Shown: positions 1-52,150 of the stretch, one piece after another
Layout of the letters: every line of letters begins with the position of its first letter
Numbering within the stretch: the stretch's first letter is position 1
Assembly: GCA_021800155.1 (NCBI GenBank)
Contig: JAJYZG010000006.1
Coordinates: 1-52,150, forward strand
Source: a bacterium
GTDB lineage: Bacteria; Patescibacteriota; Saccharimonadia; Saccharimonadales; UBA4665
Direction: 5' to 3'
Length of the DNA: 52,150 bases
The notes under the pieces: model-generated
What the model was told of the DNA's origin: nothing
The model's input: the letters and a program-made list of their open reading frames with translations, nothing else
Databases searched by the model: none
Translations under genes and position numbers: made by a program

Positions 1-117
1 AGACAGCACAAGGGACAAACCAATAGCTAATCCCATGAGCGTAGCTATGGGTCTAACCCTTGTTTTCAAACAATTGTTTGCGAGAAGCAATTGTTTTAAT
101 TGCCTGTGTTTTGGCAT
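1..117 (-). CDS. N-terminal fragment of an exported or membrane protein, cut by the window edge
   Basis: Reading the minus strand from an ATG at 117-115 gives 39 codons without a stop, open at the window edge. The product starts with a basic stretch (MPKHRQLKQ), has Lys/Arg up to about residue 22 (KTRVRP), then a hydrophobic run IATLMGLAIGLSLVLS (residues 24-39). This is the layout of a signal peptide or a signal anchor. The function cannot be told from this piece. The layout resembles the signal peptide of the CHAP hydrolase at 42269, but that is only a shape similarity. No strong Shine-Dalgarno is visible; an imperfect inverted repeat lies 16 to 48 bases upstream. It is on the same strand as priA, separated by 336 bases. 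Confidence 0.6.
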   Translation of the reverse strand, partial: MPKHRQLKQLLLANNCLKTRVRPIATLMGLAIGLSLVLS

Positions 118-453
118 TGGTTTTTTTGTTTCAGGCTTAACCTTTATTTATTAAGGTTTAGGCCTTTTTGTTGATTAACGGTTTTTATACTTGTTGTTTT
201 TGGTTTTCCTTGGTTTTAGGGTTTTTGCCCCTTGTTTTGGTTACCTTGACACAAGATAAAACCGTTAGTGGTTATTATGGTTCTAGATAGAGGAAATGTC
301 TAGGGGAATTTTATTGTTTGTTCGCTCAAGAATTAAGTTAAGTATTAATTTTTTTAGTTATTCGTTGTTTGCAATAGTGCAAATATAAATAATTGATCTG
401 TAGCTAAAGCTGAATCGTGAATTTGCAGTATCTAGAGAAGTAATTTAACTTGT
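118..453. other. Intergenic region, T-rich on the plus strand, no gene seen
   Basis: This stretch separates the priA stop from the start of the minus-strand gene at the left edge, so it should hold that gene's promoter and leader. It is very T-rich on the plus strand (A-rich in the minus-strand transcript). No convincing -35/-10 pair, tRNA or open frame was found. The one clear structure is the inverted repeat at 133-165. Confidence 0.6.
133..169. repeat. Imperfect inverted repeat, terminator-like on the plus strand
   Basis: The arm AGGCTTAACCTT (133-144) pairs with AAGGTTTAGGCCT (153-165) through about 10 base pairs with one mismatch and one bulge. Five T follow on the plus strand (165-169), the look of an intrinsic terminator, yet no plus-strand gene precedes it in the window. 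On the minus strand it sits just upstream of the start at 117 and would be a 5' leader hairpin. Confidence 0.45.
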
Positions 454-2376
454 TTACATTAAATTGTATGGGTCAATATCCCAGCTGATTCCGCTTGGGA
501 GATGGTTAATAATATCTACTAGTGTCGATCGCCTTTCGGATTTTATAACTAGTTGCCAGCGATACTTATTGGCATGTTTTTCATGAAAAGACGGCGCCGG
601 ACCGTCAATATGTACCGTATTTGGCAGACTGGTTTTCAGTAATGCCCCTGCTCGTTCGGCATTCTTAGGATTGGCGCGAGCAAGCGTGAGTTTGAGCAGA
701 TGAGTAAATGGCGGGTAATTAAAGGCTTTACGTTCAGCAATCTCTGCTTTATAGAACGTATCCCAGTCGTTTGCTATGGCGCATGTAATACTTATCGCAC
801 TAGGGTTATAGGTTTGAACTATGGCTTCTCCGGCTAAATGACCGCGTCCGACCCGTCCTATAACCTGGGTTAGTAATTGATAGGTTCGTTCATTGACGCT
901 GTAATCGGGCAATTGCAATGAGGTATCGGCGAGCACTACTCCTACTAGAGTAAGTTTTGGTAAATCCAAGCCTTTAGCCAGCAGTTGGGTGCCGATTAAT
1001 ATATCTATTTTGCCTGATTTGATGTCTGCATAGCGCTGTTCCAACCGCTCGGCTTTTGGCGAGTCGCTATCAAAGCGGGCAATATTCGCCTGAGGAAATA
1101 ATCTGGCGACTTCGCTGACTATTGCCTTAGTGCCTATAGACAGATATTTTACCGACGGGTTTCTGCATTTGGGACATGTGGTGGGTGCGGGCGAGACGAA
1201 CCCGCAAACATGGCAACGCAAGATGTGGGTGTCACCGTGATAGGTGAGCGCCAGATCACAACGTGGACAACGGGCTTGCCAATCACATATGCCACAAATA
1301 ATGATCCGGGCAGTCCCGCGCCGGTTAAGGTAGAGCAGCGCCTGTTCGCCGTTAGATAGAGTTTTCTCTAGAGCTGCAACTAACACACTGGATAGATAAG
1401 ATGAACGTACAAACAAAGACCGGTCATGAGCATCAATAATCTTTACTTCAACCTGTTCTTGGTTTGTTTCCCGCGCCAGACGCTTAAGTTTAATGATTGG
1501 TTTTCTGCGGGTTAGAGCTAAAAAGTAGTCATTAACCAGTGGCGTGGCGGACCCTAATACTAATTTAGCATTGTGAATATCTCTTAAATGAGCTGCTACC
1601 CGGCTGGTGACATAATAGGGGGCTTGATCTTGTTTATATGCCGGTTCGTGGGCTTCATCTATCACAATTAACCCTATATTTTTAAGCGGACTAAAGATAA
1701 TCGAGCGCGGGCCGATAACCACTAACGGGGAATCTCTGGCTATGACTTGTGCCCAGCGTTCGGCTCGCTGTTTGGGGGTGAGCGTGGAGTGCATCACCAC
1801 TACCTTATCGCTAAAGATAGTTCTAAATTCGTTTTCCAGCTGTGGCGTTAGGCTGATCTCTGGTGTTAGTATCAGCGCCGACCTACCTTTTTTTAGTTCA
1901 GCTTTAGCCAGTTCCTGGTACAACCTGGTTTTGCCGCTTCCGGTCCGGCCATGGAGCAGATAGGTGTTATAAGCCGCCATTCGCTTAAGGGCAGCGGTTT
2001 GTTCATCAGTTAAGGGCGGCAGAACAGTTGATGGCAAATTCTTCACTATTACCGCTAAAGTCTGGTTGCAATGCATGATGTTTGCCGGGATAAATTGTTG
2101 GGCAATTACGCCAACCGGTGCCGGATAATAATCTTTGAGCCAGTGCATTAATTTAAGTGTCGATTGGGGCAGTGGTGGCAGAGGACTATGCAAGTTAACG
2201 GCTTTAGTTTTAATTTTAGGTTGAGCTACGCTATCTATCACAACCGCCGTGACTGTTTCGTGCCTAAGCGGAACACTTACGATTTGGCCCGGTGCTAGAC
2301 GCAACCCACTGTGATAGGTTAGAGCCGAACTGCCCTTATATTTATTGCTACGTACCCAAACTTCATAGTAGTACAT
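454..2376 (-). CDS. priA: Primosomal protein N' (PriA), replication restart helicase
   Basis: Superfamily 2 DNA helicase that reloads the replisome at stalled forks. The 640-residue product has an N-terminal DNA-binding region, Walker A GRTGSGKT (143-150), DEAH box (240-243) and four cysteine pairs (CGIC, CPRC, CHVC, CPKC), the eight-Cys zinc-binding signature of PriA inserted in the helicase core. The helicase motif with GRVGRG is also present. It is somewhat shorter than E. coli PriA (about 730) but has all core motifs. The ATG at 2376 is preceded by TATAAT (complement of 2384-2389) only 7 bases away, so the message may be leaderless. It is divergent from the winged-helix gene at 2505. Confidence 0.95.
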   Translation of the reverse strand: MYYYEVWVRSNKYKGSSALTYHSGLRLAPGQIVSVPLRHETVTAVVIDSVAQPKIKTKAVNLHSPLPPLPQSTLKLMHWLKDYYPAPVGVIAQQFIPANIMHCNQTLAVIVKNLPSTVLPPLTDEQTAALKRMAAYNTYLLHGRTGSGKTRLYQELAKAELKKGRSALILTPEISLTPQLENEFRTIFSDKVVVMHSTLTPKQRAERWAQVIARDSPLVVIGPRSIIFSPLKNIGLIVIDEAHEPAYKQDQAPYYVTSRVAAHLRDIHNAKLVLGSATPLVNDYFLALTRRKPIIKLKRLARETNQEQVEVKIIDAHDRSLFVRSSYLSSVLVAALEKTLSNGEQALLYLNRRGTARIIICGICDWQARCPRCDLALTYHGDTHILRCHVCGFVSPAPTTCPKCRNPSVKYLSIGTKAIVSEVARLFPQANIARFDSDSPKAERLEQRYADIKSGKIDILIGTQLLAKGLDLPKLTLVGVVLADTSLQLPDYSVNERTYQLLTQVIGRVGRGHLAGEAIVQTYNPSAISITCAIANDWDTFYKAEIAERKAFNYPPFTHLLKLTLARANPKNAERAGALLKTSLPNTVHIDGPAPSFHEKHANKYRWQLVIKSERRSTLVDIINHLPSGISWDIDPYNLM

Positions 2377-2383
2377 GAGCGTT

Positions 2384-2389
2384 ATTATA
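2384..2389 (-). promoter_or_regulatory. -10 box of priA
   Basis: A perfect TATAAT on the minus strand ends 7 bases before the priA ATG. Transcription would start at or within a base or two of the start codon. No good -35 hexamer is visible at the normal distance. Confidence 0.5.
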
Positions 2390-2431
2390 TGGGTTTTGTT
2401 GACAATTCGGAGCTATTACTAAGATCTACTC

Positions 2432-2460
2432 TTGAAGTCAGTCTTGTTGAAAGATATACT
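2432..2460 (+). promoter_or_regulatory. Promoter of the winged-helix gene
   Basis: TTGAAG (2432-2437), a 17-base spacer and TATACT (2455-2460) form a good sigma-70-like promoter on the plus strand, 45 bases before the start codon at 2505. Confidence 0.65.
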
Positions 2461-2504
2461 ATAGTTCAAGCTATAAGTTGTCTGAATAACAATAAAGGAG
2501 GCCT

Positions 2505-2786
2505 ATGCTAGACGTGTTCATAACATCCCGTGTGCGGCGCAAGATTATTGTAATCTACGCAAAATATCCTGACTTTAAGACTCATGTGAGGGGTTTGGCA
2601 AAACTGATTAAAGAAGATGCCGGCAACATCCAACGGGAGTTAAAACGTTTAGAAAAGGTCGGTTTTTTAACCAGTGAAAAGCAGGGCAATACCAAAGTTT
2701 ATTCAACTAATAAGCAGTTCCCGATCTTTAAAGAGCTCCAAAGCATCGTGCTAAAAAGCCAACGCACCAACCAAAAAAGGGGCTAA
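2505..2786 (+). CDS. Small winged-helix (ArsR/MarR-like) DNA-binding protein
   Basis: A 93-residue protein. The pattern of a recognition region (RGLAKLIKEDAGNIQRELKR, about residues 29-48), then RLEKVGFLTSEKQGNTKVYS, is a winged helix-turn-helix: helix, recognition helix, then a beta wing. ArsR-like and replication-initiator-like wHTH proteins look like this; no sensor cysteines and no effector domain are present. A strong Shine-Dalgarno AAAGGAGG (2494-2501) lies only 3 bases before the ATG; a GTG at 2514 would have a 12-base spacing, so the exact start is uncertain. It likely regulates transcription, targets unknown. rpsU follows at 47 bases. Confidence 0.75.
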   Translation: MLDVFITSRVRRKIIVIYAKYPDFKTHVRGLAKLIKEDAGNIQRELKRLEKVGFLTSEKQGNTKVYSTNKQFPIFKELQSIVLKSQRTNQKRG

Positions 2787-2833
2787 AAAAGAGTTTGGCT
2801 AAATTAACACCTTAGGGTAAACTATTTTTACAT

Positions 2834-3049
2834 ATGATTCAGGTTACAAGAAAAGACTCCAAAGAATCGCTTGAGAACATGCTCAGACGCTTTAACCGTA
2901 AAGTGCAACAATCAGGTGTGTTGGCTGTGGTTAAGCAAAACCAGTACTTTGAAAAACCGCTTAGCAAACCTGAACGTCGAGCCAAGGCGATTGTCCGGCA
3001 GGAGCGGAAAGCCCAGAAGATTAAACGTGCTAAGCTGGGGCAGAGATAA
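2834..3049 (+). CDS. rpsU: Small ribosomal subunit protein bS21
   Basis: A 71-residue, strongly basic protein matching bS21: it opens with a beta segment, then ESLENMLRRFNRKVQQSGVL, then the arginine/lysine-rich helix (RRAKAIVRQERKAQKIKRAK). bS21 binds near the mRNA exit on the 30S platform and helps initiation. Length is normal. It stands directly before yqeY, a common pairing in bacteria (rpsU-yqeY), and the gap is 15 bases, so the two are probably co-transcribed. Confidence 0.95.
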   Translation: MIQVTRKDSKESLENMLRRFNRKVQQSGVLAVVKQNQYFEKPLSKPERRAKAIVRQERKAQKIKRAKLGQR

Positions 3050-3064
3050 CCTCTTAAATAGTAT

Positions 3065-3517
3065 ATGCTGGAACCACAAATCGCGCAGGATCTTAAAGCA
3101 GCCCTACTAGCTGGGGATAAAACGAAAGCTGAAACCTTACGCGGACTGAAATCGGCCTTACTTTATGCCAAAGTAGAAAGAAATAAAAGAGAAAGTGGCC
3201 TCACCCAAGAGGAAGAAGTGGTCGTTTTAGCGCGGGAGGCTAAAAAAAGAGCCGAAAGTGCAGAGTTGTATCTAAAAGGTGGCGCTAACGATCGGGCCGA
3301 AATTGAACTTACTGAGAAAGCCGTAATTGATGCATATTTGCCACAACAATTAAGCGAGGATGAGCTCCGTCCGGTGATTCTAGAAACAATCGAACAAACC
3401 GGGATTAATGATGTGAGTCGGATGGGGGTAATTATTGCTGAAGTAAAGAAACGAACCGCGGGCAGTGCAGATGGCGCAACAATCGCGAGATTAGTTAAGG
3501 AGGTGTTAAGCCAGTGA
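3065..3517 (+). CDS. yqeY: GatB/YqeY domain protein
   Basis: A 150-residue helical protein of the YqeY family, related to the C-terminal tail domain of GatB, which contacts tRNA in the amidotransferase. The family pattern is visible: LKAALLAGDKTKAETLRGLK at the start, AYLPQQLSEDEL in the middle and the Gly-rich end helix region SADGATIARLVKEVL. The precise role of stand-alone YqeY is not known. The stop TGA overlaps the GTG start of adk (GTGA), which implies translational coupling and shows that TGA is a stop in this genome. Confidence 0.92.
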   Translation: MLEPQIAQDLKAALLAGDKTKAETLRGLKSALLYAKVERNKRESGLTQEEEVVVLAREAKKRAESAELYLKGGANDRAEIELTEKAVIDAYLPQQLSEDELRPVILETIEQTGINDVSRMGVIIAEVKKRTAGSADGATIARLVKEVLSQ

Positions 3518-4047
3518 TTGTATTGATGGGTTTGCCCGGGGCTGGTAAAGGCACGCAAGGCAAGATTATGGCTGATCAACGCGGCATGCACCTTATAACG
3601 ATGGGTGAGTTGATCCGTATGTATGTTACCGGCGAACGCCGCGCTAGAATGCTGGCCGGAGAATTGCTTGAGGATTCTGAGGTAATTACACTACTAGATC
3701 AAGTACTTTCCGGCATTCCTAACAAAGACCTGTGTATATTAGATGGATTCCCGCGCACGATACCGCAGGCCGAGTGGTTGCTCAAAAAGGCGAAACGCGA
3801 AAACTTTAGCCTTAGCCATGTGATTCACTTAATTGCTAGCGAAAATACTGTAAAAAATCGACTGCAGGCCAGGGGACGTATTGACGATCGGATTGAAGTA
3901 ATAAGAGAACGTTTTAAAGAATATAATGAAATGACTGAGCCGTTATTTAATTGGTTTAGACAGCACGACGTAGATGTTGTTGATGTAAATGCTGAACGTA
4001 CGGTTGATGAAGTCAATGATGAAGTCAGCCGGTCGCTAGGCATGTAG
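3514..4047 (+). CDS. adk: Adenylate kinase
   Basis: Interconverts ATP + AMP and 2 ADP in the cytoplasm. The 177-residue product carries the P-loop GLPGAGKGTQ (6-15), the AMP-binding DGFPRT (77-82) and the arginine pair region RGRIDDR (120-126). The LID is the short form: the roughly 30-residue insert of long bacterial Adk, with or without zinc cysteines, is missing. The GTG start at 3514 overlaps the yqeY stop. map follows after 18 bases. In many bacteria adk-map sit inside the ribosomal protein cluster; here they follow rpsU-yqeY instead. Confidence 0.93.
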   Translation: MIVLMGLPGAGKGTQGKIMADQRGMHLITMGELIRMYVTGERRARMLAGELLEDSEVITLLDQVLSGIPNKDLCILDGFPRTIPQAEWLLKKAKRENFSLSHVIHLIASENTVKNRLQARGRIDDRIEVIRERFKEYNEMTEPLFNWFRQHDVDVVDVNAERTVDEVNDEVSRSLGM

Positions 4048-4065
4048 TACATACAAGTTGAAGTT

Positions 4066-4830
4066 ATGACAACAAAAGTAAAGACGGCAACTGAGATCGT
4101 ATCGATGAAAGAGAGCGGTAAACTGCTGGCGGAGATTCTAGTTAAGCTTGCACGAATGGTTGAACCGGGAATTTCGACCAAAGATTTAGCGGTAGTTGCC
4201 GCCAGGGAGCTGCAGGCTGCCGGAGCTGGAGCGCCTTTCTTGGGTTACCAGGGCTTTCCAGACGTAATCTGTATTTCCTTAAACGATGAGGTTGTCCATG
4301 GGATACCGCGGCCAACTCGCATTATTGCCAATGGTGATCTGGTCAGTTTAGATTTTGGAGTTAATTGGCGTGGCATGATAACCGATAGTGCCCTTACTCT
4401 GATAGCCGGTCAAGCTAAAAGCCCAAAACACGAGCAGTTGATTAAATATACCAAGGAATCCTTGAATGAAGGTATTGCAGCGGTGCATGATGGTGTTAGA
4501 ACTGGAGATATAGCAGCCTCAGTCGAAACGGTTTTAAACCGGCACAACTATGGTATTATTCGCGACCTGGTTGGGCATGGTGTCGGCCATCACTTGCATG
4601 AGGACCCTAACATACCAAATTTTGGACGAGCTAATACTGGACCCTGGTTGAAAGCTGGTATGACAATTGCGATTGAACCGATGGCCACTCTGGGCAGTGA
4701 GCAGGTGATGCTTGACCCTGACGGTTGGACGGTACGTACACGTGACCATTCAATAAGTGCGCATTTTGAACACACGGTTTTAATTACTGATATAGGCGCC
4801 GAGGTGCTGACGCAATGTGCCTCCCAATAA
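4066..4830 (+). CDS. map: Methionine aminopeptidase, type I
   Basis: Removes the initiator methionine from new proteins. The 254-residue product keeps the full dinuclear metal site at positions almost identical to E. coli: D96, D107, H171 (GHGVGH), E204 (IAIEP) and E235 (AHFEHT), plus substrate His78 (VVHGIP). There is no N-terminal zinc-finger extension. It probably shares a transcript with adk. Confidence 0.96.
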   Translation: MTTKVKTATEIVSMKESGKLLAEILVKLARMVEPGISTKDLAVVAARELQAAGAGAPFLGYQGFPDVICISLNDEVVHGIPRPTRIIANGDLVSLDFGVNWRGMITDSALTLIAGQAKSPKHEQLIKYTKESLNEGIAAVHDGVRTGDIAASVETVLNRHNYGIIRDLVGHGVGHHLHEDPNIPNFGRANTGPWLKAGMTIAIEPMATLGSEQVMLDPDGWTVRTRDHSISAHFEHTVLITDIGAEVLTQCASQ

Positions 4831-4937
4831 GCCTTCATTAAGCAAGAAGAGCATCGTAAAGACAGTCCGTTATAAATAATCGAGTTGGCCTGATGCGCTT
4901 TAGTTGAGTCGAAACTACCTTTGCAGTTGGATATGAG

Positions 4938-4967
4938 TTGCTCATACTAAAGAGTTAGCGTTATACT
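4938..4967 (+). promoter_or_regulatory. Promoter of ftsA
   Basis: TTGCTC (4938-4943), an 18-base spacer and TATACT (4962-4967). The -10 box ends 7 bases before the ftsA ATG (4975), so transcription would begin at about the A of the start codon. Confidence 0.6.
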
Positions 4968-4974
4968 TACCACA

Positions 4975-6207
4975 ATGCGCGAAACGCAAACCAACAGCTT
5001 TGTCGGCTTAGATATCGGGACATCAACTGTCCGCTGTGTCGTTGGTATGATAGAACCGAACTCTAATGCCAAGTTGTCTATTATTGGGCACGGTTCCGCT
5101 AAAAATAGTGGCATGCGCAAAGGAACCGTAGTCCATGTTGATGATGTGGCCGAAGCAATTATTGCAGCCGTAACTGAAGCTGAGCGGATATCCGGTCAAC
5201 AGATTAATCACGCTACAGTCAATGTAAATGGCAGCCATGTTCTGGGATTTAACTCCAAAGGCGTAATTGCGATTAGTGCGGCCAATCGTGAGATCACTCC
5301 GGATGACCGGATGCGGGTCGAGGAGGCGGCAACTGTCATATCGCTTCCGGCAAACCGAGAAATTATCCAATTTTTTGCTAAAAATTATTCGCTTGACGGA
5401 CAGACTAATATTAAAGATCCGGTTGGTATGCGGGGGATTAGGTTAGAGGTTGATGCCCATATTGTTACCGGAGCAAGTCCGAATTTGCGCAACTTGGCTC
5501 AGGCGCTGGAAAAGGCCTCTATTCATCCAACTAATTACACCGTATCTTCACTCGCGGCCGCTGAAGCTGTCTTATCTAGGCAACAAAAAGAGGCCGGTAC
5601 CCTGGTGGTAGATATAGGGGCGGGCACTACCAATATTATTGTGGTTGAAGACGGCGAGATTCAGCATGTAGCAGTTATACCTGTTGGTGGTATTAACCTG
5701 ACTAACGATTTGGCTATCGGGTTAAAAACCGATTTAGATGTGGCTGAAAAGGTTAAACTTCAGCACGCATCTCTTAAACCGGACGAAGCCAAGTCGAGTG
5801 CGATCGTGAAGCTAGACAAGCAGACCTATACATTTATCCCTAGTGATATCTATATGATCACTGAGGCTAGAATTGATGAGTTGCTTGAACTTATCGACAA
5901 AGAACTGGTAAAGATCAAGCGTTCGCGTAAACTACCGGGTGGGGTTGTTTTAATCGGAGGCAGTGCCTCGTTGCCGGGACTGGCTGAATTTACGCGCGAT
6001 AAGTTGCAATTGCCGGCGCGACTGGGCAAGCTAAATAATGTCGGAGGTCTAGTCGACACAGTTGAAGGGCCGGGATACTGTACGGTAGTCGGGTTGATGG
6101 TACTAGATATGTTATTGTTACCGAGTGCGATCTCTCCTGTTAGTCTAAGCCTAGGTTCGACACTGGGCTTAGCGGATAAATTATTAAAGCGTTTTAAAAA
6201 GACTTAA
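4975..6207 (+). CDS. ftsA: Cell division protein FtsA
   Basis: Actin-fold ATPase that ties FtsZ filaments to the membrane. The 410-residue product has the phosphate-1 motif VGLDIGTSTVRCVVG near residues 10-24, phosphate-2 LVVDIGAGTTNI and the adenosine motif VVLIGGSASLPGLAEF. The last residues (GLADKLLKRFKKT) make a short amphipathic basic helix, the membrane-targeting sequence. No Shine-Dalgarno is apparent, in line with a leaderless message. ftsZ lies downstream but has its own promoter, separated by 320 bases. Confidence 0.96.
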   Translation: MRETQTNSFVGLDIGTSTVRCVVGMIEPNSNAKLSIIGHGSAKNSGMRKGTVVHVDDVAEAIIAAVTEAERISGQQINHATVNVNGSHVLGFNSKGVIAISAANREITPDDRMRVEEAATVISLPANREIIQFFAKNYSLDGQTNIKDPVGMRGIRLEVDAHIVTGASPNLRNLAQALEKASIHPTNYTVSSLAAAEAVLSRQQKEAGTLVVDIGAGTTNIIVVEDGEIQHVAVIPVGGINLTNDLAIGLKTDLDVAEKVKLQHASLKPDEAKSSAIVKLDKQTYTFIPSDIYMITEARIDELLELIDKELVKIKRSRKLPGGVVLIGGSASLPGLAEFTRDKLQLPARLGKLNNVGGLVDTVEGPGYCTVVGLMVLDMLLLPSAISPVSLSLGSTLGLADKLLKRFKKT

Positions 6208-6235
6208 GATTAATCTTGATTAGGGTCAGTACTGA
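6206..6235. repeat. Two short palindromes just after ftsA
   Basis: AAGATTAATCTT (6206-6217) overlaps the ftsA stop codon and TCAGTACTGA (6226-6235) follows 8 bases later. Both are perfect palindromes. They have no T-tract, so they are not classical terminators; they could be protein-binding sites. Confidence 0.4.
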
Positions 6236-6527
6236 GCATAAGCTTTCTATAATATCTTAGGCAGTAGACAAACACCCGAACCATTAAACTATAAGTTGTA
6301 AATCACACAATTTAGTTAGTTAATCTAAGAAGTAAAATTGCCATTCAAAAGTTTATTAATTGATATTGAAATAAAAAGTAGTACAGCTTATCGAGCGGGT
6401 TTTTGGCTGAACAAGTATAGATTAGCTGGGTTGTTTTGGTCTCAACGCGCGCATACAAAATTTGTTGACCTAGTTTACAACAAGGGTATACTAAAATTAG
6501 CATTCACAAGGTCAGGGGGATAGTCTA
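6208..6527 (+). other. ftsA-ftsZ intergenic region
   Basis: A 320-base spacer. It holds the two palindromes at its left end, a lone TATAAT (6248-6253) without a good -35, and the clear ftsZ promoter at 6465-6492. A 61-codon frame starting with TTG at 6338 has no start signal or family resemblance and is treated as non-coding. The spacing suggests ftsZ is regulated separately from ftsA. Confidence 0.6.
6465..6492 (+). promoter_or_regulatory. Promoter of ftsZ
   Basis: TTGACC (6465-6470), a 16-base spacer and TATACT (6487-6492). A Shine-Dalgarno AGGGGGA (6514-6520) sits 7 bases before the ATG at 6528, giving a leader of about 30 bases. Confidence 0.7.
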
Positions 6528-7829
6528 ATGGCCCAAGTAGTTGAGCCCGAGATTGAAACTTTCGCACAGATTAAGGTTGTAGGAGTTGGTGGAGCCGGCG
6601 GGGCAGCCATTAATAGAATGGTAGATGCGGGGGTCGAAAATGTTGAGTTTATTGCGATTAATACCGATGCACAGGCCCTTCATCATTCTAAAGCCGATAA
6701 AAAAGTTCACATTGGCAAAGATACGACTCGCGGACTCGGAGCCGGAGCTGATCCTAAAATGGGACAGCAGGCAGCTGAAGAATCGCTAGAAGATATTAAG
6801 AAAGCCTTGATTGGTGCCGATATGGTGTTTGTAACGCTCGGTGCCGGCGGCGGCACTGGTAGCGGGGGCGGACATGTTGTAGCTAAACTAGCTAAAGAGA
6901 ATGGTTCACTTGTTGTTGGATTCGCTACTAAACCGTTCACTTTTGAAGGGGATAAACGACGTCGTAATGCTGAAGATGCGATCGATAAACTGCGCCAGAG
7001 CGTGGACACGCTAATTATTGTGCCTAACGACCGTTTACTGCAAACGATTGATCGGCAAACACCGTTAGTAGAAGCCTTTAAGGTAGCAGACGATGTTTTA
7101 CGCCAGGGAGTCCAAGGTATTTCCGACCTGATTACGGTCCACGGTATGATTAATCTAGATTTCGCCGATGTTAAGGCGGTCATGTCGAATGCCGGAACGG
7201 CGCTCATGGGCATCGGACGAGCGAGTGGTGATGACCGTGCGATTAAGGCGGCTAAACAGGCAATTGAGTCGCCGCTTCTAGAGGTATCGATTGATGGTGC
7301 CCGCGGCATCTTGTTTAATGTGATTGGCGGGGACGATCTGGCAATGCATGAGATAAATGCTGCCGCCGAAGCCATCACTACCGCTGCTGATCCTGATGCC
7401 AATATTATCTTTGGCGCTACGATTAATCCCGAGCTTACCGGCGAGATGATCATAACAGTTGTAGCTACCGGTTTTGACGCCAGTTATTTTGCCGAACGAC
7501 CGCAACAGCTGAAATTCAGCGCAAAGGAGGCCATGAACGGCAATGAAGAGGTTGCGATGCGCGATATCGATACCAATCTCGAAGAAGCTGAAAGCGATTT
7601 CGTAAGCGAGGAACCGATGCCGAATATCTGGACAATCGATGAAGCAAGCGATACGGCGAAAACCGATTCAACCGACGAAGGTAATCGTAAAGATGAACAA
7701 GTAACTCCAGACGATGCTGTTGTATCAAGCAAACTGGATGAAGATTTAGAAAAACCTTCTTTCTTACGCCGGCTTAGCGGCAACCGCCGCCATAAAGATG
7801 ACGCAGAAGAAACTAAAAATAAGCCATAG
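6528..7829 (+). CDS. ftsZ: Cell division protein FtsZ
   Basis: Tubulin-like GTPase forming the Z ring. Of 433 residues, the GTPase core includes [15 protein letters not shown] near 17-31, the signature GAGGGTGSG (105-113) and the T7-loop NLDFAD (209-214) with catalytic D211 and D214. An acidic, low-complexity linker (about 340-400) leads to LEKPSFLRR, which matches the conserved C-terminal peptide (family D-I/V-P-x-F-L-R-R/K) that binds FtsA and other partners. Roughly 20 charged residues follow this peptide, a longer tail than usual. Confidence 0.97.
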
Positions 7830-7904
7830 GTGTAAGTGTGATCATTGACTCCTTAACCAGGAGCAGAAACAAGTAAATTCTACAGCGCTTAGACTATTGC
7901 AAAA

Positions 7905-7944
7905 CGCTATAGCTAGAGCTATATTGGTGTTACCAAGCGCTATA
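7905..7944. promoter_or_regulatory. Repeated CGCTATA elements and palindrome upstream of nrdR
   Basis: CGCTATA occurs at 7905-7911 and 7938-7944, 33 bases apart, and the first copy overlaps the near-perfect palindrome TATAGCT-AG-AGCTATA (7908-7923). Paired AT-rich boxes about three helical turns apart are typical for NrdR regulation. The exact sequence does not match the textbook NrdR box well, so this is only a candidate operator. Confidence 0.35.
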
Positions 7945-8070
7945 TATGGATATCAAGCCAAATAACGCTGGCGCACATTGAAAACAAAAATTTCACCAAA
8001 AAAGCAAAAGCCAGCCGACTTTAAGTCTTTGAAGCGGTAGATTTGATGGTGACAAGGAGAAGCCTGAAAA

Positions 8071-8562
8071 GTGAAATGTAATAAATGCCACAGCGAGGAT
8101 ATTCGTGTTATTGAATCGCGCGATGCGGCAGACGGGCAAGCGATCAGGCGCAGGCGACTATGCAGTGCTTGCGGCAACCGGTTTACCACCTATGAACGAG
8201 TGGAACGGCCACAGCTGATCGTAATTAAACACGACGGCACCAGGCAATTATTCAGCCGAGACAAATTACTTGGCGGTTTATATAAGGCATGCGAAAAAAC
8301 GCCGGTAACTAGTGTGCAGCTCGAACAGATGGTGACAAACATAGAGGACACTCTTTATGCTTGCGGTGATCAGGAAGTCAGCTCAGGTACTATCGGTGAT
8401 ATGGTGATGGAACGGCTTAGCTTACTTAACGAGGTTGCCTATGTACGCTTTGCGAGCGTCTACCGGCGCTTCAAAGATATTGCCGGGTTCGAAAAAGAAC
8501 TTAGTCATATTCGCCGGCAAAACCGGCTGCATAAGGAAATACTAGCACAAGGAACGGATTGA
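8071..8562 (+). CDS. nrdR: Transcriptional repressor NrdR
   Basis: Represses ribonucleotide reductase genes in response to ATP/dATP. The 163-residue product has an N-terminal zinc ribbon with C3, C6, C31 and C34 (MKCNKC, LCSACG) and then an ATP-cone domain starting near RPQLIVIKHDG. The start is GTG at 8071, with AAGGAG about 10 bases upstream. It lies directly before nrdJ, its expected target. A candidate operator lies at 7905-7944. Confidence 0.96.
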   Translation: MKCNKCHSEDIRVIESRDAADGQAIRRRRLCSACGNRFTTYERVERPQLIVIKHDGTRQLFSRDKLLGGLYKACEKTPVTSVQLEQMVTNIEDTLYACGDQEVSSGTIGDMVMERLSLLNEVAYVRFASVYRRFKDIAGFEKELSHIRRQNRLHKEILAQGTD

Positions 8563-8573
8563 AAGTTCGCTTC

Positions 8574-8595
8574 TGCGCATAAGTTATTATGTGCA
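8574..8595 (+). other. Hairpin after nrdR
   Basis: TGCGCATAA and TTATGTGCA pair over 9 base pairs (one G-U) around a GTTA loop. An outer TGAAAG/CTTTCA pair (8560-8565 and 8604-8609) includes the nrdR stop codon. No U-tract follows, so it may be a processing or stability element and not a terminator. Confidence 0.45.
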
Positions 8596-8632
8596 AAAGA
8601 GAGCTTTCAGGAGGCGTTAAAAATAGCGCCCT

Positions 8633-8722
8633 TTGACAACTCTAAACAAAAATTTAAAATAATAAAAAACTAAAAGGATTTTCTCGAGCAAAGAGTCTTA
8701 GGGTTATAGAGAGACACCCTAA
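8633..8722 (+). promoter_or_regulatory. nrdJ promoter and leader hairpin
   Basis: TTGACA (8633-8638), a 16-base spacer and TAAAAT (8655-8660) make a strong promoter. The leader then has a hairpin TTAGGGT (8698-8704) / ACCCTAA (8716-8722), 7 perfect base pairs with an 11-base loop. The leader of roughly 90 bases is too short for a cobalamin riboswitch, although the enzyme needs B12. Confidence 0.55.
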
Positions 8723-8754
8723 AGTCAAACTCGAATCTAAGAAAGGGTAAAGCA

Positions 8755-11499
8755 ATGGGACAAGCAACTGATCTCACGGTGGGACGGGTATTCACCCGTG
8801 CAAAAACTAAGGCTTACGATCAACTTAAGTGGGAAACACGTTACTCGCTGCTGACTAATCCCCAGACCAATGAGATCGTGTTCGAACAAAAAGACATTGA
8901 GTTTCCGGTTGGTTGGTCACAAAATGCCGTAAACATCGTTGCACAAAAATATTTCAGCGGCACACCAGGTACTCCGGAACGTGAATTCTCACTCAAGCAG
9001 CTGATTGATCGCGTGGTTGACACGATTACCAAGGAGGGAATCAGCACTGGCTATTTTGACTCTGAAACTATTGCTGAAGACTTTCGTGAAGAGCTTAAGT
9101 ATGTTCTCGCCACTCAGCGTGCTGCGTTTAATTCACCGGTTTGGTTTAATATTGGGATTCCCAGTCGTTCACAACAGGCAAGTGCCTGTTTTATTCTAGG
9201 GATCGAGGACACAATGCAGTCGATTCTTAATTGGTACGTTGAAGAAGGAATGATTTTTAAGGGCGGTTCGGGGTCGGGAATCAACTTGAGTCCCTTAAGG
9301 TCCAGTATCGAGCCATTAGGTAAAAGCGCCGGTACTGCCAGTGGTCCATTGAGCTTCATGCGTGGGGCAGATGCCAGCGCCGGAGCGATTAAGAGCGGCG
9401 GCAAAACCCGACGGGCTGCCAAAATGGTGATACTAAACGTCGATCATCCGGATATTTATGACTTTATCTGGTGCAAAGCAATCGAGGAACGCAAAGCCCG
9501 TGATCTACAGAATCTGGGTTGGGATATGAGTTTGGACGGAAAGGACTCTTTTTCCGTCCAATACCAAAACGCTAATCTGTCGGTTCGTGCTACCGATGAC
9601 TTTATGCGTGCGGTTGAAAATAATGCTGACTGGAATCTAAAGGCCGTTACGACCGGGGAAGTCATACATAGCGTTAAGGCTCGTGATTTGTTTCATCAAT
9701 TTGCTGAAGCGGCTTGGGAGTGCGCAGATCCAGGTATGCAGTTTGATACCGTCATTAACCACTGGCACACTACACCTAATGCTGGACGAATTAACGCCTC
9801 TAACCCCTGCAGTGAATACATGCATTTGGATAATTCCGCCTGTAATTTAGCGAGCATTAACCTGCTCAAGTTCCTCAGTCCTGACGGAACCTTTCAAATT
9901 GACGAATTTAAGCATACGGTTGAGCTGGTGTTTACAGCCCAAGAAATTCTAGTTGGTTACAGCGAGTACCCCACTGAGAGTATTACTAAAAATGCTAAAG
10001 CCTACCGCGAACTTGGTATTGGTTACGCGAACCTGGGCGCATTGCTGATGGCGCAAGGCTTGCCCTATGACAGCGACGAGGGGCGGGCACAAGCTGCGGC
10101 TATTACCGCGTTGTTAACAGGTTATGCCTATGCGACCAGCGCCAAAATGGCAGCGAAAGTCGGACCATTTGCCGGATTTAATAAGGACAGAGAGGGCATG
10201 CTAAGAGTACTCAAGCAACATCGGGCAGAACTGTCTAAAATAGACGCCAGCTTAGTTAGCGAAGATTTGCTGAATGCTGCTGCCGATGCTTGGGATGAGG
10301 CAGTGGAATTAGCCGAGCACTACGGTGTCCGCAATTCACAAGCCAGCGTACTCGCGCCCACCGGGACTATTGGTTTAATGATGGACTGTGACACCACTGG
10401 AATTGAGCCTGACCTTGGTCTGGTCAAAGTAAAAAAACTGGTCGGCGGCGGTTCGATGAGCATCGTTAACCAGACTGTGCCGAGAGCTCTAAAAGCATTG
10501 GGGTATAAGAAAGCGCAGATTGATGAAATTGTTAAGTACATCGACGAAGAAAAAGTTATTGTTGGGGCGCCTCACCTTAAAAGCGAACATCTGCCGGTGT
10601 TTGCCTGTTCGATGGGCGATAACGCTATTCATTACCTTGGTCACGTCAAGATGATGGCCTCGGTTCAGCCCTTTATTTCAGGAGCGATTTCAAAAACTGT
10701 GAACATGCCTGAAGATGTGAGCGTAGAGGATGTCGAGCAGCTGCATATCGATGCCTGGAAGATGGGGCTTAAAGCCATCGCGATTTACCGGGATAACTGT
10801 AAAGTGGCTCAGCCGCTGTCAATGGCCAAAAAAGATGTTAAAGGTCAAGCTACCCCCCAGAATGAAAACCGTATTGTCGTGAATGGACCCGCCCGTCGCA
10901 AATTGCCCAAAATGCGTACCTCAAAGACTTACAAGTTTCAGATCGCCGACCTTGACGGCTACTTTACTGTGGGTGAATATGAGGACGGCAAACCAGGTGA
11001 ACTATTCATTAATGTCAGCAAGCAGGGCAGCACCTTAAGGGGATTAATGGACTCATTTGCGATTTCAGTCAGTCTAGGGTTACAGTATGGAGTGCCACTT
11101 AAACATTATGTCCGTATTTTGCGCGGTACGTCGTTTGCTCCGGCCGGCGCCACTGACGATAGCGAGATTAAAACCGCGAGTTCCATTACCGACTACATTC
11201 TCAGGCGTTTGGCGCTTGACTATCTGAGTTTCGACGATCAATTGGAGTTAGGATTAATTGATCTATCTGGCCTTGAAACATCGCTGGATCAGACGATTCT
11301 TATCGCCGAGTCGAACACACAAGCTGAGCCTGAGTCAAAACCGCAATTTATAGAGGTTGATGTTGAAAGTCGGGTCGAGCTTAAAGAAATAGGCACCGAT
11401 CAAAATGCGCCGATATGCTATAACTGCGGCAATATTACTCAACGTTCAGGTAGTTGTTACGTCTGTTCAGCCTGCGGCAGTACAACTGGTTGCAGCTAG
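8755..11499 (+). CDS. nrdJ: Adenosylcobalamin-dependent (class II) ribonucleotide reductase
   Basis: Makes deoxyribonucleotides with a B12-generated radical, independent of oxygen. In the 914-residue product the redox cysteines are C145 (SACFILG) and C363 (SACNLAS), and the active-site loop NPCSE has N350, C352 (thiyl radical site) and E354. A TSCPD domain follows near residues 720-800 (GYFTVGEYEDGKPGELFINV). The C-terminus is Cys-rich (CYNCG ... CYVCSACG ... GCS), the reducing tail expected for this family. No class I or III reductase is seen in the window. Confidence 0.96.
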   Translation: MGQATDLTVGRVFTRAKTKAYDQLKWETRYSLLTNPQTNEIVFEQKDIEFPVGWSQNAVNIVAQKYFSGTPGTPEREFSLKQLIDRVVDTITKEGISTGYFDSETIAEDFREELKYVLATQRAAFNSPVWFNIGIPSRSQQASACFILGIEDTMQSILNWYVEEGMIFKGGSGSGINLSPLRSSIEPLGKSAGTASGPLSFMRGADASAGAIKSGGKTRRAAKMVILNVDHPDIYDFIWCKAIEERKARDLQNLGWDMSLDGKDSFSVQYQNANLSVRATDDFMRAVENNADWNLKAVTTGEVIHSVKARDLFHQFAEAAWECADPGMQFDTVINHWHTTPNAGRINASNPCSEYMHLDNSACNLASINLLKFLSPDGTFQIDEFKHTVELVFTAQEILVGYSEYPTESITKNAKAYRELGIGYANLGALLMAQGLPYDSDEGRAQAAAITALLTGYAYATSAKMAAKVGPFAGFNKDREGMLRVLKQHRAELSKIDASLVSEDLLNAAADAWDEAVELAEHYGVRNSQASVLAPTGTIGLMMDCDTTGIEPDLGLVKVKKLVGGGSMSIVNQTVPRALKALGYKKAQIDEIVKYIDEEKVIVGAPHLKSEHLPVFACSMGDNAIHYLGHVKMMASVQPFISGAISKTVNMPEDVSVEDVEQLHIDAWKMGLKAIAIYRDNCKVAQPLSMAKKDVKGQATPQNENRIVVNGPARRKLPKMRTSKTYKFQIADLDGYFTVGEYEDGKPGELFINVSKQGSTLRGLMDSFAISVSLGLQYGVPLKHYVRILRGTSFAPAGATDDSEIKTASSITDYILRRLALDYLSFDDQLELGLIDLSGLETSLDQTILIAESNTQAEPESKPQFIEVDVESRVELKEIGTDQNAPICYNCGNITQRSGSCYVCSACGSTTGCS

Positions 11500-11520
11500 T
11501 AGTGTTAGACTTAAAATAGC

Positions 11521-11796
11521 ATGAAAGTGATTGTGCTCTATCGACCGCGATCCGAACATCGGGCAATGGTAGACGAATTTATACGCCAATACCAAAGACT
11601 ATATCCTGAGTCTAAGCTCGATGTAGTTGATGTTGACAGCCGGGACGGAACCGCTATTGCCCAGACTTACGCGATAGTTAGTTATCCGGCAGTCATGGTC
11701 ATGCGAGATGACGGTAATGTAGTTGAAATCTGGCAGGGCGACACCGAGCTACCCAAAGTTGAGGACGTAAGGTATTACGCTGCTCCGCCGGTCTAG
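11521..11796 (+). CDS. Thioredoxin-fold protein without the CxxC motif
   Basis: A 91-residue protein with the thioredoxin order of elements: first strand MKVIVLYRP, then a helix, strand KLDVVDVDSRDGTAIAQTYA, the cis-proline loop VSYPAVMVM (about 58-66) and the last strand pair VVEIWQGD. Where the active site CxxC should be, the sequence reads RPRSEH (about 8-13); the protein has no cysteine at all. It follows nrdJ after 21 bases and is probably co-transcribed. It cannot be a normal disulfide reductase. A structural or docking role for the NrdJ tail is an inference. Confidence 0.7.
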   Translation: MKVIVLYRPRSEHRAMVDEFIRQYQRLYPESKLDVVDVDSRDGTAIAQTYAIVSYPAVMVMRDDGNVVEIWQGDTELPKVEDVRYYAAPPV

Positions 11797-11923
11797 TGAC
11801 CATAACCGCATCATAAATCTCCTAGATAAATCCCGGCAGATTTATTAATGCGCATTTAAGAATAAGCTTTATACAAAGTTGAAGCATTGAATTTAAGCTA
11901 CCGTTTTAGCTTCAGATGTGTGT

Positions 11924-12127
11924 TACAATTTAAAATGACAAATCCGTTAAAAGCAGCTATCACCTGCAAATTGGATTGGGAAGAACCAGTATCCTATATG
12001 CTGTAGTAGAACCCGCCGGCGTGGGCCGAAACACCAACAATTAAGCGCTTTTGAGCTAACCTCAAAGGAAATCGGATGGTACCGTCCCAGATATCGAGGG
12101 ATTCCGACAAAACCTTTGAGGATTTTT
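11924..12127 (+). promoter_or_regulatory. T-box riboswitch (isoleucine) with ultrashort stem I, in front of ileS
   Basis: An extended -10 (TG-T-TACAAT, TACAAT at 11924-11929) starts the leader near 11936. Stem I is tiny: outer ATCC (11942-11945)/GGAT (11973-11976) and inner GCAG (11953-11956)/CTGC (11964-11967), with the isoleucine codon ATC (11959-11961) displayed in the 7-base terminal loop. The antiterminator has TCGGA, the 7-base bulge TGGTACC (12077-12083) that reads the tRNA NCCA end, TCCC/GGGA and TCCGA. A strong stem CCTCAAAGG (12060-12068)/CCTTTGAGG (12113-12121) is followed by TTTTT (12123-12127), an intrinsic terminator. CTTTTGAG (12048-12055) can instead pair with CTCAAAGG, a likely switch. 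It should let uncharged tRNA-Ile turn on ileS. Confidence 0.9.
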
Positions 12128-12142
12128 AATTAGGTAACGAAC

Positions 12143-15043
12143 ATGAAGTTTAAGCGAAACAGTCGCCGTGCGCCGATCGAGTACGAGAAGGATCTGGTTA
12201 AATACTGGAAAGAAAACCGTATTTTTGAGCGTTCGGTTGAAGAACGACCAAAGGATAATGCGTTTATATTTTATGACGGTCCGCCTTTTATTACCGGAGT
12301 TCCGCACCATGGCACACTACTATCAAGTATGGTTAAAGACGCGGTGCCTCGTTACTGGACAATGAAAGGCAAACGAGTTGAAAGAGTCTGGGGCTGGGAT
12401 TGCCACGGCTTACCGGCGGAAGTGTTTACCGAAAAGAAGCTTGGGATTAAGGATAAGCGTGATATTGGGACAAAAATCAGCCTGGAAGATTATATCCTGA
12501 CTTGTCGTGAGAACATGGTGGTTACTGGAAATGAATGGGAATCAACCATTGAGCGGATCGGACGTTGGGTAGACTTTAAGGGTGCATACCGGACGATGGA
12601 TAAGTCATATATGGAGTCAGTCTGGTGGGCTTTTAAGAAGCTATATGAACTAGGCAAGATATATGAGGGAGAAAAGGTTCTGCTGTACTGTATCCGCGAT
12701 GCTACTCCTATCGCCAAAGCTGAAGTTGCTCAAGACAACTCATATCAAGATGATACTGATCCGTCAGTTTATGTAAAACTTAAACTTAAGGATTTAGATG
12801 CGGCGTTGCTGGCGTGGACGACTACTCCTTGGACCTTGCCGGCCAACACTGCAGTTGCTGTAAATCCTGCCATTGATTACACCGAGGTTGAGTTAGATGG
12901 AGAGCATCTTATTTTGGCTACCGAGTTGCTAGATAAGGCACTAACTGACGAAAAACACCGGACGCTTAAGTATAAGAAGATTCGGCACTTTAGCGGATCG
13001 GAGTTAATTGGTAAAAGCTATGAACCGTTATTTGAAGATTTCGGGGGTAATGCGCATAAAGTTTGGGGGGCGGATTATGTTAGTGTTAACGAAGGGACGG
13101 GAGTGGTTCATTTAGCTCCCGCCTACGGTGAAGAAGATTATGATTTGGCCAAGGCGAACCATATACCGATCGTTAGCAACGTCGATGACTATGGCATATA
13201 TGAAAGCGGTCGCTTTAAGGGGCAACAGGTTTGGGAAGTAAACAAAGAAATTGCCAGGCAGCTTCATAAAGAAGGCAAAGTCTGGAAAATAGAGTTTATA
13301 ACTCACTCATACCCACACTGCCATCGTTGTGGTACCAAGCTTATTTACCGAGCTCACCCCAGTTGGTTTTTAAATGTGGCTGATCAGCGGGAGGAGATGC
13401 TAGAACTGAATAAAAATATTTATTGGTTTCCAGAACACATTAAAAACGGCCGTTTTGCTAAAACTGTTGCCAGCGCACCGGATTGGAATATTTCCCGGGA
13501 TCGTTTCTGGGCAACCGCTATGCCAGTATGGAAGGGTACTGACCGTGATGGCAATGAGCATATAAAGGTAGTTGGTAGTTACCAAGAGCTGAAAGATTTA
13601 TCCGGAGTTGAGCTGGAAGACTATCATCGTCCATGGATAGATGATATTACTTTTGTGATTGAAGGAGTTGAGTACAAACGGATCGATAAGGTACTTGATT
13701 GTTGGTTTGAAAGTGGCAGTATGCCGTTCGCTCAGTTTCATTACCCTTTTGAGAATCGCGAAAAGTTCGAACACGATTTTCCGGGCGACTTTATTGCTGA
13801 ATACGTCGGACAGGTCAGAGCGTGGTTTTATTATCTACATACTTTAAGTACCGGATTATTTAATACTCATGCGTTTAATAACGTCATAGTTACCGGTACG
13901 ATAGCCGGAAACGATGGTCGCAAAATGAGTAAAAGCTACGGTAACTATACTGACCCGAATGAACTGATGGATCGTTATAGTGCTGATGCACTTAGATTTT
14001 TACTACTGTCTTCTCCTTTGCTTAACGGTGAGGATTTCAACTTGATCGACAAAGACGTCGCCGATACTTTCCGTAAATTGGCGATGATCTGGAACGTTTA
14101 TGACTTTTTCAGTTTGTATGCCGATGTCGATGATTGGGAGTGGCAATCGGACCATTTGTCGGCTCCTAAGGTTGAACACATTCTTGATAGATGGATCATA
14201 GCTCGGTTGCATAAGCTAAATCGGTCAATCGATTCGCATATGCTAGTATATGACCTACCAGGCGTCCTCAAAGATGTACTGCCATTTATTGACGATACCT
14301 CCAATTGGTATGTCAGGTGTTCGCGTAAACGATTTTGGAAAAGCGAGAACGACGCGGACAAAAGTCAGGCTTATGCCACGCTGCACTATGTTCTTGGAGT
14401 ACTTGCAATATTGCTGGCACCATTCACGCCGTTCTTAAGTGAAGAACTCTACCGCTTGCTAACCGGAGAGGTTAGTGTGCATCTTATGTACTGGCCAGAG
14501 CCAGGTGATATTGATGATGATTTAATCTCGCAGATGGATTTTGTGCGACAAGTAATCAACGAAGGCTTAAGGCAGAGAGCCGAGGCAGGGATCAAGGTCA
14601 GGCAGCCGCTTGCTGCAGTTACGGTTTTCTCTGATAACCGCAAGCTTAATGGCGAACTGACAGCAATTATTGCCGAAGAGCTTAATGTCAAAGAGGTGAA
14701 TTTACGGTTTGCTACGCCGGGGAGATTGTTGGCAGCAATGGATTTACGTATTACGCCGGAACTAAAATGTGAAGGTATTGCCAGAGAAATAATTAGACAT
14801 GTCCAAAATGCACGCAAGAACGCGGGTCTTAACGTTGACGATAGAATCGATTTACAGCTTGGGGCTACCGGCAAAGAGGTTGCAGCAGCCTTTACCGACT
14901 CAAAGCTTGCAAAGCTTATAATGAGAGAAACTTTGGCTATGACGCTCAATGAAAGCGAGTTGGCTGATGCTTACGCAGAAACGGTCGCCATTGAAGGCGA
15001 AGAAATCGGGATTAAAATTAGGGTAGCACAGGCCAAAAGTTAG
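12143..15043 (+). CDS. ileS: Isoleucyl-tRNA synthetase (eukaryote-like, type 2)
   Basis: Charges tRNA-Ile. The 966-residue class I enzyme has the Rossmann fold with FYDGPPFITGVP, the CP1 editing region, KMSKS (594-598) and an anticodon-binding C-terminus. The pattern GxPHxG ... VPRYWTMKGKRV ... WDCHGLPAE matches the eukaryote-like IleRS group, which includes mupirocin-resistant bacterial enzymes, more than the E. coli group. The HIGH motif reads HHGT (55-58): the last His is Thr. No C-terminal zinc-finger module is seen. The gene is controlled by the T-box at 11924-12127. A weak AGG precedes the ATG. Confidence 0.96.
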   Translation: MKFKRNSRRAPIEYEKDLVKYWKENRIFERSVEERPKDNAFIFYDGPPFITGVPHHGTLLSSMVKDAVPRYWTMKGKRVERVWGWDCHGLPAEVFTEKKLGIKDKRDIGTKISLEDYILTCRENMVVTGNEWESTIERIGRWVDFKGAYRTMDKSYMESVWWAFKKLYELGKIYEGEKVLLYCIRDATPIAKAEVAQDNSYQDDTDPSVYVKLKLKDLDAALLAWTTTPWTLPANTAVAVNPAIDYTEVELDGEHLILATELLDKALTDEKHRTLKYKKIRHFSGSELIGKSYEPLFEDFGGNAHKVWGADYVSVNEGTGVVHLAPAYGEEDYDLAKANHIPIVSNVDDYGIYESGRFKGQQVWEVNKEIARQLHKEGKVWKIEFITHSYPHCHRCGTKLIYRAHPSWFLNVADQREEMLELNKNIYWFPEHIKNGRFAKTVASAPDWNISRDRFWATAMPVWKGTDRDGNEHIKVVGSYQELKDLSGVELEDYHRPWIDDITFVIEGVEYKRIDKVLDCWFESGSMPFAQFHYPFENREKFEHDFPGDFIAEYVGQVRAWFYYLHTLSTGLFNTHAFNNVIVTGTIAGNDGRKMSKSYGNYTDPNELMDRYSADALRFLLLSSPLLNGEDFNLIDKDVADTFRKLAMIWNVYDFFSLYADVDDWEWQSDHLSAPKVEHILDRWIIARLHKLNRSIDSHMLVYDLPGVLKDVLPFIDDTSNWYVRCSRKRFWKSENDADKSQAYATLHYVLGVLAILLAPFTPFLSEELYRLLTGEVSVHLMYWPEPGDIDDDLISQMDFVRQVINEGLRQRAEAGIKVRQPLAAVTVFSDNRKLNGELTAIIAEELNVKEVNLRFATPGRLLAAMDLRITPELKCEGIAREIIRHVQNARKNAGLNVDDRIDLQLGATGKEVAAAFTDSKLAKLIMRETLAMTLNESELADAYAETVAIEGEEIGIKIRVAQAKS

Positions 15044-15199
15044 GTAGTTCTTCTAAAAACGACTACTGATTCAATGCCGAAATTAACAGAATGACCCACC
15101 AACTGCTTATTATAGCTAAACAAGTGTGTTATGTTCGTATCTAAAATGAGCTGCAAGCGGAGTGCATCATTGAGCCCCACTTCAAGCTTTCTGTTTAGT

Positions 15200-15720
15200 G
15201 TTGCATATCGTTCAGCAAACGCAAGATGCGACGACGTTCGGCGAGAATTAACCTGAGTATTTTGCTAATACGGCGTACGGCCTAAACAGACTAGATACAA
15301 GAAGAAATTGGAGCGCTGCCTGCAACGCTATGCTAATCTTACCCGGGCGAACGGGTACAGATCGATGTAAAGTTCATTGACTATTCTCGCTTCGCCGGCA
15401 GGCGCTACTACCAGTTTACAGCTATTGACGACTGTACGCACTACCGGATCTATGTATCTACGACCATAACAGCATCAAGAGCTCTACCGACTTTGTAAAC
15501 CAGGTCTAGCAGTGCCATTCAGCAGATACAGACCGACAGCGGCAACGAGTTGTCTGAGGGCTCTAGCTGACACCTTAAGGATTTAGGCATTGAGCATTGC
15601 CATACCAAGGTTAGGCATCCCGAAAAGAACGGTAAAATAGAGCACAGCCACCGTACCTACGGCGAGGGACTCTACCGCATTAACCGCTTTGTATTCATTC
15701 AATACTGCATAAAGTTTTAA
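15200..15720 (+). pseudogene. Decayed DDE transposase (IS481/integrase-core type)
   Basis: Pieces of an integrase core are readable on the plus strand with stops and frame changes between them: YGLNRLD near 15280, PGERVQIDVKF from 15343, FTAIDDCTHYRIY, NSIKSSTDFVNQV in another frame, IQTDSGNE, HLKDLGIEH, then NGKIEHSHRT. The three catalytic acids are still in place: Asp at 15364-15366, Asp at 15535-15537 and Glu at 15640-15642. The last two are 35 codons apart, the DD(34/35)E spacing. In-frame stops lie at 15496 and 15568. It is not functional. The IS481 assignment rests on the VQID and TDxGxEF-like motifs. Confidence 0.75.
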
Positions 15721-15882
15721 GTCATGGGAAAAAGAGTATAGCTATGACAGACAACACATGAGCCTAGGCAGTAAAACTTTAGGCCACTATTTGGAAGAAA
15801 AGTTAACTAACCACACATCAAGCACAAGCATTAACAACCCCACTCAAAAGTGTCCAGAAGGTCAGGTAGAGAATACATATTT

Positions 15883-15912
15883 TTGACAGTTTACCTCCCT
15901 CTCTGTTAGAAT
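15883..15912 (+). promoter_or_regulatory. Promoter of rplU
   Basis: Consensus TTGACA (15883-15888), an 18-base spacer and TAGAAT (15907-15912). The leader is about 30 bases and includes AAGGA before the TTG start. Confidence 0.75.
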
Positions 15913-15948
15913 CAGTCGGTAACTTAAACTCCCAAGGAATAAAGAGCA

Positions 15949-16254
15949 TTGAAAAAAGCTGTCATTGTCGCCGGATCAAAACAATACCTGGTTTCTGAGG
16001 GTGATGTATTAGATGTTGATAGGTTAAAAGCTGACAAAAAAGTTGAGTTTGATCCCTTATTAATAATCGACGGAGATAAGGTAAAAATCGGTAAGCCGGT
16101 TGTTAATGAAGCTAAGGTATCTGCGGATGTTATTGATCCGGACAAAATGAGCGAAAAGAAAACTTCAATTAGGTATAAAGCCAAAAAAAGAGTTCATAGC
16201 ACTCATGGGCATCGTCAGCATCTTACGACGATTAAGATTACCAAAATTAACTAA
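15949..16254 (+). CDS. rplU: Large ribosomal subunit protein bL21
   Basis: A 101-residue protein with the bL21 pattern: KKAVIVAGSKQYLVSEGDVLDV at the start, VEFDPLLIIDGDKVKIGKP in the middle, and a basic end KKRVHSTHGHRQHLTTIKIT that contacts 23S rRNA. The start codon is TTG (15949), preceded by AAGGA. In most bacteria rplU and rpmA (bL27) are neighbours; here rpmA lies 31 kb away on the other strand. Confidence 0.94.
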   Translation: MKKAVIVAGSKQYLVSEGDVLDVDRLKADKKVEFDPLLIIDGDKVKIGKPVVNEAKVSADVIDPDKMSEKKTSIRYKAKKRVHSTHGHRQHLTTIKITKIN

Positions 16255-16778
16255 CAAGCTTCTAGCCTAGGTCTTAAAATTAGCTGTGGATAACTAATAG
16301 CGGTAATTTTTGATGTTGTGGATCACGCAACTAGAAAAATATACCACGTTGTTTTTATGTAGACTGTAGCCGCGTGCTTGATAGCTGAAATAAAGCTGAA
16401 TTTAGCAAAAAAACAACATAAATGATCCGCCAAAATACGTTTTCATGCCTAAGTTTCGTATGCAAAAATTACTCAAAAAAGTCTTGATTACCCTTTGGGC
16501 ATAGTAGATACTAACTGCATAGGATTGGATGGTCCCTGGCCTTGGGAGACTCGGCCGATCCTAAACCAACAAAAATTGGTTAAACAACAAAACAAGCCTT
16601 ATAAACAAATAAAAGGCGAAATTAAAACTCAACGCAAAGCGCCTTCAAACTGGGCGCACCAAACACTTAAGGGATGCCGATCTTAGCCAAAAGCGGAGAA
16701 AAGCATCCCTTAATTAGTCTACGAAGATATATCAGCTTTAGGTAATTGATGATAAGCTTAAAGTAAAGCGTAAAACTT
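16255..16778 (+). other. Structured intergenic region before parA
   Basis: A 524-base gap. Its left part has one perfect DnaA-box match (TGTGGATAA, in gctgtggataac near 16284) and a partial one (TGTGGATCA) about 35 bases later. Its right part (16522-16713) is a chain of hairpins joined by A-rich linkers, listed separately. A 63-codon frame at 16495 starting with TTG shows no family features and is not called. No parS-like TGTTTCACGTGAAACA was seen. Confidence 0.6.
16522..16713 (+). ncRNA. Candidate structured RNA: five hairpins in a row
   Basis: Five stems follow each other: GGATTGG (16522-16528)/CCGATCC (16555-16561); AACCAA (16564-16569)/TTGGTT (16576-16581); GCCTT (16596-16600)/AAGGC (16613-16617); GCGCC (16639-16643)/GGCGC (16653-16657); and TTAAGGGATGC (16667-16677)/GCATCCCTTAA (16703-16713), 11 perfect base pairs. 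A-rich single strands link them, a style known from tmRNA pseudoknot domains. The tmRNA tRNA-like ends are not found. It could be an independent small RNA or the parA leader. Confidence 0.4.
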
Positions 16779-17540
16779 ATGGGACATATAATAGCAGTAC
16801 TAAATCAAAAAGGTGGCGTTGGTAAAACAACAACAGTAATAAATTTAGCAGCCTATCTTAAAAAGATGAATAAGTCAGTCTTGGTTGTAGATATCGACCC
16901 ACAAGGTAATGCAACCAGCGGTTTAGGGGTTAATAAACAGCTTCTAAGCATAACCACTAAAGAGTTATTAAAGGGATCGCATACAGTTGATAAGGCAGTC
17001 TTGCAAGTTAACGACAATATTCATTTAATACCGACGGACCAGACTTTAGCCGCGCTTGAAATTGAGTTAGTAAATTCTGGAGAAAGAGAATTCCGTCTGA
17101 AGCGGGCATTAGAGCGTAGTAATTACGACTATATAATTATAGACTGCCCGCCATCTCTCTCGCTTTTGACGATTAATGCGCTGACTGCTGCCGATAGTAT
17201 TTTGATTCCAGTACAAACCGAATACTATGCTTTAGAAGGGTTAAGCCAGCTCTTAGAGGTAGTTCAATTAGTGAGGAACGGTCTAAATCCTAACCTAGAG
17301 CTTCTTGGTGTGCTTCTTACAATGTATGATGGCCGAACGATTCTCGCTGAGCAGGTTAAAGCTGAGATTGTTGCTCATTTTGGGAATAAAGTTTTTGACA
17401 CGGTTGTACCGCGTAATGTACGGCTTGCCGAAGCGCCGAGTTATGGCAAAACTATTAATACTTACGATAAATGGAGTAAGGGCGCTAGAGCTTATCGGGC
17501 GCTTGCTAGAGAAGTTCATCAGAGGGTGGTTTCAGGTTAA
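16779..17540 (+). CDS. parA: Chromosome partitioning ATPase ParA (Soj)
   Basis: Walker-type ATPase that moves ParB-parS complexes along the nucleoid. The 253-residue product has the deviant Walker A KGGVGKTTT (11-19) with signature lysine K11, switch I DIDPQGNATSGLG and Walker B IIDCPPSLSLLTINAL. There is no N-terminal DNA-binding domain, so it is the chromosomal (type Ia-like short) Soj form. parB follows after 40 bases. No clear Shine-Dalgarno precedes the ATG. Confidence 0.94.
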   Translation: MGHIIAVLNQKGGVGKTTTVINLAAYLKKMNKSVLVVDIDPQGNATSGLGVNKQLLSITTKELLKGSHTVDKAVLQVNDNIHLIPTDQTLAALEIELVNSGEREFRLKRALERSNYDYIIIDCPPSLSLLTINALTAADSILIPVQTEYYALEGLSQLLEVVQLVRNGLNPNLELLGVLLTMYDGRTILAEQVKAEIVAHFGNKVFDTVVPRNVRLAEAPSYGKTINTYDKWSKGARAYRALAREVHQRVVSG

Positions 17541-17580
17541 TACTATCCGTATAACGCCTGTGCTATAGTTAAGCTAGATT

Positions 17581-18444
17581 ATGGCAAACCAACAAAAACA
17601 CGGTTTAGGCAGCGGTTTGGACGCATTGATACCAAAAGCAATTAATGCTGTCTTGGCAGGAGAGACTTTAGAGAAAGTACACAAGATAGCACTTGATGTG
17701 ATTGAGCCCAACGAACATCAACCCCGTAGTCAGTTTGACGACAAAAGTTTAACTGAATTGGCAGAATCCATCAAGCGACATGGTATTTTGCAGCCAATCG
17801 TGGTTTCGCCTAAAGGTAACTCTAAATACCAAATTGTAGCCGGCGAAAGACGCTGGCGAGCCTCTAAACTAGCACAGCAAAAAACCATATCGGCAATAGT
17901 TCGTACTACCAAGGAGCTGGAACGGCTTGAGCTAGCTATGATTGAAAATGTACAACGGGTAGATCTGTCGCCGATAGAGCAAGCGGTTGGCATTGAAAAG
18001 CTGCATGAGCAATTCTCGATGACTTATGATGTGATCGCAAAACGTCTCGGCAAGGCTGTATCGACAGTGAACAATATTGCGAGGCTGTTGCAACTGCCAT
18101 CTGAAGCAATTGAAGCATTGAACACAAAAATTATATCAGAAGGTCATGCCCGGGCAATATTGGCTTTAAAGGAATATCCGGAACATCAAAAACAGCTCCT
18201 TAAAAACTGTGTTGGTGGTTGGAGCGTGCGTCAGGCAGAGCGTTATGTTACGTCCATTAAAGCTGGTATCCAAGGCGAAAAAGAAGCTAAAGCCCGCGTT
18301 GCAATGGATACCCCTCAAACCCGGGAGTTGGGGAAGAAATTGGGCACAAAAGTTCAAATCAGACGAATGGCAAGAGGCGGTCGGTTAGAGATTACTTTCA
18401 AAAACGATGATCAGCTCAATGAACTAATTTCTAAAATTAGCTAA
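17581..18444 (+). CDS. parB: Chromosome partitioning protein ParB (Spo0J)
   Basis: CTP-dependent clamp that loads at parS. The 287-residue product begins with the ParA-activating tail KHGLGSGLDALIPK, then box I/II with ERRWRASKLA (GERRWRA CTP-binding motif) and IENVQRVDLSPIEQA, the helix-turn-helix MTYDVIAKRLGKAVSTVNNI, and a C-terminal dimerisation domain. An extended -10 TG-C-TATAGT (17564-17569) ends 11 bases before the ATG, so parB may also be transcribed on its own. Its stop overlaps the lepB stop by 4 bases in convergent orientation. Confidence 0.94.
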   Translation: MANQQKHGLGSGLDALIPKAINAVLAGETLEKVHKIALDVIEPNEHQPRSQFDDKSLTELAESIKRHGILQPIVVSPKGNSKYQIVAGERRWRASKLAQQKTISAIVRTTKELERLELAMIENVQRVDLSPIEQAVGIEKLHEQFSMTYDVIAKRLGKAVSTVNNIARLLQLPSEAIEALNTKIISEGHARAILALKEYPEHQKQLLKNCVGGWSVRQAERYVTSIKAGIQGEKEAKARVAMDTPQTRELGKKLGTKVQIRRMARGGRLEITFKNDDQLNELISKIS

Positions 18445-19079
18445 AAAGTTTCAGCTTTATTAATCGGCAGGAACCTTAACACCAGTTGGCCAATCAGCTG
18501 ACTAGTATTAATCGGTCCGAAGCGCCGTGAGTCACAAGATATGGGTCGGTTATCTCCGAGCACGAATAACTGATGGGAATTCAGATGAATTGATTCGTCT
18601 GGGGTTGTGGGTTGGATAAAATGTGTTTTATTGTACGCAAGTTGCAGATCGGGTTTAAAACCGTGCGGATGGTGTGGTCCATAAATCGTAACCACACCGT
18701 TATTTATAACCACTGTGTCATTCGGTAGCCCGATTACCCTTTTTATAAGTTGTTTACCGGTAGCCTGACCGCAAGCTGATAGGTTAGGTTGATTGAATAC
18801 GACTATACTGCCACGTTTAGGAACCCATTGGTGACCGGTAATCATAGCCCAGGTACGCGGAACCTTCCAAATGATTAGTTTGTCATTATTCTGCAATGTT
18901 GACTCCATGCTTGGCCCGTCAACGGAGTACGACCGAAATATGTAACTGGTTATTAGAACCGCAAATACAACCGCCAACAAGATTATTCCGAGAATAGACA
19001 CTATCTCTCTTCTACGGGAAGGTGGGCGAGAAGGATAGCGAATTTCGTTTTGCATCTCTTGTTTGGTTAGTTCTGCCAC
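18441..19079 (-). CDS. lepB: Signal peptidase I
   Basis: Membrane-bound serine protease that cuts signal peptides. The 212-residue product has a cytosolic N-terminus, one membrane segment (about 26-47), the catalytic Ser57 in GPSM, the general-base Lys113 in LIKRVIGLP and the box E motif LGDNRPISCDSR. The start is GTG (19077-19079). TATAGT (complement of 19088-19093) ends 8 bases upstream, which suggests a leaderless transcript. It is divergent from the membrane protein gene at 19146. Confidence 0.94.
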   Translation of the reverse strand: MAELTKQEMQNEIRYPSRPPSRRREIVSILGIILLAVVFAVLITSYIFRSYSVDGPSMESTLQNNDKLIIWKVPRTWAMITGHQWVPKRGSIVVFNQPNLSACGQATGKQLIKRVIGLPNDTVVINNGVVTIYGPHHPHGFKPDLQLAYNKTHFIQPTTPDESIHLNSHQLFVLGDNRPISCDSRRFGPINTSQLIGQLVLRFLPINKAETF

Positions 19080-19145
19080 GATTTAACACTATAGCATGCT
19101 AAACCGAAAGATTTGAAGTCGTTTGATGTAGTACTATAGGTTGGC

Positions 19146-19904
19146 ATGGATGATGTGTTGCGGCGACTTAAGCCCACGCGAGGGTTTTCCTCATTAGTTC
19201 ATAACTCGTTACTGCTAGCGTTGCCGCTGATTATTTTTGCGTTGGTGCGCTTAAACGAAAGCCAGTTTACACAGCTTGCTATCGCTCTAGTGGTATTAAG
19301 CAAGTGGCGTATGTTCGCCGTCCGACCCAGGTTCTGGCCGGCAAATATTCGGGCTAATGCTATCGATTTAATGGTTGGGATTTCAATCGTGCTGTTTATG
19401 ACACATTCAGGCAGCACTTGGGTGCAGTTTGGCTGGGCAATAGCATACGGATGCTGGTTGATTTACTTGAAGCCGGCCACATCAAGTTTGATGATCTCTT
19501 TGCAGGCTGGTATCGGCCAGTTATGTGGGTTAAGCGCGCTGTATGTAGCTTGGGCCGGCGGCCCGCTATACGGATTAATGATCCTAACTGGTCTCATCTG
19601 CTATTTGGCAGCGCGTCATTTCTTTGATGCCTTTGATGAGAGTTATTCGCGTCTGCTTAGTTACATGTGGGGCTACTTTAGCTCCGCATTGGCCTGGATA
19701 CTCGGCCACTGGTTGCTGTATTATGGTGTGTTTGCTCAGCCGACAGTTATTTTAACCGCCATAGGTTATGGGGTTGGCGCAGTTTATTACTGGGATCATT
19801 ACGACAAGCTGTCGATTTCATTACGAAGGCAGCTTATGGCTGTTATGCTCATAATTTTGCTGGTTGTCATAATTTTCTCAGATTGGGGCAGTAAAGTTGT
19901 TTAG
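19146..19904 (+). CDS. Polytopic membrane protein of unknown function
   Basis: A 252-residue, very hydrophobic protein with about seven or eight membrane segments (for example 22-37, 66-83, 90-106, 113-131, 137-153, 170-190, 198-215, 230-245). Trp, Leu and Tyr are frequent. I recognise no catalytic or transport motif and no family. It lies between lepB and an HtrA-type protease, so an envelope role is plausible. TACTAT (19132-19137) ends 8 bases before the ATG. Confidence 0.7.
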   Translation: MDDVLRRLKPTRGFSSLVHNSLLLALPLIIFALVRLNESQFTQLAIALVVLSKWRMFAVRPRFWPANIRANAIDLMVGISIVLFMTHSGSTWVQFGWAIAYGCWLIYLKPATSSLMISLQAGIGQLCGLSALYVAWAGGPLYGLMILTGLICYLAARHFFDAFDESYSRLLSYMWGYFSSALAWILGHWLLYYGVFAQPTVILTAIGYGVGAVYYWDHYDKLSISLRRQLMAVMLIILLVVIIFSDWGSKVV

Positions 19905-19930
19905 TCTTACAACTAAATTGGAAATGACAT

Positions 19931-21205
19931 ATGCCACAGAATAATGAACCTACTAAGGCTCGGCGCAACTCGCGGCCCGCTAGGACTATCACAGTGACTT
20001 TACCCAAGTTGCCGAAGATAAACGTAAAGAACTATGTCAGTAGAACTCAAGCGTTTTTTTTGATAGCCGTGCTTATTATTGGGGTTGGCGGGGGCTTTTT
20101 GGGTGGCTGGATTGAGTCTAAAAACTACAACGGACAGGTTTTAACTGCAACTACACGCGGTAGTCAGAAAATAGTCTTAAGTAGCACTCAGCTTGATAGT
20201 GAAATTGCGAAGAATATCAGTCCGAGCGTTGTAAGTATTACGGCCAATACAACATCACAAAGCTCCGACTTTTTTGGCTTTACTCAGCCGATTCAAACTG
20301 AATCAGAGGGCACGGGAATTATAATTTCCAGTAATGGACTGGTTTTAACTAACCGTCATGTGGTACCAGCCGGCACCACGTCGGTCAGCATCACCTTAAG
20401 TAACGGTACACAATTAACTGATGTGTCGGTAGTAGGTCGTACTTCAACCAACGATACCTTGGATATTGCCATATTAAAAATTAATAACAGCAATGGACAG
20501 AAACTCATACCAGCGGTACTGGGAAACTCCAGTCAGGTTCAGGTCGGCGATGCGGTAATCGCAGTAGGCAATGCACTTGGTCAATTTCAAAATACCGTCA
20601 CAAGCGGTATTATATCTGGCTTTGGACGTAATATTACGGCCGGCAGTAGCGGAAGCAATAATATTTTTGGTTTGACAAGCTCTAGCAGCGAGAATTTGAC
20701 GGACATGTTTCAAACCGATGCGGCTATTAACGAAGGTAATTCCGGTGGCCCGCTCGTTAACCTAAACGGTCAAGTGATCGGTATTAATACTGCCATTGCC
20801 AGCAATTCACAGAATATTGGTTTTGCTATACCGATTAATGAAGTTGAGGGTCTGATTAAAGAAGTATTAAAGGCCGGCAAGTTTAGACGTCCGTTTCTTG
20901 GTGTGCGTTTTGAACTATTAACCCCAACCTTGGCTAGCAAGCACCACCTAAGTGTTAGTACGGGTGCCTACCTACCGCAAAATACCAGCTACGGTTCCTC
21001 TATAGTTCCTGGCAGTGCCGCAGCTAAAGCCGGGTTAAAGCCGGGAGATGTAATCACTAAAGTAAATAATGTGAATGTCAGCATGCAAAATGACCTAACA
21101 CTCCTAATTGACCAATATATGCCTGGAACTAAAGTCAAGCTAACAGTTGTGCGCGGATCGCAAACAAAAACGATTATCGCTAAGTTGAGCGGAATATCTA
21201 CTTAA
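19931..21205 (+). CDS. HtrA/DegP-like trypsin-type serine protease with PDZ domain
   Basis: A membrane-anchored protein quality-control protease outside the cytoplasm. The 424-residue product has a basic cytosolic N-terminus, one membrane segment (about 41-60), and the catalytic triad H143 (TNRHVV), D178 (TLDIAIL) and S271 (GNSGGPLV). One C-terminal PDZ domain (about 330-420) has GAYLPQNTSYGSS and AAKAGLKPGDVITKVNN. A Ser/Thr/Asn-rich linker joins anchor and protease. Its end overlaps the prmC end by 8 bases. Confidence 0.93.
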   Translation: MPQNNEPTKARRNSRPARTITVTLPKLPKINVKNYVSRTQAFFLIAVLIIGVGGGFLGGWIESKNYNGQVLTATTRGSQKIVLSSTQLDSEIAKNISPSVVSITANTTSQSSDFFGFTQPIQTESEGTGIIISSNGLVLTNRHVVPAGTTSVSITLSNGTQLTDVSVVGRTSTNDTLDIAILKINNSNGQKLIPAVLGNSSQVQVGDAVIAVGNALGQFQNTVTSGIISGFGRNITAGSSGSNNIFGLTSSSSENLTDMFQTDAAINEGNSGGPLVNLNGQVIGINTAIASNSQNIGFAIPINEVEGLIKEVLKAGKFRRPFLGVRFELLTPTLASKHHLSVSTGAYLPQNTSYGSSIVPGSAAAKAGLKPGDVITKVNNVNVSMQNDLTLLIDQYMPGTKVKLTVVRGSQTKTIIAKLSGIST

Positions 21206-22022
21206 CTAAACCAAAGACCAAGATAAAGTCGTTGGTTGCTTTGCAAATAAAGCCACTATTTTTGGCTAACTGTTTTAAAGCTTGATGCTGCGGCGGCAAC
21301 GATTCGGTTAAAACCCAGACCGGCGGTGTTGGTAGTTGGGTGAGCGCAGCAAACAATCGCCGGTATAAGTCTAGACCGTCAGGCCCGCCAAAAATTGCGC
21401 CGGCCGGTTCTCTTAAGGCTGGCGGGTTAAGCTGCCAGTAGTCGGGTACATATGGCAGATTGGCTAGGATTACGCAATCATGGCTCCAAATAGTATCAGG
21501 GAGCGGTTGGATCAGATCTCCTTGTAAAAGGTCGACTTTGACCCGATGGGTCTTTATGTTCCGTCTGGCAACCGTAATTGCGCCTGATGCAATATCTATT
21601 GCTACAGCGTCAATAAAAGGTAATTCCAGCTTGGCGGTGATAATTAATGCGCCTGAACCTGTGCCGACATCTATGACAGTGACTGTCTTGGGCGAGGTCA
21701 GGATTGTTTTGAGTTCGTCTATCATTGACTCACTTTCCGGCCTGGGTTCAAGGACCCGTTGGTCAATTTTAAACTCCCGTCCATAAAATTCACTTCTCCC
21801 ACGGACGTATGCCAGCGGTAACTGTCCAGCTCGTTGCTCAATCTGCCTTTTGTATTTTTGCAAAGAACTGGGTGTTAATTGCGATAAAGGTTCGGCCAGC
21901 AGTCTGGCGCGGTTAATACCAGTTGTATCTTCCAAAAGCACCAGAGCATCAAGCCTGGCGGTGGTGATCCCATTCGATTCCAGTAGACGCTGACCCCAGG
22001 TTAGCGCCTGGTTGTTATTCAT
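21198..22022 (-). CDS. prmC: Peptide chain release factor glutamine methyltransferase
   Basis: Methylates the Gln of the GGQ motif in RF1 and RF2. The 274-residue product has an N-terminal helical domain (LDALVLLEDTTGINRARLL), the SAM site VIDVGTGSGALII and the motif NLPYVPDY, a variant of the catalytic NPPY (Pro to Leu at position 2). It lies 3 bases after prfA on the same strand, the classic prfA-prmC pair. Confidence 0.93.
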   Translation of the reverse strand: MNNNQALTWGQRLLESNGITTARLDALVLLEDTTGINRARLLAEPLSQLTPSSLQKYKRQIEQRAGQLPLAYVRGRSEFYGREFKIDQRVLEPRPESESMIDELKTILTSPKTVTVIDVGTGSGALIITAKLELPFIDAVAIDIASGAITVARRNIKTHRVKVDLLQGDLIQPLPDTIWSHDCVILANLPYVPDYWQLNPPALREPAGAIFGGPDGLDLYRRLFAALTQLPTPPVWVLTESLPPQHQALKQLAKNSGFICKATNDFILVFGLVK

Positions 22023-22025
22023 GAT

Positions 22026-23084
22026 TCAACTTTCCTGGGCGATCAATTGGTGTTCGGCGTTCTGCAGCTGTTCGATTAAATCGTCGATTTGTCCATTCAG
22101 GGCACCACTGATGTTGCTCCGCGAATAATTGATCCTATGATCTGTAATTCTATCTTGAGGAAAGTTGTACGTTCGAATTTTTTCACTGCGATCGCCGCTC
22201 CCAATTAGAGCCCGACGGGCATCAGAGAGTTGTTTTTGTTCGTCTTCAATTTTACGTTGCAACAGTCGGCTACGTAATACGCTCATGGCTTTTGCCCGAT
22301 TTTTGATTTGCGACTTCTCGTCTTGATTTGCTACAACCAGACCGGTTGGCAAGTGTGTAATGCGAACCGCAGAATCGGTCGTATTAACACTTTGACCTCC
22401 GTGACCGCTGCTGCGGTAGACATCAATCTTCAGATCGTTTGGGTTAATCTCTATGTCGGTTTCCTCGGCTTCCGGGAATACTGCGACGGTGGTGGTGGAG
22501 GTATGGATACGACCCTGACTTTCGGTTACAGGAACGCGCTGTACACGGTGTACTCCGGCTTCAAATTTCAAATTTTTATAAGCGTTATTACCATGAATTG
22601 CAAACGTAATTTCTTTAAACCCACCAACTTCGTTAGGGCTCTCACTAATCAGTTCTATTGTATAGTAATGCGCCTCAGCCCAGCGGCCATACATTCTAAA
22701 TAAATCACTGGCAAACAGGCTCGATTCATTTCCCCCCGCAGCTGCCCGGATTTCCATGATTACGTCACGGCTATCGTTCGGATCCTGAGTGGTAGTAGCC
22801 TGAATAATTTTTTCCTTGATTACTTTTAGCTTTGGTTCAATTTGTGCAATTTCTTCTTCAGCCATGGCTCGCAGTTCGGCATCGGAGCTGGGTTTTAACT
22901 CAACTGCTTGATCCAAGGATTTCTGAAGTGTTTCTAGCTCGTCATATAGCTTGATAATAATCGCTAATTCATTGCGTCGTTTGGCAAGTTTTGGGTAGGA
23001 GCTGTCACTATAAATACCCGGATCTGCTAGACGTTTGTCCAATTCACTTATTTCGGCCCTTAAGTCGGCTTCGTGTTGTTCCAT
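22026..23084 (-). CDS. prfA: Peptide chain release factor 1
   Basis: Ends translation at UAA and UAG. The 352-residue product has the tripeptide anticodon PVT (in [14 protein letters not shown], the PxT form of RF1) and the catalytic GGQ in [17 protein letters not shown]. Length is normal. It sits in a minus-strand group after rpmE and before prmC (rpmE-prfA-prmC), an order seen in many bacteria. Confidence 0.96.
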
Positions 23085-23152
23085 AAGTTCATTTTACTCT
23101 TGACGTTACCGGCCACCAGCTTAGTCTTGTGGCGCCGTCTTCTAGTAACTCT

Positions 23153-23488
23153 TTAAGCTTCAGTCTTAGCTTCTTCGCTGCGGGCAGCCTTGCGCTTGGC
23201 TTGTTTTTTAGCGGCATTAACGCGCCCGGACCGGGCTTTTTCCGCTGCCGCTGCCCGTTCTTTGAACTTATCGACACGTCCTTCAATATCTAGGATTTTC
23301 TCTTCTCCGGTGTAAAAGGGATGGGACGCGGAGCTGACGTGAACTTTTATTAGAGGGTATTCATGCCCATCATCCCATTTAGTGATTTCGTCACTAACAG
23401 CGGTTGAACGGGTTAGTAAACGCCAGCCGTTATTTAAATCCTCGAATACGACTAAATTGTAATTGTCTGGGTGTAAACCTTGCTTCAT
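23153..23488 (-). CDS. rpmE: Large ribosomal subunit protein bL31
   Basis: A 111-residue protein. The bL31 part has LHPDNYNLVVFEDLNNGWRLLTRSTA and the typical SSASHPFYTGEEKILDIEGRVDKF end. The N-terminal zinc cysteines of the C+ form are absent, so it is the zinc-free (C-) form. After residue 75 it carries an unusual Ala/Lys/Arg-rich tail of about 35 residues (KERAAAAEKARSGRVNAAKK). It heads the rpmE-prfA-prmC group. TATATT lies 11 bases before the ATG. Confidence 0.92.
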   Translation of the reverse strand: MKQGLHPDNYNLVVFEDLNNGWRLLTRSTAVSDEITKWDDGHEYPLIKVHVSSASHPFYTGEEKILDIEGRVDKFKERAAAAEKARSGRVNAAKKQAKRKAARSEEAKTEA

Positions 23489-23678
23489 AACAGCTGATTA
23501 ATATAGCTTGTTATGATCTGTTTGGCAAGCGCTGCCTCTAAGGCAAGTAACGCTGAAACTTATTTTAGTAACAGTTTCAAGGCAAAATTAGTATTAGCTA
23601 TGCCGATGTTTAGCTAACGCGCATACTCTTATGCATGTTGATGCAATCGGGTAGCATGTCTATCTGGAAATAAAGCTA

Positions 23679-23707
23679 TTGAAAAGAGATAACCTGATCT
23701 GTATAAT
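23679..23707 (+). promoter_or_regulatory. Promoter of rpsB
   Basis: TTGAAA (23679-23684), a 17-base spacer and perfect TATAAT (23702-23707), the strongest-looking promoter of the window. The leader to the ATG at 23848 is about 135 bases. Confidence 0.8.
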
Positions 23708-23729
23708 CCGTTCCAGTCGTAACGAGACC

Positions 23730-23801
23730 GGTTAGAGAAAAATAGCGGTTCTCGCTTAAGGTGGCCGCTTTTGCCCCTTAAGCTCAGTATTGGCTCTAAC
23801 C
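23730..23801 (+). promoter_or_regulatory. Pseudoknotted leader of rpsB, candidate S2 autoregulation site
   Basis: A perfect 8-bp closing stem GGTTAGAG (23730-23737)/CTCTAACC (23794-23801) encloses a hairpin CTTAAGG (23755-23761)/CCTTAAG (23776-23782). The hairpin loop contains CCGCT (23765-23769), which is complementary to the upstream AGCGG (23744-23748), giving an H-type pseudoknot. Leaders of rpsB in other bacteria are known to bind S2 for feedback. No U-tract follows, so control of translation or RNA stability is more likely than attenuation. Confidence 0.6.
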
Positions 23802-23847
23802 AAAGTTAAGCAAGAACCAATTACTAAGAAGAGAGGAAGTTAGTGTT

Positions 23848-24567
23848 ATGGCGGTAGACGTAGATATTAAGCAGCTGCTTGAGGCTGGAGCACATTTTGG
23901 CCACAAAACCAGTCGGTGGCATCCGAAAATGGCACCATATATCCACTCCAAGCGAGGTGGTATCCATATAATCGATTTGGCTAAAACCTTCGATGGTCTT
24001 AATCAGGCGACTCAGTTTATAAGTAATACCTCAGCTGCCGGAAAGCAGATTTTGCTAATTGGGACCAAGCGACAAGCCCAGCCGATTATTAAGGACGCGG
24101 CGGTTGCTACAAAAGAGCCTTATGTGACTGAACGATGGCTCGGTGGCATGCTGACCAATTGGAATACTATTGGCAACCGGGTCAAACACCTCAAAGACCT
24201 TGAGTCGCGCATGGAATCAGGCGAATTGGCCAATCGTTACAGTAAACTTGAGGTACAGCGCTACCAGGAAGAGATCGACGAGTTAAACCGGATCTATGGA
24301 GGCGTCAAAGAGCTTAATGGTCGTCCAGGAGCAATATATGTCGTGGATGTTATTACCGAATCGAATGCTGTGCGCGAAGCCAATCGGCTTGGGATTCCAA
24401 TTGTGGGTATCGTTGACAGCAATGCCGACCCGACTTTAATTACATACCCGATTCCGGCAAACGACGACTCCATTAAGACAATTAGTCTGATTACCGGTTA
24501 TATGCGTCAAGCAATTGAAGAAGGGTTAACAAAGCGAGCAAAATCAACCCCGGCAAAGGCGGCATAA
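23848..24567 (+). CDS. rpsB: Small ribosomal subunit protein uS2
   Basis: A 239-residue protein with the uS2 hallmarks: QLLEAGAHFGHKTSRWHPKM at the start, RWLGGMLTNW and the end motif GIVDSNADPTLITYPIPAND. It binds the 30S platform late in assembly and is needed for bS1 and mRNA positioning. It has its own strong promoter and structured leader, and tsf follows 1 base after the stop. Confidence 0.97.
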   Translation: MAVDVDIKQLLEAGAHFGHKTSRWHPKMAPYIHSKRGGIHIIDLAKTFDGLNQATQFISNTSAAGKQILLIGTKRQAQPIIKDAAVATKEPYVTERWLGGMLTNWNTIGNRVKHLKDLESRMESGELANRYSKLEVQRYQEEIDELNRIYGGVKELNGRPGAIYVVDVITESNAVREANRLGIPIVGIVDSNADPTLITYPIPANDDSIKTISLITGYMRQAIEEGLTKRAKSTPAKAA

Positions 24568-24568
24568 A

Positions 24569-25165
24569 ATGGCGGTAGATATCGACTTGATTAAAAGGCT
24601 AAAAGACTTAACTGGTGTTGGCTTGACTGATGCTAAGGCCGCGCTTGCAGCAAATAACGGCGATTTTGACAAAGCTCTTAAGGAAATGCGCGCTAAGGGC
24701 TTAACTAAGGCGGAAAAACGCTCCGAACGGGTAGCTACCGCAGGAGTGATCGGTTCATACAACCATGACGGCCGGATAGGCGTCATAGTTGAGGTTAACT
24801 GTGAGACCGACTTTGTTGCTCGAAATGATATATTTACTACTTTGGTTAAGGATATTGCGATGCATATCGCGGCGGCCAACCCGCGCTTTTTAAGTCGAGA
24901 GACAGTGCCGGAAGAAGAGATTAAGTCATTAGAGGCTGAGCTCCGAGCCAAAGCTAAAAGTGAAGCTAAGCCGGATAATATGCTTGATAAAATCGTAAAG
25001 GGGCAAATTGACAAGTATCTAGATGAAATTTGTTTGATGAGTCAACCGTATATTAAAAACCCGGATATAACGCTTGGAGATTATGTTAAGGAGCACAATG
25101 CGCGGCTGGGTGAAAACATTGTGGTGCACCGGTTTGCCAGGATGGAACTTGGCGAACGGCTCTAG
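24569..25165 (+). CDS. tsf: Elongation factor Ts
   Basis: Nucleotide exchange factor for EF-Tu. The 198-residue product has the N-terminal UBA-like part (LIKRLKDLTGVGLTDAKAAL), the conserved ETDFVARN and one core domain. It is the short form, near the length of Thermus EF-Ts (about 196) and well below E. coli (283), so part of the second subdomain is lacking. In many bacteria pyrH stands between tsf and frr; here frr follows directly. Confidence 0.95.
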   Translation: MAVDIDLIKRLKDLTGVGLTDAKAALAANNGDFDKALKEMRAKGLTKAEKRSERVATAGVIGSYNHDGRIGVIVEVNCETDFVARNDIFTTLVKDIAMHIAAANPRFLSRETVPEEEIKSLEAELRAKAKSEAKPDNMLDKIVKGQIDKYLDEICLMSQPYIKNPDITLGDYVKEHNARLGENIVVHRFARMELGERL

Positions 25166-25185
25166 TTAATTTAAGATTAATCTAA

Positions 25186-25749
25186 ATGGATAGCGGCAAC
25201 ATAATTGCGAAAACTGAGTCAGCCTTCAAAGGAGCTCGGGAGCATTTAAACGAAGAATTGATGCATTTGCGTAGTGGTCGGGCAAATGCGAGTATGCTGG
25301 ACGGGGTAGTAGTTGAAGCTTATGGCACAACTCTTCCTTTGAAACAGGTTGGTTCGGTTTCGGTCAGCGATGCCCAAATGTTGCAGATAATTCCGTTTGA
25401 TCCAAATAATCTTCAAGCTATAGCCAATGCAATCAGGAATCACCCTAGCTTGGGGCTGAATCCCAGCGATGATGGGCATGTTGTAAGGCTGCAAATTCCG
25501 CCGTTAACCGAAGAGCGCCGTCGCGAACTGGCTAAGCAGATCAGTGAGAAACTTGAAGAAGCCATCGTCAGGATGCGTGGAGCACGGCACGAGGCTCTGC
25601 GTCAGCTTGAAAATGCCAAAAAAGATAAGCTGGTTAGTGAAGATGAAGTGCGGCGGTTTCAAAAATCAATCGACGACAACTTAAGCCGATATCGCAGTGA
25701 AATGGAGGCTGCCGCTAAAGCCAAGGAGGCTGAGATCCTTAAGATCTAA
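25186..25749 (+). CDS. frr: Ribosome recycling factor
   Basis: Splits the post-termination ribosome with EF-G. The 187-residue product has LRSGRANASMLDGVVVEAYG, PLKQVGSVSV, PFDPNNLQAI and the C-terminal helix with RRELAKQISEKLEEA and RMRGARHEALRQL, all typical of RRF. Normal length. It belongs to the rpsB-tsf-frr transcript, 20 bases after tsf. Confidence 0.97.
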   Translation: MDSGNIIAKTESAFKGAREHLNEELMHLRSGRANASMLDGVVVEAYGTTLPLKQVGSVSVSDAQMLQIIPFDPNNLQAIANAIRNHPSLGLNPSDDGHVVRLQIPPLTEERRRELAKQISEKLEEAIVRMRGARHEALRQLENAKKDKLVSEDEVRRFQKSIDDNLSRYRSEMEAAAKAKEAEILKI

Positions 25750-25803
25750 TTTAAGGGTATAAGAGTTTTCTTCAGCTTACTAAGGTATAATCTTAATTAG
25801 TCT

Positions 25804-27144
25804 ATGTCTGTCCTCATATTAATAGTTGGGGTAATACTGTTCATTGCCCTGATCATTGTGCATGAATTCGGCCATTTTTGGGTGGCCAGGCGTAACGGCG
25901 TCGTGGCCGAAGAGTTTGGGATTTTCTTTCCTCCCCGTCTGCTTAAACGAACAACTAAAGGCGGATGGATATTCTCGATTAACCTGCTGCCCATTGGTGG
26001 CTTTGTTAAGTTAAAGGGTGAACACGATAGTGACGTTGAACCCGGCAGTTTCGGGGCGGCCTCTACCTGGACCAAATCTAAAATTATGGCTGCTGGAGTA
26101 TTTATGAACTTATTGGCGGCGGTTGTGTTATTTATGATCCTTGGCTGGATTGGGATGCCGCAAATCATACCGAATCAGTTTAGTGTTAGTGGCGGTAGTC
26201 ATGTTGTCAATCGAGAAATTCTGGTGGTTGATGTCGAGAAGGATAGTCCGGCAGCGGCAGTCGGGCTTAAACCCCAAAGTCAGATAATTGCTATTGGTAC
26301 GCCAGGACATCTGACGCCCGTTAATAGTCTAAGCGGCATCCAAAATCTAACTGCGAAACTTGCTGCTAAACAGGTTGAGGTTGAATATAAGACCAACGGG
26401 AGCATTTATTTTAGGCAAACCACGCTAAGGAGCACTGGCTTGGCCTATGATGCAGCGCTCGGACTAAATCCATCGAGTCAGATCGTGGCTGTCGGTCCGT
26501 CCGGCAAAATGAATAAAGTTAGTACGGCTGAGGAACTACCGGTTTTAGCCCAACGTTTCGCCAGCCAAACAGTTAATATTCGCTACGTTTTAAACGGCAA
26601 GACAAGTTTACTTAAAAACGTATATTTGCCAACCGTTCCAGCGTACCTCGGGGTGGATCTGCCGCCATCACCATTAATAATGAAACGCTACAGCTGGTGG
26701 GCGGCGCCAGTCGAGGCGGTCGGATTAATGGTCCAAATTACTAAACTGTCATTTGTCGGTTTGGGACATGCCGTATCCGGTCTAGGCAAGATTATTGCCG
26801 GTGCGGTAACCGGTAATAATCTTGCGCGAGAGCATGGTCAGGCTTCGGCCTCTAAACAAGTAGCCGGTCCGATAGGTATTTTCTTTATATTACGTGACGG
26901 CAGTCTGCTTGGCTACCAGTACATGTTGTTTATTATTGCCATAATTTCACTTACGCTAGCGATTATGAACATTTTGCCGATACCGGCGCTGGATGGTGGA
27001 CGGCTATGGTTGATGCTGATTAGTCGCGGGTTTAAGCGCCGGCTTAGTTCTTCAGTCGAAGAGGTGGTTAATGCAGTCGGGATGTTTATCCTGCTGATTT
27101 TAATTGCACTGGTGACGCTAGTGGATGTGCACCGTTTTCTTTAG
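25804..27144 (+). CDS. rseP: Site-2 protease (M50, RseP-like)
   Basis: Intramembrane zinc protease. The 446-residue product starts with a membrane segment holding the HEFGH zinc site (H20, E21, H24), has two PDZ-like stretches (about 135-200 and 205-290), and a C-terminal membrane part with PIPALDGGRLW, where the Asp is the third metal ligand. Usual length. It follows frr, whereas uppS, cdsA and dxr, its common neighbours, are missing here. Its substrate is unknown; no sigma/anti-sigma pair is in the window. TATAAT lies at 25786-25791. Confidence 0.93.
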   Translation: MSVLILIVGVILFIALIIVHEFGHFWVARRNGVVAEEFGIFFPPRLLKRTTKGGWIFSINLLPIGGFVKLKGEHDSDVEPGSFGAASTWTKSKIMAAGVFMNLLAAVVLFMILGWIGMPQIIPNQFSVSGGSHVVNREILVVDVEKDSPAAAVGLKPQSQIIAIGTPGHLTPVNSLSGIQNLTAKLAAKQVEVEYKTNGSIYFRQTTLRSTGLAYDAALGLNPSSQIVAVGPSGKMNKVSTAEELPVLAQRFASQTVNIRYVLNGKTSLLKNVYLPTVPAYLGVDLPPSPLIMKRYSWWAAPVEAVGLMVQITKLSFVGLGHAVSGLGKIIAGAVTGNNLAREHGQASASKQVAGPIGIFFILRDGSLLGYQYMLFIIAIISLTLAIMNILPIPALDGGRLWLMLISRGFKRRLSSSVEEVVNAVGMFILLILIALVTLVDVHRFL

Positions 27145-27156
27145 TTGATTTTAAAT

Positions 27157-27954
27157 ATGAGTACAGTAACACCAAAACCATCGCTCTGGCACTCAGACAC
27201 CAAGCCGTGGGAACGCGTGCCGAAATATCTCCTACCGATAGTCTTGATTATTATCGTCGGTCTGATTTATTTCATCAGTCAGTTTGCGGCCAGCTTAATT
27301 CTTTCGCTTTACGCTTTGTTGCAGGGTATGAGTAGCGTTCAAGCAAACAACTGGCTGACCAATTCAGTCACGGCGCAGTTCTTTTACGTATTGTTATTTG
27401 AGGGTTGTACTGTTGGTTTGCTAGTGGCTTTAATGCATCGCTACGGCCGAAGCTTAAAAACTCTCGGCCTTATTAAAGTACGCTTAAGAGACGGTGGCTG
27501 GGCGTTATTAGCTTACCTGGCCTATTTCATCACTTATCTTATAGTAATTAGTATCATAACCCATCTACTTCCTGGGTTGAATATTAACCAGGCGCAAAAT
27601 ATTGGTTTTACAAATGTGCATGGTACTTACCAGTTAGCGCTAACATTCATTAGCTTAGTAATTTTACCGCCAATCGCGGAAGAACTGCTCTTTCGGGGCT
27701 TCTTGTTTGAGGGTCTGAAAAAAGCCATGCCGGCTCTCTATGCCGGTCTGCTTACCAGCGTACTGTTCGCCTCAGCTCATCTATTGGAAGGCGTTGGTGG
27801 ACTGTTTTGGGTAGGAGCCATCGATATCTTCATTTTAAGTTTGGTATTGGTATATCTTAAGCAAAAGACTAAATCCCTATGGCCAGGTATCTTTTTGCAT
27901 GCTGTTTTCAACCTGGTAGCTTTTATATTGCTATTCTTGGAGTCTGGCCGTTAA
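27157..27954 (+). CDS. CPBP family intramembrane metalloprotease
   Basis: A 265-residue multi-pass membrane protein of the CAAX-protease/bacteriocin-processing (Abi) family. The signature is present: EELLFRGFLFEGL (Glu-Glu and Arg), then FASAHLLEG and the final FLHAVFN, which supply the active-site His/Asn. An ATG at 27157 is preferred over a TTG 12 bases earlier. It follows the site-2 protease by 12 bases, so two intramembrane proteases share a transcript. Such proteins may process lipoprotein- or peptide-type substrates; none is identified. Confidence 0.88.
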   Translation: MSTVTPKPSLWHSDTKPWERVPKYLLPIVLIIIVGLIYFISQFAASLILSLYALLQGMSSVQANNWLTNSVTAQFFYVLLFEGCTVGLLVALMHRYGRSLKTLGLIKVRLRDGGWALLAYLAYFITYLIVISIITHLLPGLNINQAQNIGFTNVHGTYQLALTFISLVILPPIAEELLFRGFLFEGLKKAMPALYAGLLTSVLFASAHLLEGVGGLFWVGAIDIFILSLVLVYLKQKTKSLWPGIFLHAVFNLVAFILLFLESGR

Positions 27955-27995
27955 GGTACAATTTTAGGGAGATTTAAAATAAGCTAAAGGTTTAC

Positions 27996-29255
27996 ATGCG
28001 CTTAAGCCAGAATGTAATTAAGACTATCAAGACTGTTCCCAAAGAAGAGCAGGCGATCAATGCGCAGCTGCTCATACGGGCTGGTTTTGTGCACAAAGAA
28101 ATGGCGGGCGCTTATTCCTATCTTCCGCTTGGTTTAGCCGTAATCGAGAATATTAAATCGATTTTGCGTGAAGAGATGAACGGTTTAGGTGCGGCCGAGG
28201 TGTTAATGAGTTCACTTCAGCCGGCGGAAACATGGAAAGAAACCGGGCGGTGGGATGATGAGGTGGTCGATGTCTGGTTTAAGAGCATGCTCAAAAACGG
28301 CACTCAAATTGGTTTTGGCTGGACACACGAGGAGCCCTTTATGCAACTGATTAGCCGGCAAGTACAGAGTTATCGTGATTTGCCGCTGGCCCTTTATCAG
28401 TTCCAAACTAAATTTCGCAATGAGCTTAGGGCTAAAAGCGGTGTAATGCGCGGCCGCGAATTCATCATGAAGGATCTTTATTATTTTACTAGGAACCAGC
28501 AAGAGCTGGACGCATTTTACGCTCAAGTGGAAGCAGCTTACTTGAGGATTTTTGAGCGCGTGGGCTTGGGAGACTGCACGTTTCTGACCTTTGCGTCAGG
28601 TGGGGCTTTTACCCAATTTAGCCATGAGTTTCAAACTGTTACTCAGTCCGGTGAGGATACTATTTATCTAAATAAAGCGCGTCGCCTGGCAGTCAACCAG
28701 GAGATATACAGCGATGACGTATTGGCCCAGCTTCAACTAGATAAAGCAGAGCTAGAAGAGGTAAGGGCGGCTGAAGTTGGCAATATCTTTAACTTTGGTA
28801 GTAGTAAAGGCGAGCAAATGAGGGTGTTTTTTAGCGATGAATCAGGTCAACGCCAACCAGTTTATTTAAGCAGTTATGGAATTGGCGTTAGCCGGCTGAT
28901 GGGAGTGATCGCTGAACATTACCACGATGAAAAGGGTTTGGTCTGGCCAGCAGCGGTGGCACCGGCTCTCGTGTATTTATTGGCAATTAATAGCAAAAAG
29001 TCCATTCAAGCTACTGATGAGTTGTATAATATATTGACAGAGCGAGGGGTTGCGGTAATATATGATGACCGTGACGTTCGCCCGGGAGAGAAATTCGCTG
29101 ATGCCGACTTAATGGGAATACCTTGGCGAGTTGTCGTAAGTGGGCCAATCTCAGACCACGAGACTTACGAAATTAAATCGAGAACGGAAACAACTCTTAA
29201 TCACTTAAAACGTGATGACCTGGTCAGGCAGCTGACAGGCATAGAGAAACAATAA
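27996..29255 (+). CDS. proS: Prolyl-tRNA synthetase, without editing insert
   Basis: Class II synthetase. The 419-residue product shows LIRAGFVHKEMAGAYSYLPLG, motif 2 FRNELRAKSGVMRGREFIMKD (shown in part: RNELRAKSGVMRGREFIMKD) and motif 3 YGIGVSRLMGVIAE, followed by the anticodon domain (YDDRDVRPGEKFADADLMGIP, in part: DDRDVRPGEKFADADLMGIP). Common bacterial ProRS has about 570 residues because of the INS editing domain between motifs 2 and 3; here motif 2 leads almost straight to the catalytic part, so cis-editing of Ala-tRNA-Pro is absent. Confidence 0.94.
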   Translation: MRLSQNVIKTIKTVPKEEQAINAQLLIRAGFVHKEMAGAYSYLPLGLAVIENIKSILREEMNGLGAAEVLMSSLQPAETWKETGRWDDEVVDVWFKSMLKNGTQIGFGWTHEEPFMQLISRQVQSYRDLPLALYQFQTKFRNELRAKSGVMRGREFIMKDLYYFTRNQQELDAFYAQVEAAYLRIFERVGLGDCTFLTFASGGAFTQFSHEFQTVTQSGEDTIYLNKARRLAVNQEIYSDDVLAQLQLDKAELEEVRAAEVGNIFNFGSSKGEQMRVFFSDESGQRQPVYLSSYGIGVSRLMGVIAEHYHDEKGLVWPAAVAPALVYLLAINSKKSIQATDELYNILTERGVAVIYDDRDVRPGEKFADADLMGIPWRVVVSGPISDHETYEIKSRTETTLNHLKRDDLVRQLTGIEKQ

Positions 29256-29282
29256 TTATGGGAACCAGAAAGGAGCCTGGCC

Positions 29283-29750
29283 ATGGTAGTTAAAAAAACC
29301 TATCGTCTGACCAAAGAGGGGATAGCTGAGCTACAGCAAGAGCTTGACAGTTTAACTGCGGAAAGAGCGGAAATTGCGGAAAGTATCCGGGCCGCACGAG
29401 AGTTCGGCGATTTGGCTGAGAATAGCGAATATCAGTCAGCCCGAGCGGCGCAAGAACGCAACGAGTCACGCATTGCCGAAATTGAACATATTTTGCAGAA
29501 TGTGGAAGAGATCAAAACACCACGCAGTTCAGCTCAAGTCCAGCTTGGTTCCAGAGTTCGTCTTAAGGGCGAGGATGGCAAGACCAAAGAATTTCAAATT
29601 GTCGGAACAGTTGAAGCCGATCCGCTCAACGGCAAGATCAGTGACGAATCGCCTATTGGGCAGGCTTTGCTGGGTAAGCACGAGAAGGATGAGGTCGAAA
29701 TCCGGACTTCGTTAGAGAGCGCTGTCTATAAAATAGTCGAAGTAGCATAA
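29283..29750 (+). CDS. greA: Transcription elongation factor GreA
   Basis: Rescues backtracked RNA polymerase by stimulating RNA cleavage. The 155-residue product has the N-terminal coiled coil with the tip acidic pair (AREFGDLAENSEYQSAR, with DLAENSEY) and the C-terminal FKBP-like domain (VGTVEADPLNGKISDESPIG, ALLGKHEKDEVEI). A good Shine-Dalgarno AAAGGAG precedes the ATG. Normal length. Confidence 0.97.
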   Translation: MVVKKTYRLTKEGIAELQQELDSLTAERAEIAESIRAAREFGDLAENSEYQSARAAQERNESRIAEIEHILQNVEEIKTPRSSAQVQLGSRVRLKGEDGKTKEFQIVGTVEADPLNGKISDESPIGQALLGKHEKDEVEIRTSLESAVYKIVEVA

Positions 29751-29842
29751 GAGTTCATCTATTCAGTGGTGTTATTAAAGCAGTGTTGGCATTCACGTGG
29801 GTGATACCGCTATACTAAGAGCGGACAAGAAATATTATCCAA

Positions 29843-31354
29843 ATGGCGACTCTAGCTGAATTACGTAAAGAAAGGTTAAGGAAACTCAAGGCGCTACGCA
29901 GTCTTGGGATTGATCCTTACCCGGCTCATGCCGAACGTACACATGTGCTTAAGGAAGTTGTCGATCAGTTCCCCAAGCTTGAGCATAAAAACCTAAAAGT
30001 CATCGGACGCATTATAACAATTCGCAGACTGGGCAAGATCATTTTTATTATCGTTCGAGACCAATCTGCCCAGCTGCAGCTTCTAATCAGCGAGCAGAAC
30101 CTTGAACCGGTCAATCCAGAACAGTCACAATTAGGCTTTAAGGAAATGCCACTGCTAGATAGCGGCGATTTTGTCGAAGCGGAAGGGGAAGTTATTAAAA
30201 GCCAGACCGGCGAGTTGTCGGTTGCCACGACCAAACTCCGGCTTATTGGAAAAAGTTTACGACCGCTTCCATTAGGCAGGGAAGGTTTTACTAACACGGA
30301 GGAGCGTTTGCGTAGACGCTATGTTGACATGAATGTTAACCCAAAAGTACGCGAACGCTTTATTCGCCGCAGTCGTTTTTGGACTGCCACCAGGCAGTTT
30401 TTGAATGAACGCGATTTCGCGGAAATAAATATTCCGGTATTAGAGCATACCACCGGTGGCGCAGACGCCAAGCCGTTTGTAACACATATGGATGCGCTAG
30501 GCGAAGATTTTTACCTTAGAATTAGTCATGAGCTTCCTTTAAAACGATTGCTGGGGGCCGGGTTTGAAAAGATTTACGATATCGGACCGCGCTTCCGCAA
30601 TGAAAATTACAGCGATGAGCATTTACCAGAACACGTGGCTATGGAGTGGTACTGGGCTTTTGCTGATTGGCGTGACGGCATGCGGCTGCAGACTGATCTC
30701 TTCAGGTTTATCGTTAAGGAAACCTTCGGTACGCTAAGCTTTAAAATAAACGATTTTGAAGTCGATCTAAGCCGAGACTGGGAAGAGTGGGATTACGCTG
30801 AAACTATGTCGAAGCATTATGACGGGCTGGATATCTTCAACTGTAGCATCGAGGACGTTAAAGCTTTGCTTCGGGCCAATAAATTGGTGGTTGAGGATGA
30901 CGATAATAAAGCCCGTGGTATTGACAAACTCTGGAAACACATCCGATCACAAATCGCCGGACCAATCTGGCTAGTCGATGCTCCGACTTTCATTAGCCCC
31001 CTGGCCAAAGCTAACCCGAACCGTCCTCAGACAACACAGCGTTTTCAGGCGGTTATCGCGGGTAGTGAAGTCAGTAATGGCTTTTCGGAACTGAACGACC
31101 CGATTGAACAATATAACCGCTTTTTGGAGCAGCAACAGCTGCGTGCAGCCGGAGATAACGAAGCCATGATGTTGGACATTGATTTTATAGAAATGCTTGA
31201 ATACGGTATGCCGCCGGCTTGCGGTCTGGGTTTCAGTGAACGAGTGTTTTGGTTGCTTGAGGGTGTGAGTGCAAGAGAAGGTGTGCCGTTTCCCCAACTG
31301 CGCATGGAGATTGAAGCTACGACCAAAGCTCTATACCCAGAGGCTAATCTATAA
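29843..31354 (+). CDS. lysS: Lysyl-tRNA synthetase, class II
   Basis: The 503-residue product has an N-terminal OB fold (KVIGRIITIRRLGKIIFIIV), class II motif 1, motif 2 FEKIYDIGPRFRNENYSDEH (20 residues) and motif 3 GLGFSERVFWLLEG. The end of motif 3 (usually G-x-G-I/L-D-R) reads GLGFSERV, a small change with Arg kept. TATACT (29811-29816) lies upstream with a leader of about 20 bases. The zincin gene follows after 5 bases. Confidence 0.95.
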   Translation: MATLAELRKERLRKLKALRSLGIDPYPAHAERTHVLKEVVDQFPKLEHKNLKVIGRIITIRRLGKIIFIIVRDQSAQLQLLISEQNLEPVNPEQSQLGFKEMPLLDSGDFVEAEGEVIKSQTGELSVATTKLRLIGKSLRPLPLGREGFTNTEERLRRRYVDMNVNPKVRERFIRRSRFWTATRQFLNERDFAEINIPVLEHTTGGADAKPFVTHMDALGEDFYLRISHELPLKRLLGAGFEKIYDIGPRFRNENYSDEHLPEHVAMEWYWAFADWRDGMRLQTDLFRFIVKETFGTLSFKINDFEVDLSRDWEEWDYAETMSKHYDGLDIFNCSIEDVKALLRANKLVVEDDDNKARGIDKLWKHIRSQIAGPIWLVDAPTFISPLAKANPNRPQTTQRFQAVIAGSEVSNGFSELNDPIEQYNRFLEQQQLRAAGDNEAMMLDIDFIEMLEYGMPPACGLGFSERVFWLLEGVSAREGVPFPQLRMEIEATTKALYPEANL

Positions 31355-31359
31355 ACTTT

Positions 31360-31731
31360 ATGGTCCAGGTTGACGATACACAGTTTGCCGCAATGACGGA
31401 AGCAGCCCTAAATAGTCTGCCCGGTGTGCATGCCCGTAGTATAAGCAATGTTGCAATCGTCTATGCCGATCAGCCAACGCTACAGCAACGTCAGCAGCTA
31501 AAGCTTAGACACAATCAGACCTTGTTTGGACTGTATGAAGGGGTGCCACTCTCGCAGCGACAGGGTCAAACAAGACTGTTGCCGGATAAAATTACACTGT
31601 TTAAACTGCCTTTGGCGGCTGCCAGTAATTCATTGCCGGAGCTGCAGGAAAATATCCGGCATACGTTGTGGCATGAGATCGGTCATTACTACGGGCTGGA
31701 TCATAGCCGGATTCACGAGCTGGAGAATTAG
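31360..31731 (+). CDS. Zincin-like metallopeptidase (small, soluble)
   Basis: A 123-residue protein of the small zincin family often annotated as metallopeptidase family protein. The zinc motif is HEIGHYYGLDHSRI, with H105, E106, H109 and H115. The N-terminal part has a conserved VAIVYADQPT strand and a TLFGLYEGVPLSQR segment typical for the family. No signal peptide. The role is unknown. It begins 5 bases after lysS and is surely co-transcribed. Confidence 0.85.
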   Translation: MVQVDDTQFAAMTEAALNSLPGVHARSISNVAIVYADQPTLQQRQQLKLRHNQTLFGLYEGVPLSQRQGQTRLLPDKITLFKLPLAAASNSLPELQENIRHTLWHEIGHYYGLDHSRIHELEN

Positions 31732-31983
31732 CCATACCAGATATGACAAAGACGGCAGCATCAACTTTCAAGTACTCGCGCTCTATCTAAGACTGGTTTT
31801 CAAATTGCAAACGCGCATTACTACAGTCTAAGTGGACGAAATCTTCAGCGCTAGTCACGAGAGTAGCGTCCCGTTGCTCGGTTGGTGCGGCTAACTACAG
31901 ACTTTCTATATTAAGTAATGGATTGATACGCAGTGATGCCTTGCACAATAGATGCCTTACGCTTATGCTTTTAAAGATAGTTT

Positions 31984-32622
31984 ATGCGAGCAGTTATATT
32001 TGATTTTGATGGAACGATTGCCGACAGCTTCTCTATGGTCATGTCGATTGCTTATGAGCTGACCAAGCATGAGCAATTAAAGGACATCAATCAGATAATT
32101 GAAATGCGGCGTAACAATGTTAGTTTAACGCAGGCGATCAATAGCTTAGGCATTCCTCGCTGGAAATGGGCGTGGCTGTTGCGACAAGGCAGGCGCATGA
32201 TGAGTCGAAATATCCATAAAATTCTGCTGTTTGATGGAATGGAGGAGGCTTTATTTAAGCTATATTCCGAAAACTATGACTTGTATATCATTACCAGCAA
32301 CAGCAAAAAAAATGTTGAGCGGTTCTTAGGCGAGAAGGGGATACTAACTTATTTTAGGAGAGTTTACGGTGGTGCCGGTTTATTTAATAAGCAGCGGTTA
32401 ATTAAAAAAGTCCTTAAGAATAGTCGACTGGATGCTGAGTCAACTATCTATGTCGGAGATGAAGTGCGCGACGTGGTGGCCGCTAAAGCGCTGAATATGC
32501 CAGTTATAGCTGTTACGTGGGGGTATAACTCTGAACAACTGTTGCTAACCTATCAGCCGACCATAATTGTACGTCGCCCTGAGCAATTAAGCCGGGTGAT
32601 AGCCGGTTGGGGCAAAGCTTAG
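31984..32622 (+). CDS. HAD-superfamily hydrolase (phosphoglycolate phosphatase-like)
   Basis: A 212-residue phosphatase. HAD motif I is FDFDGT (nucleophile D7, acid D9), motif II is ITSNS, motif III a Lys near KKVLKNSR, and motif IV VGDEVRDVVAAKA (Asp pair). A helical C1-type cap lies between motifs I and II. The substrate cannot be given from sequence alone; repair-related phosphoglycolate clearance is one option. It is 252 bases downstream of the zincin, a stretch in which I see no gene. Confidence 0.88.
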   Translation: MRAVIFDFDGTIADSFSMVMSIAYELTKHEQLKDINQIIEMRRNNVSLTQAINSLGIPRWKWAWLLRQGRRMMSRNIHKILLFDGMEEALFKLYSENYDLYIITSNSKKNVERFLGEKGILTYFRRVYGGAGLFNKQRLIKKVLKNSRLDAESTIYVGDEVRDVVAAKALNMPVIAVTWGYNSEQLLLTYQPTIIVRRPEQLSRVIAGWGKA

Positions 32623-32649
32623 CAACCCTCTGCTACAATTAGACTAGTT

Positions 32650-33480
32650 ATGGCAACAAGAGACAAAAGAAACCGCCGTTTAAACTACGAACCGGGTCAG
32701 AACGCACCATATAAAATATCCAGAAGCAAAATTGAGCTGTTCATGCAGTGCCAGCGTTGTTTTTGGCTGGATGCCAGGGTGCATATAGTTAGACCTAGCA
32801 GCCCGCCATTTACAATTAATAAGGCGATTGACGAGCTCTTTAAGAAAGAATTCGATGTCTATCGAGCCAAATCCGAATCACACCCGTTAATGGTTAAGTT
32901 CAGTATAGATGCTATACCGATGCAACATGATCAACTAAGCACATGGCGGCAGAATTTTACTGGAGTTTCAGCACTGCACCAACCAACTAACCTGCTAGTT
33001 TTTGGAGCGATTGACGATTTATGGATGGACGGACAGGGTCGGGCCGTAGTCGTTGACTATAAGGCGACCGCTAAGGAGCAGGGTGTTTCCATTGATAGCG
33101 ACTGGCAGATTTCTTACAAACGGCAACTTGAAGTTTACCAGTGGTTGCTTAAACAAAACGGTTTAAATGTCAGTCCGACCGGATACTTCGTTTATGCCAA
33201 TGCCGATATATCCGCGAACAGTTTTAATGATCATCTGGATTTTGAAACTAAAATAATTCCTTATGACGGAGATGACAGCTGGATTGAACCGACCCTAGAG
33301 AAGATTAAGCAAGTGCTTGAAGAAGATAGTATGCCGCCAGTCGGTTCGTCAGCTATGGGGGGTGTTTGTGAATTTTGCAGTTATGCTCGGTCTCGGACCG
33401 AACTGACTCTGGATGCGATCAATTTTAAAGCTCAATCAAAGCGTGCTCACGCTAACTTGTATGCAGAGCCAGAGGTATAG
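32650..33480 (+). CDS. PD-(D/E)XK nuclease with four-cysteine (Cas4/AddB-type) iron-sulfur site
   Basis: A 276-residue RecB-family nuclease. The core is GAIDDLWMDGQGRAVVVDYKAT (in part: AIDDLWMDGQGRAVVVDYKA), with the Asp, the second Asp and the Lys of the DxK motif, then QLEVYQWLLK, the QxxxY helix. Cysteines C34 and C37 near the N-terminus and C240 and C243 near the C-terminus are placed as in Cas4 and AddB, whose four Cys hold a 4Fe-4S cluster. No cas genes or CRISPR array are nearby. TG-C-TACAAT (TACAAT 32634-32639) lies 10 bases before the ATG. The role may be end-processing or repair. Confidence 0.85.
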   Translation: MATRDKRNRRLNYEPGQNAPYKISRSKIELFMQCQRCFWLDARVHIVRPSSPPFTINKAIDELFKKEFDVYRAKSESHPLMVKFSIDAIPMQHDQLSTWRQNFTGVSALHQPTNLLVFGAIDDLWMDGQGRAVVVDYKATAKEQGVSIDSDWQISYKRQLEVYQWLLKQNGLNVSPTGYFVYANADISANSFNDHLDFETKIIPYDGDDSWIEPTLEKIKQVLEEDSMPPVGSSAMGGVCEFCSYARSRTELTLDAINFKAQSKRAHANLYAEPEV

Positions 33481-33482
33481 AA

Positions 33483-34769
33483 ATGCTAGACATTAGCTTT
33501 ATCCGTGACAACCAGGAGATAGTGGCACAAAAAGCCTCTCAAAAAGGTTATCCCGTAGATATCGGCGCATTAGTTAAGCTGGATAATGACCGGCGTTTGC
33601 TACAGACGCAAATTGACCAACTCCGACAAGAGCGGAACCAAACGGCGAGCCAAGGCCGACATGGGGATAATGAACAGTCTAAAGGACGGGAGATAAAAGA
33701 AAAGCTGTCCAAACTTGAGGCTGATCTAAAAAACCTCGAACCTAAATATTTGCAAATGCTTAGAAGTGTGCCTAATTTGCCCCTAGAAGACGTGCCGATT
33801 GGTAGCAGTGAAGCCGAGAACATCGTAGTTAAAACTGTAGGTGAGCCGCCGCAGTTTGATTTTAAACCGCTTTCACATGCGCAAATCGGTGAAACGCTAG
33901 GGTTAATTGACAAGGAACGGGCAGCTAAGGTTTCCGGTAGCCGCTTTGCTTATTTAAAAGGAGACCTGGTCAAGCTGCAGTTCGCTTTAATTAATTTCGT
34001 TTTAAGCGAACTAACCTCGCCTGAATTAATTAGCCGCCTCATAAAAGACAATGGTCTAAACTTAAAACCGAGTCCTTTTATACCTGTATTGACGCCGGCG
34101 TTGCTCAAAACTGCTCCCTATGAGGCCAGCGCCCGTCTGAACGCCGAAGAAATGACTTATAAAGTAGCACAGGATGATTTATGGCTTAATGCCAGCGCTG
34201 AGCACACTTTGTGTACGATGCATATGAATGAAATCGTGTCTGTGGATTTACTACCCCTGCGCTACATCGGTTACTCGACTAGCTTCAGGAGGGAAGCCGG
34301 CACTTACGGCAAGGATATGGAAGGTATTTTAAGATTACATCAATTCGATAAACTTGAAATGGAGGTGCTGTCGGATGCTACAAGCGGATTAGCTGAGCAC
34401 CAGCTATTGATTGCGGTCGAGGAACACCTGTTGTCTTCGTTGGGCTTGTCATACCAAGTGGTTAACAAATGTAGCGCAGATATCGGGAAACCGAACGCTC
34501 ATGGCGTAGATATCAATACTTGGTTTCCGTCCCAAAATAACTATCGAGAGACCCATACGGCCGACTATATGACCGATTACCAGGCGCGTGATCTAAAAAT
34601 CCGGATAAAGGATAACGACGGCAAGCATTTTGTGCACACCAACGACGCTACAGCTTTCGCGCTCGGGAGGATTATGGCGGCCTTAGTCGAAAATTACCAA
34701 GATGAGAGCGGACATTTTGCGATTCCTGAAGTGTTGTGGCCGTTCATGGCGGGAATCACTCGTATCTAA
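33483..34769 (+). CDS. serS: Seryl-tRNA synthetase (divergent)
   Basis: The 428-residue class II enzyme has the N-terminal coiled-coil arm (about 28-105; RRLLQTQIDQLRQERNQTAS), motif 2 FRREAGTYGKDMEGILRLHQ (20 residues) and motif 3 ATAFALGRIMAALVENYQ. Several family-constant spots differ: the TAE serine-binding motif reads SAE (NASAEHTL), and the usual EVSSCSN..DFQARR segment reads ETHTADYMTDYQARD. It begins 2 bases after the nuclease stop. Confidence 0.93.
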   Translation: MLDISFIRDNQEIVAQKASQKGYPVDIGALVKLDNDRRLLQTQIDQLRQERNQTASQGRHGDNEQSKGREIKEKLSKLEADLKNLEPKYLQMLRSVPNLPLEDVPIGSSEAENIVVKTVGEPPQFDFKPLSHAQIGETLGLIDKERAAKVSGSRFAYLKGDLVKLQFALINFVLSELTSPELISRLIKDNGLNLKPSPFIPVLTPALLKTAPYEASARLNAEEMTYKVAQDDLWLNASAEHTLCTMHMNEIVSVDLLPLRYIGYSTSFRREAGTYGKDMEGILRLHQFDKLEMEVLSDATSGLAEHQLLIAVEEHLLSSLGLSYQVVNKCSADIGKPNAHGVDINTWFPSQNNYRETHTADYMTDYQARDLKIRIKDNDGKHFVHTNDATAFALGRIMAALVENYQDESGHFAIPEVLWPFMAGITRI

Positions 34770-34876
34770 GCTGTGAGTGTGACGATTTTTATCTGAAAAA
34801 TTATAGCGTGGGGAGTAAAATGCATAAGTATATAAAGCTGGACTTTTAGAAGTTAAGCCTCACTAAAGGAGAGACA

Positions 34877-35227
34877 ATGGTAGAGATAGATATTCATGCT
34901 GTACATACCGCGCTTGAACCGGCCCTCAAACGTTACATCGTTAAAAAAATCAACCGTCTGGAAAAATATGTACCATTATCCGCACGGCGCTCTCTACATG
35001 TGGATATCTATCTTTCAGAAAACAGAACTCATGGCGGCAAACAGTGTGAATGTGAAGCCGTAGTGCATTTACCAAAAGAGACAATCAGGATTCGTGAAGC
35101 TACTATGAATATGTACGCAGCGACAGATATAGTCGAAGAGAAACTAAAACAAGCTCTGCTACGCTATAAAGAACTGCACGGCCATTCAAACCTCAAGCGG
35201 CGTTTGCAGAATCGTCCACACCTTTAG
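34877..35227 (+). CDS. hpf: Ribosome hibernation-promoting factor (short HPF/RaiA type)
   Basis: A 116-residue protein of the HPF/RaiA (YfiA) family, which binds the 30S decoding region of idle ribosomes. Visible pattern: ALEPALKRYIVKKINRLEKY, VDIYLSENRTHGGKQCECEA and the basic end ATMNMYAATDIVEEKLKQAL. It is the short form without the C-terminal dimerisation domain of long HPF, so it should silence 70S particles without forming 100S dimers by itself. AAAGGAGAG lies right before the ATG. secA follows, as in many genomes. Confidence 0.93.
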   Translation: MVEIDIHAVHTALEPALKRYIVKKINRLEKYVPLSARRSLHVDIYLSENRTHGGKQCECEAVVHLPKETIRIREATMNMYAATDIVEEKLKQALLRYKELHGHSNLKRRLQNRPHL

Positions 35228-35263
35228 GAGCTTAGAACTATGCCATTAACTGATAGGGTAGGG

Positions 35264-35269
35264 TATAAT
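35264..35269 (+). promoter_or_regulatory. -10 box of secA
   Basis: TATAAT at 35264-35269 in the hpf-secA gap, with no clear -35 at the normal distance. The leader would be about 50 bases, with GGAG before the ATG at 35328. Confidence 0.45.
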
Positions 35270-35327
35270 ACACTTCGAATTAAACTTAAGTCTTTGTTTT
35301 AACTAAGATGAGGCGTAATGGAGATCT

Positions 35328-37970
35328 ATGCACGCTGTATTTACTAAGGTATTAGGTGATCCGCAAGCTAAAACAATAAAACGTCTGCGCCGGCGCGTAA
35401 ACGAAGTTAATGCGCTTTCTAATCGCTATGCCAAAATGAGTAATAAAGACTTGCAGGCACAAACAGCTAAGCTGAAGGCTAGGTTAGCTAAAGAAACCTT
35501 AGATGGCATTTTGCCCGAAGCCTTTGCTTTAGTGCGTGAGGCGGCCAGCCGTACTCTTGGCTTGAGGCCTTTTGATGTACAGATAATCGGCGGCATTGCC
35601 TTACATGAAGGCAAGGTAGCCGAGATGAAAACTGGAGAAGGAAAAACACTGGTTGCCACGTTGCCGGTTTATTTGAACGCCTTAACCGGCTTGGGTGTTC
35701 ACGTGGTTACTGTTAACGAATATCTTGCACAACGCGATGCCGGTTGGATGGGGCAGGTGTATAACTTCCTGGGGTTAAGTATTGGCGTGATTATACCGGA
35801 CCATTCGTTTATATATGATCCGAACTATGAGAACAAAGAGCACGAAGATCCAAGGATGAGGCATCTAAAAGAGTGTTCACGGCAAGAAGCTTACGCCGCC
35901 GATGTTACTTATGGAGTGAATAATGAGTTCGGCTTTGATTATTTAAGAGATAACATGGTGCGAGAAGTTGATCAGCTACGGCAACGTGAACTTAATTTTG
36001 CAATTGTCGATGAGGTTGACTCAATCTTGATCGATGAAGCCCGTACTCCCTTAATCATTAGTGCTCCCAGTGTAACTAGTGGTACTGCCTATGCCCAGTT
36101 TGCCAAAATTGTACGGCCGCTAAAAAAGGATGTCGATTACGAAACTGATGAAAAACGCAAGCAAGTTATTCTAACAGATAAGGGTGTAGATAAGCTTGAA
36201 AAAGCTCTAGGTATCACTAGTCTCTATGCCAGCGAAAATATCCGAACCATCTATCATTTGCAAAAAGCACTACTTGCCCAGGCTCTGTATAAGCGAGACA
36301 AAGATTATGTGGTGACTACTGATGGGGAAGTGGTCATAGTGGATGAATTTACTGGACGCTTGCTGCACGGAAGACGTTATAACGAAGGTTTGCACCAGGC
36401 AATTGAGGCTAAAGAGGGTGTTGAGGTACAGGAAGAATCAACCACATTGGCCACAATTACATTCCAGAATTACTTTCGACTGTACTCCAAACTGGCCGGT
36501 ATGACTGGTACGGCACTGACCGAGAGCGAGGAATTCCACCAAATTTATAAACTCGACACGGTTGCTATTCCAACTAACAAGCCGATGATTAGAATTGACC
36601 GACCCGACCGGATTTATCGCAGTGAAGATGCAAAATTCAGAGCAATCGTCAGAGAAGTGCAGATGCTTCATAGCAAAGGGCAGCCTGTATTGCTTGGGAC
36701 GGCTTCGATTGAAAAGAACGAATTACTGAGCGCATTGCTTAAAAAAGCTAAGATTCCGCACCAGATGCTTAACGCTAAAAATAATGAGCGCGAAGCTGGT
36801 ACTATTGCCAAAGCCGGAAACAAAGGCGCGGTGACACTAGCGACCAATATTGCTGGACGCGGTACAGATATTGTTCTGGGAGAAGGGGTAGTTGGGCTTG
36901 GCGGACTATTTGTTCTAGGCAGCGAACGGCATGAGTCGCGCCGCATAGACAACCAGTTGCGTGGCCGATCCGGCCGGCAAGGTGACCCTGGCATGACTCA
37001 GTTTTTTGTCAGTACAGAAGATGATCTGATGCGTATTTTCGGTGGTGAGCGAATCGGGTCCATCATGAATCGGCTGGGGGCCGATGATGATACTCCGATC
37101 GAGAACAAAATTATCTCACGCTCGCTCGAAAAAGCACAGGAACGTGTTGAAGGCTACAATTTCGATCAACGGAAAAATGTAGTTCAGTACGATGATGTCA
37201 TGAACCGCCAGCGCAAGGCGATATATTCAATGCGCCGCGAAATTCTCAAAGCTGAAAATATCAATAAGCGGGTGAAAGCAGTAATAGATGATGCAGTTCA
37301 CACACTAGCAACTTCTCCGTCGCTGCTGGAAGAGAGTTTTGAAGATATGGTAAAAGATATCTTTCCGTTTGATGAGCCGACATTGGATCGTTTGTTTGAC
37401 ACTGATGCTGATAAATTTGAAGGTGTACTAAGGGGTGAAACTCACGAATTGTATGGAGGTCGCGAAGCCGCGTTCGGTGAAGACTTTATGCGTCGGCTGG
37501 AACGTGATGTTTATCTGCAGGTATTAGATGAGCTTTGGATGCAGCATCTGGAAAATATGGATCATTTGCGTGAAGGTATTCACTGGATGGGAGTCGGTCA
37601 GCAGGATCCGTTAGTTGAATATCGCCGTCAGGGGCAGATATTATTCGAAGAAATGCAACGTAACTTGACCATAATGGTGGTTAGAATGTTATTTAACACT
37701 TACCCGGTGGATGTTGGTGAGTTAGACAGGCCGGTTGAAACGATATTGACACGGGCGGCCAAGGGATCAATTGAGAATGCCGGACAGATCCTGCACAACC
37801 AGGACGAGTTTAGCGAAGCTGATTTTAAGCAGTTATCGGCGGAGGGTGGGGCGAACGGCTCAGAAGCCTCAACCAGCAGTACTAAACGGACTCCAAGCAG
37901 TAATGCTCGCCGTAAAGCTCACAAAAATGAGCGTCGCCGGAAAACAGTAGCCAAGAGAAGGAAGCGTTAA
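35328..37970 (+). CDS. secA: Protein translocase ATPase SecA
   Basis: Motor of Sec export. The 880-residue product has Walker A MKTGEGKTL, the DEAD-type VDEVDSILIDEARTPLIIS (nucleotide-binding fold 1), the preprotein cross-linking domain, TNIAGRGTDI and the arginine finger region GRSGRQGDPG in fold 2. The C-terminus is a Ser-rich linker then a very basic tail (KAHKNERRRKTVAKRRKR); the usual Cys-rich zinc motif for SecB and lipids is missing. Confidence 0.97.
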   Translation: MHAVFTKVLGDPQAKTIKRLRRRVNEVNALSNRYAKMSNKDLQAQTAKLKARLAKETLDGILPEAFALVREAASRTLGLRPFDVQIIGGIALHEGKVAEMKTGEGKTLVATLPVYLNALTGLGVHVVTVNEYLAQRDAGWMGQVYNFLGLSIGVIIPDHSFIYDPNYENKEHEDPRMRHLKECSRQEAYAADVTYGVNNEFGFDYLRDNMVREVDQLRQRELNFAIVDEVDSILIDEARTPLIISAPSVTSGTAYAQFAKIVRPLKKDVDYETDEKRKQVILTDKGVDKLEKALGITSLYASENIRTIYHLQKALLAQALYKRDKDYVVTTDGEVVIVDEFTGRLLHGRRYNEGLHQAIEAKEGVEVQEESTTLATITFQNYFRLYSKLAGMTGTALTESEEFHQIYKLDTVAIPTNKPMIRIDRPDRIYRSEDAKFRAIVREVQMLHSKGQPVLLGTASIEKNELLSALLKKAKIPHQMLNAKNNEREAGTIAKAGNKGAVTLATNIAGRGTDIVLGEGVVGLGGLFVLGSERHESRRIDNQLRGRSGRQGDPGMTQFFVSTEDDLMRIFGGERIGSIMNRLGADDDTPIENKIISRSLEKAQERVEGYNFDQRKNVVQYDDVMNRQRKAIYSMRREILKAENINKRVKAVIDDAVHTLATSPSLLEESFEDMVKDIFPFDEPTLDRLFDTDADKFEGVLRGETHELYGGREAAFGEDFMRRLERDVYLQVLDELWMQHLENMDHLREGIHWMGVGQQDPLVEYRRQGQILFEEMQRNLTIMVVRMLFNTYPVDVGELDRPVETILTRAAKGSIENAGQILHNQDEFSEADFKQLSAEGGANGSEASTSSTKRTPSSNARRKAHKNERRRKTVAKRRKR

Positions 37971-37982
37971 AACTATATCTTT

Positions 37983-39293
37983 ATGAAGCATACCGTTTCC
38001 GAAATTACACTCAGTAATGGTGGGAAAGGTCTTCTGATAAATGTACCCGATGCATCGGTTATGACCTTCGATATTAACTTTCGTGCTGGTGAGTTTTTGG
38101 TTGACCCTGACAAATGGGAAGTGCCGCACTTGATGGAACACGTGGTTTTAGGTGCCAATGAGCTGATTCCACGTGCCCGTGATTTTCAAGCTGAACTCGA
38201 GCGCAATGGTGCCTATTCAAACGCCAGCACATCTGTATATGACATTATTTATGAAGCCGAATGTGCGGATTTTGAGTGGGATAGAGTATTCGATCTGTTA
38301 CTGGTAGCGATTACGCGGCCGTTATTTTTAGAAGAGGAATTTAAGGCTGAATACGGCAATGTCCAGGAAGAGATGGCCGCCCGCACCAACAATCACTTCC
38401 GCCGATTGAGTCTGGAGATGCGCAAACAGCTCGGGTTATTGGTGAAAACTGACTCAGAACGTCTGAAGCTGATGAGCAATGTAAACATTAATGATATCCG
38501 CGAACATTATCTAAGAACTCATACGGCTAAAAATATGCGTTTTGCGATCGCCGGTAACATTACGCCGAAGCGTCGTGAGCATATTAATAATGTTCTTGAA
38601 ATGATTGAGTTGTCTCGCAGCGGCCGTCGCTTCATGTTGCCGCATGAGCATCCCAATCGTCTAAGCCGGTCAACTTATATTCACAATAAAACAGTCGAAA
38701 ACCTTTACTTTTACATTGATACTTTTAGGAAACGCCGTCTGAGCGATCCTGAAGCCGATGCGTTAAACCTGGCTAATACCATGCTTACAGAGACTCTCTA
38801 CTCAAAAATACTGGGGACGGCCCGCGAGCGCGGATTAGTTTACGGCATGAGCTCAGGCTTAAGCCAGACCCGGGATGTCAGTAATTGGTGGTTAGGAGCT
38901 CAGGTATCTGATAAAAATGCACCGGCGTTGATGCACATCATTATATCTGAACTAAAGAAGGTTATGGAGGGCAGTATTTCGCAAAGCGATATCTCTGCCA
39001 CTAAGCAGTATTCTTTGGGACGTTTTCAAAGATCTGCCCAAACCGTCGGCGGTACTGCGGCCGGCTATAGCGGGCGTTATTTTTTCGACGGTGTGATCGA
39101 GGACTACTATAATATTCCCAATCGTATTGAAGCTGTCAGCAAACAAATGATAGTCGAGGCGGTGCGCAGTATGTTTGCTGATAATATTTGGGGGTTTGGT
39201 GTATTAGGTGCTTGCGGCAAGCCGTTCAGTGAACAACTGCGTAAGCAGATTGAGCCTTTGTGGGCTGCGGGTTATAAAAAGACTAAAATATAG
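37983..39293 (+). CDS. M16 (insulinase-like) metallopeptidase
   Basis: A 436-residue zinc peptidase of the pitrilysin/PqqL-like family. The inverted zinc motif HLMEH (49-53) and the distal Glu in YGNVQEEM (about 129-130) are present. The C-terminal half (after about residue 220) has the inactive-homologue fold of the family with RERGLVYGMSSG. The single chain covers both halves. No signal peptide is visible. The gene begins 12 bases after secA and ends 2 bases before prfB. A role in degrading peptides is likely. Confidence 0.88.
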   Translation: MKHTVSEITLSNGGKGLLINVPDASVMTFDINFRAGEFLVDPDKWEVPHLMEHVVLGANELIPRARDFQAELERNGAYSNASTSVYDIIYEAECADFEWDRVFDLLLVAITRPLFLEEEFKAEYGNVQEEMAARTNNHFRRLSLEMRKQLGLLVKTDSERLKLMSNVNINDIREHYLRTHTAKNMRFAIAGNITPKRREHINNVLEMIELSRSGRRFMLPHEHPNRLSRSTYIHNKTVENLYFYIDTFRKRRLSDPEADALNLANTMLTETLYSKILGTARERGLVYGMSSGLSQTRDVSNWWLGAQVSDKNAPALMHIIISELKKVMEGSISQSDISATKQYSLGRFQRSAQTVGGTAAGYSGRYFFDGVIEDYYNIPNRIEAVSKQMIVEAVRSMFADNIWGFGVLGACGKPFSEQLRKQIEPLWAAGYKKTKI

Positions 39294-39295
39294 CC

Positions 39296-40375
39296 ATGGA
39301 AAAAGAAGCGGCTAAACTGGTTGTTGAAATTAAAGAATCAATTAAACGCTTAAAGCTTCAACCGTTGCGCGCAAGGGTTGAGGAGATTGAGCGCGTTTCA
39401 CATTCTTCGGATTTTTGGAATGATCGTTCGACGGCCGCCTCGCAAATGCAAGAGCTAAAACGGCTTAAGCAAAAAGTTGATCCTTGGTTTGAAATTGAAC
39501 AGGTAGCGGAAGAGCTACAAGAACTTGCTTCAATGAATGATTCGAAGCTTCAACCGGAAATCAGCAGCGGCTTAGAGGATATCCGCCGCCGTCTCATGCA
39601 GTTAAATATGCAGCTACGCTTTAACGGTCCTTATGATGATCACGGTGCAATTATTAGTCTGTCTGCTGGAGCAGGGGGCACCGATGCCCAGGATTGGACA
39701 CAAATGTTATTCAGAATGTATATGCGGTTTTTTGAGCGAAACCACTGGCACTATCGGGTGATTGATGAATCCCCGGGAGAAGAAGCCGGGTTAAAGAGCG
39801 TGGTATTGCAAGTCGAGGGTGATGATTATGTTTACGGTAAGTTGCGTGGTGAGCATGGCGTACATCGCTTGGTTCGTTTAAGTTCATTTAACGCTGATCA
39901 TTTGCGGCAAACCAGTTTCGCCAAGGTTGAAGTGGTGCCTAAAATCGATTCCCCTAGCGAAGTAGCAATAGATAATAAGGACCTAAAGGTGAATGTCTTT
40001 CGAAGTGGCGGCCATGGTGGTCAAAGTGTTAACACCACTGATTCAGCGGTGCGGATTACACATATACCGAGCGGTATCTCAGTAGTGATTCAGAATGAAC
40101 GCAGTCAGTTGCAAAACCGCGAGACTGCACTTACCCTACTGAGGTCCAAACTTGCCCAGCTGCAACTTCAGCAGCATACCCAAGCTTTAAATGGGATTAA
40201 AGGGCCTAATCAGTCTGCTGAGTGGGGTAACCAGATTAGGAGTTATGTCATGCATCCATACAAACAAGTCAAGGATTTGCGCAGTCAATATGAAACCAGT
40301 GACATCGATGCGGTGATGGATGGTAAAATCGAACCGTTAATTGATGCGTATTTAAACCAAAAATCCATATTTTAA
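39296..40375 (+). CDS. prfB: Peptide chain release factor 2 (variant SSF motif)
   Basis: Ends translation at UAA and UGA. The 359-residue product has the RF2 form of the recognition region, VHRLVRLSSFNADHLRQTSF, and the catalytic GGQ (241-243) in [16 protein letters not shown]. The family-typical SPF tripeptide reads SSF (196-198), so Pro is replaced by Ser. The programmed +1 frameshift found in many prfB genes is absent: the frame opens straight from the ATG. ftsE follows, an order (prfB-ftsE-ftsX) common to many bacteria. Confidence 0.93.
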   Translation: MEKEAAKLVVEIKESIKRLKLQPLRARVEEIERVSHSSDFWNDRSTAASQMQELKRLKQKVDPWFEIEQVAEELQELASMNDSKLQPEISSGLEDIRRRLMQLNMQLRFNGPYDDHGAIISLSAGAGGTDAQDWTQMLFRMYMRFFERNHWHYRVIDESPGEEAGLKSVVLQVEGDDYVYGKLRGEHGVHRLVRLSSFNADHLRQTSFAKVEVVPKIDSPSEVAIDNKDLKVNVFRSGGHGGQSVNTTDSAVRITHIPSGISVVIQNERSQLQNRETALTLLRSKLAQLQLQQHTQALNGIKGPNQSAEWGNQIRSYVMHPYKQVKDLRSQYETSDIDAVMDGKIEPLIDAYLNQKSIF

Positions 40376-40388
40376 CAGTGTAGAGGCA

Positions 40389-40397
40389 TGTTATAAT
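40389..40397 (+). promoter_or_regulatory. Extended -10 promoter of ftsE
   Basis: TG-T-TATAAT (TATAAT at 40392-40397) is an extended -10 element; the ATG of ftsE (40406) is 8 bases further, so a leaderless transcript is likely. A weak TTTTAA is 16 bases upstream. Confidence 0.6.
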
Positions 40398-40405
40398 GGT
40401 TCGGA

Positions 40406-41089
40406 ATGATACTACTTGATAGGGTAAGCAAATCTTACTCCAGAGAGGGCAAGCCATCGCTCGACAGGGTCAGTTTACACGTAGATCCAAAGGAGTTTGT
40501 AATTATTGTCGGTCAGAGCGGTGCGGGCAAGACAACACTTATGCGTCTGCTGACACGCGAAGAACGACAAACCTCAGGCAAAATAATTGTCGGTGGTATT
40601 GACTATGACAAATTGAAGGATCGGGAGATACCTTTATTGCGGCGCAAGATAGGGGTTGTTTTTCAAGACTTTAAACTATTGCCGAACAAAACGATTTATG
40701 AGAACGTAGCTTTTGCTCTTGAAATGGTCGGAATTAGTAATCATGAGATTAGAAATACCGTACCGAAGGTGCTTGAAATAGTTAATTTAACCGGCAAGGA
40801 AAACCGAATGCCGGTAGAGCTATCGGGCGGAGAGCGACAACGAGCGGCGATTGCTCGGGCCATAGTGCGTCAACCGAAGATATTAATTGCCGACGAGCCA
40901 ACCGGCAACCTTGACCCCAAGCATGCCTGGGATGTTATTAAAATTTTAGAAAAAGTTAATCGATACGGGACAACGGTACTTTTAACTACGCATAACCAGG
41001 AAATTGTTAATAAGCTCAAACGTCGTGTGGTGTCGATTAAAGACGGTAAGATAATTAGCGACCGGGCGAATGCCGGGTATAAGATTTAG
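40406..41089 (+). CDS. ftsE: Cell division ATP-binding protein FtsE
   Basis: ABC-type ATPase that, with FtsX, turns on cell-wall hydrolases at the division site. The 227-residue product has Walker A GQSGAGKTT (about 35-43), the signature LSGGERQR, Walker B ILIADEP and the switch His in TTHN. The Q-loop reads VFQDFKLLP, as in other FtsE proteins. ftsX follows after 17 bases. Confidence 0.96.
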   Translation: MILLDRVSKSYSREGKPSLDRVSLHVDPKEFVIIVGQSGAGKTTLMRLLTREERQTSGKIIVGGIDYDKLKDREIPLLRRKIGVVFQDFKLLPNKTIYENVAFALEMVGISNHEIRNTVPKVLEIVNLTGKENRMPVELSGGERQRAAIARAIVRQPKILIADEPTGNLDPKHAWDVIKILEKVNRYGTTVLLTTHNQEIVNKLKRRVVSIKDGKIISDRANAGYKI

Positions 41090-41106
41090 GGTGAGGGGAA
41101 CTAGTT

Positions 41107-42051
41107 GTGAGTAAAAGGCGTCTGATTACGCTCTGGCGAATCATCAACACCGGTCTGATTAACTTTATCCGCAACTTATCCTTAGCGGTGGCGGCGATGG
41201 CAATCATGGTAATAACTTTAACTATCGTTCTGTTGTCGTTGATTGTTAGTTTTACTTTTCGTCATACGATCAGTCAGATTACTGATAAGATCAACGTCTC
41301 GGTTTACTTGGACAATAACTTGAGCACGACGCAGACCAATCAGTTGGTCAGTGAGCTTAAACACCTGCCGAATGTCGGCAGTGTAGCGTATTTAACCAAG
41401 ACCCAGGTATTAAAGGTGTATGAGCAACAAAACGCCAATAACCCGCAGCTGATTCAGGCGGTGAATGAAACCAACAACCCGTTGCCGCCAACCATCATAA
41501 TTAAACCGATTAATCTCAACAATCTCAGTGCCATCAAGTCTTTCTTAGACGAGCCGAAAGTCGCGGCGCTGCAGTCCGACCCGCCGAGCTATAGCGGACA
41601 AGAAAAACAGGCGATCGATCAGATTACACACGCAACCAATGTACTACAAGAGATAGGCGTAATTGCTGTCATTGTCTTTGCTGTCGTCTCAGTTTTAATC
41701 ATTTTCAACACCATCCAGATGGCCATTTTTAACCGGCGCGATGAGATCCAGATCATGCGTCTTTTGGGGGCTGGAACTGGGTATATTCGCGGACCGTTTA
41801 TCGTCGAGTCAATTGTTTACGGAATATTCGCGGCAGTGATCTCGGTTGTGATAATTAACGCATCGTTTCAAGCCAGCAGCGGTACGCTACAAGCCAGCTC
41901 GCTTGGTTTGCTTGACATTGGTTATGCGAACAGTTTCTTTGACTCTCGCTTCTTTGAGTTATTGCTTCTGCAGCTCGGTCTTGGTATTGTGATAGGTGCC
42001 GTTTCATCATTGATAGCGACCAGGCGGTATCTAAAATTCAAAACAAGATAG
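41107..42051 (+). CDS. ftsX: Cell division protein FtsX
   Basis: Membrane partner of FtsE. The 314-residue product has a membrane segment near 25-50, an extracellular domain (about 55-190; ISVYLDNN-like INVSVYLDNNLSTTQTNQLV) that docks the cell-wall hydrolase, and three further segments (about 195-215, 240-265 and 280-305) with MRLLGAGTGYIRGPFIVES between the first two of them. The start is GTG (41107). The protein matches the type VII ABC layout. It stands before a PcsB-like hydrolase, its probable client. Confidence 0.94.
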   Translation: MSKRRLITLWRIINTGLINFIRNLSLAVAAMAIMVITLTIVLLSLIVSFTFRHTISQITDKINVSVYLDNNLSTTQTNQLVSELKHLPNVGSVAYLTKTQVLKVYEQQNANNPQLIQAVNETNNPLPPTIIIKPINLNNLSAIKSFLDEPKVAALQSDPPSYSGQEKQAIDQITHATNVLQEIGVIAVIVFAVVSVLIIFNTIQMAIFNRRDEIQIMRLLGAGTGYIRGPFIVESIVYGIFAAVISVVIINASFQASSGTLQASSLGLLDIGYANSFFDSRFFELLLLQLGLGIVIGAVSSLIATRRYLKFKTR

Positions 42052-42268
42052 ATTCATTAGCCATAGCGGTGGATAACAGCAACAATGTGGTTACTAATAA
42101 TAAGACAAAAACAGATCTCACAGTAATTAGGAAATTTAATTTCAGGATTATTTTAGGGGATAGCCTATGTAACAACTAACCATTTATGTTTCAAAGGGTA
42201 AAGGGGGTATTAATTTTTTGACAAAACGTGGTATAGTTAACCTGCACGGTAAAGATAAAAACATCAGA

Positions 42269-43444
42269 ATGAAACTACCTAAGCCTCACCGATTTAGTAG
42301 TTTGCGGCCCGGTTTAGCGGCGATGGGCTTAAGTTTATTGATATTGGGCTTTGCTTTGGCGCCGGCAGCCCAGGCTGTCAATTACCAGGCGGAGATCAAT
42401 GCACTAAATAATGCCAACTCTAACGCCGAATCAACAATCAATAACTTACAGATGCGGGCGGGAAGCTACCAACAGGCTATTACTAGGTATCAGGCTCAAA
42501 TTAATGCGATTCAATACAGCATTAATGTCAATCAAGCCAAATTAGTGGCAGACCAACAGGCAATTGTGGCCGAAAATGCCAAAATTGCGCTCAATAAAAG
42601 TTATCTCGGTAATGATTTAAAAACGATGTATGTTCAGGGTTCAATGTCGACTATTGAAGAATTGGCTACCAGTCAAAATCTGAGTACTTTCGTCAACAAG
42701 CAGGAAGACAATATTAAGCTGCAGGATAGTTTGAGCAGCTTGTTAACCACTATCAAAAATCTGCAGCAACAAACCAGGGCTAACCAGAATCAAATTACTG
42801 TACTCATGAATCTTGAACGCGTGCAAGAAAATCAGGTGGTGGCCTATCAAAATCAAGTCAATCAGTTGCTAGCCATGAACCAGCAGCAGCAGGCAACTTA
42901 CAACGCGCAAATATCTGCGAATAATAGTCAGATTGCGACATTGGTAGAAGAACAAATTGCCGCGAATAAAAGATTGGTAGGTACCGGCAAGGTGGATTAC
43001 GTCGGAACTTGCGGCGGCACGTATCCGGCATCTGCGCAGGGGCCGTATGGACCCTGGGGCTGTAACTATCCGCATTCGAGCGACTTTCAGCCCGGCTGTT
43101 CGTACATCGACAACTGGGGGATGTGTAACCGAGAATGTGTTAGCTATACTGCCTGGATGGTATACAGCAATTATGGCATTGACGTGACGGGGTTTGGTAA
43201 TGCCAACCAATGGCCCGCCAACGCTCAAGCGGTTGGTATCCCGATCGGTACGACGCCAAAAGTTGGTTCGGTAGCAATCTATATGGGGGGTTATGGTGAT
43301 CCTTACGGTCACGCGATGTGGGTCAAGAGCATTAACAGCGACGGCACTATCACGGTTGACCAGTATAATCTTTACTATGACGGTAATTTTTACGAGACAA
43401 CCATTAGTCCAGCAGGGTTAGTCTATCTTTATTTCGGCGGCTAA
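42269..43444 (+). CDS. Secreted PcsB-like cell-wall hydrolase (coiled coil + CHAP)
   Basis: A 391-residue exported protein. Signal peptide MKLPKPHRFSSLRPGLAAMG ... LAPAAQA (cleavage after AQA). A long coiled coil of about 200 residues, rich in Gln and Asn, follows and then a CHAP domain with Cys in NRECVSYTAW, His in PYGHAMWV and the usual GFGNANQWPANA. The gene directly follows ftsEX, as pcsB/ripC-type hydrolases do in function; FtsX is known to gate such coiled-coil hydrolases. An ATG at 42269 is preferred over an upstream TTG at 42218, because the signal peptide starts there. TG-G-TATAGT (about 42230) may drive it. Confidence 0.9.
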   Translation: MKLPKPHRFSSLRPGLAAMGLSLLILGFALAPAAQAVNYQAEINALNNANSNAESTINNLQMRAGSYQQAITRYQAQINAIQYSINVNQAKLVADQQAIVAENAKIALNKSYLGNDLKTMYVQGSMSTIEELATSQNLSTFVNKQEDNIKLQDSLSSLLTTIKNLQQQTRANQNQITVLMNLERVQENQVVAYQNQVNQLLAMNQQQQATYNAQISANNSQIATLVEEQIAANKRLVGTGKVDYVGTCGGTYPASAQGPYGPWGCNYPHSSDFQPGCSYIDNWGMCNRECVSYTAWMVYSNYGIDVTGFGNANQWPANAQAVGIPIGTTPKVGSVAIYMGGYGDPYGHAMWVKSINSDGTITVDQYNLYYDGNFYETTISPAGLVYLYFGG

Positions 43445-43522
43445 TATACAAAACAACAGCCTTAGCTTAAAATAGTTTTAAGTTTATTTAAGCGGGGCTA
43501 ACATATAGGGGGTATAACCATA

Positions 43523-44710
43523 GTGGTATTTAAAGTGACAAAAAAGGTAAAGAATATCGGGCTCGCAGCGATCGGGTTAGTTTTGCTGGTCGTGGTTTAT
43601 ATTATTGGAGTTAACGTCGGCAACGGTAATTTGGCAATCAGCGGGTCTAGTTTAAGCTCAGGGCTGCCTAATACGCTCAACTATGCCAGTGTCAATCAAG
43701 AGTATCGGGCCCTAATCAATAATTATGATGGTAAATTAACCACCACACAGCTGCTAAACGGTATTAAACACGGTTTAGCGGCTGCCGTTAACGATCCCTA
43801 TACCGAGTACTTTACAGCTTCTGAGGTAAAGCAATTTAATAACGAACTTAACAACTCGTTTAGCGGGATAGGTGCTGAACTTAGCCAAAACGCCCAAAAG
43901 CAAATATTGGTGATGGCGCCGATTAGAGGTTTCCCGGCCGCCGCCGCCGGATTAAAAGCTAATGACATCATACTTTATATAAACGGTCGGTCGACTCAGA
44001 ATATGAGTGTGACGCAAGCGGCGGATTTGATCCGGGGCAAAGCCGGTACTAGTGTCACGCTGACAGTTTCATACGCCGGTAAGCAGCAGAATGTTACGAT
44101 TAAGCGGGCGAACATTACGGTTCCAAGCGTAAGCTACAAGTTTCTAAGCGGTAACATCGGTTACATCTCAATTATTACCTTTGCTAATGACACTGCCGGC
44201 TTGATACAACAAGCGGCCCAGGCGATGGTAAGCCATCATGTTAAGGGCGTGATTCTTGATTTAAGAGATAATCCGGGCGGCTTGGTTAGCGCAGCAGTGG
44301 CGACAACCAGCGAGTGGCTTAAACCGGGGCAGGAGATAATGCAAGAACGCCGTGGTAACGTGGTACTGCAAACCTACACAGCTACGGGAGGCGACATATT
44401 GCACGGTATACCGACTGTGGTTTTAGTTAATGGAGGATCAGCATCAGCCAGCGAAATCACGGCCGGCGCGCTGCACGATAACCACGATGCCTACCTAATT
44501 GGTACTAAAACTTTCGGAAAAGGTGTTGTACAGCAGCTAATCGGACTAAGCGGCGGAGCTGAACTTAAAGTGACAGTTGCGTCTTGGTACCGACCAGACG
44601 GTCAAGATATCGAGCATATCGGCATAACTCCTGATGAGGTGGTTAAACTGGCCAACAATGGCACAGACAATCAGTTGGCGGCAGCTGAAGCTTATCTAGC
44701 CAATAAGTAA
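43523..44710 (+). CDS. ctpA: C-terminal processing protease (S41, CtpA-like)
   Basis: Extracytoplasmic serine protease with a Ser-Lys dyad. The 395-residue product has an N-terminal membrane anchor (about 12-30), a PDZ domain (about 110-200; GIGAELSQ and RGFPAAAAGLKANDIILYING) and the S41 core: YISIITF, LRDNPGGLV, the nucleophile Ser in NGGSASASE and the Lys in GTKTFGKGVVQ. The start is GTG with a Shine-Dalgarno-like AGGGGG before it. It follows the FtsEX hydrolase and may control such hydrolases by cutting them, as CtpA/Prc does in other bacteria. Confidence 0.94.
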   Translation: MVFKVTKKVKNIGLAAIGLVLLVVVYIIGVNVGNGNLAISGSSLSSGLPNTLNYASVNQEYRALINNYDGKLTTTQLLNGIKHGLAAAVNDPYTEYFTASEVKQFNNELNNSFSGIGAELSQNAQKQILVMAPIRGFPAAAAGLKANDIILYINGRSTQNMSVTQAADLIRGKAGTSVTLTVSYAGKQQNVTIKRANITVPSVSYKFLSGNIGYISIITFANDTAGLIQQAAQAMVSHHVKGVILDLRDNPGGLVSAAVATTSEWLKPGQEIMQERRGNVVLQTYTATGGDILHGIPTVVLVNGGSASASEITAGALHDNHDAYLIGTKTFGKGVVQQLIGLSGGAELKVTVASWYRPDGQDIEHIGITPDEVVKLANNGTDNQLAAAEAYLANK

Positions 44711-44783
44711 AGTTTTCAGAGTCTGCTTTTAGTAATCTTAGATCCGTCGATGGAGGAGGTATTCATTATTATGGTTCTGATTG

Positions 44784-44821
44784 GTTAACAATTACCACTC
44801 AAATCCATAGAAATTGTTAAC
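44784..44821. repeat. Perfect 10-bp inverted repeat upstream of pyrG
   Basis: GTTAACAATT (44784-44793) and AATTGTTAAC (44812-44821) are exact reverse complements, separated by 18 bases. There is no T-tract. It lies just upstream of a possible promoter (TTGAGG, 18 bases, TACCAT) for pyrG and may be a dimeric repressor site. Confidence 0.5.
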
Positions 44822-44896
44822 ATAAATTATGCAAAATAGTTGAGGTTGGGGTTATTACTGTGTTACCATTCGAAGGATTAAAGAGGTAGCTCTCTG

Positions 44897-46513
44897 GTGG
44901 CTCGCAGCCAAACCAAGTACATATTCGTTACTGGTGGAGTACTTTCCGGACTAGGAAAGGGTATAACAGCCGCCTCAATCGGTAACCTTTTAAGTGCTCG
45001 CGGTTTAAGTGTAAATCTACAAAAATGTGATCCTTATCTAAATGTTGATGCCGGTCTGCTTAACCCCAGGGAACATGGCGAAGTATTTGTGACAAAAGAT
45101 GGTGCTGAAACAGACTTGGATTTAGGGCACTACGAACGCTTTACTGGTGCTGAAATGACTGGGGAAAGCAGTCTGATGGCCGGAAGAGTATTGGCTAATG
45201 TTATTGCCGATGAGCGTGCCGGAAAATACCACGGCGATGACGTCCAGATTATTCCTCATCTAACTGCTGCCATCCAGTCATACATTTCTATTGCCGGTAA
45301 CGGCTACGATGTGCACATAGTTGAAATTGGTGGGACGGTTGGGGACTATGAGTCCCTAAGCTTTATAGAGGCTATCCGTGAATTTTCGCTGCACGTTGGT
45401 CAGCAAGACTGCCTGTATGTACATGTAGTTTATTTACCGTTTCTCAGTGCATCCCAAGAAACCAAAACCAAGCCGGCCCAAAACTCAATTCGGGAACTGA
45501 GGGGGCTTGGGATTACGCCAGACATCTTAGTTGGCCGGAGTGAGTATCCCGCCAACAATGGAGTCAAGCGTAAATTGAGTCTTTATTCGGGTATTGATGA
45601 AGAGGCCATTGTATTGCTGCCCAATGCTAAAAGTATCTATGAAGTTCCTTTGACGCTGGAGGATAGCGGTATAATGCAAGTAATTACTAAAAGATTGTCA
45701 ATTGTCTCGGCCAAGGAAGCACAATTAAAACCGTGGCGAGACATGGTAAAACGAGCCGAAAGAGTGTATGACCGAAAAGTAACGGTGGGTCTGGTTGGGA
45801 AATACCTTGACAATAGTGATACCTATATGTCGGTTGTTGAAGCAATTCGTTCAGCTGCGTGGTGGAATGACTGTAACGTCAATATTCTCTGGATAGATGC
45901 GGTTAAACTTTCTAAAGATGGTAATCCCGATGCGCAACTCGATAAATGTGATGCCTTAATTGTTCCAGGCGGATTCGGCAGTCGTGGTGTAGAGGGTAAA
46001 ATTGCCGCTGCAAGCTATGCTTTGAGAAATGGTATGCCATATTTGGGTTTGTGCTATGGTTTGCACATGGCCGTTATTGCAGCTGCACGTAGCGGTGGTC
46101 TGGACAGAGCCAATACGACAGAGGTTGATCCGGATACACCAGATCCGGTTATTGATACGATGGATGATCAACGGGGGAAAGAGAGTACAGGGGGCACCAT
46201 GCGCCTTGGGAATTATGACTGTGAACTAGTAAGTGACAGTTTGGCCGCTAAAGTTTACGGCACATTAAAAATTACCGAACGGCATCGTCACCGCTGGGAG
46301 TGTAATCTTAAGTACGTACCAGCATATAAGTCTTGGGGCATCCGGGCGGTTGGGTTTAATCCGGCTAGCGGCTTGGTCGAAGTCATCGAAGGTACCAATC
46401 AACCCTATTTTATAGCCAGTCAATTCCATCCAGAATTCAAATCAAGACCGACTAATCCACACCCGCTTTTTGATGGCTTAATAAAAGCCACCTTGCAAAA
46501 AACCAGCAGATAA
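44897..46513 (+). CDS. pyrG: CTP synthase
   Basis: Makes CTP from UTP, ATP and glutamine. The 538-residue product has the synthetase P-loop TGGVLSGLGKGITAASIG near residues 11-28, NVDAGLLNPREHGEVFV, and the class I glutaminase domain with the Cys nucleophile in GLCYGLHMA and the His-Glu pair in FHPEFKSRP. The start is GTG (44897) with AGAGGT upstream. The inverted repeat at 44784-44821 may regulate it. No other pyrimidine genes lie in the window. Confidence 0.97.
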   Translation: MARSQTKYIFVTGGVLSGLGKGITAASIGNLLSARGLSVNLQKCDPYLNVDAGLLNPREHGEVFVTKDGAETDLDLGHYERFTGAEMTGESSLMAGRVLANVIADERAGKYHGDDVQIIPHLTAAIQSYISIAGNGYDVHIVEIGGTVGDYESLSFIEAIREFSLHVGQQDCLYVHVVYLPFLSASQETKTKPAQNSIRELRGLGITPDILVGRSEYPANNGVKRKLSLYSGIDEEAIVLLPNAKSIYEVPLTLEDSGIMQVITKRLSIVSAKEAQLKPWRDMVKRAERVYDRKVTVGLVGKYLDNSDTYMSVVEAIRSAAWWNDCNVNILWIDAVKLSKDGNPDAQLDKCDALIVPGGFGSRGVEGKIAAASYALRNGMPYLGLCYGLHMAVIAAARSGGLDRANTTEVDPDTPDPVIDTMDDQRGKESTGGTMRLGNYDCELVSDSLAAKVYGTLKITERHRHRWECNLKYVPAYKSWGIRAVGFNPASGLVEVIEGTNQPYFIASQFHPEFKSRPTNPHPLFDGLIKATLQKTSR

Positions 46514-46528
46514 GATACCTTAAGCTTT

Positions 46529-46924
46529 ATGGATGAACCTAAATCTGACACCCACAAAAGAATATTACTGGTCGAAGATGATGACGGTTTGGCTAATGTC
46601 TACGTAACTCGTTTACAGGCCGAAGGTTTTGATGTACGCCGGGTAGCCGACGGCGAGGATGCCCTAGCTTCAGCTTTAAGTTATCGACCTGACCTGGTTC
46701 TATTGGATGTAATGATGCCTAAAGTCAGTGGCTTTGATGTGTTGGATATACTGCGCAATACACCCGAGACCGCTAATCTAAAAGTAATTATGCTGACGGC
46801 TTTAAGCCAGGATAGCGACAAACAGCGGGCTGAAAGCTTGGGTGTCGATGACTACCTGGTTAAATCGCAGGTTGTGATCGCTGACGTGATTGATCGTATT
46901 CGTCATCAACTGGGTATCAGTTAA
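46529..46924 (+). CDS. Single-domain response regulator (CheY-like receiver)
   Basis: A 131-residue receiver domain without an output domain. The acidic pocket is EDDD near residues 18-21, the phosphoacceptor Asp in LLDVMMP (about 63), then the Thr in MLTALS and the Lys in YLVKS. No sensor kinase lies nearby. Without an output domain it must act by protein contacts. It starts 15 bases after pyrG. Its end overlaps the convergent rpmA end by 8 bases. Confidence 0.92.
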   Translation: MDEPKSDTHKRILLVEDDDGLANVYVTRLQAEGFDVRRVADGEDALASALSYRPDLVLLDVMMPKVSGFDVLDILRNTPETANLKVIMLTALSQDSDKQRAESLGVDDYLVKSQVVIADVIDRIRHQLGIS

Positions 46925-47189
46925 CGCTGACTTCAGTGCGTCGAACTGACCGGCCGGAAAACAAGCGTACTTTACGCGTATTAAAGCTGACCGTACCGTC
47001 TTTAGCGGCATGAATTGTATAATTGCGACTCATTTTGGTGCCGGCCCCGGGTCGTTTAGTCATGCCTACCTGTCGGACTATGACTTGACCGACTTTAACT
47101 TTTTGACCGCCATATAACTTAACTCCCAGTCTTTGACCAGGTGAGTCGTGAACGTTCTTAGCGGTACCACCCGCTTTGACATGTGACAT
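46917..47189 (-). CDS. rpmA: Large ribosomal subunit protein bL27
   Basis: A 90-residue protein with bL27 hallmarks: short N-terminus (MSHVKAGGTAKN) reaching the peptidyl centre, RLGVKLYGGQKVKVGQVIVR, GTKMSRNYTIHAAKDGTVSF. There is no N-terminal extension to be cleaved. It is on the minus strand, not next to rplU (15949), and the Trm11-like gene lies 14 bases upstream on the same strand. Confidence 0.95.
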   Translation of the reverse strand: MSHVKAGGTAKNVHDSPGQRLGVKLYGGQKVKVGQVIVRQVGMTKRPGAGTKMSRNYTIHAAKDGTVSFNTRKVRLFSGRSVRRTEVSVN

Positions 47190-47203
47190 AACTTGTTTCC
47201 TCT

Positions 47204-48463
47204 TCAGGCTTTGCTTAAAACTAGCATCGCACGGGCTACCACCTGGTTGGGCCGGTAGTAAATTAGCTGTTCATCCCGAACGTGTCTAAAACTGACCCGA
47301 TTATACTCACTATAAGAGTTATGGTCAAGCAAGGGAAGGTTTATTATATGTCCGTCCGGCATCCGCCAGGCCGGCACGGCAAATGCGATACGCGTCCCAC
47401 TTCCAAGCTGTTTGGCTAAGTTATCGAGTGTTTTTGTGATTGACCGTTGAGCTTTAGCTATTTCTGTCTCGAGCTTTGCAAGCGGGGGAGGTTTGATGAA
47501 GGGTTTGCCTAGATCTGTTTCGCTTGCGATAAACAATTTTTTATTCGGATCAAGCGGCCATTGATCCTTGGTGGCGTCACGCTGTATGAATGTGATGGTT
47601 GGGTCTAGGCTAAGCGGACTTCGTGGCATTTCGCGCAGCCACTTTAGATTAGTTTTAGCAAAGTCGATCATACGCGGGCTTATATCGGACCCCAGACAAG
47701 CATAACCCATAATCGCGGCTTCTTGAATAATCACTCCGCTGCCACAAAAAGGGTCAAGCAGTAGTGAATCGGCACAATAAGCCCTTGATCTCGGTTTCGG
47801 TGAGCGTGTGTCACAGACGGATTGTGCGGTGGTTGCTGGCAGTGGTCCGGCAGCCAAATTGATGATTACTTGCGCCAGTTTAGGCGGTAGTGTACCGACC
47901 TTAAGGTCGCGTGCCGGACGTTCACGGTCCCGACGCGCATATGCGCCGATATCTTGAACTTTTACAGTTTGGGCGATAATGGTTCTTGAGTTATCTTTTA
48001 CGATTAATAATTCCCAGCCATTCGTGCCTGTTAGCTGGTTATGGATGACTTGAGCAGTGCTTAGAGTTGGGTTATTGTTGGGGGCGACTCTAACGCTGCG
48101 ATTGGTTGCTCTCACAGCCTGTTTGATATTGAAAGCTAAGCGTTGTACTTCTCTTGGAGCTTGCTTGAATCCGTAAACGCTAATGCCAAGCCTCATTTTT
48201 CCTGGTGGCATCCGCCGGCTATTGCCCGGCGAGTTATTTATGAGAAAGTTACCAATATCTTCCCAATTGATGGTATCTAGCTCAGTTAAGATTTTCGCGA
48301 ATTTCACTGTACCGCCTAGACGTTCGAAAGCTAATAAGCAGGGGTCGACATCAATAACAGCAGCTAGCTGTCCAACCAAGCGCAGTTTATCGGCGCCATA
48401 CAAACTTTCAAGTTCAGCTAGGGAAAGCTCTGGTTGCCGGCCTAAGATCAAAAGACTTTGCAT
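47204..48463 (-). CDS. Trm11-like Rossmann methyltransferase with altered motif IV
   Basis: A 419-residue class I SAM methyltransferase in the Trm11/THUMP-type tRNA guanine-N2 methylase group. N-terminal part (about 1-160) is a THUMP-like RNA-binding region; the SAM site LLLDPFCGSGVIIQEAAI has DPFCGSG and is followed by GSDISPRMIDFAKTNLKWLR (20 residues; motif II). The catalytic motif IV of such enzymes, DPPYG, is replaced by SETDLGKPF. The substrate is likely RNA. It shares the strand with rpmA, 14 bases apart. Confidence 0.82.
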   Translation of the reverse strand: MQSLLILGRQPELSLAELESLYGADKLRLVGQLAAVIDVDPCLLAFERLGGTVKFAKILTELDTINWEDIGNFLINNSPGNSRRMPPGKMRLGISVYGFKQAPREVQRLAFNIKQAVRATNRSVRVAPNNNPTLSTAQVIHNQLTGTNGWELLIVKDNSRTIIAQTVKVQDIGAYARRDRERPARDLKVGTLPPKLAQVIINLAAGPLPATTAQSVCDTRSPKPRSRAYCADSLLLDPFCGSGVIIQEAAIMGYACLGSDISPRMIDFAKTNLKWLREMPRSPLSLDPTITFIQRDATKDQWPLDPNKKLFIASETDLGKPFIKPPPLAKLETEIAKAQRSITKTLDNLAKQLGSGTRIAFAVPAWRMPDGHIINLPLLDHNSYSEYNRVSFRHVRDEQLIYYRPNQVVARAMLVLSKA

Positions 48464-48519
48464 GGTTGTATATTACAGTGCATTGTCCAGTATTTGCACC
48501 TGCATCTTAAATTTACCGG

Positions 48520-48525
48520 TATAAT
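48520..48525 (+). promoter_or_regulatory. -10 box of the flippase-like gene
   Basis: TATAAT at 48520-48525, 10 bases before the preferred ATG (48536). It supports the short start, since a start at 48458 would lie upstream of it. Confidence 0.5.
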
Positions 48526-48535
48526 AGTTGAGATT

Positions 48536-49597
48536 ATGAGCAAGCTCGCGACCTTCGTCATTAAGCGGTGGAAGCTATTGCTGAATATTACGACGGTGAT
48601 TGCGCTGCTTATGACGCTATATTTTATCCGCCACGATTTAGTTGCTACTCTTAGGAACTTACTCCATGTCAACGGTTTTGCTTTGTTGTTGATGGTACCG
48701 CTTGAGGTTTTAAACTACCATGCCCAGACAAAGCTTTACCAGCGGTTGTTTGCGATAGTAGGGAATAAAATTGAGTATAAAACTCTACTCAAGACTACGT
48801 CCGAGCTGAATTTCGTCAACCATGTCTTTCCAAGCGGCGGCGTCGCCGGGATCTCCTATTTCGGCTTTAGGTTAAGGGGCACTAATATTACTGGGGCCAA
48901 GGCTACATTGGTGCAGTTTATTAAACTGCTGCTTATAGTATTTTCTTTTGAGGCCTTGATTCTTTTAGGTGTCATTTTCCTGGCTATCGGGGGCAGAGTC
49001 AATAATTTCACCATCTTGGTGTCCGGTGTTCTGGCGACTTTGCTGCTGGTCGGGTCGGCGCTTTTTATTTACATTATCGGGAATCGGCAGCGGATTAATT
49101 CCTTTTTGGCATACTTTGCTGTTCTGCTGAATAGACTGTGGCAAATGGTGCAGCCCGGTAAAGATGCCATTAATATGAAAAAGGCGCGCAGTGTGTTTGA
49201 TGATTTTCACTACACGTTTCTACAAATGCGCTATGATCAACGACGCATGCGTCCAGCATTTATTTATGCACTTTTAATGAATTTAACTGAAGTTGCAGTT
49301 GTCTACTCCGTATTCGTGGCGTTTGGTCATTTCATTAATCCGGGAGCTGTTATTCTAGCATATGGGATTGCCAATATTGCTGGTTTTATATCAGTATTGC
49401 CCGGCGGCGTCGGGATTTACGAGGCACTTATGATTGCTGTTTTGCTGACTGCCGGAATTTCACCTAAGCTCAGCCTGCCAGTCATTATTATGTATAGAGT
49501 ACTAAACACTATTTTGCAGCTGCCGGCTGGATACTATCTATACCAAAAGGAGGTTGGCAGGCATGGACACCCGCCTCAGCCGGCGGAAATTCTATGA
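48536..49597 (+). CDS. Lysylphosphatidylglycerol synthase TM-region (flippase-like) membrane protein
   Basis: A 353-residue polytopic protein with about eight membrane segments, of the UPF0104/AglD-like family (LPG synthase transmembrane region). Typical stretches: LNFVNHVFPSGGVAGISYFG, and near the C-terminus GIANIAGFISVLPGGVGIYE. The synthase catalytic domain is absent, so lipid or glycan-lipid transport is more likely than lysyl transfer. I prefer the ATG at 48536 over an upstream ATG at 48458, because of the -10 box at 48520 and a start of typical family length. Its last codons overlap xseA by 4 bases. Confidence 0.85.
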   Translation: MSKLATFVIKRWKLLLNITTVIALLMTLYFIRHDLVATLRNLLHVNGFALLLMVPLEVLNYHAQTKLYQRLFAIVGNKIEYKTLLKTTSELNFVNHVFPSGGVAGISYFGFRLRGTNITGAKATLVQFIKLLLIVFSFEALILLGVIFLAIGGRVNNFTILVSGVLATLLLVGSALFIYIIGNRQRINSFLAYFAVLLNRLWQMVQPGKDAINMKKARSVFDDFHYTFLQMRYDQRRMRPAFIYALLMNLTEVAVVYSVFVAFGHFINPGAVILAYGIANIAGFISVLPGGVGIYEALMIAVLLTAGISPKLSLPVIIMYRVLNTILQLPAGYYLYQKEVGRHGHPPQPAEIL

Positions 49598-50733
49598 ATA
49601 CAGATGTCGAGTTATCGGTAAGTGAATTTGTAGAAGTCTTTAATCAGACGGTTGAATATGCCTTTAGCGTCATTTCGATTCGCGGTGAGCTGGGTAATTT
49701 TAGGGTGTCTAAACGAAAATGGGTGTACTTTGATCTAAAGGACGAAGCTGCCAGTATTAGCTGTTTCGGATCAGTATACCAGTTGCCGGGGCCGCTCGAA
49801 GAAGGGATGATACTGCGGGTTAAAGGTCTGCCCAGGCTTCATCAGCGTTACGGTTTTAGTTTTAATTTCAGCTCAATTACGCCAGTCGGTGTGGGTTCGA
49901 TCAAGCGAGCAAGCGAGCTACTGGCCGCCAAACTTGAAAAGGAGGGCTTATTTGCCCCTGAGCGCAAACGGCCACTGCCATATCCGCCTAGCGCAATCGG
50001 CCTAATTACCGCTTCACCGTCGGCAGCATTAGCTGATTTCATACAGATACTGAAAAATCGTTGGGTCGGGCTAAAGATAGATCTCTATTCAGTTAGCGTA
50101 CAAGGTGAAACAGCAGCCGATGAAATAAGTCGGGCGCTAGAATTCTTTTCTGGTCGGCCGGATCTGCAGGATGTAGTCGTAGTTATACGCGGTGGCGGCA
50201 GTCCTGAAGATTTGGCGGTTTTTAATAGCGAAGTTGTGACTAGGGCAGTGGCTTCTAGTCGAGTGCCGACACTGGTTGCGATTGGCCACGAAAGCGATAT
50301 AAGCCTGGCTGAGCTGGCGGCTGACCGTCGTGCCTCAACACCGTCAAATGCCGCTGAAATACTTGTACCGGATAAAAAGGTAGCGCAGCTCAACTTAAAA
50401 AACTTGGCGATTGAGACCCGGGCCGTCATTAAAAATAAGATTAAACAGACTATTGGTCAACTTGAGCGTCAGCGTGAGCAAGTTATCAGTGTTCTGAACG
50501 ACCGCTTACAGCGCGAACAACGACAGTTAAAACAGCTTTCCGTATTAGTGGCTGCCTTAAGCCCGCAAGCCATTTTAAGACGGGGCTACTCGATTGTGCG
50601 TGTTAACGGGCAAGTGAGTGACGGCTCCAATCTGAGCTCTGGTAGTATAGTAGCTATTGAATTGTCAAAAGCCGCATTCGAGGCGGCCATCGTTAGGCCA
50701 TTAGAAGTAAACAACAATGCCACAGAGCAGTAA
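49594..50733 (+). CDS. xseA: Exodeoxyribonuclease VII large subunit
   Basis: Catalytic subunit of ExoVII, which degrades single-stranded DNA. The 379-residue product has the N-terminal OB fold (about 5-95; VYFDLKDEAASISCFG), the nuclease core with ITSPSAALAD-like GLITASPSAALADFIQIL, VVVIRGGGSPEDL and AIGHESDISLAELAADRRAST, and a C-terminal coiled coil. It overlaps the end of the preceding gene (ATGA) and is overlapped by xseB. Confidence 0.95.
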   Translation: MNTDVELSVSEFVEVFNQTVEYAFSVISIRGELGNFRVSKRKWVYFDLKDEAASISCFGSVYQLPGPLEEGMILRVKGLPRLHQRYGFSFNFSSITPVGVGSIKRASELLAAKLEKEGLFAPERKRPLPYPPSAIGLITASPSAALADFIQILKNRWVGLKIDLYSVSVQGETAADEISRALEFFSGRPDLQDVVVVIRGGGSPEDLAVFNSEVVTRAVASSRVPTLVAIGHESDISLAELAADRRASTPSNAAEILVPDKKVAQLNLKNLAIETRAVIKNKIKQTIGQLERQREQVISVLNDRLQREQRQLKQLSVLVAALSPQAILRRGYSIVRVNGQVSDGSNLSSGSIVAIELSKAAFEAAIVRPLEVNNNATEQ

Positions 50734-50920
50734 ACAAATCGATTATGAACGACTGGGCTTGCGTCTTGATGCAATTTTGACCAGGTTGCAGGATGATAAT
50801 ACGTCTATCGTCGACTCGCTTAAGTTATATACAGAGGCCATGCAAATTATTAAACAAATGCAGACTTTTTTAAAAACGGCTGAAAACCAGCTGAATAAAC
50901 TAAAACCACCAAAGGTTTAG
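50717..50920 (+). CDS. xseB: Exodeoxyribonuclease VII small subunit
   Basis: A 67-residue helical protein. The XseB family pattern is seen: DYERLGLRLDAILTRLQDD then SIVDSLKLYTEAMQIIKQ and a final coiled coil with LNKLK. It binds the C-terminal coil of XseA. It starts inside the end of xseA (17-base overlap) and is followed at once by the methyltransferase gene (TAGTG overlap). Confidence 0.92.
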   Translation: MPQSSKQIDYERLGLRLDAILTRLQDDNTSIVDSLKLYTEAMQIIKQMQTFLKTAENQLNKLKPPKV

Positions 50921-51420
50921 TGGTGTGGTGGCAGCTTGTTTTATTGTCAGCTTTGCTTGTCTCGCTGATGTTTGGTTATGTTTTGCTTTTTGGGGCACCT
51001 TATTTGCCAACTACTAAGGCTCAAATTGATGCTGCACTTAGACTGGCCGGTTTGCCAAAAGGCGGAATCCTGATTGATCTAGGCTGTGGTGACGGCCGTA
51101 TTCTTATTGCAGCGGCAGAAGCTGGGTATATGGCGGTTGGTTATGAACTGAATCCGCTGCTGTTTGCGATATGTTGGTTGCGTACCAGGCGTCTAAGGAC
51201 AAAGATTAAATTAATCTATGGTGACTTTTGGCATGCTAAATGGCCGGCAGCAGATGCTGTCTATGTTTTCTTGCTTGGGCGGTTGATGGACAAGCTGGAA
51301 CGTAAAATTCGCGCCGAAGGTTTAAGCCAGATTAAAATCGTTAGTTTTGCCTTTAGATTCAATGATCTTGAGCCGCTGGCTAGCGACCATGGCGTGTATT
51401 TATATAAACTTGAAGATTAG
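50920..51420 (+). CDS. Membrane-anchored SAM-dependent methyltransferase
   Basis: A 166-residue protein with one N-terminal membrane segment (about 4-26) and a small Rossmann methyltransferase domain (IDLGCGDGRILIAAAEAGY, then GYELNP, and a DFWHAKW motif). Such anchored methyltransferases are found in several lineages, substrate unknown. The start is GTG overlapping the xseB stop. Likely on the same message as xseAB. Confidence 0.8.
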   Translation: MVWWQLVLLSALLVSLMFGYVLLFGAPYLPTTKAQIDAALRLAGLPKGGILIDLGCGDGRILIAAAEAGYMAVGYELNPLLFAICWLRTRRLRTKIKLIYGDFWHAKWPAADAVYVFLLGRLMDKLERKIRAEGLSQIKIVSFAFRFNDLEPLASDHGVYLYKLED

Positions 51421-51477
51421 CACAAGCTGTTAAAAGATGATTGGCGTTGTATTGAGAATTTGTCATAAACGCACTAA

Positions 51478-51981
51478 TTATTTGCCGGTGCTATTGCCAC
51501 CGGCTGAATACCCAACAGGCATTCCGTTCTCGTCGACCAAAGTGCCAGCTTTATTAAGGTGAGCATACTCTAGTTGTATGTGTGGGTCAGTGCTGGGTTG
51601 TTCAACTACCGCCATGTCGCGAGCTACATCTGCTGGTCTCTTCTGGTTAAAGTTGGGTGTGTGATCCTGTGTAAAGGCAAAATATGTTTGACCATTAGCC
51701 TTAAACACAATCGGACTGCCTTTAGCTTCATCTATTGGGCCAGGTATGTCGATTTCCTTAGCAGTTACCGTAACCTCACCGCCCTTATCGAGACGAACAA
51801 CAAGATTGGTTAAGTCTCTAAACAGTGTTTTCTTATCTACATGCTTTGCATTTGCTTGAGGACGAGTAGCAGCACTTGCTTCATTGGCTACAATACCCCT
51901 GCCGGCTAAAGCTAAAGCTGATACTGCCACTGCAGTTTTTAATGAGTTTTTGCTAGAAGGTGATTTATTAGGACTTTTCAT
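51478..51981 (-). CDS. Small secreted protein of unknown function
   Basis: A 167-residue protein. Signal peptide: basic Ser/Lys-rich start, AVAVSALALAG hydrophobic core, and a cleavage-like NEASA followed by ATR. The mature part is hydrophilic, with strand-like runs (LVVRLDKGGEVTVTAKEI, SPIVFKANGQTYFAFTQD) and no known motif. The ATG at 51981 is preferred over a GTG at 51999: TG-T-TATATT (complement of 51990-51995) lies 8 bases before it. The gene is divergent from the one at 52097. Confidence 0.65.
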   Translation of the reverse strand: MKSPNKSPSSKNSLKTAVAVSALALAGRGIVANEASAATRPQANAKHVDKKTLFRDLTNLVVRLDKGGEVTVTAKEIDIPGPIDEAKGSPIVFKANGQTYFAFTQDHTPNFNQKRPADVARDMAVVEQPSTDPHIQLEYAHLNKAGTLVDENGMPVGYSAGGNSTGK

Positions 51982-52043
51982 ATCTATCAAATATAACACA
52001 TTGTTAGGTATTCGTCAACATAGTCGCATTAGATAAAAAGTAA

Positions 52044-52085
52044 TGTTACCGAAATAGTACCGGTTAGATACTAATAGTGTTACCG
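52044..52085. repeat. Repeated TGTTACCG upstream of the right-edge gene
   Basis: TGTTACCG occurs twice (52044-52051 and 52078-52085), 34 bases apart, with another TACCGG between them. The cluster lies between two divergent starts. It may be an operator region or the end of an insertion element. Confidence 0.35.
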
Positions 52086-52096
52086 TAATTCTCACT

Positions 52097-52150
52097 ATGA
52101 AGAGAGCTATGAAACACGCCATAATTAAGGAACAGCTGCCGGCCTACCTA
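52097..52150 (+). CDS. Start of a gene cut by the window edge, possibly a transposase
   Basis: From an ATG at 52097 there are 18 codons in an open frame (MKRAMKHAIIKEQLPAYL). The short piece is reminiscent of the N-terminus of integrase-core transposases, which start with a helix ending in a YL pair, but this is weak. No Shine-Dalgarno is visible. If it is a transposase it could be the intact relative of the relic at 15200-15720. Confidence 0.35.
   Translation, partial: MKRAMKHAIIKEQLPAYL

Follow-up and report, generated by a model that had tools for sequence, protein, structure and literature searches.

The leader of ileS in a Candidatus Saccharibacteria genome raises the question of whether a T-box riboswitch with an ultrashort stem I can control transcription. 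T-boxes with a short stem I form Class III, exemplified by Nocardia farcinica ileS, and Classes III and IV mostly regulate translation (PMC10482949). Transcriptional T-boxes generally need a long stem I with an elbow-binding motif, and the terminators they use are built from the 3′ strands of A1 and A2 (PMC7583486). Structures of Class III ileS T-boxes (PDB 6UFM and 6UFG) are cited in PMC7583486. For the TBDB database, the class II model was run on Actinobacteria and on truncated-stem-I T-boxes that the class I model had already detected (PMC7778990). No paper on a T-box riboswitch in Patescibacteria or Saccharibacteria was found in a literature search that left most subscription journals and preprints uncovered.

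The window, meaning the whole stretch of 52,150 nucleotides analysed here, is one contig of a 1.1-Mb genome in 68 contigs, estimated to be ~95% complete. Direct reading of the leader revealed a T-box layout at 11941-12127, 5′ of ileS. The features of the locus, with the evidence for each, are as follows.

11921-11929, + strand: extended -10 promoter-like element TGTTACAAT (sequence; recurrence in most genus relatives)
11941-11977, + strand: ultrashort stem I, AATCC/GGATT at 11941-11945/11973-11977 and GCAG/CTGC at 11953-11956/11964-11967 (sequence, covariation)
11959-11961, + strand: specifier ATC (Ile) in the apical loop CTATCAC, 11957-11963 (invariant in 30 relatives; complements anticodon GAU)
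11978-12014, + strand: stem II with S-turn-like strands GAAGAA, 11980-11985, and AGTAGA, 12005-12010 (conservation, covariation)
12017-12034, + strand: IIA/B pseudoknot, CGGC/GCCG at 12017-12020/12025-12028 and GTG/CAC at 12021-12023/12032-12034 (covariation alignment)
12043-12047, + strand: RRRxG motif AAGCG on the 5′ flank of stem III (sequence, conservation)
12048-12068, + strand: stem III, 12048-12055/12061-12068, followed by AA at 12069-12070, ON state (covariation; minimum free energy (MFE) fold of the RNA to 12111)
12060-12127, + strand: predicted enclosing terminator, 12060-12068/12113-12121, with U-tract TTTTT at 12123-12127, OFF state (energies, species-matched pairing, T-rich tail)
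12072-12107, + strand: antiterminator, A1 at 12072-12076/12103-12107 and A2 at 12084-12088/12098-12102 with a terminal G-U pair (covariation)
12077-12083, + strand: antiterminator bulge TGGTACC, 7 nt, of the form UGGNACC, between A1 and A2
12132-12134, + strand: probable Shine-Dalgarno AGG (sequence; 8 nt before the ATG and outside the terminator helix)
12143-15043, + strand: ileS, isoleucine--tRNA ligase, 966 aa (TIGR00392, 797.5 bits, above the cut-off)

A first-pass annotation of this DNA had listed the ATC in the stem I loop, the bulge, the terminator stem with five T and the alternative pairing, and all of these were found where it had placed them. It had also taken the downstream gene for ileS, in agreement with the TIGR00392 match, and the host for a member of Patescibacteria. 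The IleRS relatives in named genomes upheld this assignment and narrowed it to Candidatus Saccharibacteria (TM7), all being MAGs of that group, the closest 92% identical. Its statement that T-boxes with an ultrashort stem I had been described for actinobacterial ileS, where they are mostly translational, matches PMC10482949 and PMC7583486.

Comparative analysis confirmed, at the level of sequence, that the element is a genuine T-box riboswitch. A covariance model trained on 24 leaders, none of them from the window's genus, found 11939-12107 as its sole match in 52 kb (102.8 bits, E = 1.3e-25), and also recovered all 14 genus loci tested. The covariation that the first-pass annotation had looked to in ileS upstream regions of relatives was clear in an alignment of 30 diverse leaders, comprising 35 pairs in 8 helices. 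Here 93.2% of cells were paired, compared with 72.4% in shuffles, and both-side changes occurred in 30 of the 35 pairs, giving 231 double-change cells where shuffles gave 75. The covariation score of 0.576 (0.224 in shuffles) was reached by 0/500 shuffles, and the signal collapsed when partners were slid by one column.

Rfam scans at gathering and relaxed thresholds gave no T-box match at the locus. The search with the T-box model RF00230 that had been proposed at the outset thus failed although the element is real, because this model expects a long stem I. Its gathering threshold of 93 bits was not reached by the window copy, and Saccharibacteria relatives also stayed below it; RF00230 places related Saccharibacteria leaders at the same coordinates, as in one relative (G335:C10, E = 3.7e-10). 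Two weak RF00230 matches elsewhere in the source genome (E = 0.1-0.2) were taken as noise. The best weak Rfam match, a eukaryotic snoRNA model, was judged to be due to chance.

The individual aptamer parts were then compared across the 30 leaders. Upper stem I was 100% paired, with both-side changes at all four pairs, and the specifier ATC was invariant in 30/30. In stem II the strands GAAGAA and TAGA were nearly invariant and the helices covaried. Pairing in the pseudoknot was 92% for helix 4 and 64% for helix 5, the IIB half, which is poorly aligned there. The succession of RRRxG motif (defined in PMC7583486), stem III and AA that characterizes T-boxes was present and conserved, and stem III showed both-side changes in 7/7 aligned pairs. 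A1 was 100% and A2 95% paired, and both covaried.

The ligand was sought in the same genome. A strict tRNA-Ile sequence pattern had no match there; the gene was then located by RF00005 and ARAGORN, and has the anticodon GAT and an encoded 3′ ACCA. tRNA-Ile(GAU) is complementary to the specifier AUC, and its ACCA end to UGGU of the bulge, so that specifier (ATC), gene (ileS) and tRNA agree as expected of a T-box. The suggestion that the organism is tRNA-limited did not hold: the genome had 54 tRNA matches and thus no shortage of tRNAs. Ketol-acid reductoisomerase (PF01450), which isoleucine synthesis needs, was absent from this genome and from 91/92 relatives searched (1/93 family genomes positive). 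This suggests isoleucine auxotrophy of Saccharibacteria from gene content, and the switch would then read an amino acid obtained externally.

TGnTA(C/T)A(A/G)T-like elements occur at constant spacing, ~12 nt 5′ of stem I, in most genus relatives. Because the -10 element lies so close upstream, the leader would begin near it, and stem I would be truly ultrashort rather than the remnant of a longer arm. The 37-nt stem I with its apical specifier and no IDTM (the elbow-binding double T-loop) corresponds to Class III. A generic promoter scan did not call the extended -10-like element, because it recognised no -35. In several genus relatives a TACGCTAGCTC-like stretch precedes stem I by ~40 nt, the spacing of a -35; the copy in the window (11885-11911) departs from it.

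Folding of both states, as proposed with the first-pass annotation, bore out the two alternatives. For the nascent RNA to 12111, the MFE structure was stem III plus antiterminator (-17.9 kcal/mol, ON). At full length, the terminator with an intact antiterminator reached -24.4 kcal/mol, so that OFF was ahead by 6.5 (MFE -27.2). The default state would therefore be OFF, and read-through would need something that holds stem III and the antiterminator together. In the OFF fold, the 3′ side of the terminator takes over the 3′ strand of stem III and encloses the intact antiterminator; the terminator helix and stem III exclude each other. Among Saccharibacteria leaders that carry a U-tract, structure prediction likewise paired the strand just before this tract with the stem III region, and A1 was intact in nearly all.

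This pairing was assessed by an alignment-free permutation test, in which every leader's stem III region was matched either to the 3′ arm of the same leader or to those of other species. For 37 dereplicated Saccharibacteria, own arms gave -12.6 kcal/mol and permuted arms -7.65 kcal/mol (z = -12.3, 0/5000). Within the genus, both-side changes were seen in 4/9 pairs of the terminator helix, the lower three pairs being partly misaligned. A generic terminator scan found nothing, because it allowed only loops of 3-8. An insert of 44 nt that itself bears a hairpin may make the terminator weak.

Three other readings of these helices were weighed. The leader could be a translational T-box as in Actinobacteria, with an OFF fold that mainly blocks ribosome loading and an incidental T run. 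Ultrashort stem I T-boxes do act mostly on translation (PMC10482949, PMC7583486), and not all Saccharibacteria leaders have a U-tract as strictly defined: 89/100 do, and several of the remaining 11 have interrupted U-runs. However, the OFF helix includes neither the Shine-Dalgarno sequence nor the start codon, and at least 5 T within 8 nt followed 51/55 strong 3′ arms, compared with 1.5% of other G/C positions of the same stretches, a count anchored on the last G/C before the first TTTT and so biased in favour of this result. An initial test of T-richness after the 3′ arm had given the opposite result, because the A-rich 5′ side forms pairs with the U-tract, and was redone from the last G/C pair. 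We consider the translational reading improbable. The coupling to an intrinsic terminator proposed in the first-pass annotation was supported, an intrinsic-terminator-like platform and U-tract being conserved in most relatives.

Even less probable is that the 12060-12068/12113-12121 helix extends the antiterminator domain at its base in the ON state, with no terminator at all. Such a helix would be coaxial with A1 and would keep the antiterminator intact, but it excludes stem III, a helix that shows covariation of its own and is required for sensing of the tRNA 3′ end in characterised T-boxes (PMC7583486), and it runs into a U-tract. The published switching mechanism, in which, as in Firmicutes, the 3′ halves of A1/A2 make up the terminator (PMC7583486), can practically be set aside here, since the same 37 Saccharibacteria gave no signal for this pairing (z = -1.0, 785/5000) and the window holds no downstream complement to the A1/A2 3′ strands, although 44 leaders of other Patescibacteria did give one (z = -3.2, 4/5000). 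In those other Patescibacteria, the upstream pairing with the stem III region was nonetheless often stronger in single leaders.

We conclude that the leader is very probably a tRNA-Ile-sensing T-box that attenuates ileS transcription, as judged from its sequence. Sequence statistics establish the fold, the two exclusive helices, the fit to the organism's own tRNA-Ile and the matching gene; we infer that the RNA binds tRNA, senses its charging and brings about termination in the cell. In the proposed mechanism, the nascent RNA would first fold stem I, stem II, the pseudoknot, stem III and the antiterminator. Uncharged tRNA-Ile would be read by the ultrashort stem I and would stabilize stem III stacked with the antiterminator, leaving the terminator arm unpaired, and ileS would be transcribed. 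With tRNA-Ile charged or absent, the late strand 12113-12121 would displace the 5′ strand of stem III and pair with 12060-12068. The resulting long hairpin around the still-folded antiterminator, ending at the U-tract, would stop transcription.

Comparison with the Class III ileS T-boxes of Nocardia farcinica and Mycobacterium tuberculosis shows that both have a short stem I lacking the double T-loop that binds the tRNA elbow, an AUC specifier in the apical loop followed by A, an S-turn in stem II (here S-turn-like strands), a IIA/B pseudoknot, stem III purines, a UGGN bulge and ileS as target. The Saccharibacteria element differs in its coupling to an intrinsic terminator, whereas Class III is mostly translational, and in its host, Patescibacteria rather than Actinobacteria, where relatives also precede valS, aspS and probably lysS. 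Its apical loop has 7 nt between the last Watson-Crick pairs, compared with 5-6 nt, a non-canonical closing pair being possible. With canonical transcriptional T-boxes (RF00230; B. subtilis tyrS and glyQS) it shares A1, a 7-nt bulge and A2, a U-tract terminator, a synthetase target and a default OFF state. Unlike these, it lacks the long stem I, is missed by RF00230 in the window copy, and has a terminator that captures stem III instead of the A1/A2 3′ strands. The predicted aptamer is thus of the Class III ultrashort type with the putative behaviour of a transcriptional T-box, and the expression platform fits neither published description.

To investigate the occurrence of the element, all 93 family genomes were searched. 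An IleRS-query match was present in each, in some only a paralogue or fragment, and TGGTACC lay 40-160 nt before ileS in 52/70 upstream regions examined, usually with an ATCA-type loop further upstream. Our covariance model R1 matched in 72/93 family genomes, normally at one place each, and in 139/380 genomes sampled across Patescibacteria, some with two to four places. With the independent model RF00230, 132 of these 380 genomes had matches reaching E = 0.01, and 13 reached its cut-off; Patescibacteria T-boxes are thus visible to Rfam in few genomes, and the Saccharibacteria form stays below threshold.

Sixty R1 matches were fetched, nearly all outside the order. Downstream genes were identified by HMM for 20 proteins: 13 valS, 1 bacterial aspS, 4 non-discriminating aspS, 1 lysS and 1 ORF of no family. 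A loop finder blind to the gene returned GTC in 12/13 verified valS leaders. In 33 ileS leaders, the genes being assigned by similarity to the query, it returned ATC in 23 and GTC in none, and picked the wrong hairpin in 10. In non-discriminating aspS leaders it returned GAC in two and AAC in one; the codons of two further aspS leaders, and AAG of lysS, were read by eye. Across the phylum, the putative specifier codon tracks the downstream synthetase: AUC with ileS, GUC with valS, and GAC or AAC with aspS.

We favour, as a reasonably likely joint reading, a third T-box topology, in which an ultrashort-stem-I aptamer would act on transcription by stem III strand exchange with the antiterminator folded in both states, together with a phylum-wide Patescibacteria system with specificities for Ile, Val, Asp/Asn and perhaps Lys. 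The enclosing terminator and the phylum breadth go beyond the first-pass annotation. If true, this would contradict the view that transcriptional T-boxes need an elbow-binding long stem I; reviews hold that a long stem I is needed for tRNA capture to be fast enough in transcriptional T-boxes, short ones being mainly translational, and a whole bacterial class that combines an ultrashort stem I with terminators makes the claim directly testable. Stem III strand exchange would offer a simple route from 3′-end sensing to terminator control with the antiterminator unbroken. Standard annotation overlooks the Saccharibacteria T-box, which, in the literature searched, is among the first defined-ligand regulatory RNAs proposed for these mostly uncultured bacteria.

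Several further variants were observed. Related T-boxes in Patescibacteria (L183-L242) precede valS (GTC, motif TTAATGTCACC), aspS and, in one case, lysS. The bulge reads TGGC in 3/5 aspS leaders, which would suit a G discriminator base. Long canonical T-boxes seemingly occur in the phylum too, in the 13 genomes above the RF00230 cut-off (e.g. G284:C1:182572-182840), sometimes in the same genome as ultrashort ones. A divergent ileS type in the same family (43-46% identity, L067-L072) also has the T-box; several of its leaders without a clear terminator helix may be translational. Two genomes with a similar divergent ileS (G006 and G010) had no T-box match. At nine Saccharibacteria loci (L111, L118, L146, L150, L135, L109, L104, L131 and L119) 390-800 nt separate the T-box from ileS and contain an ORF, by eye resembling 3-methyladenine glycosylase, GNAT, CYTH, cupin, short-chain dehydrogenase or GDSL-type lipase, and the intervening gene may share isoleucine control.
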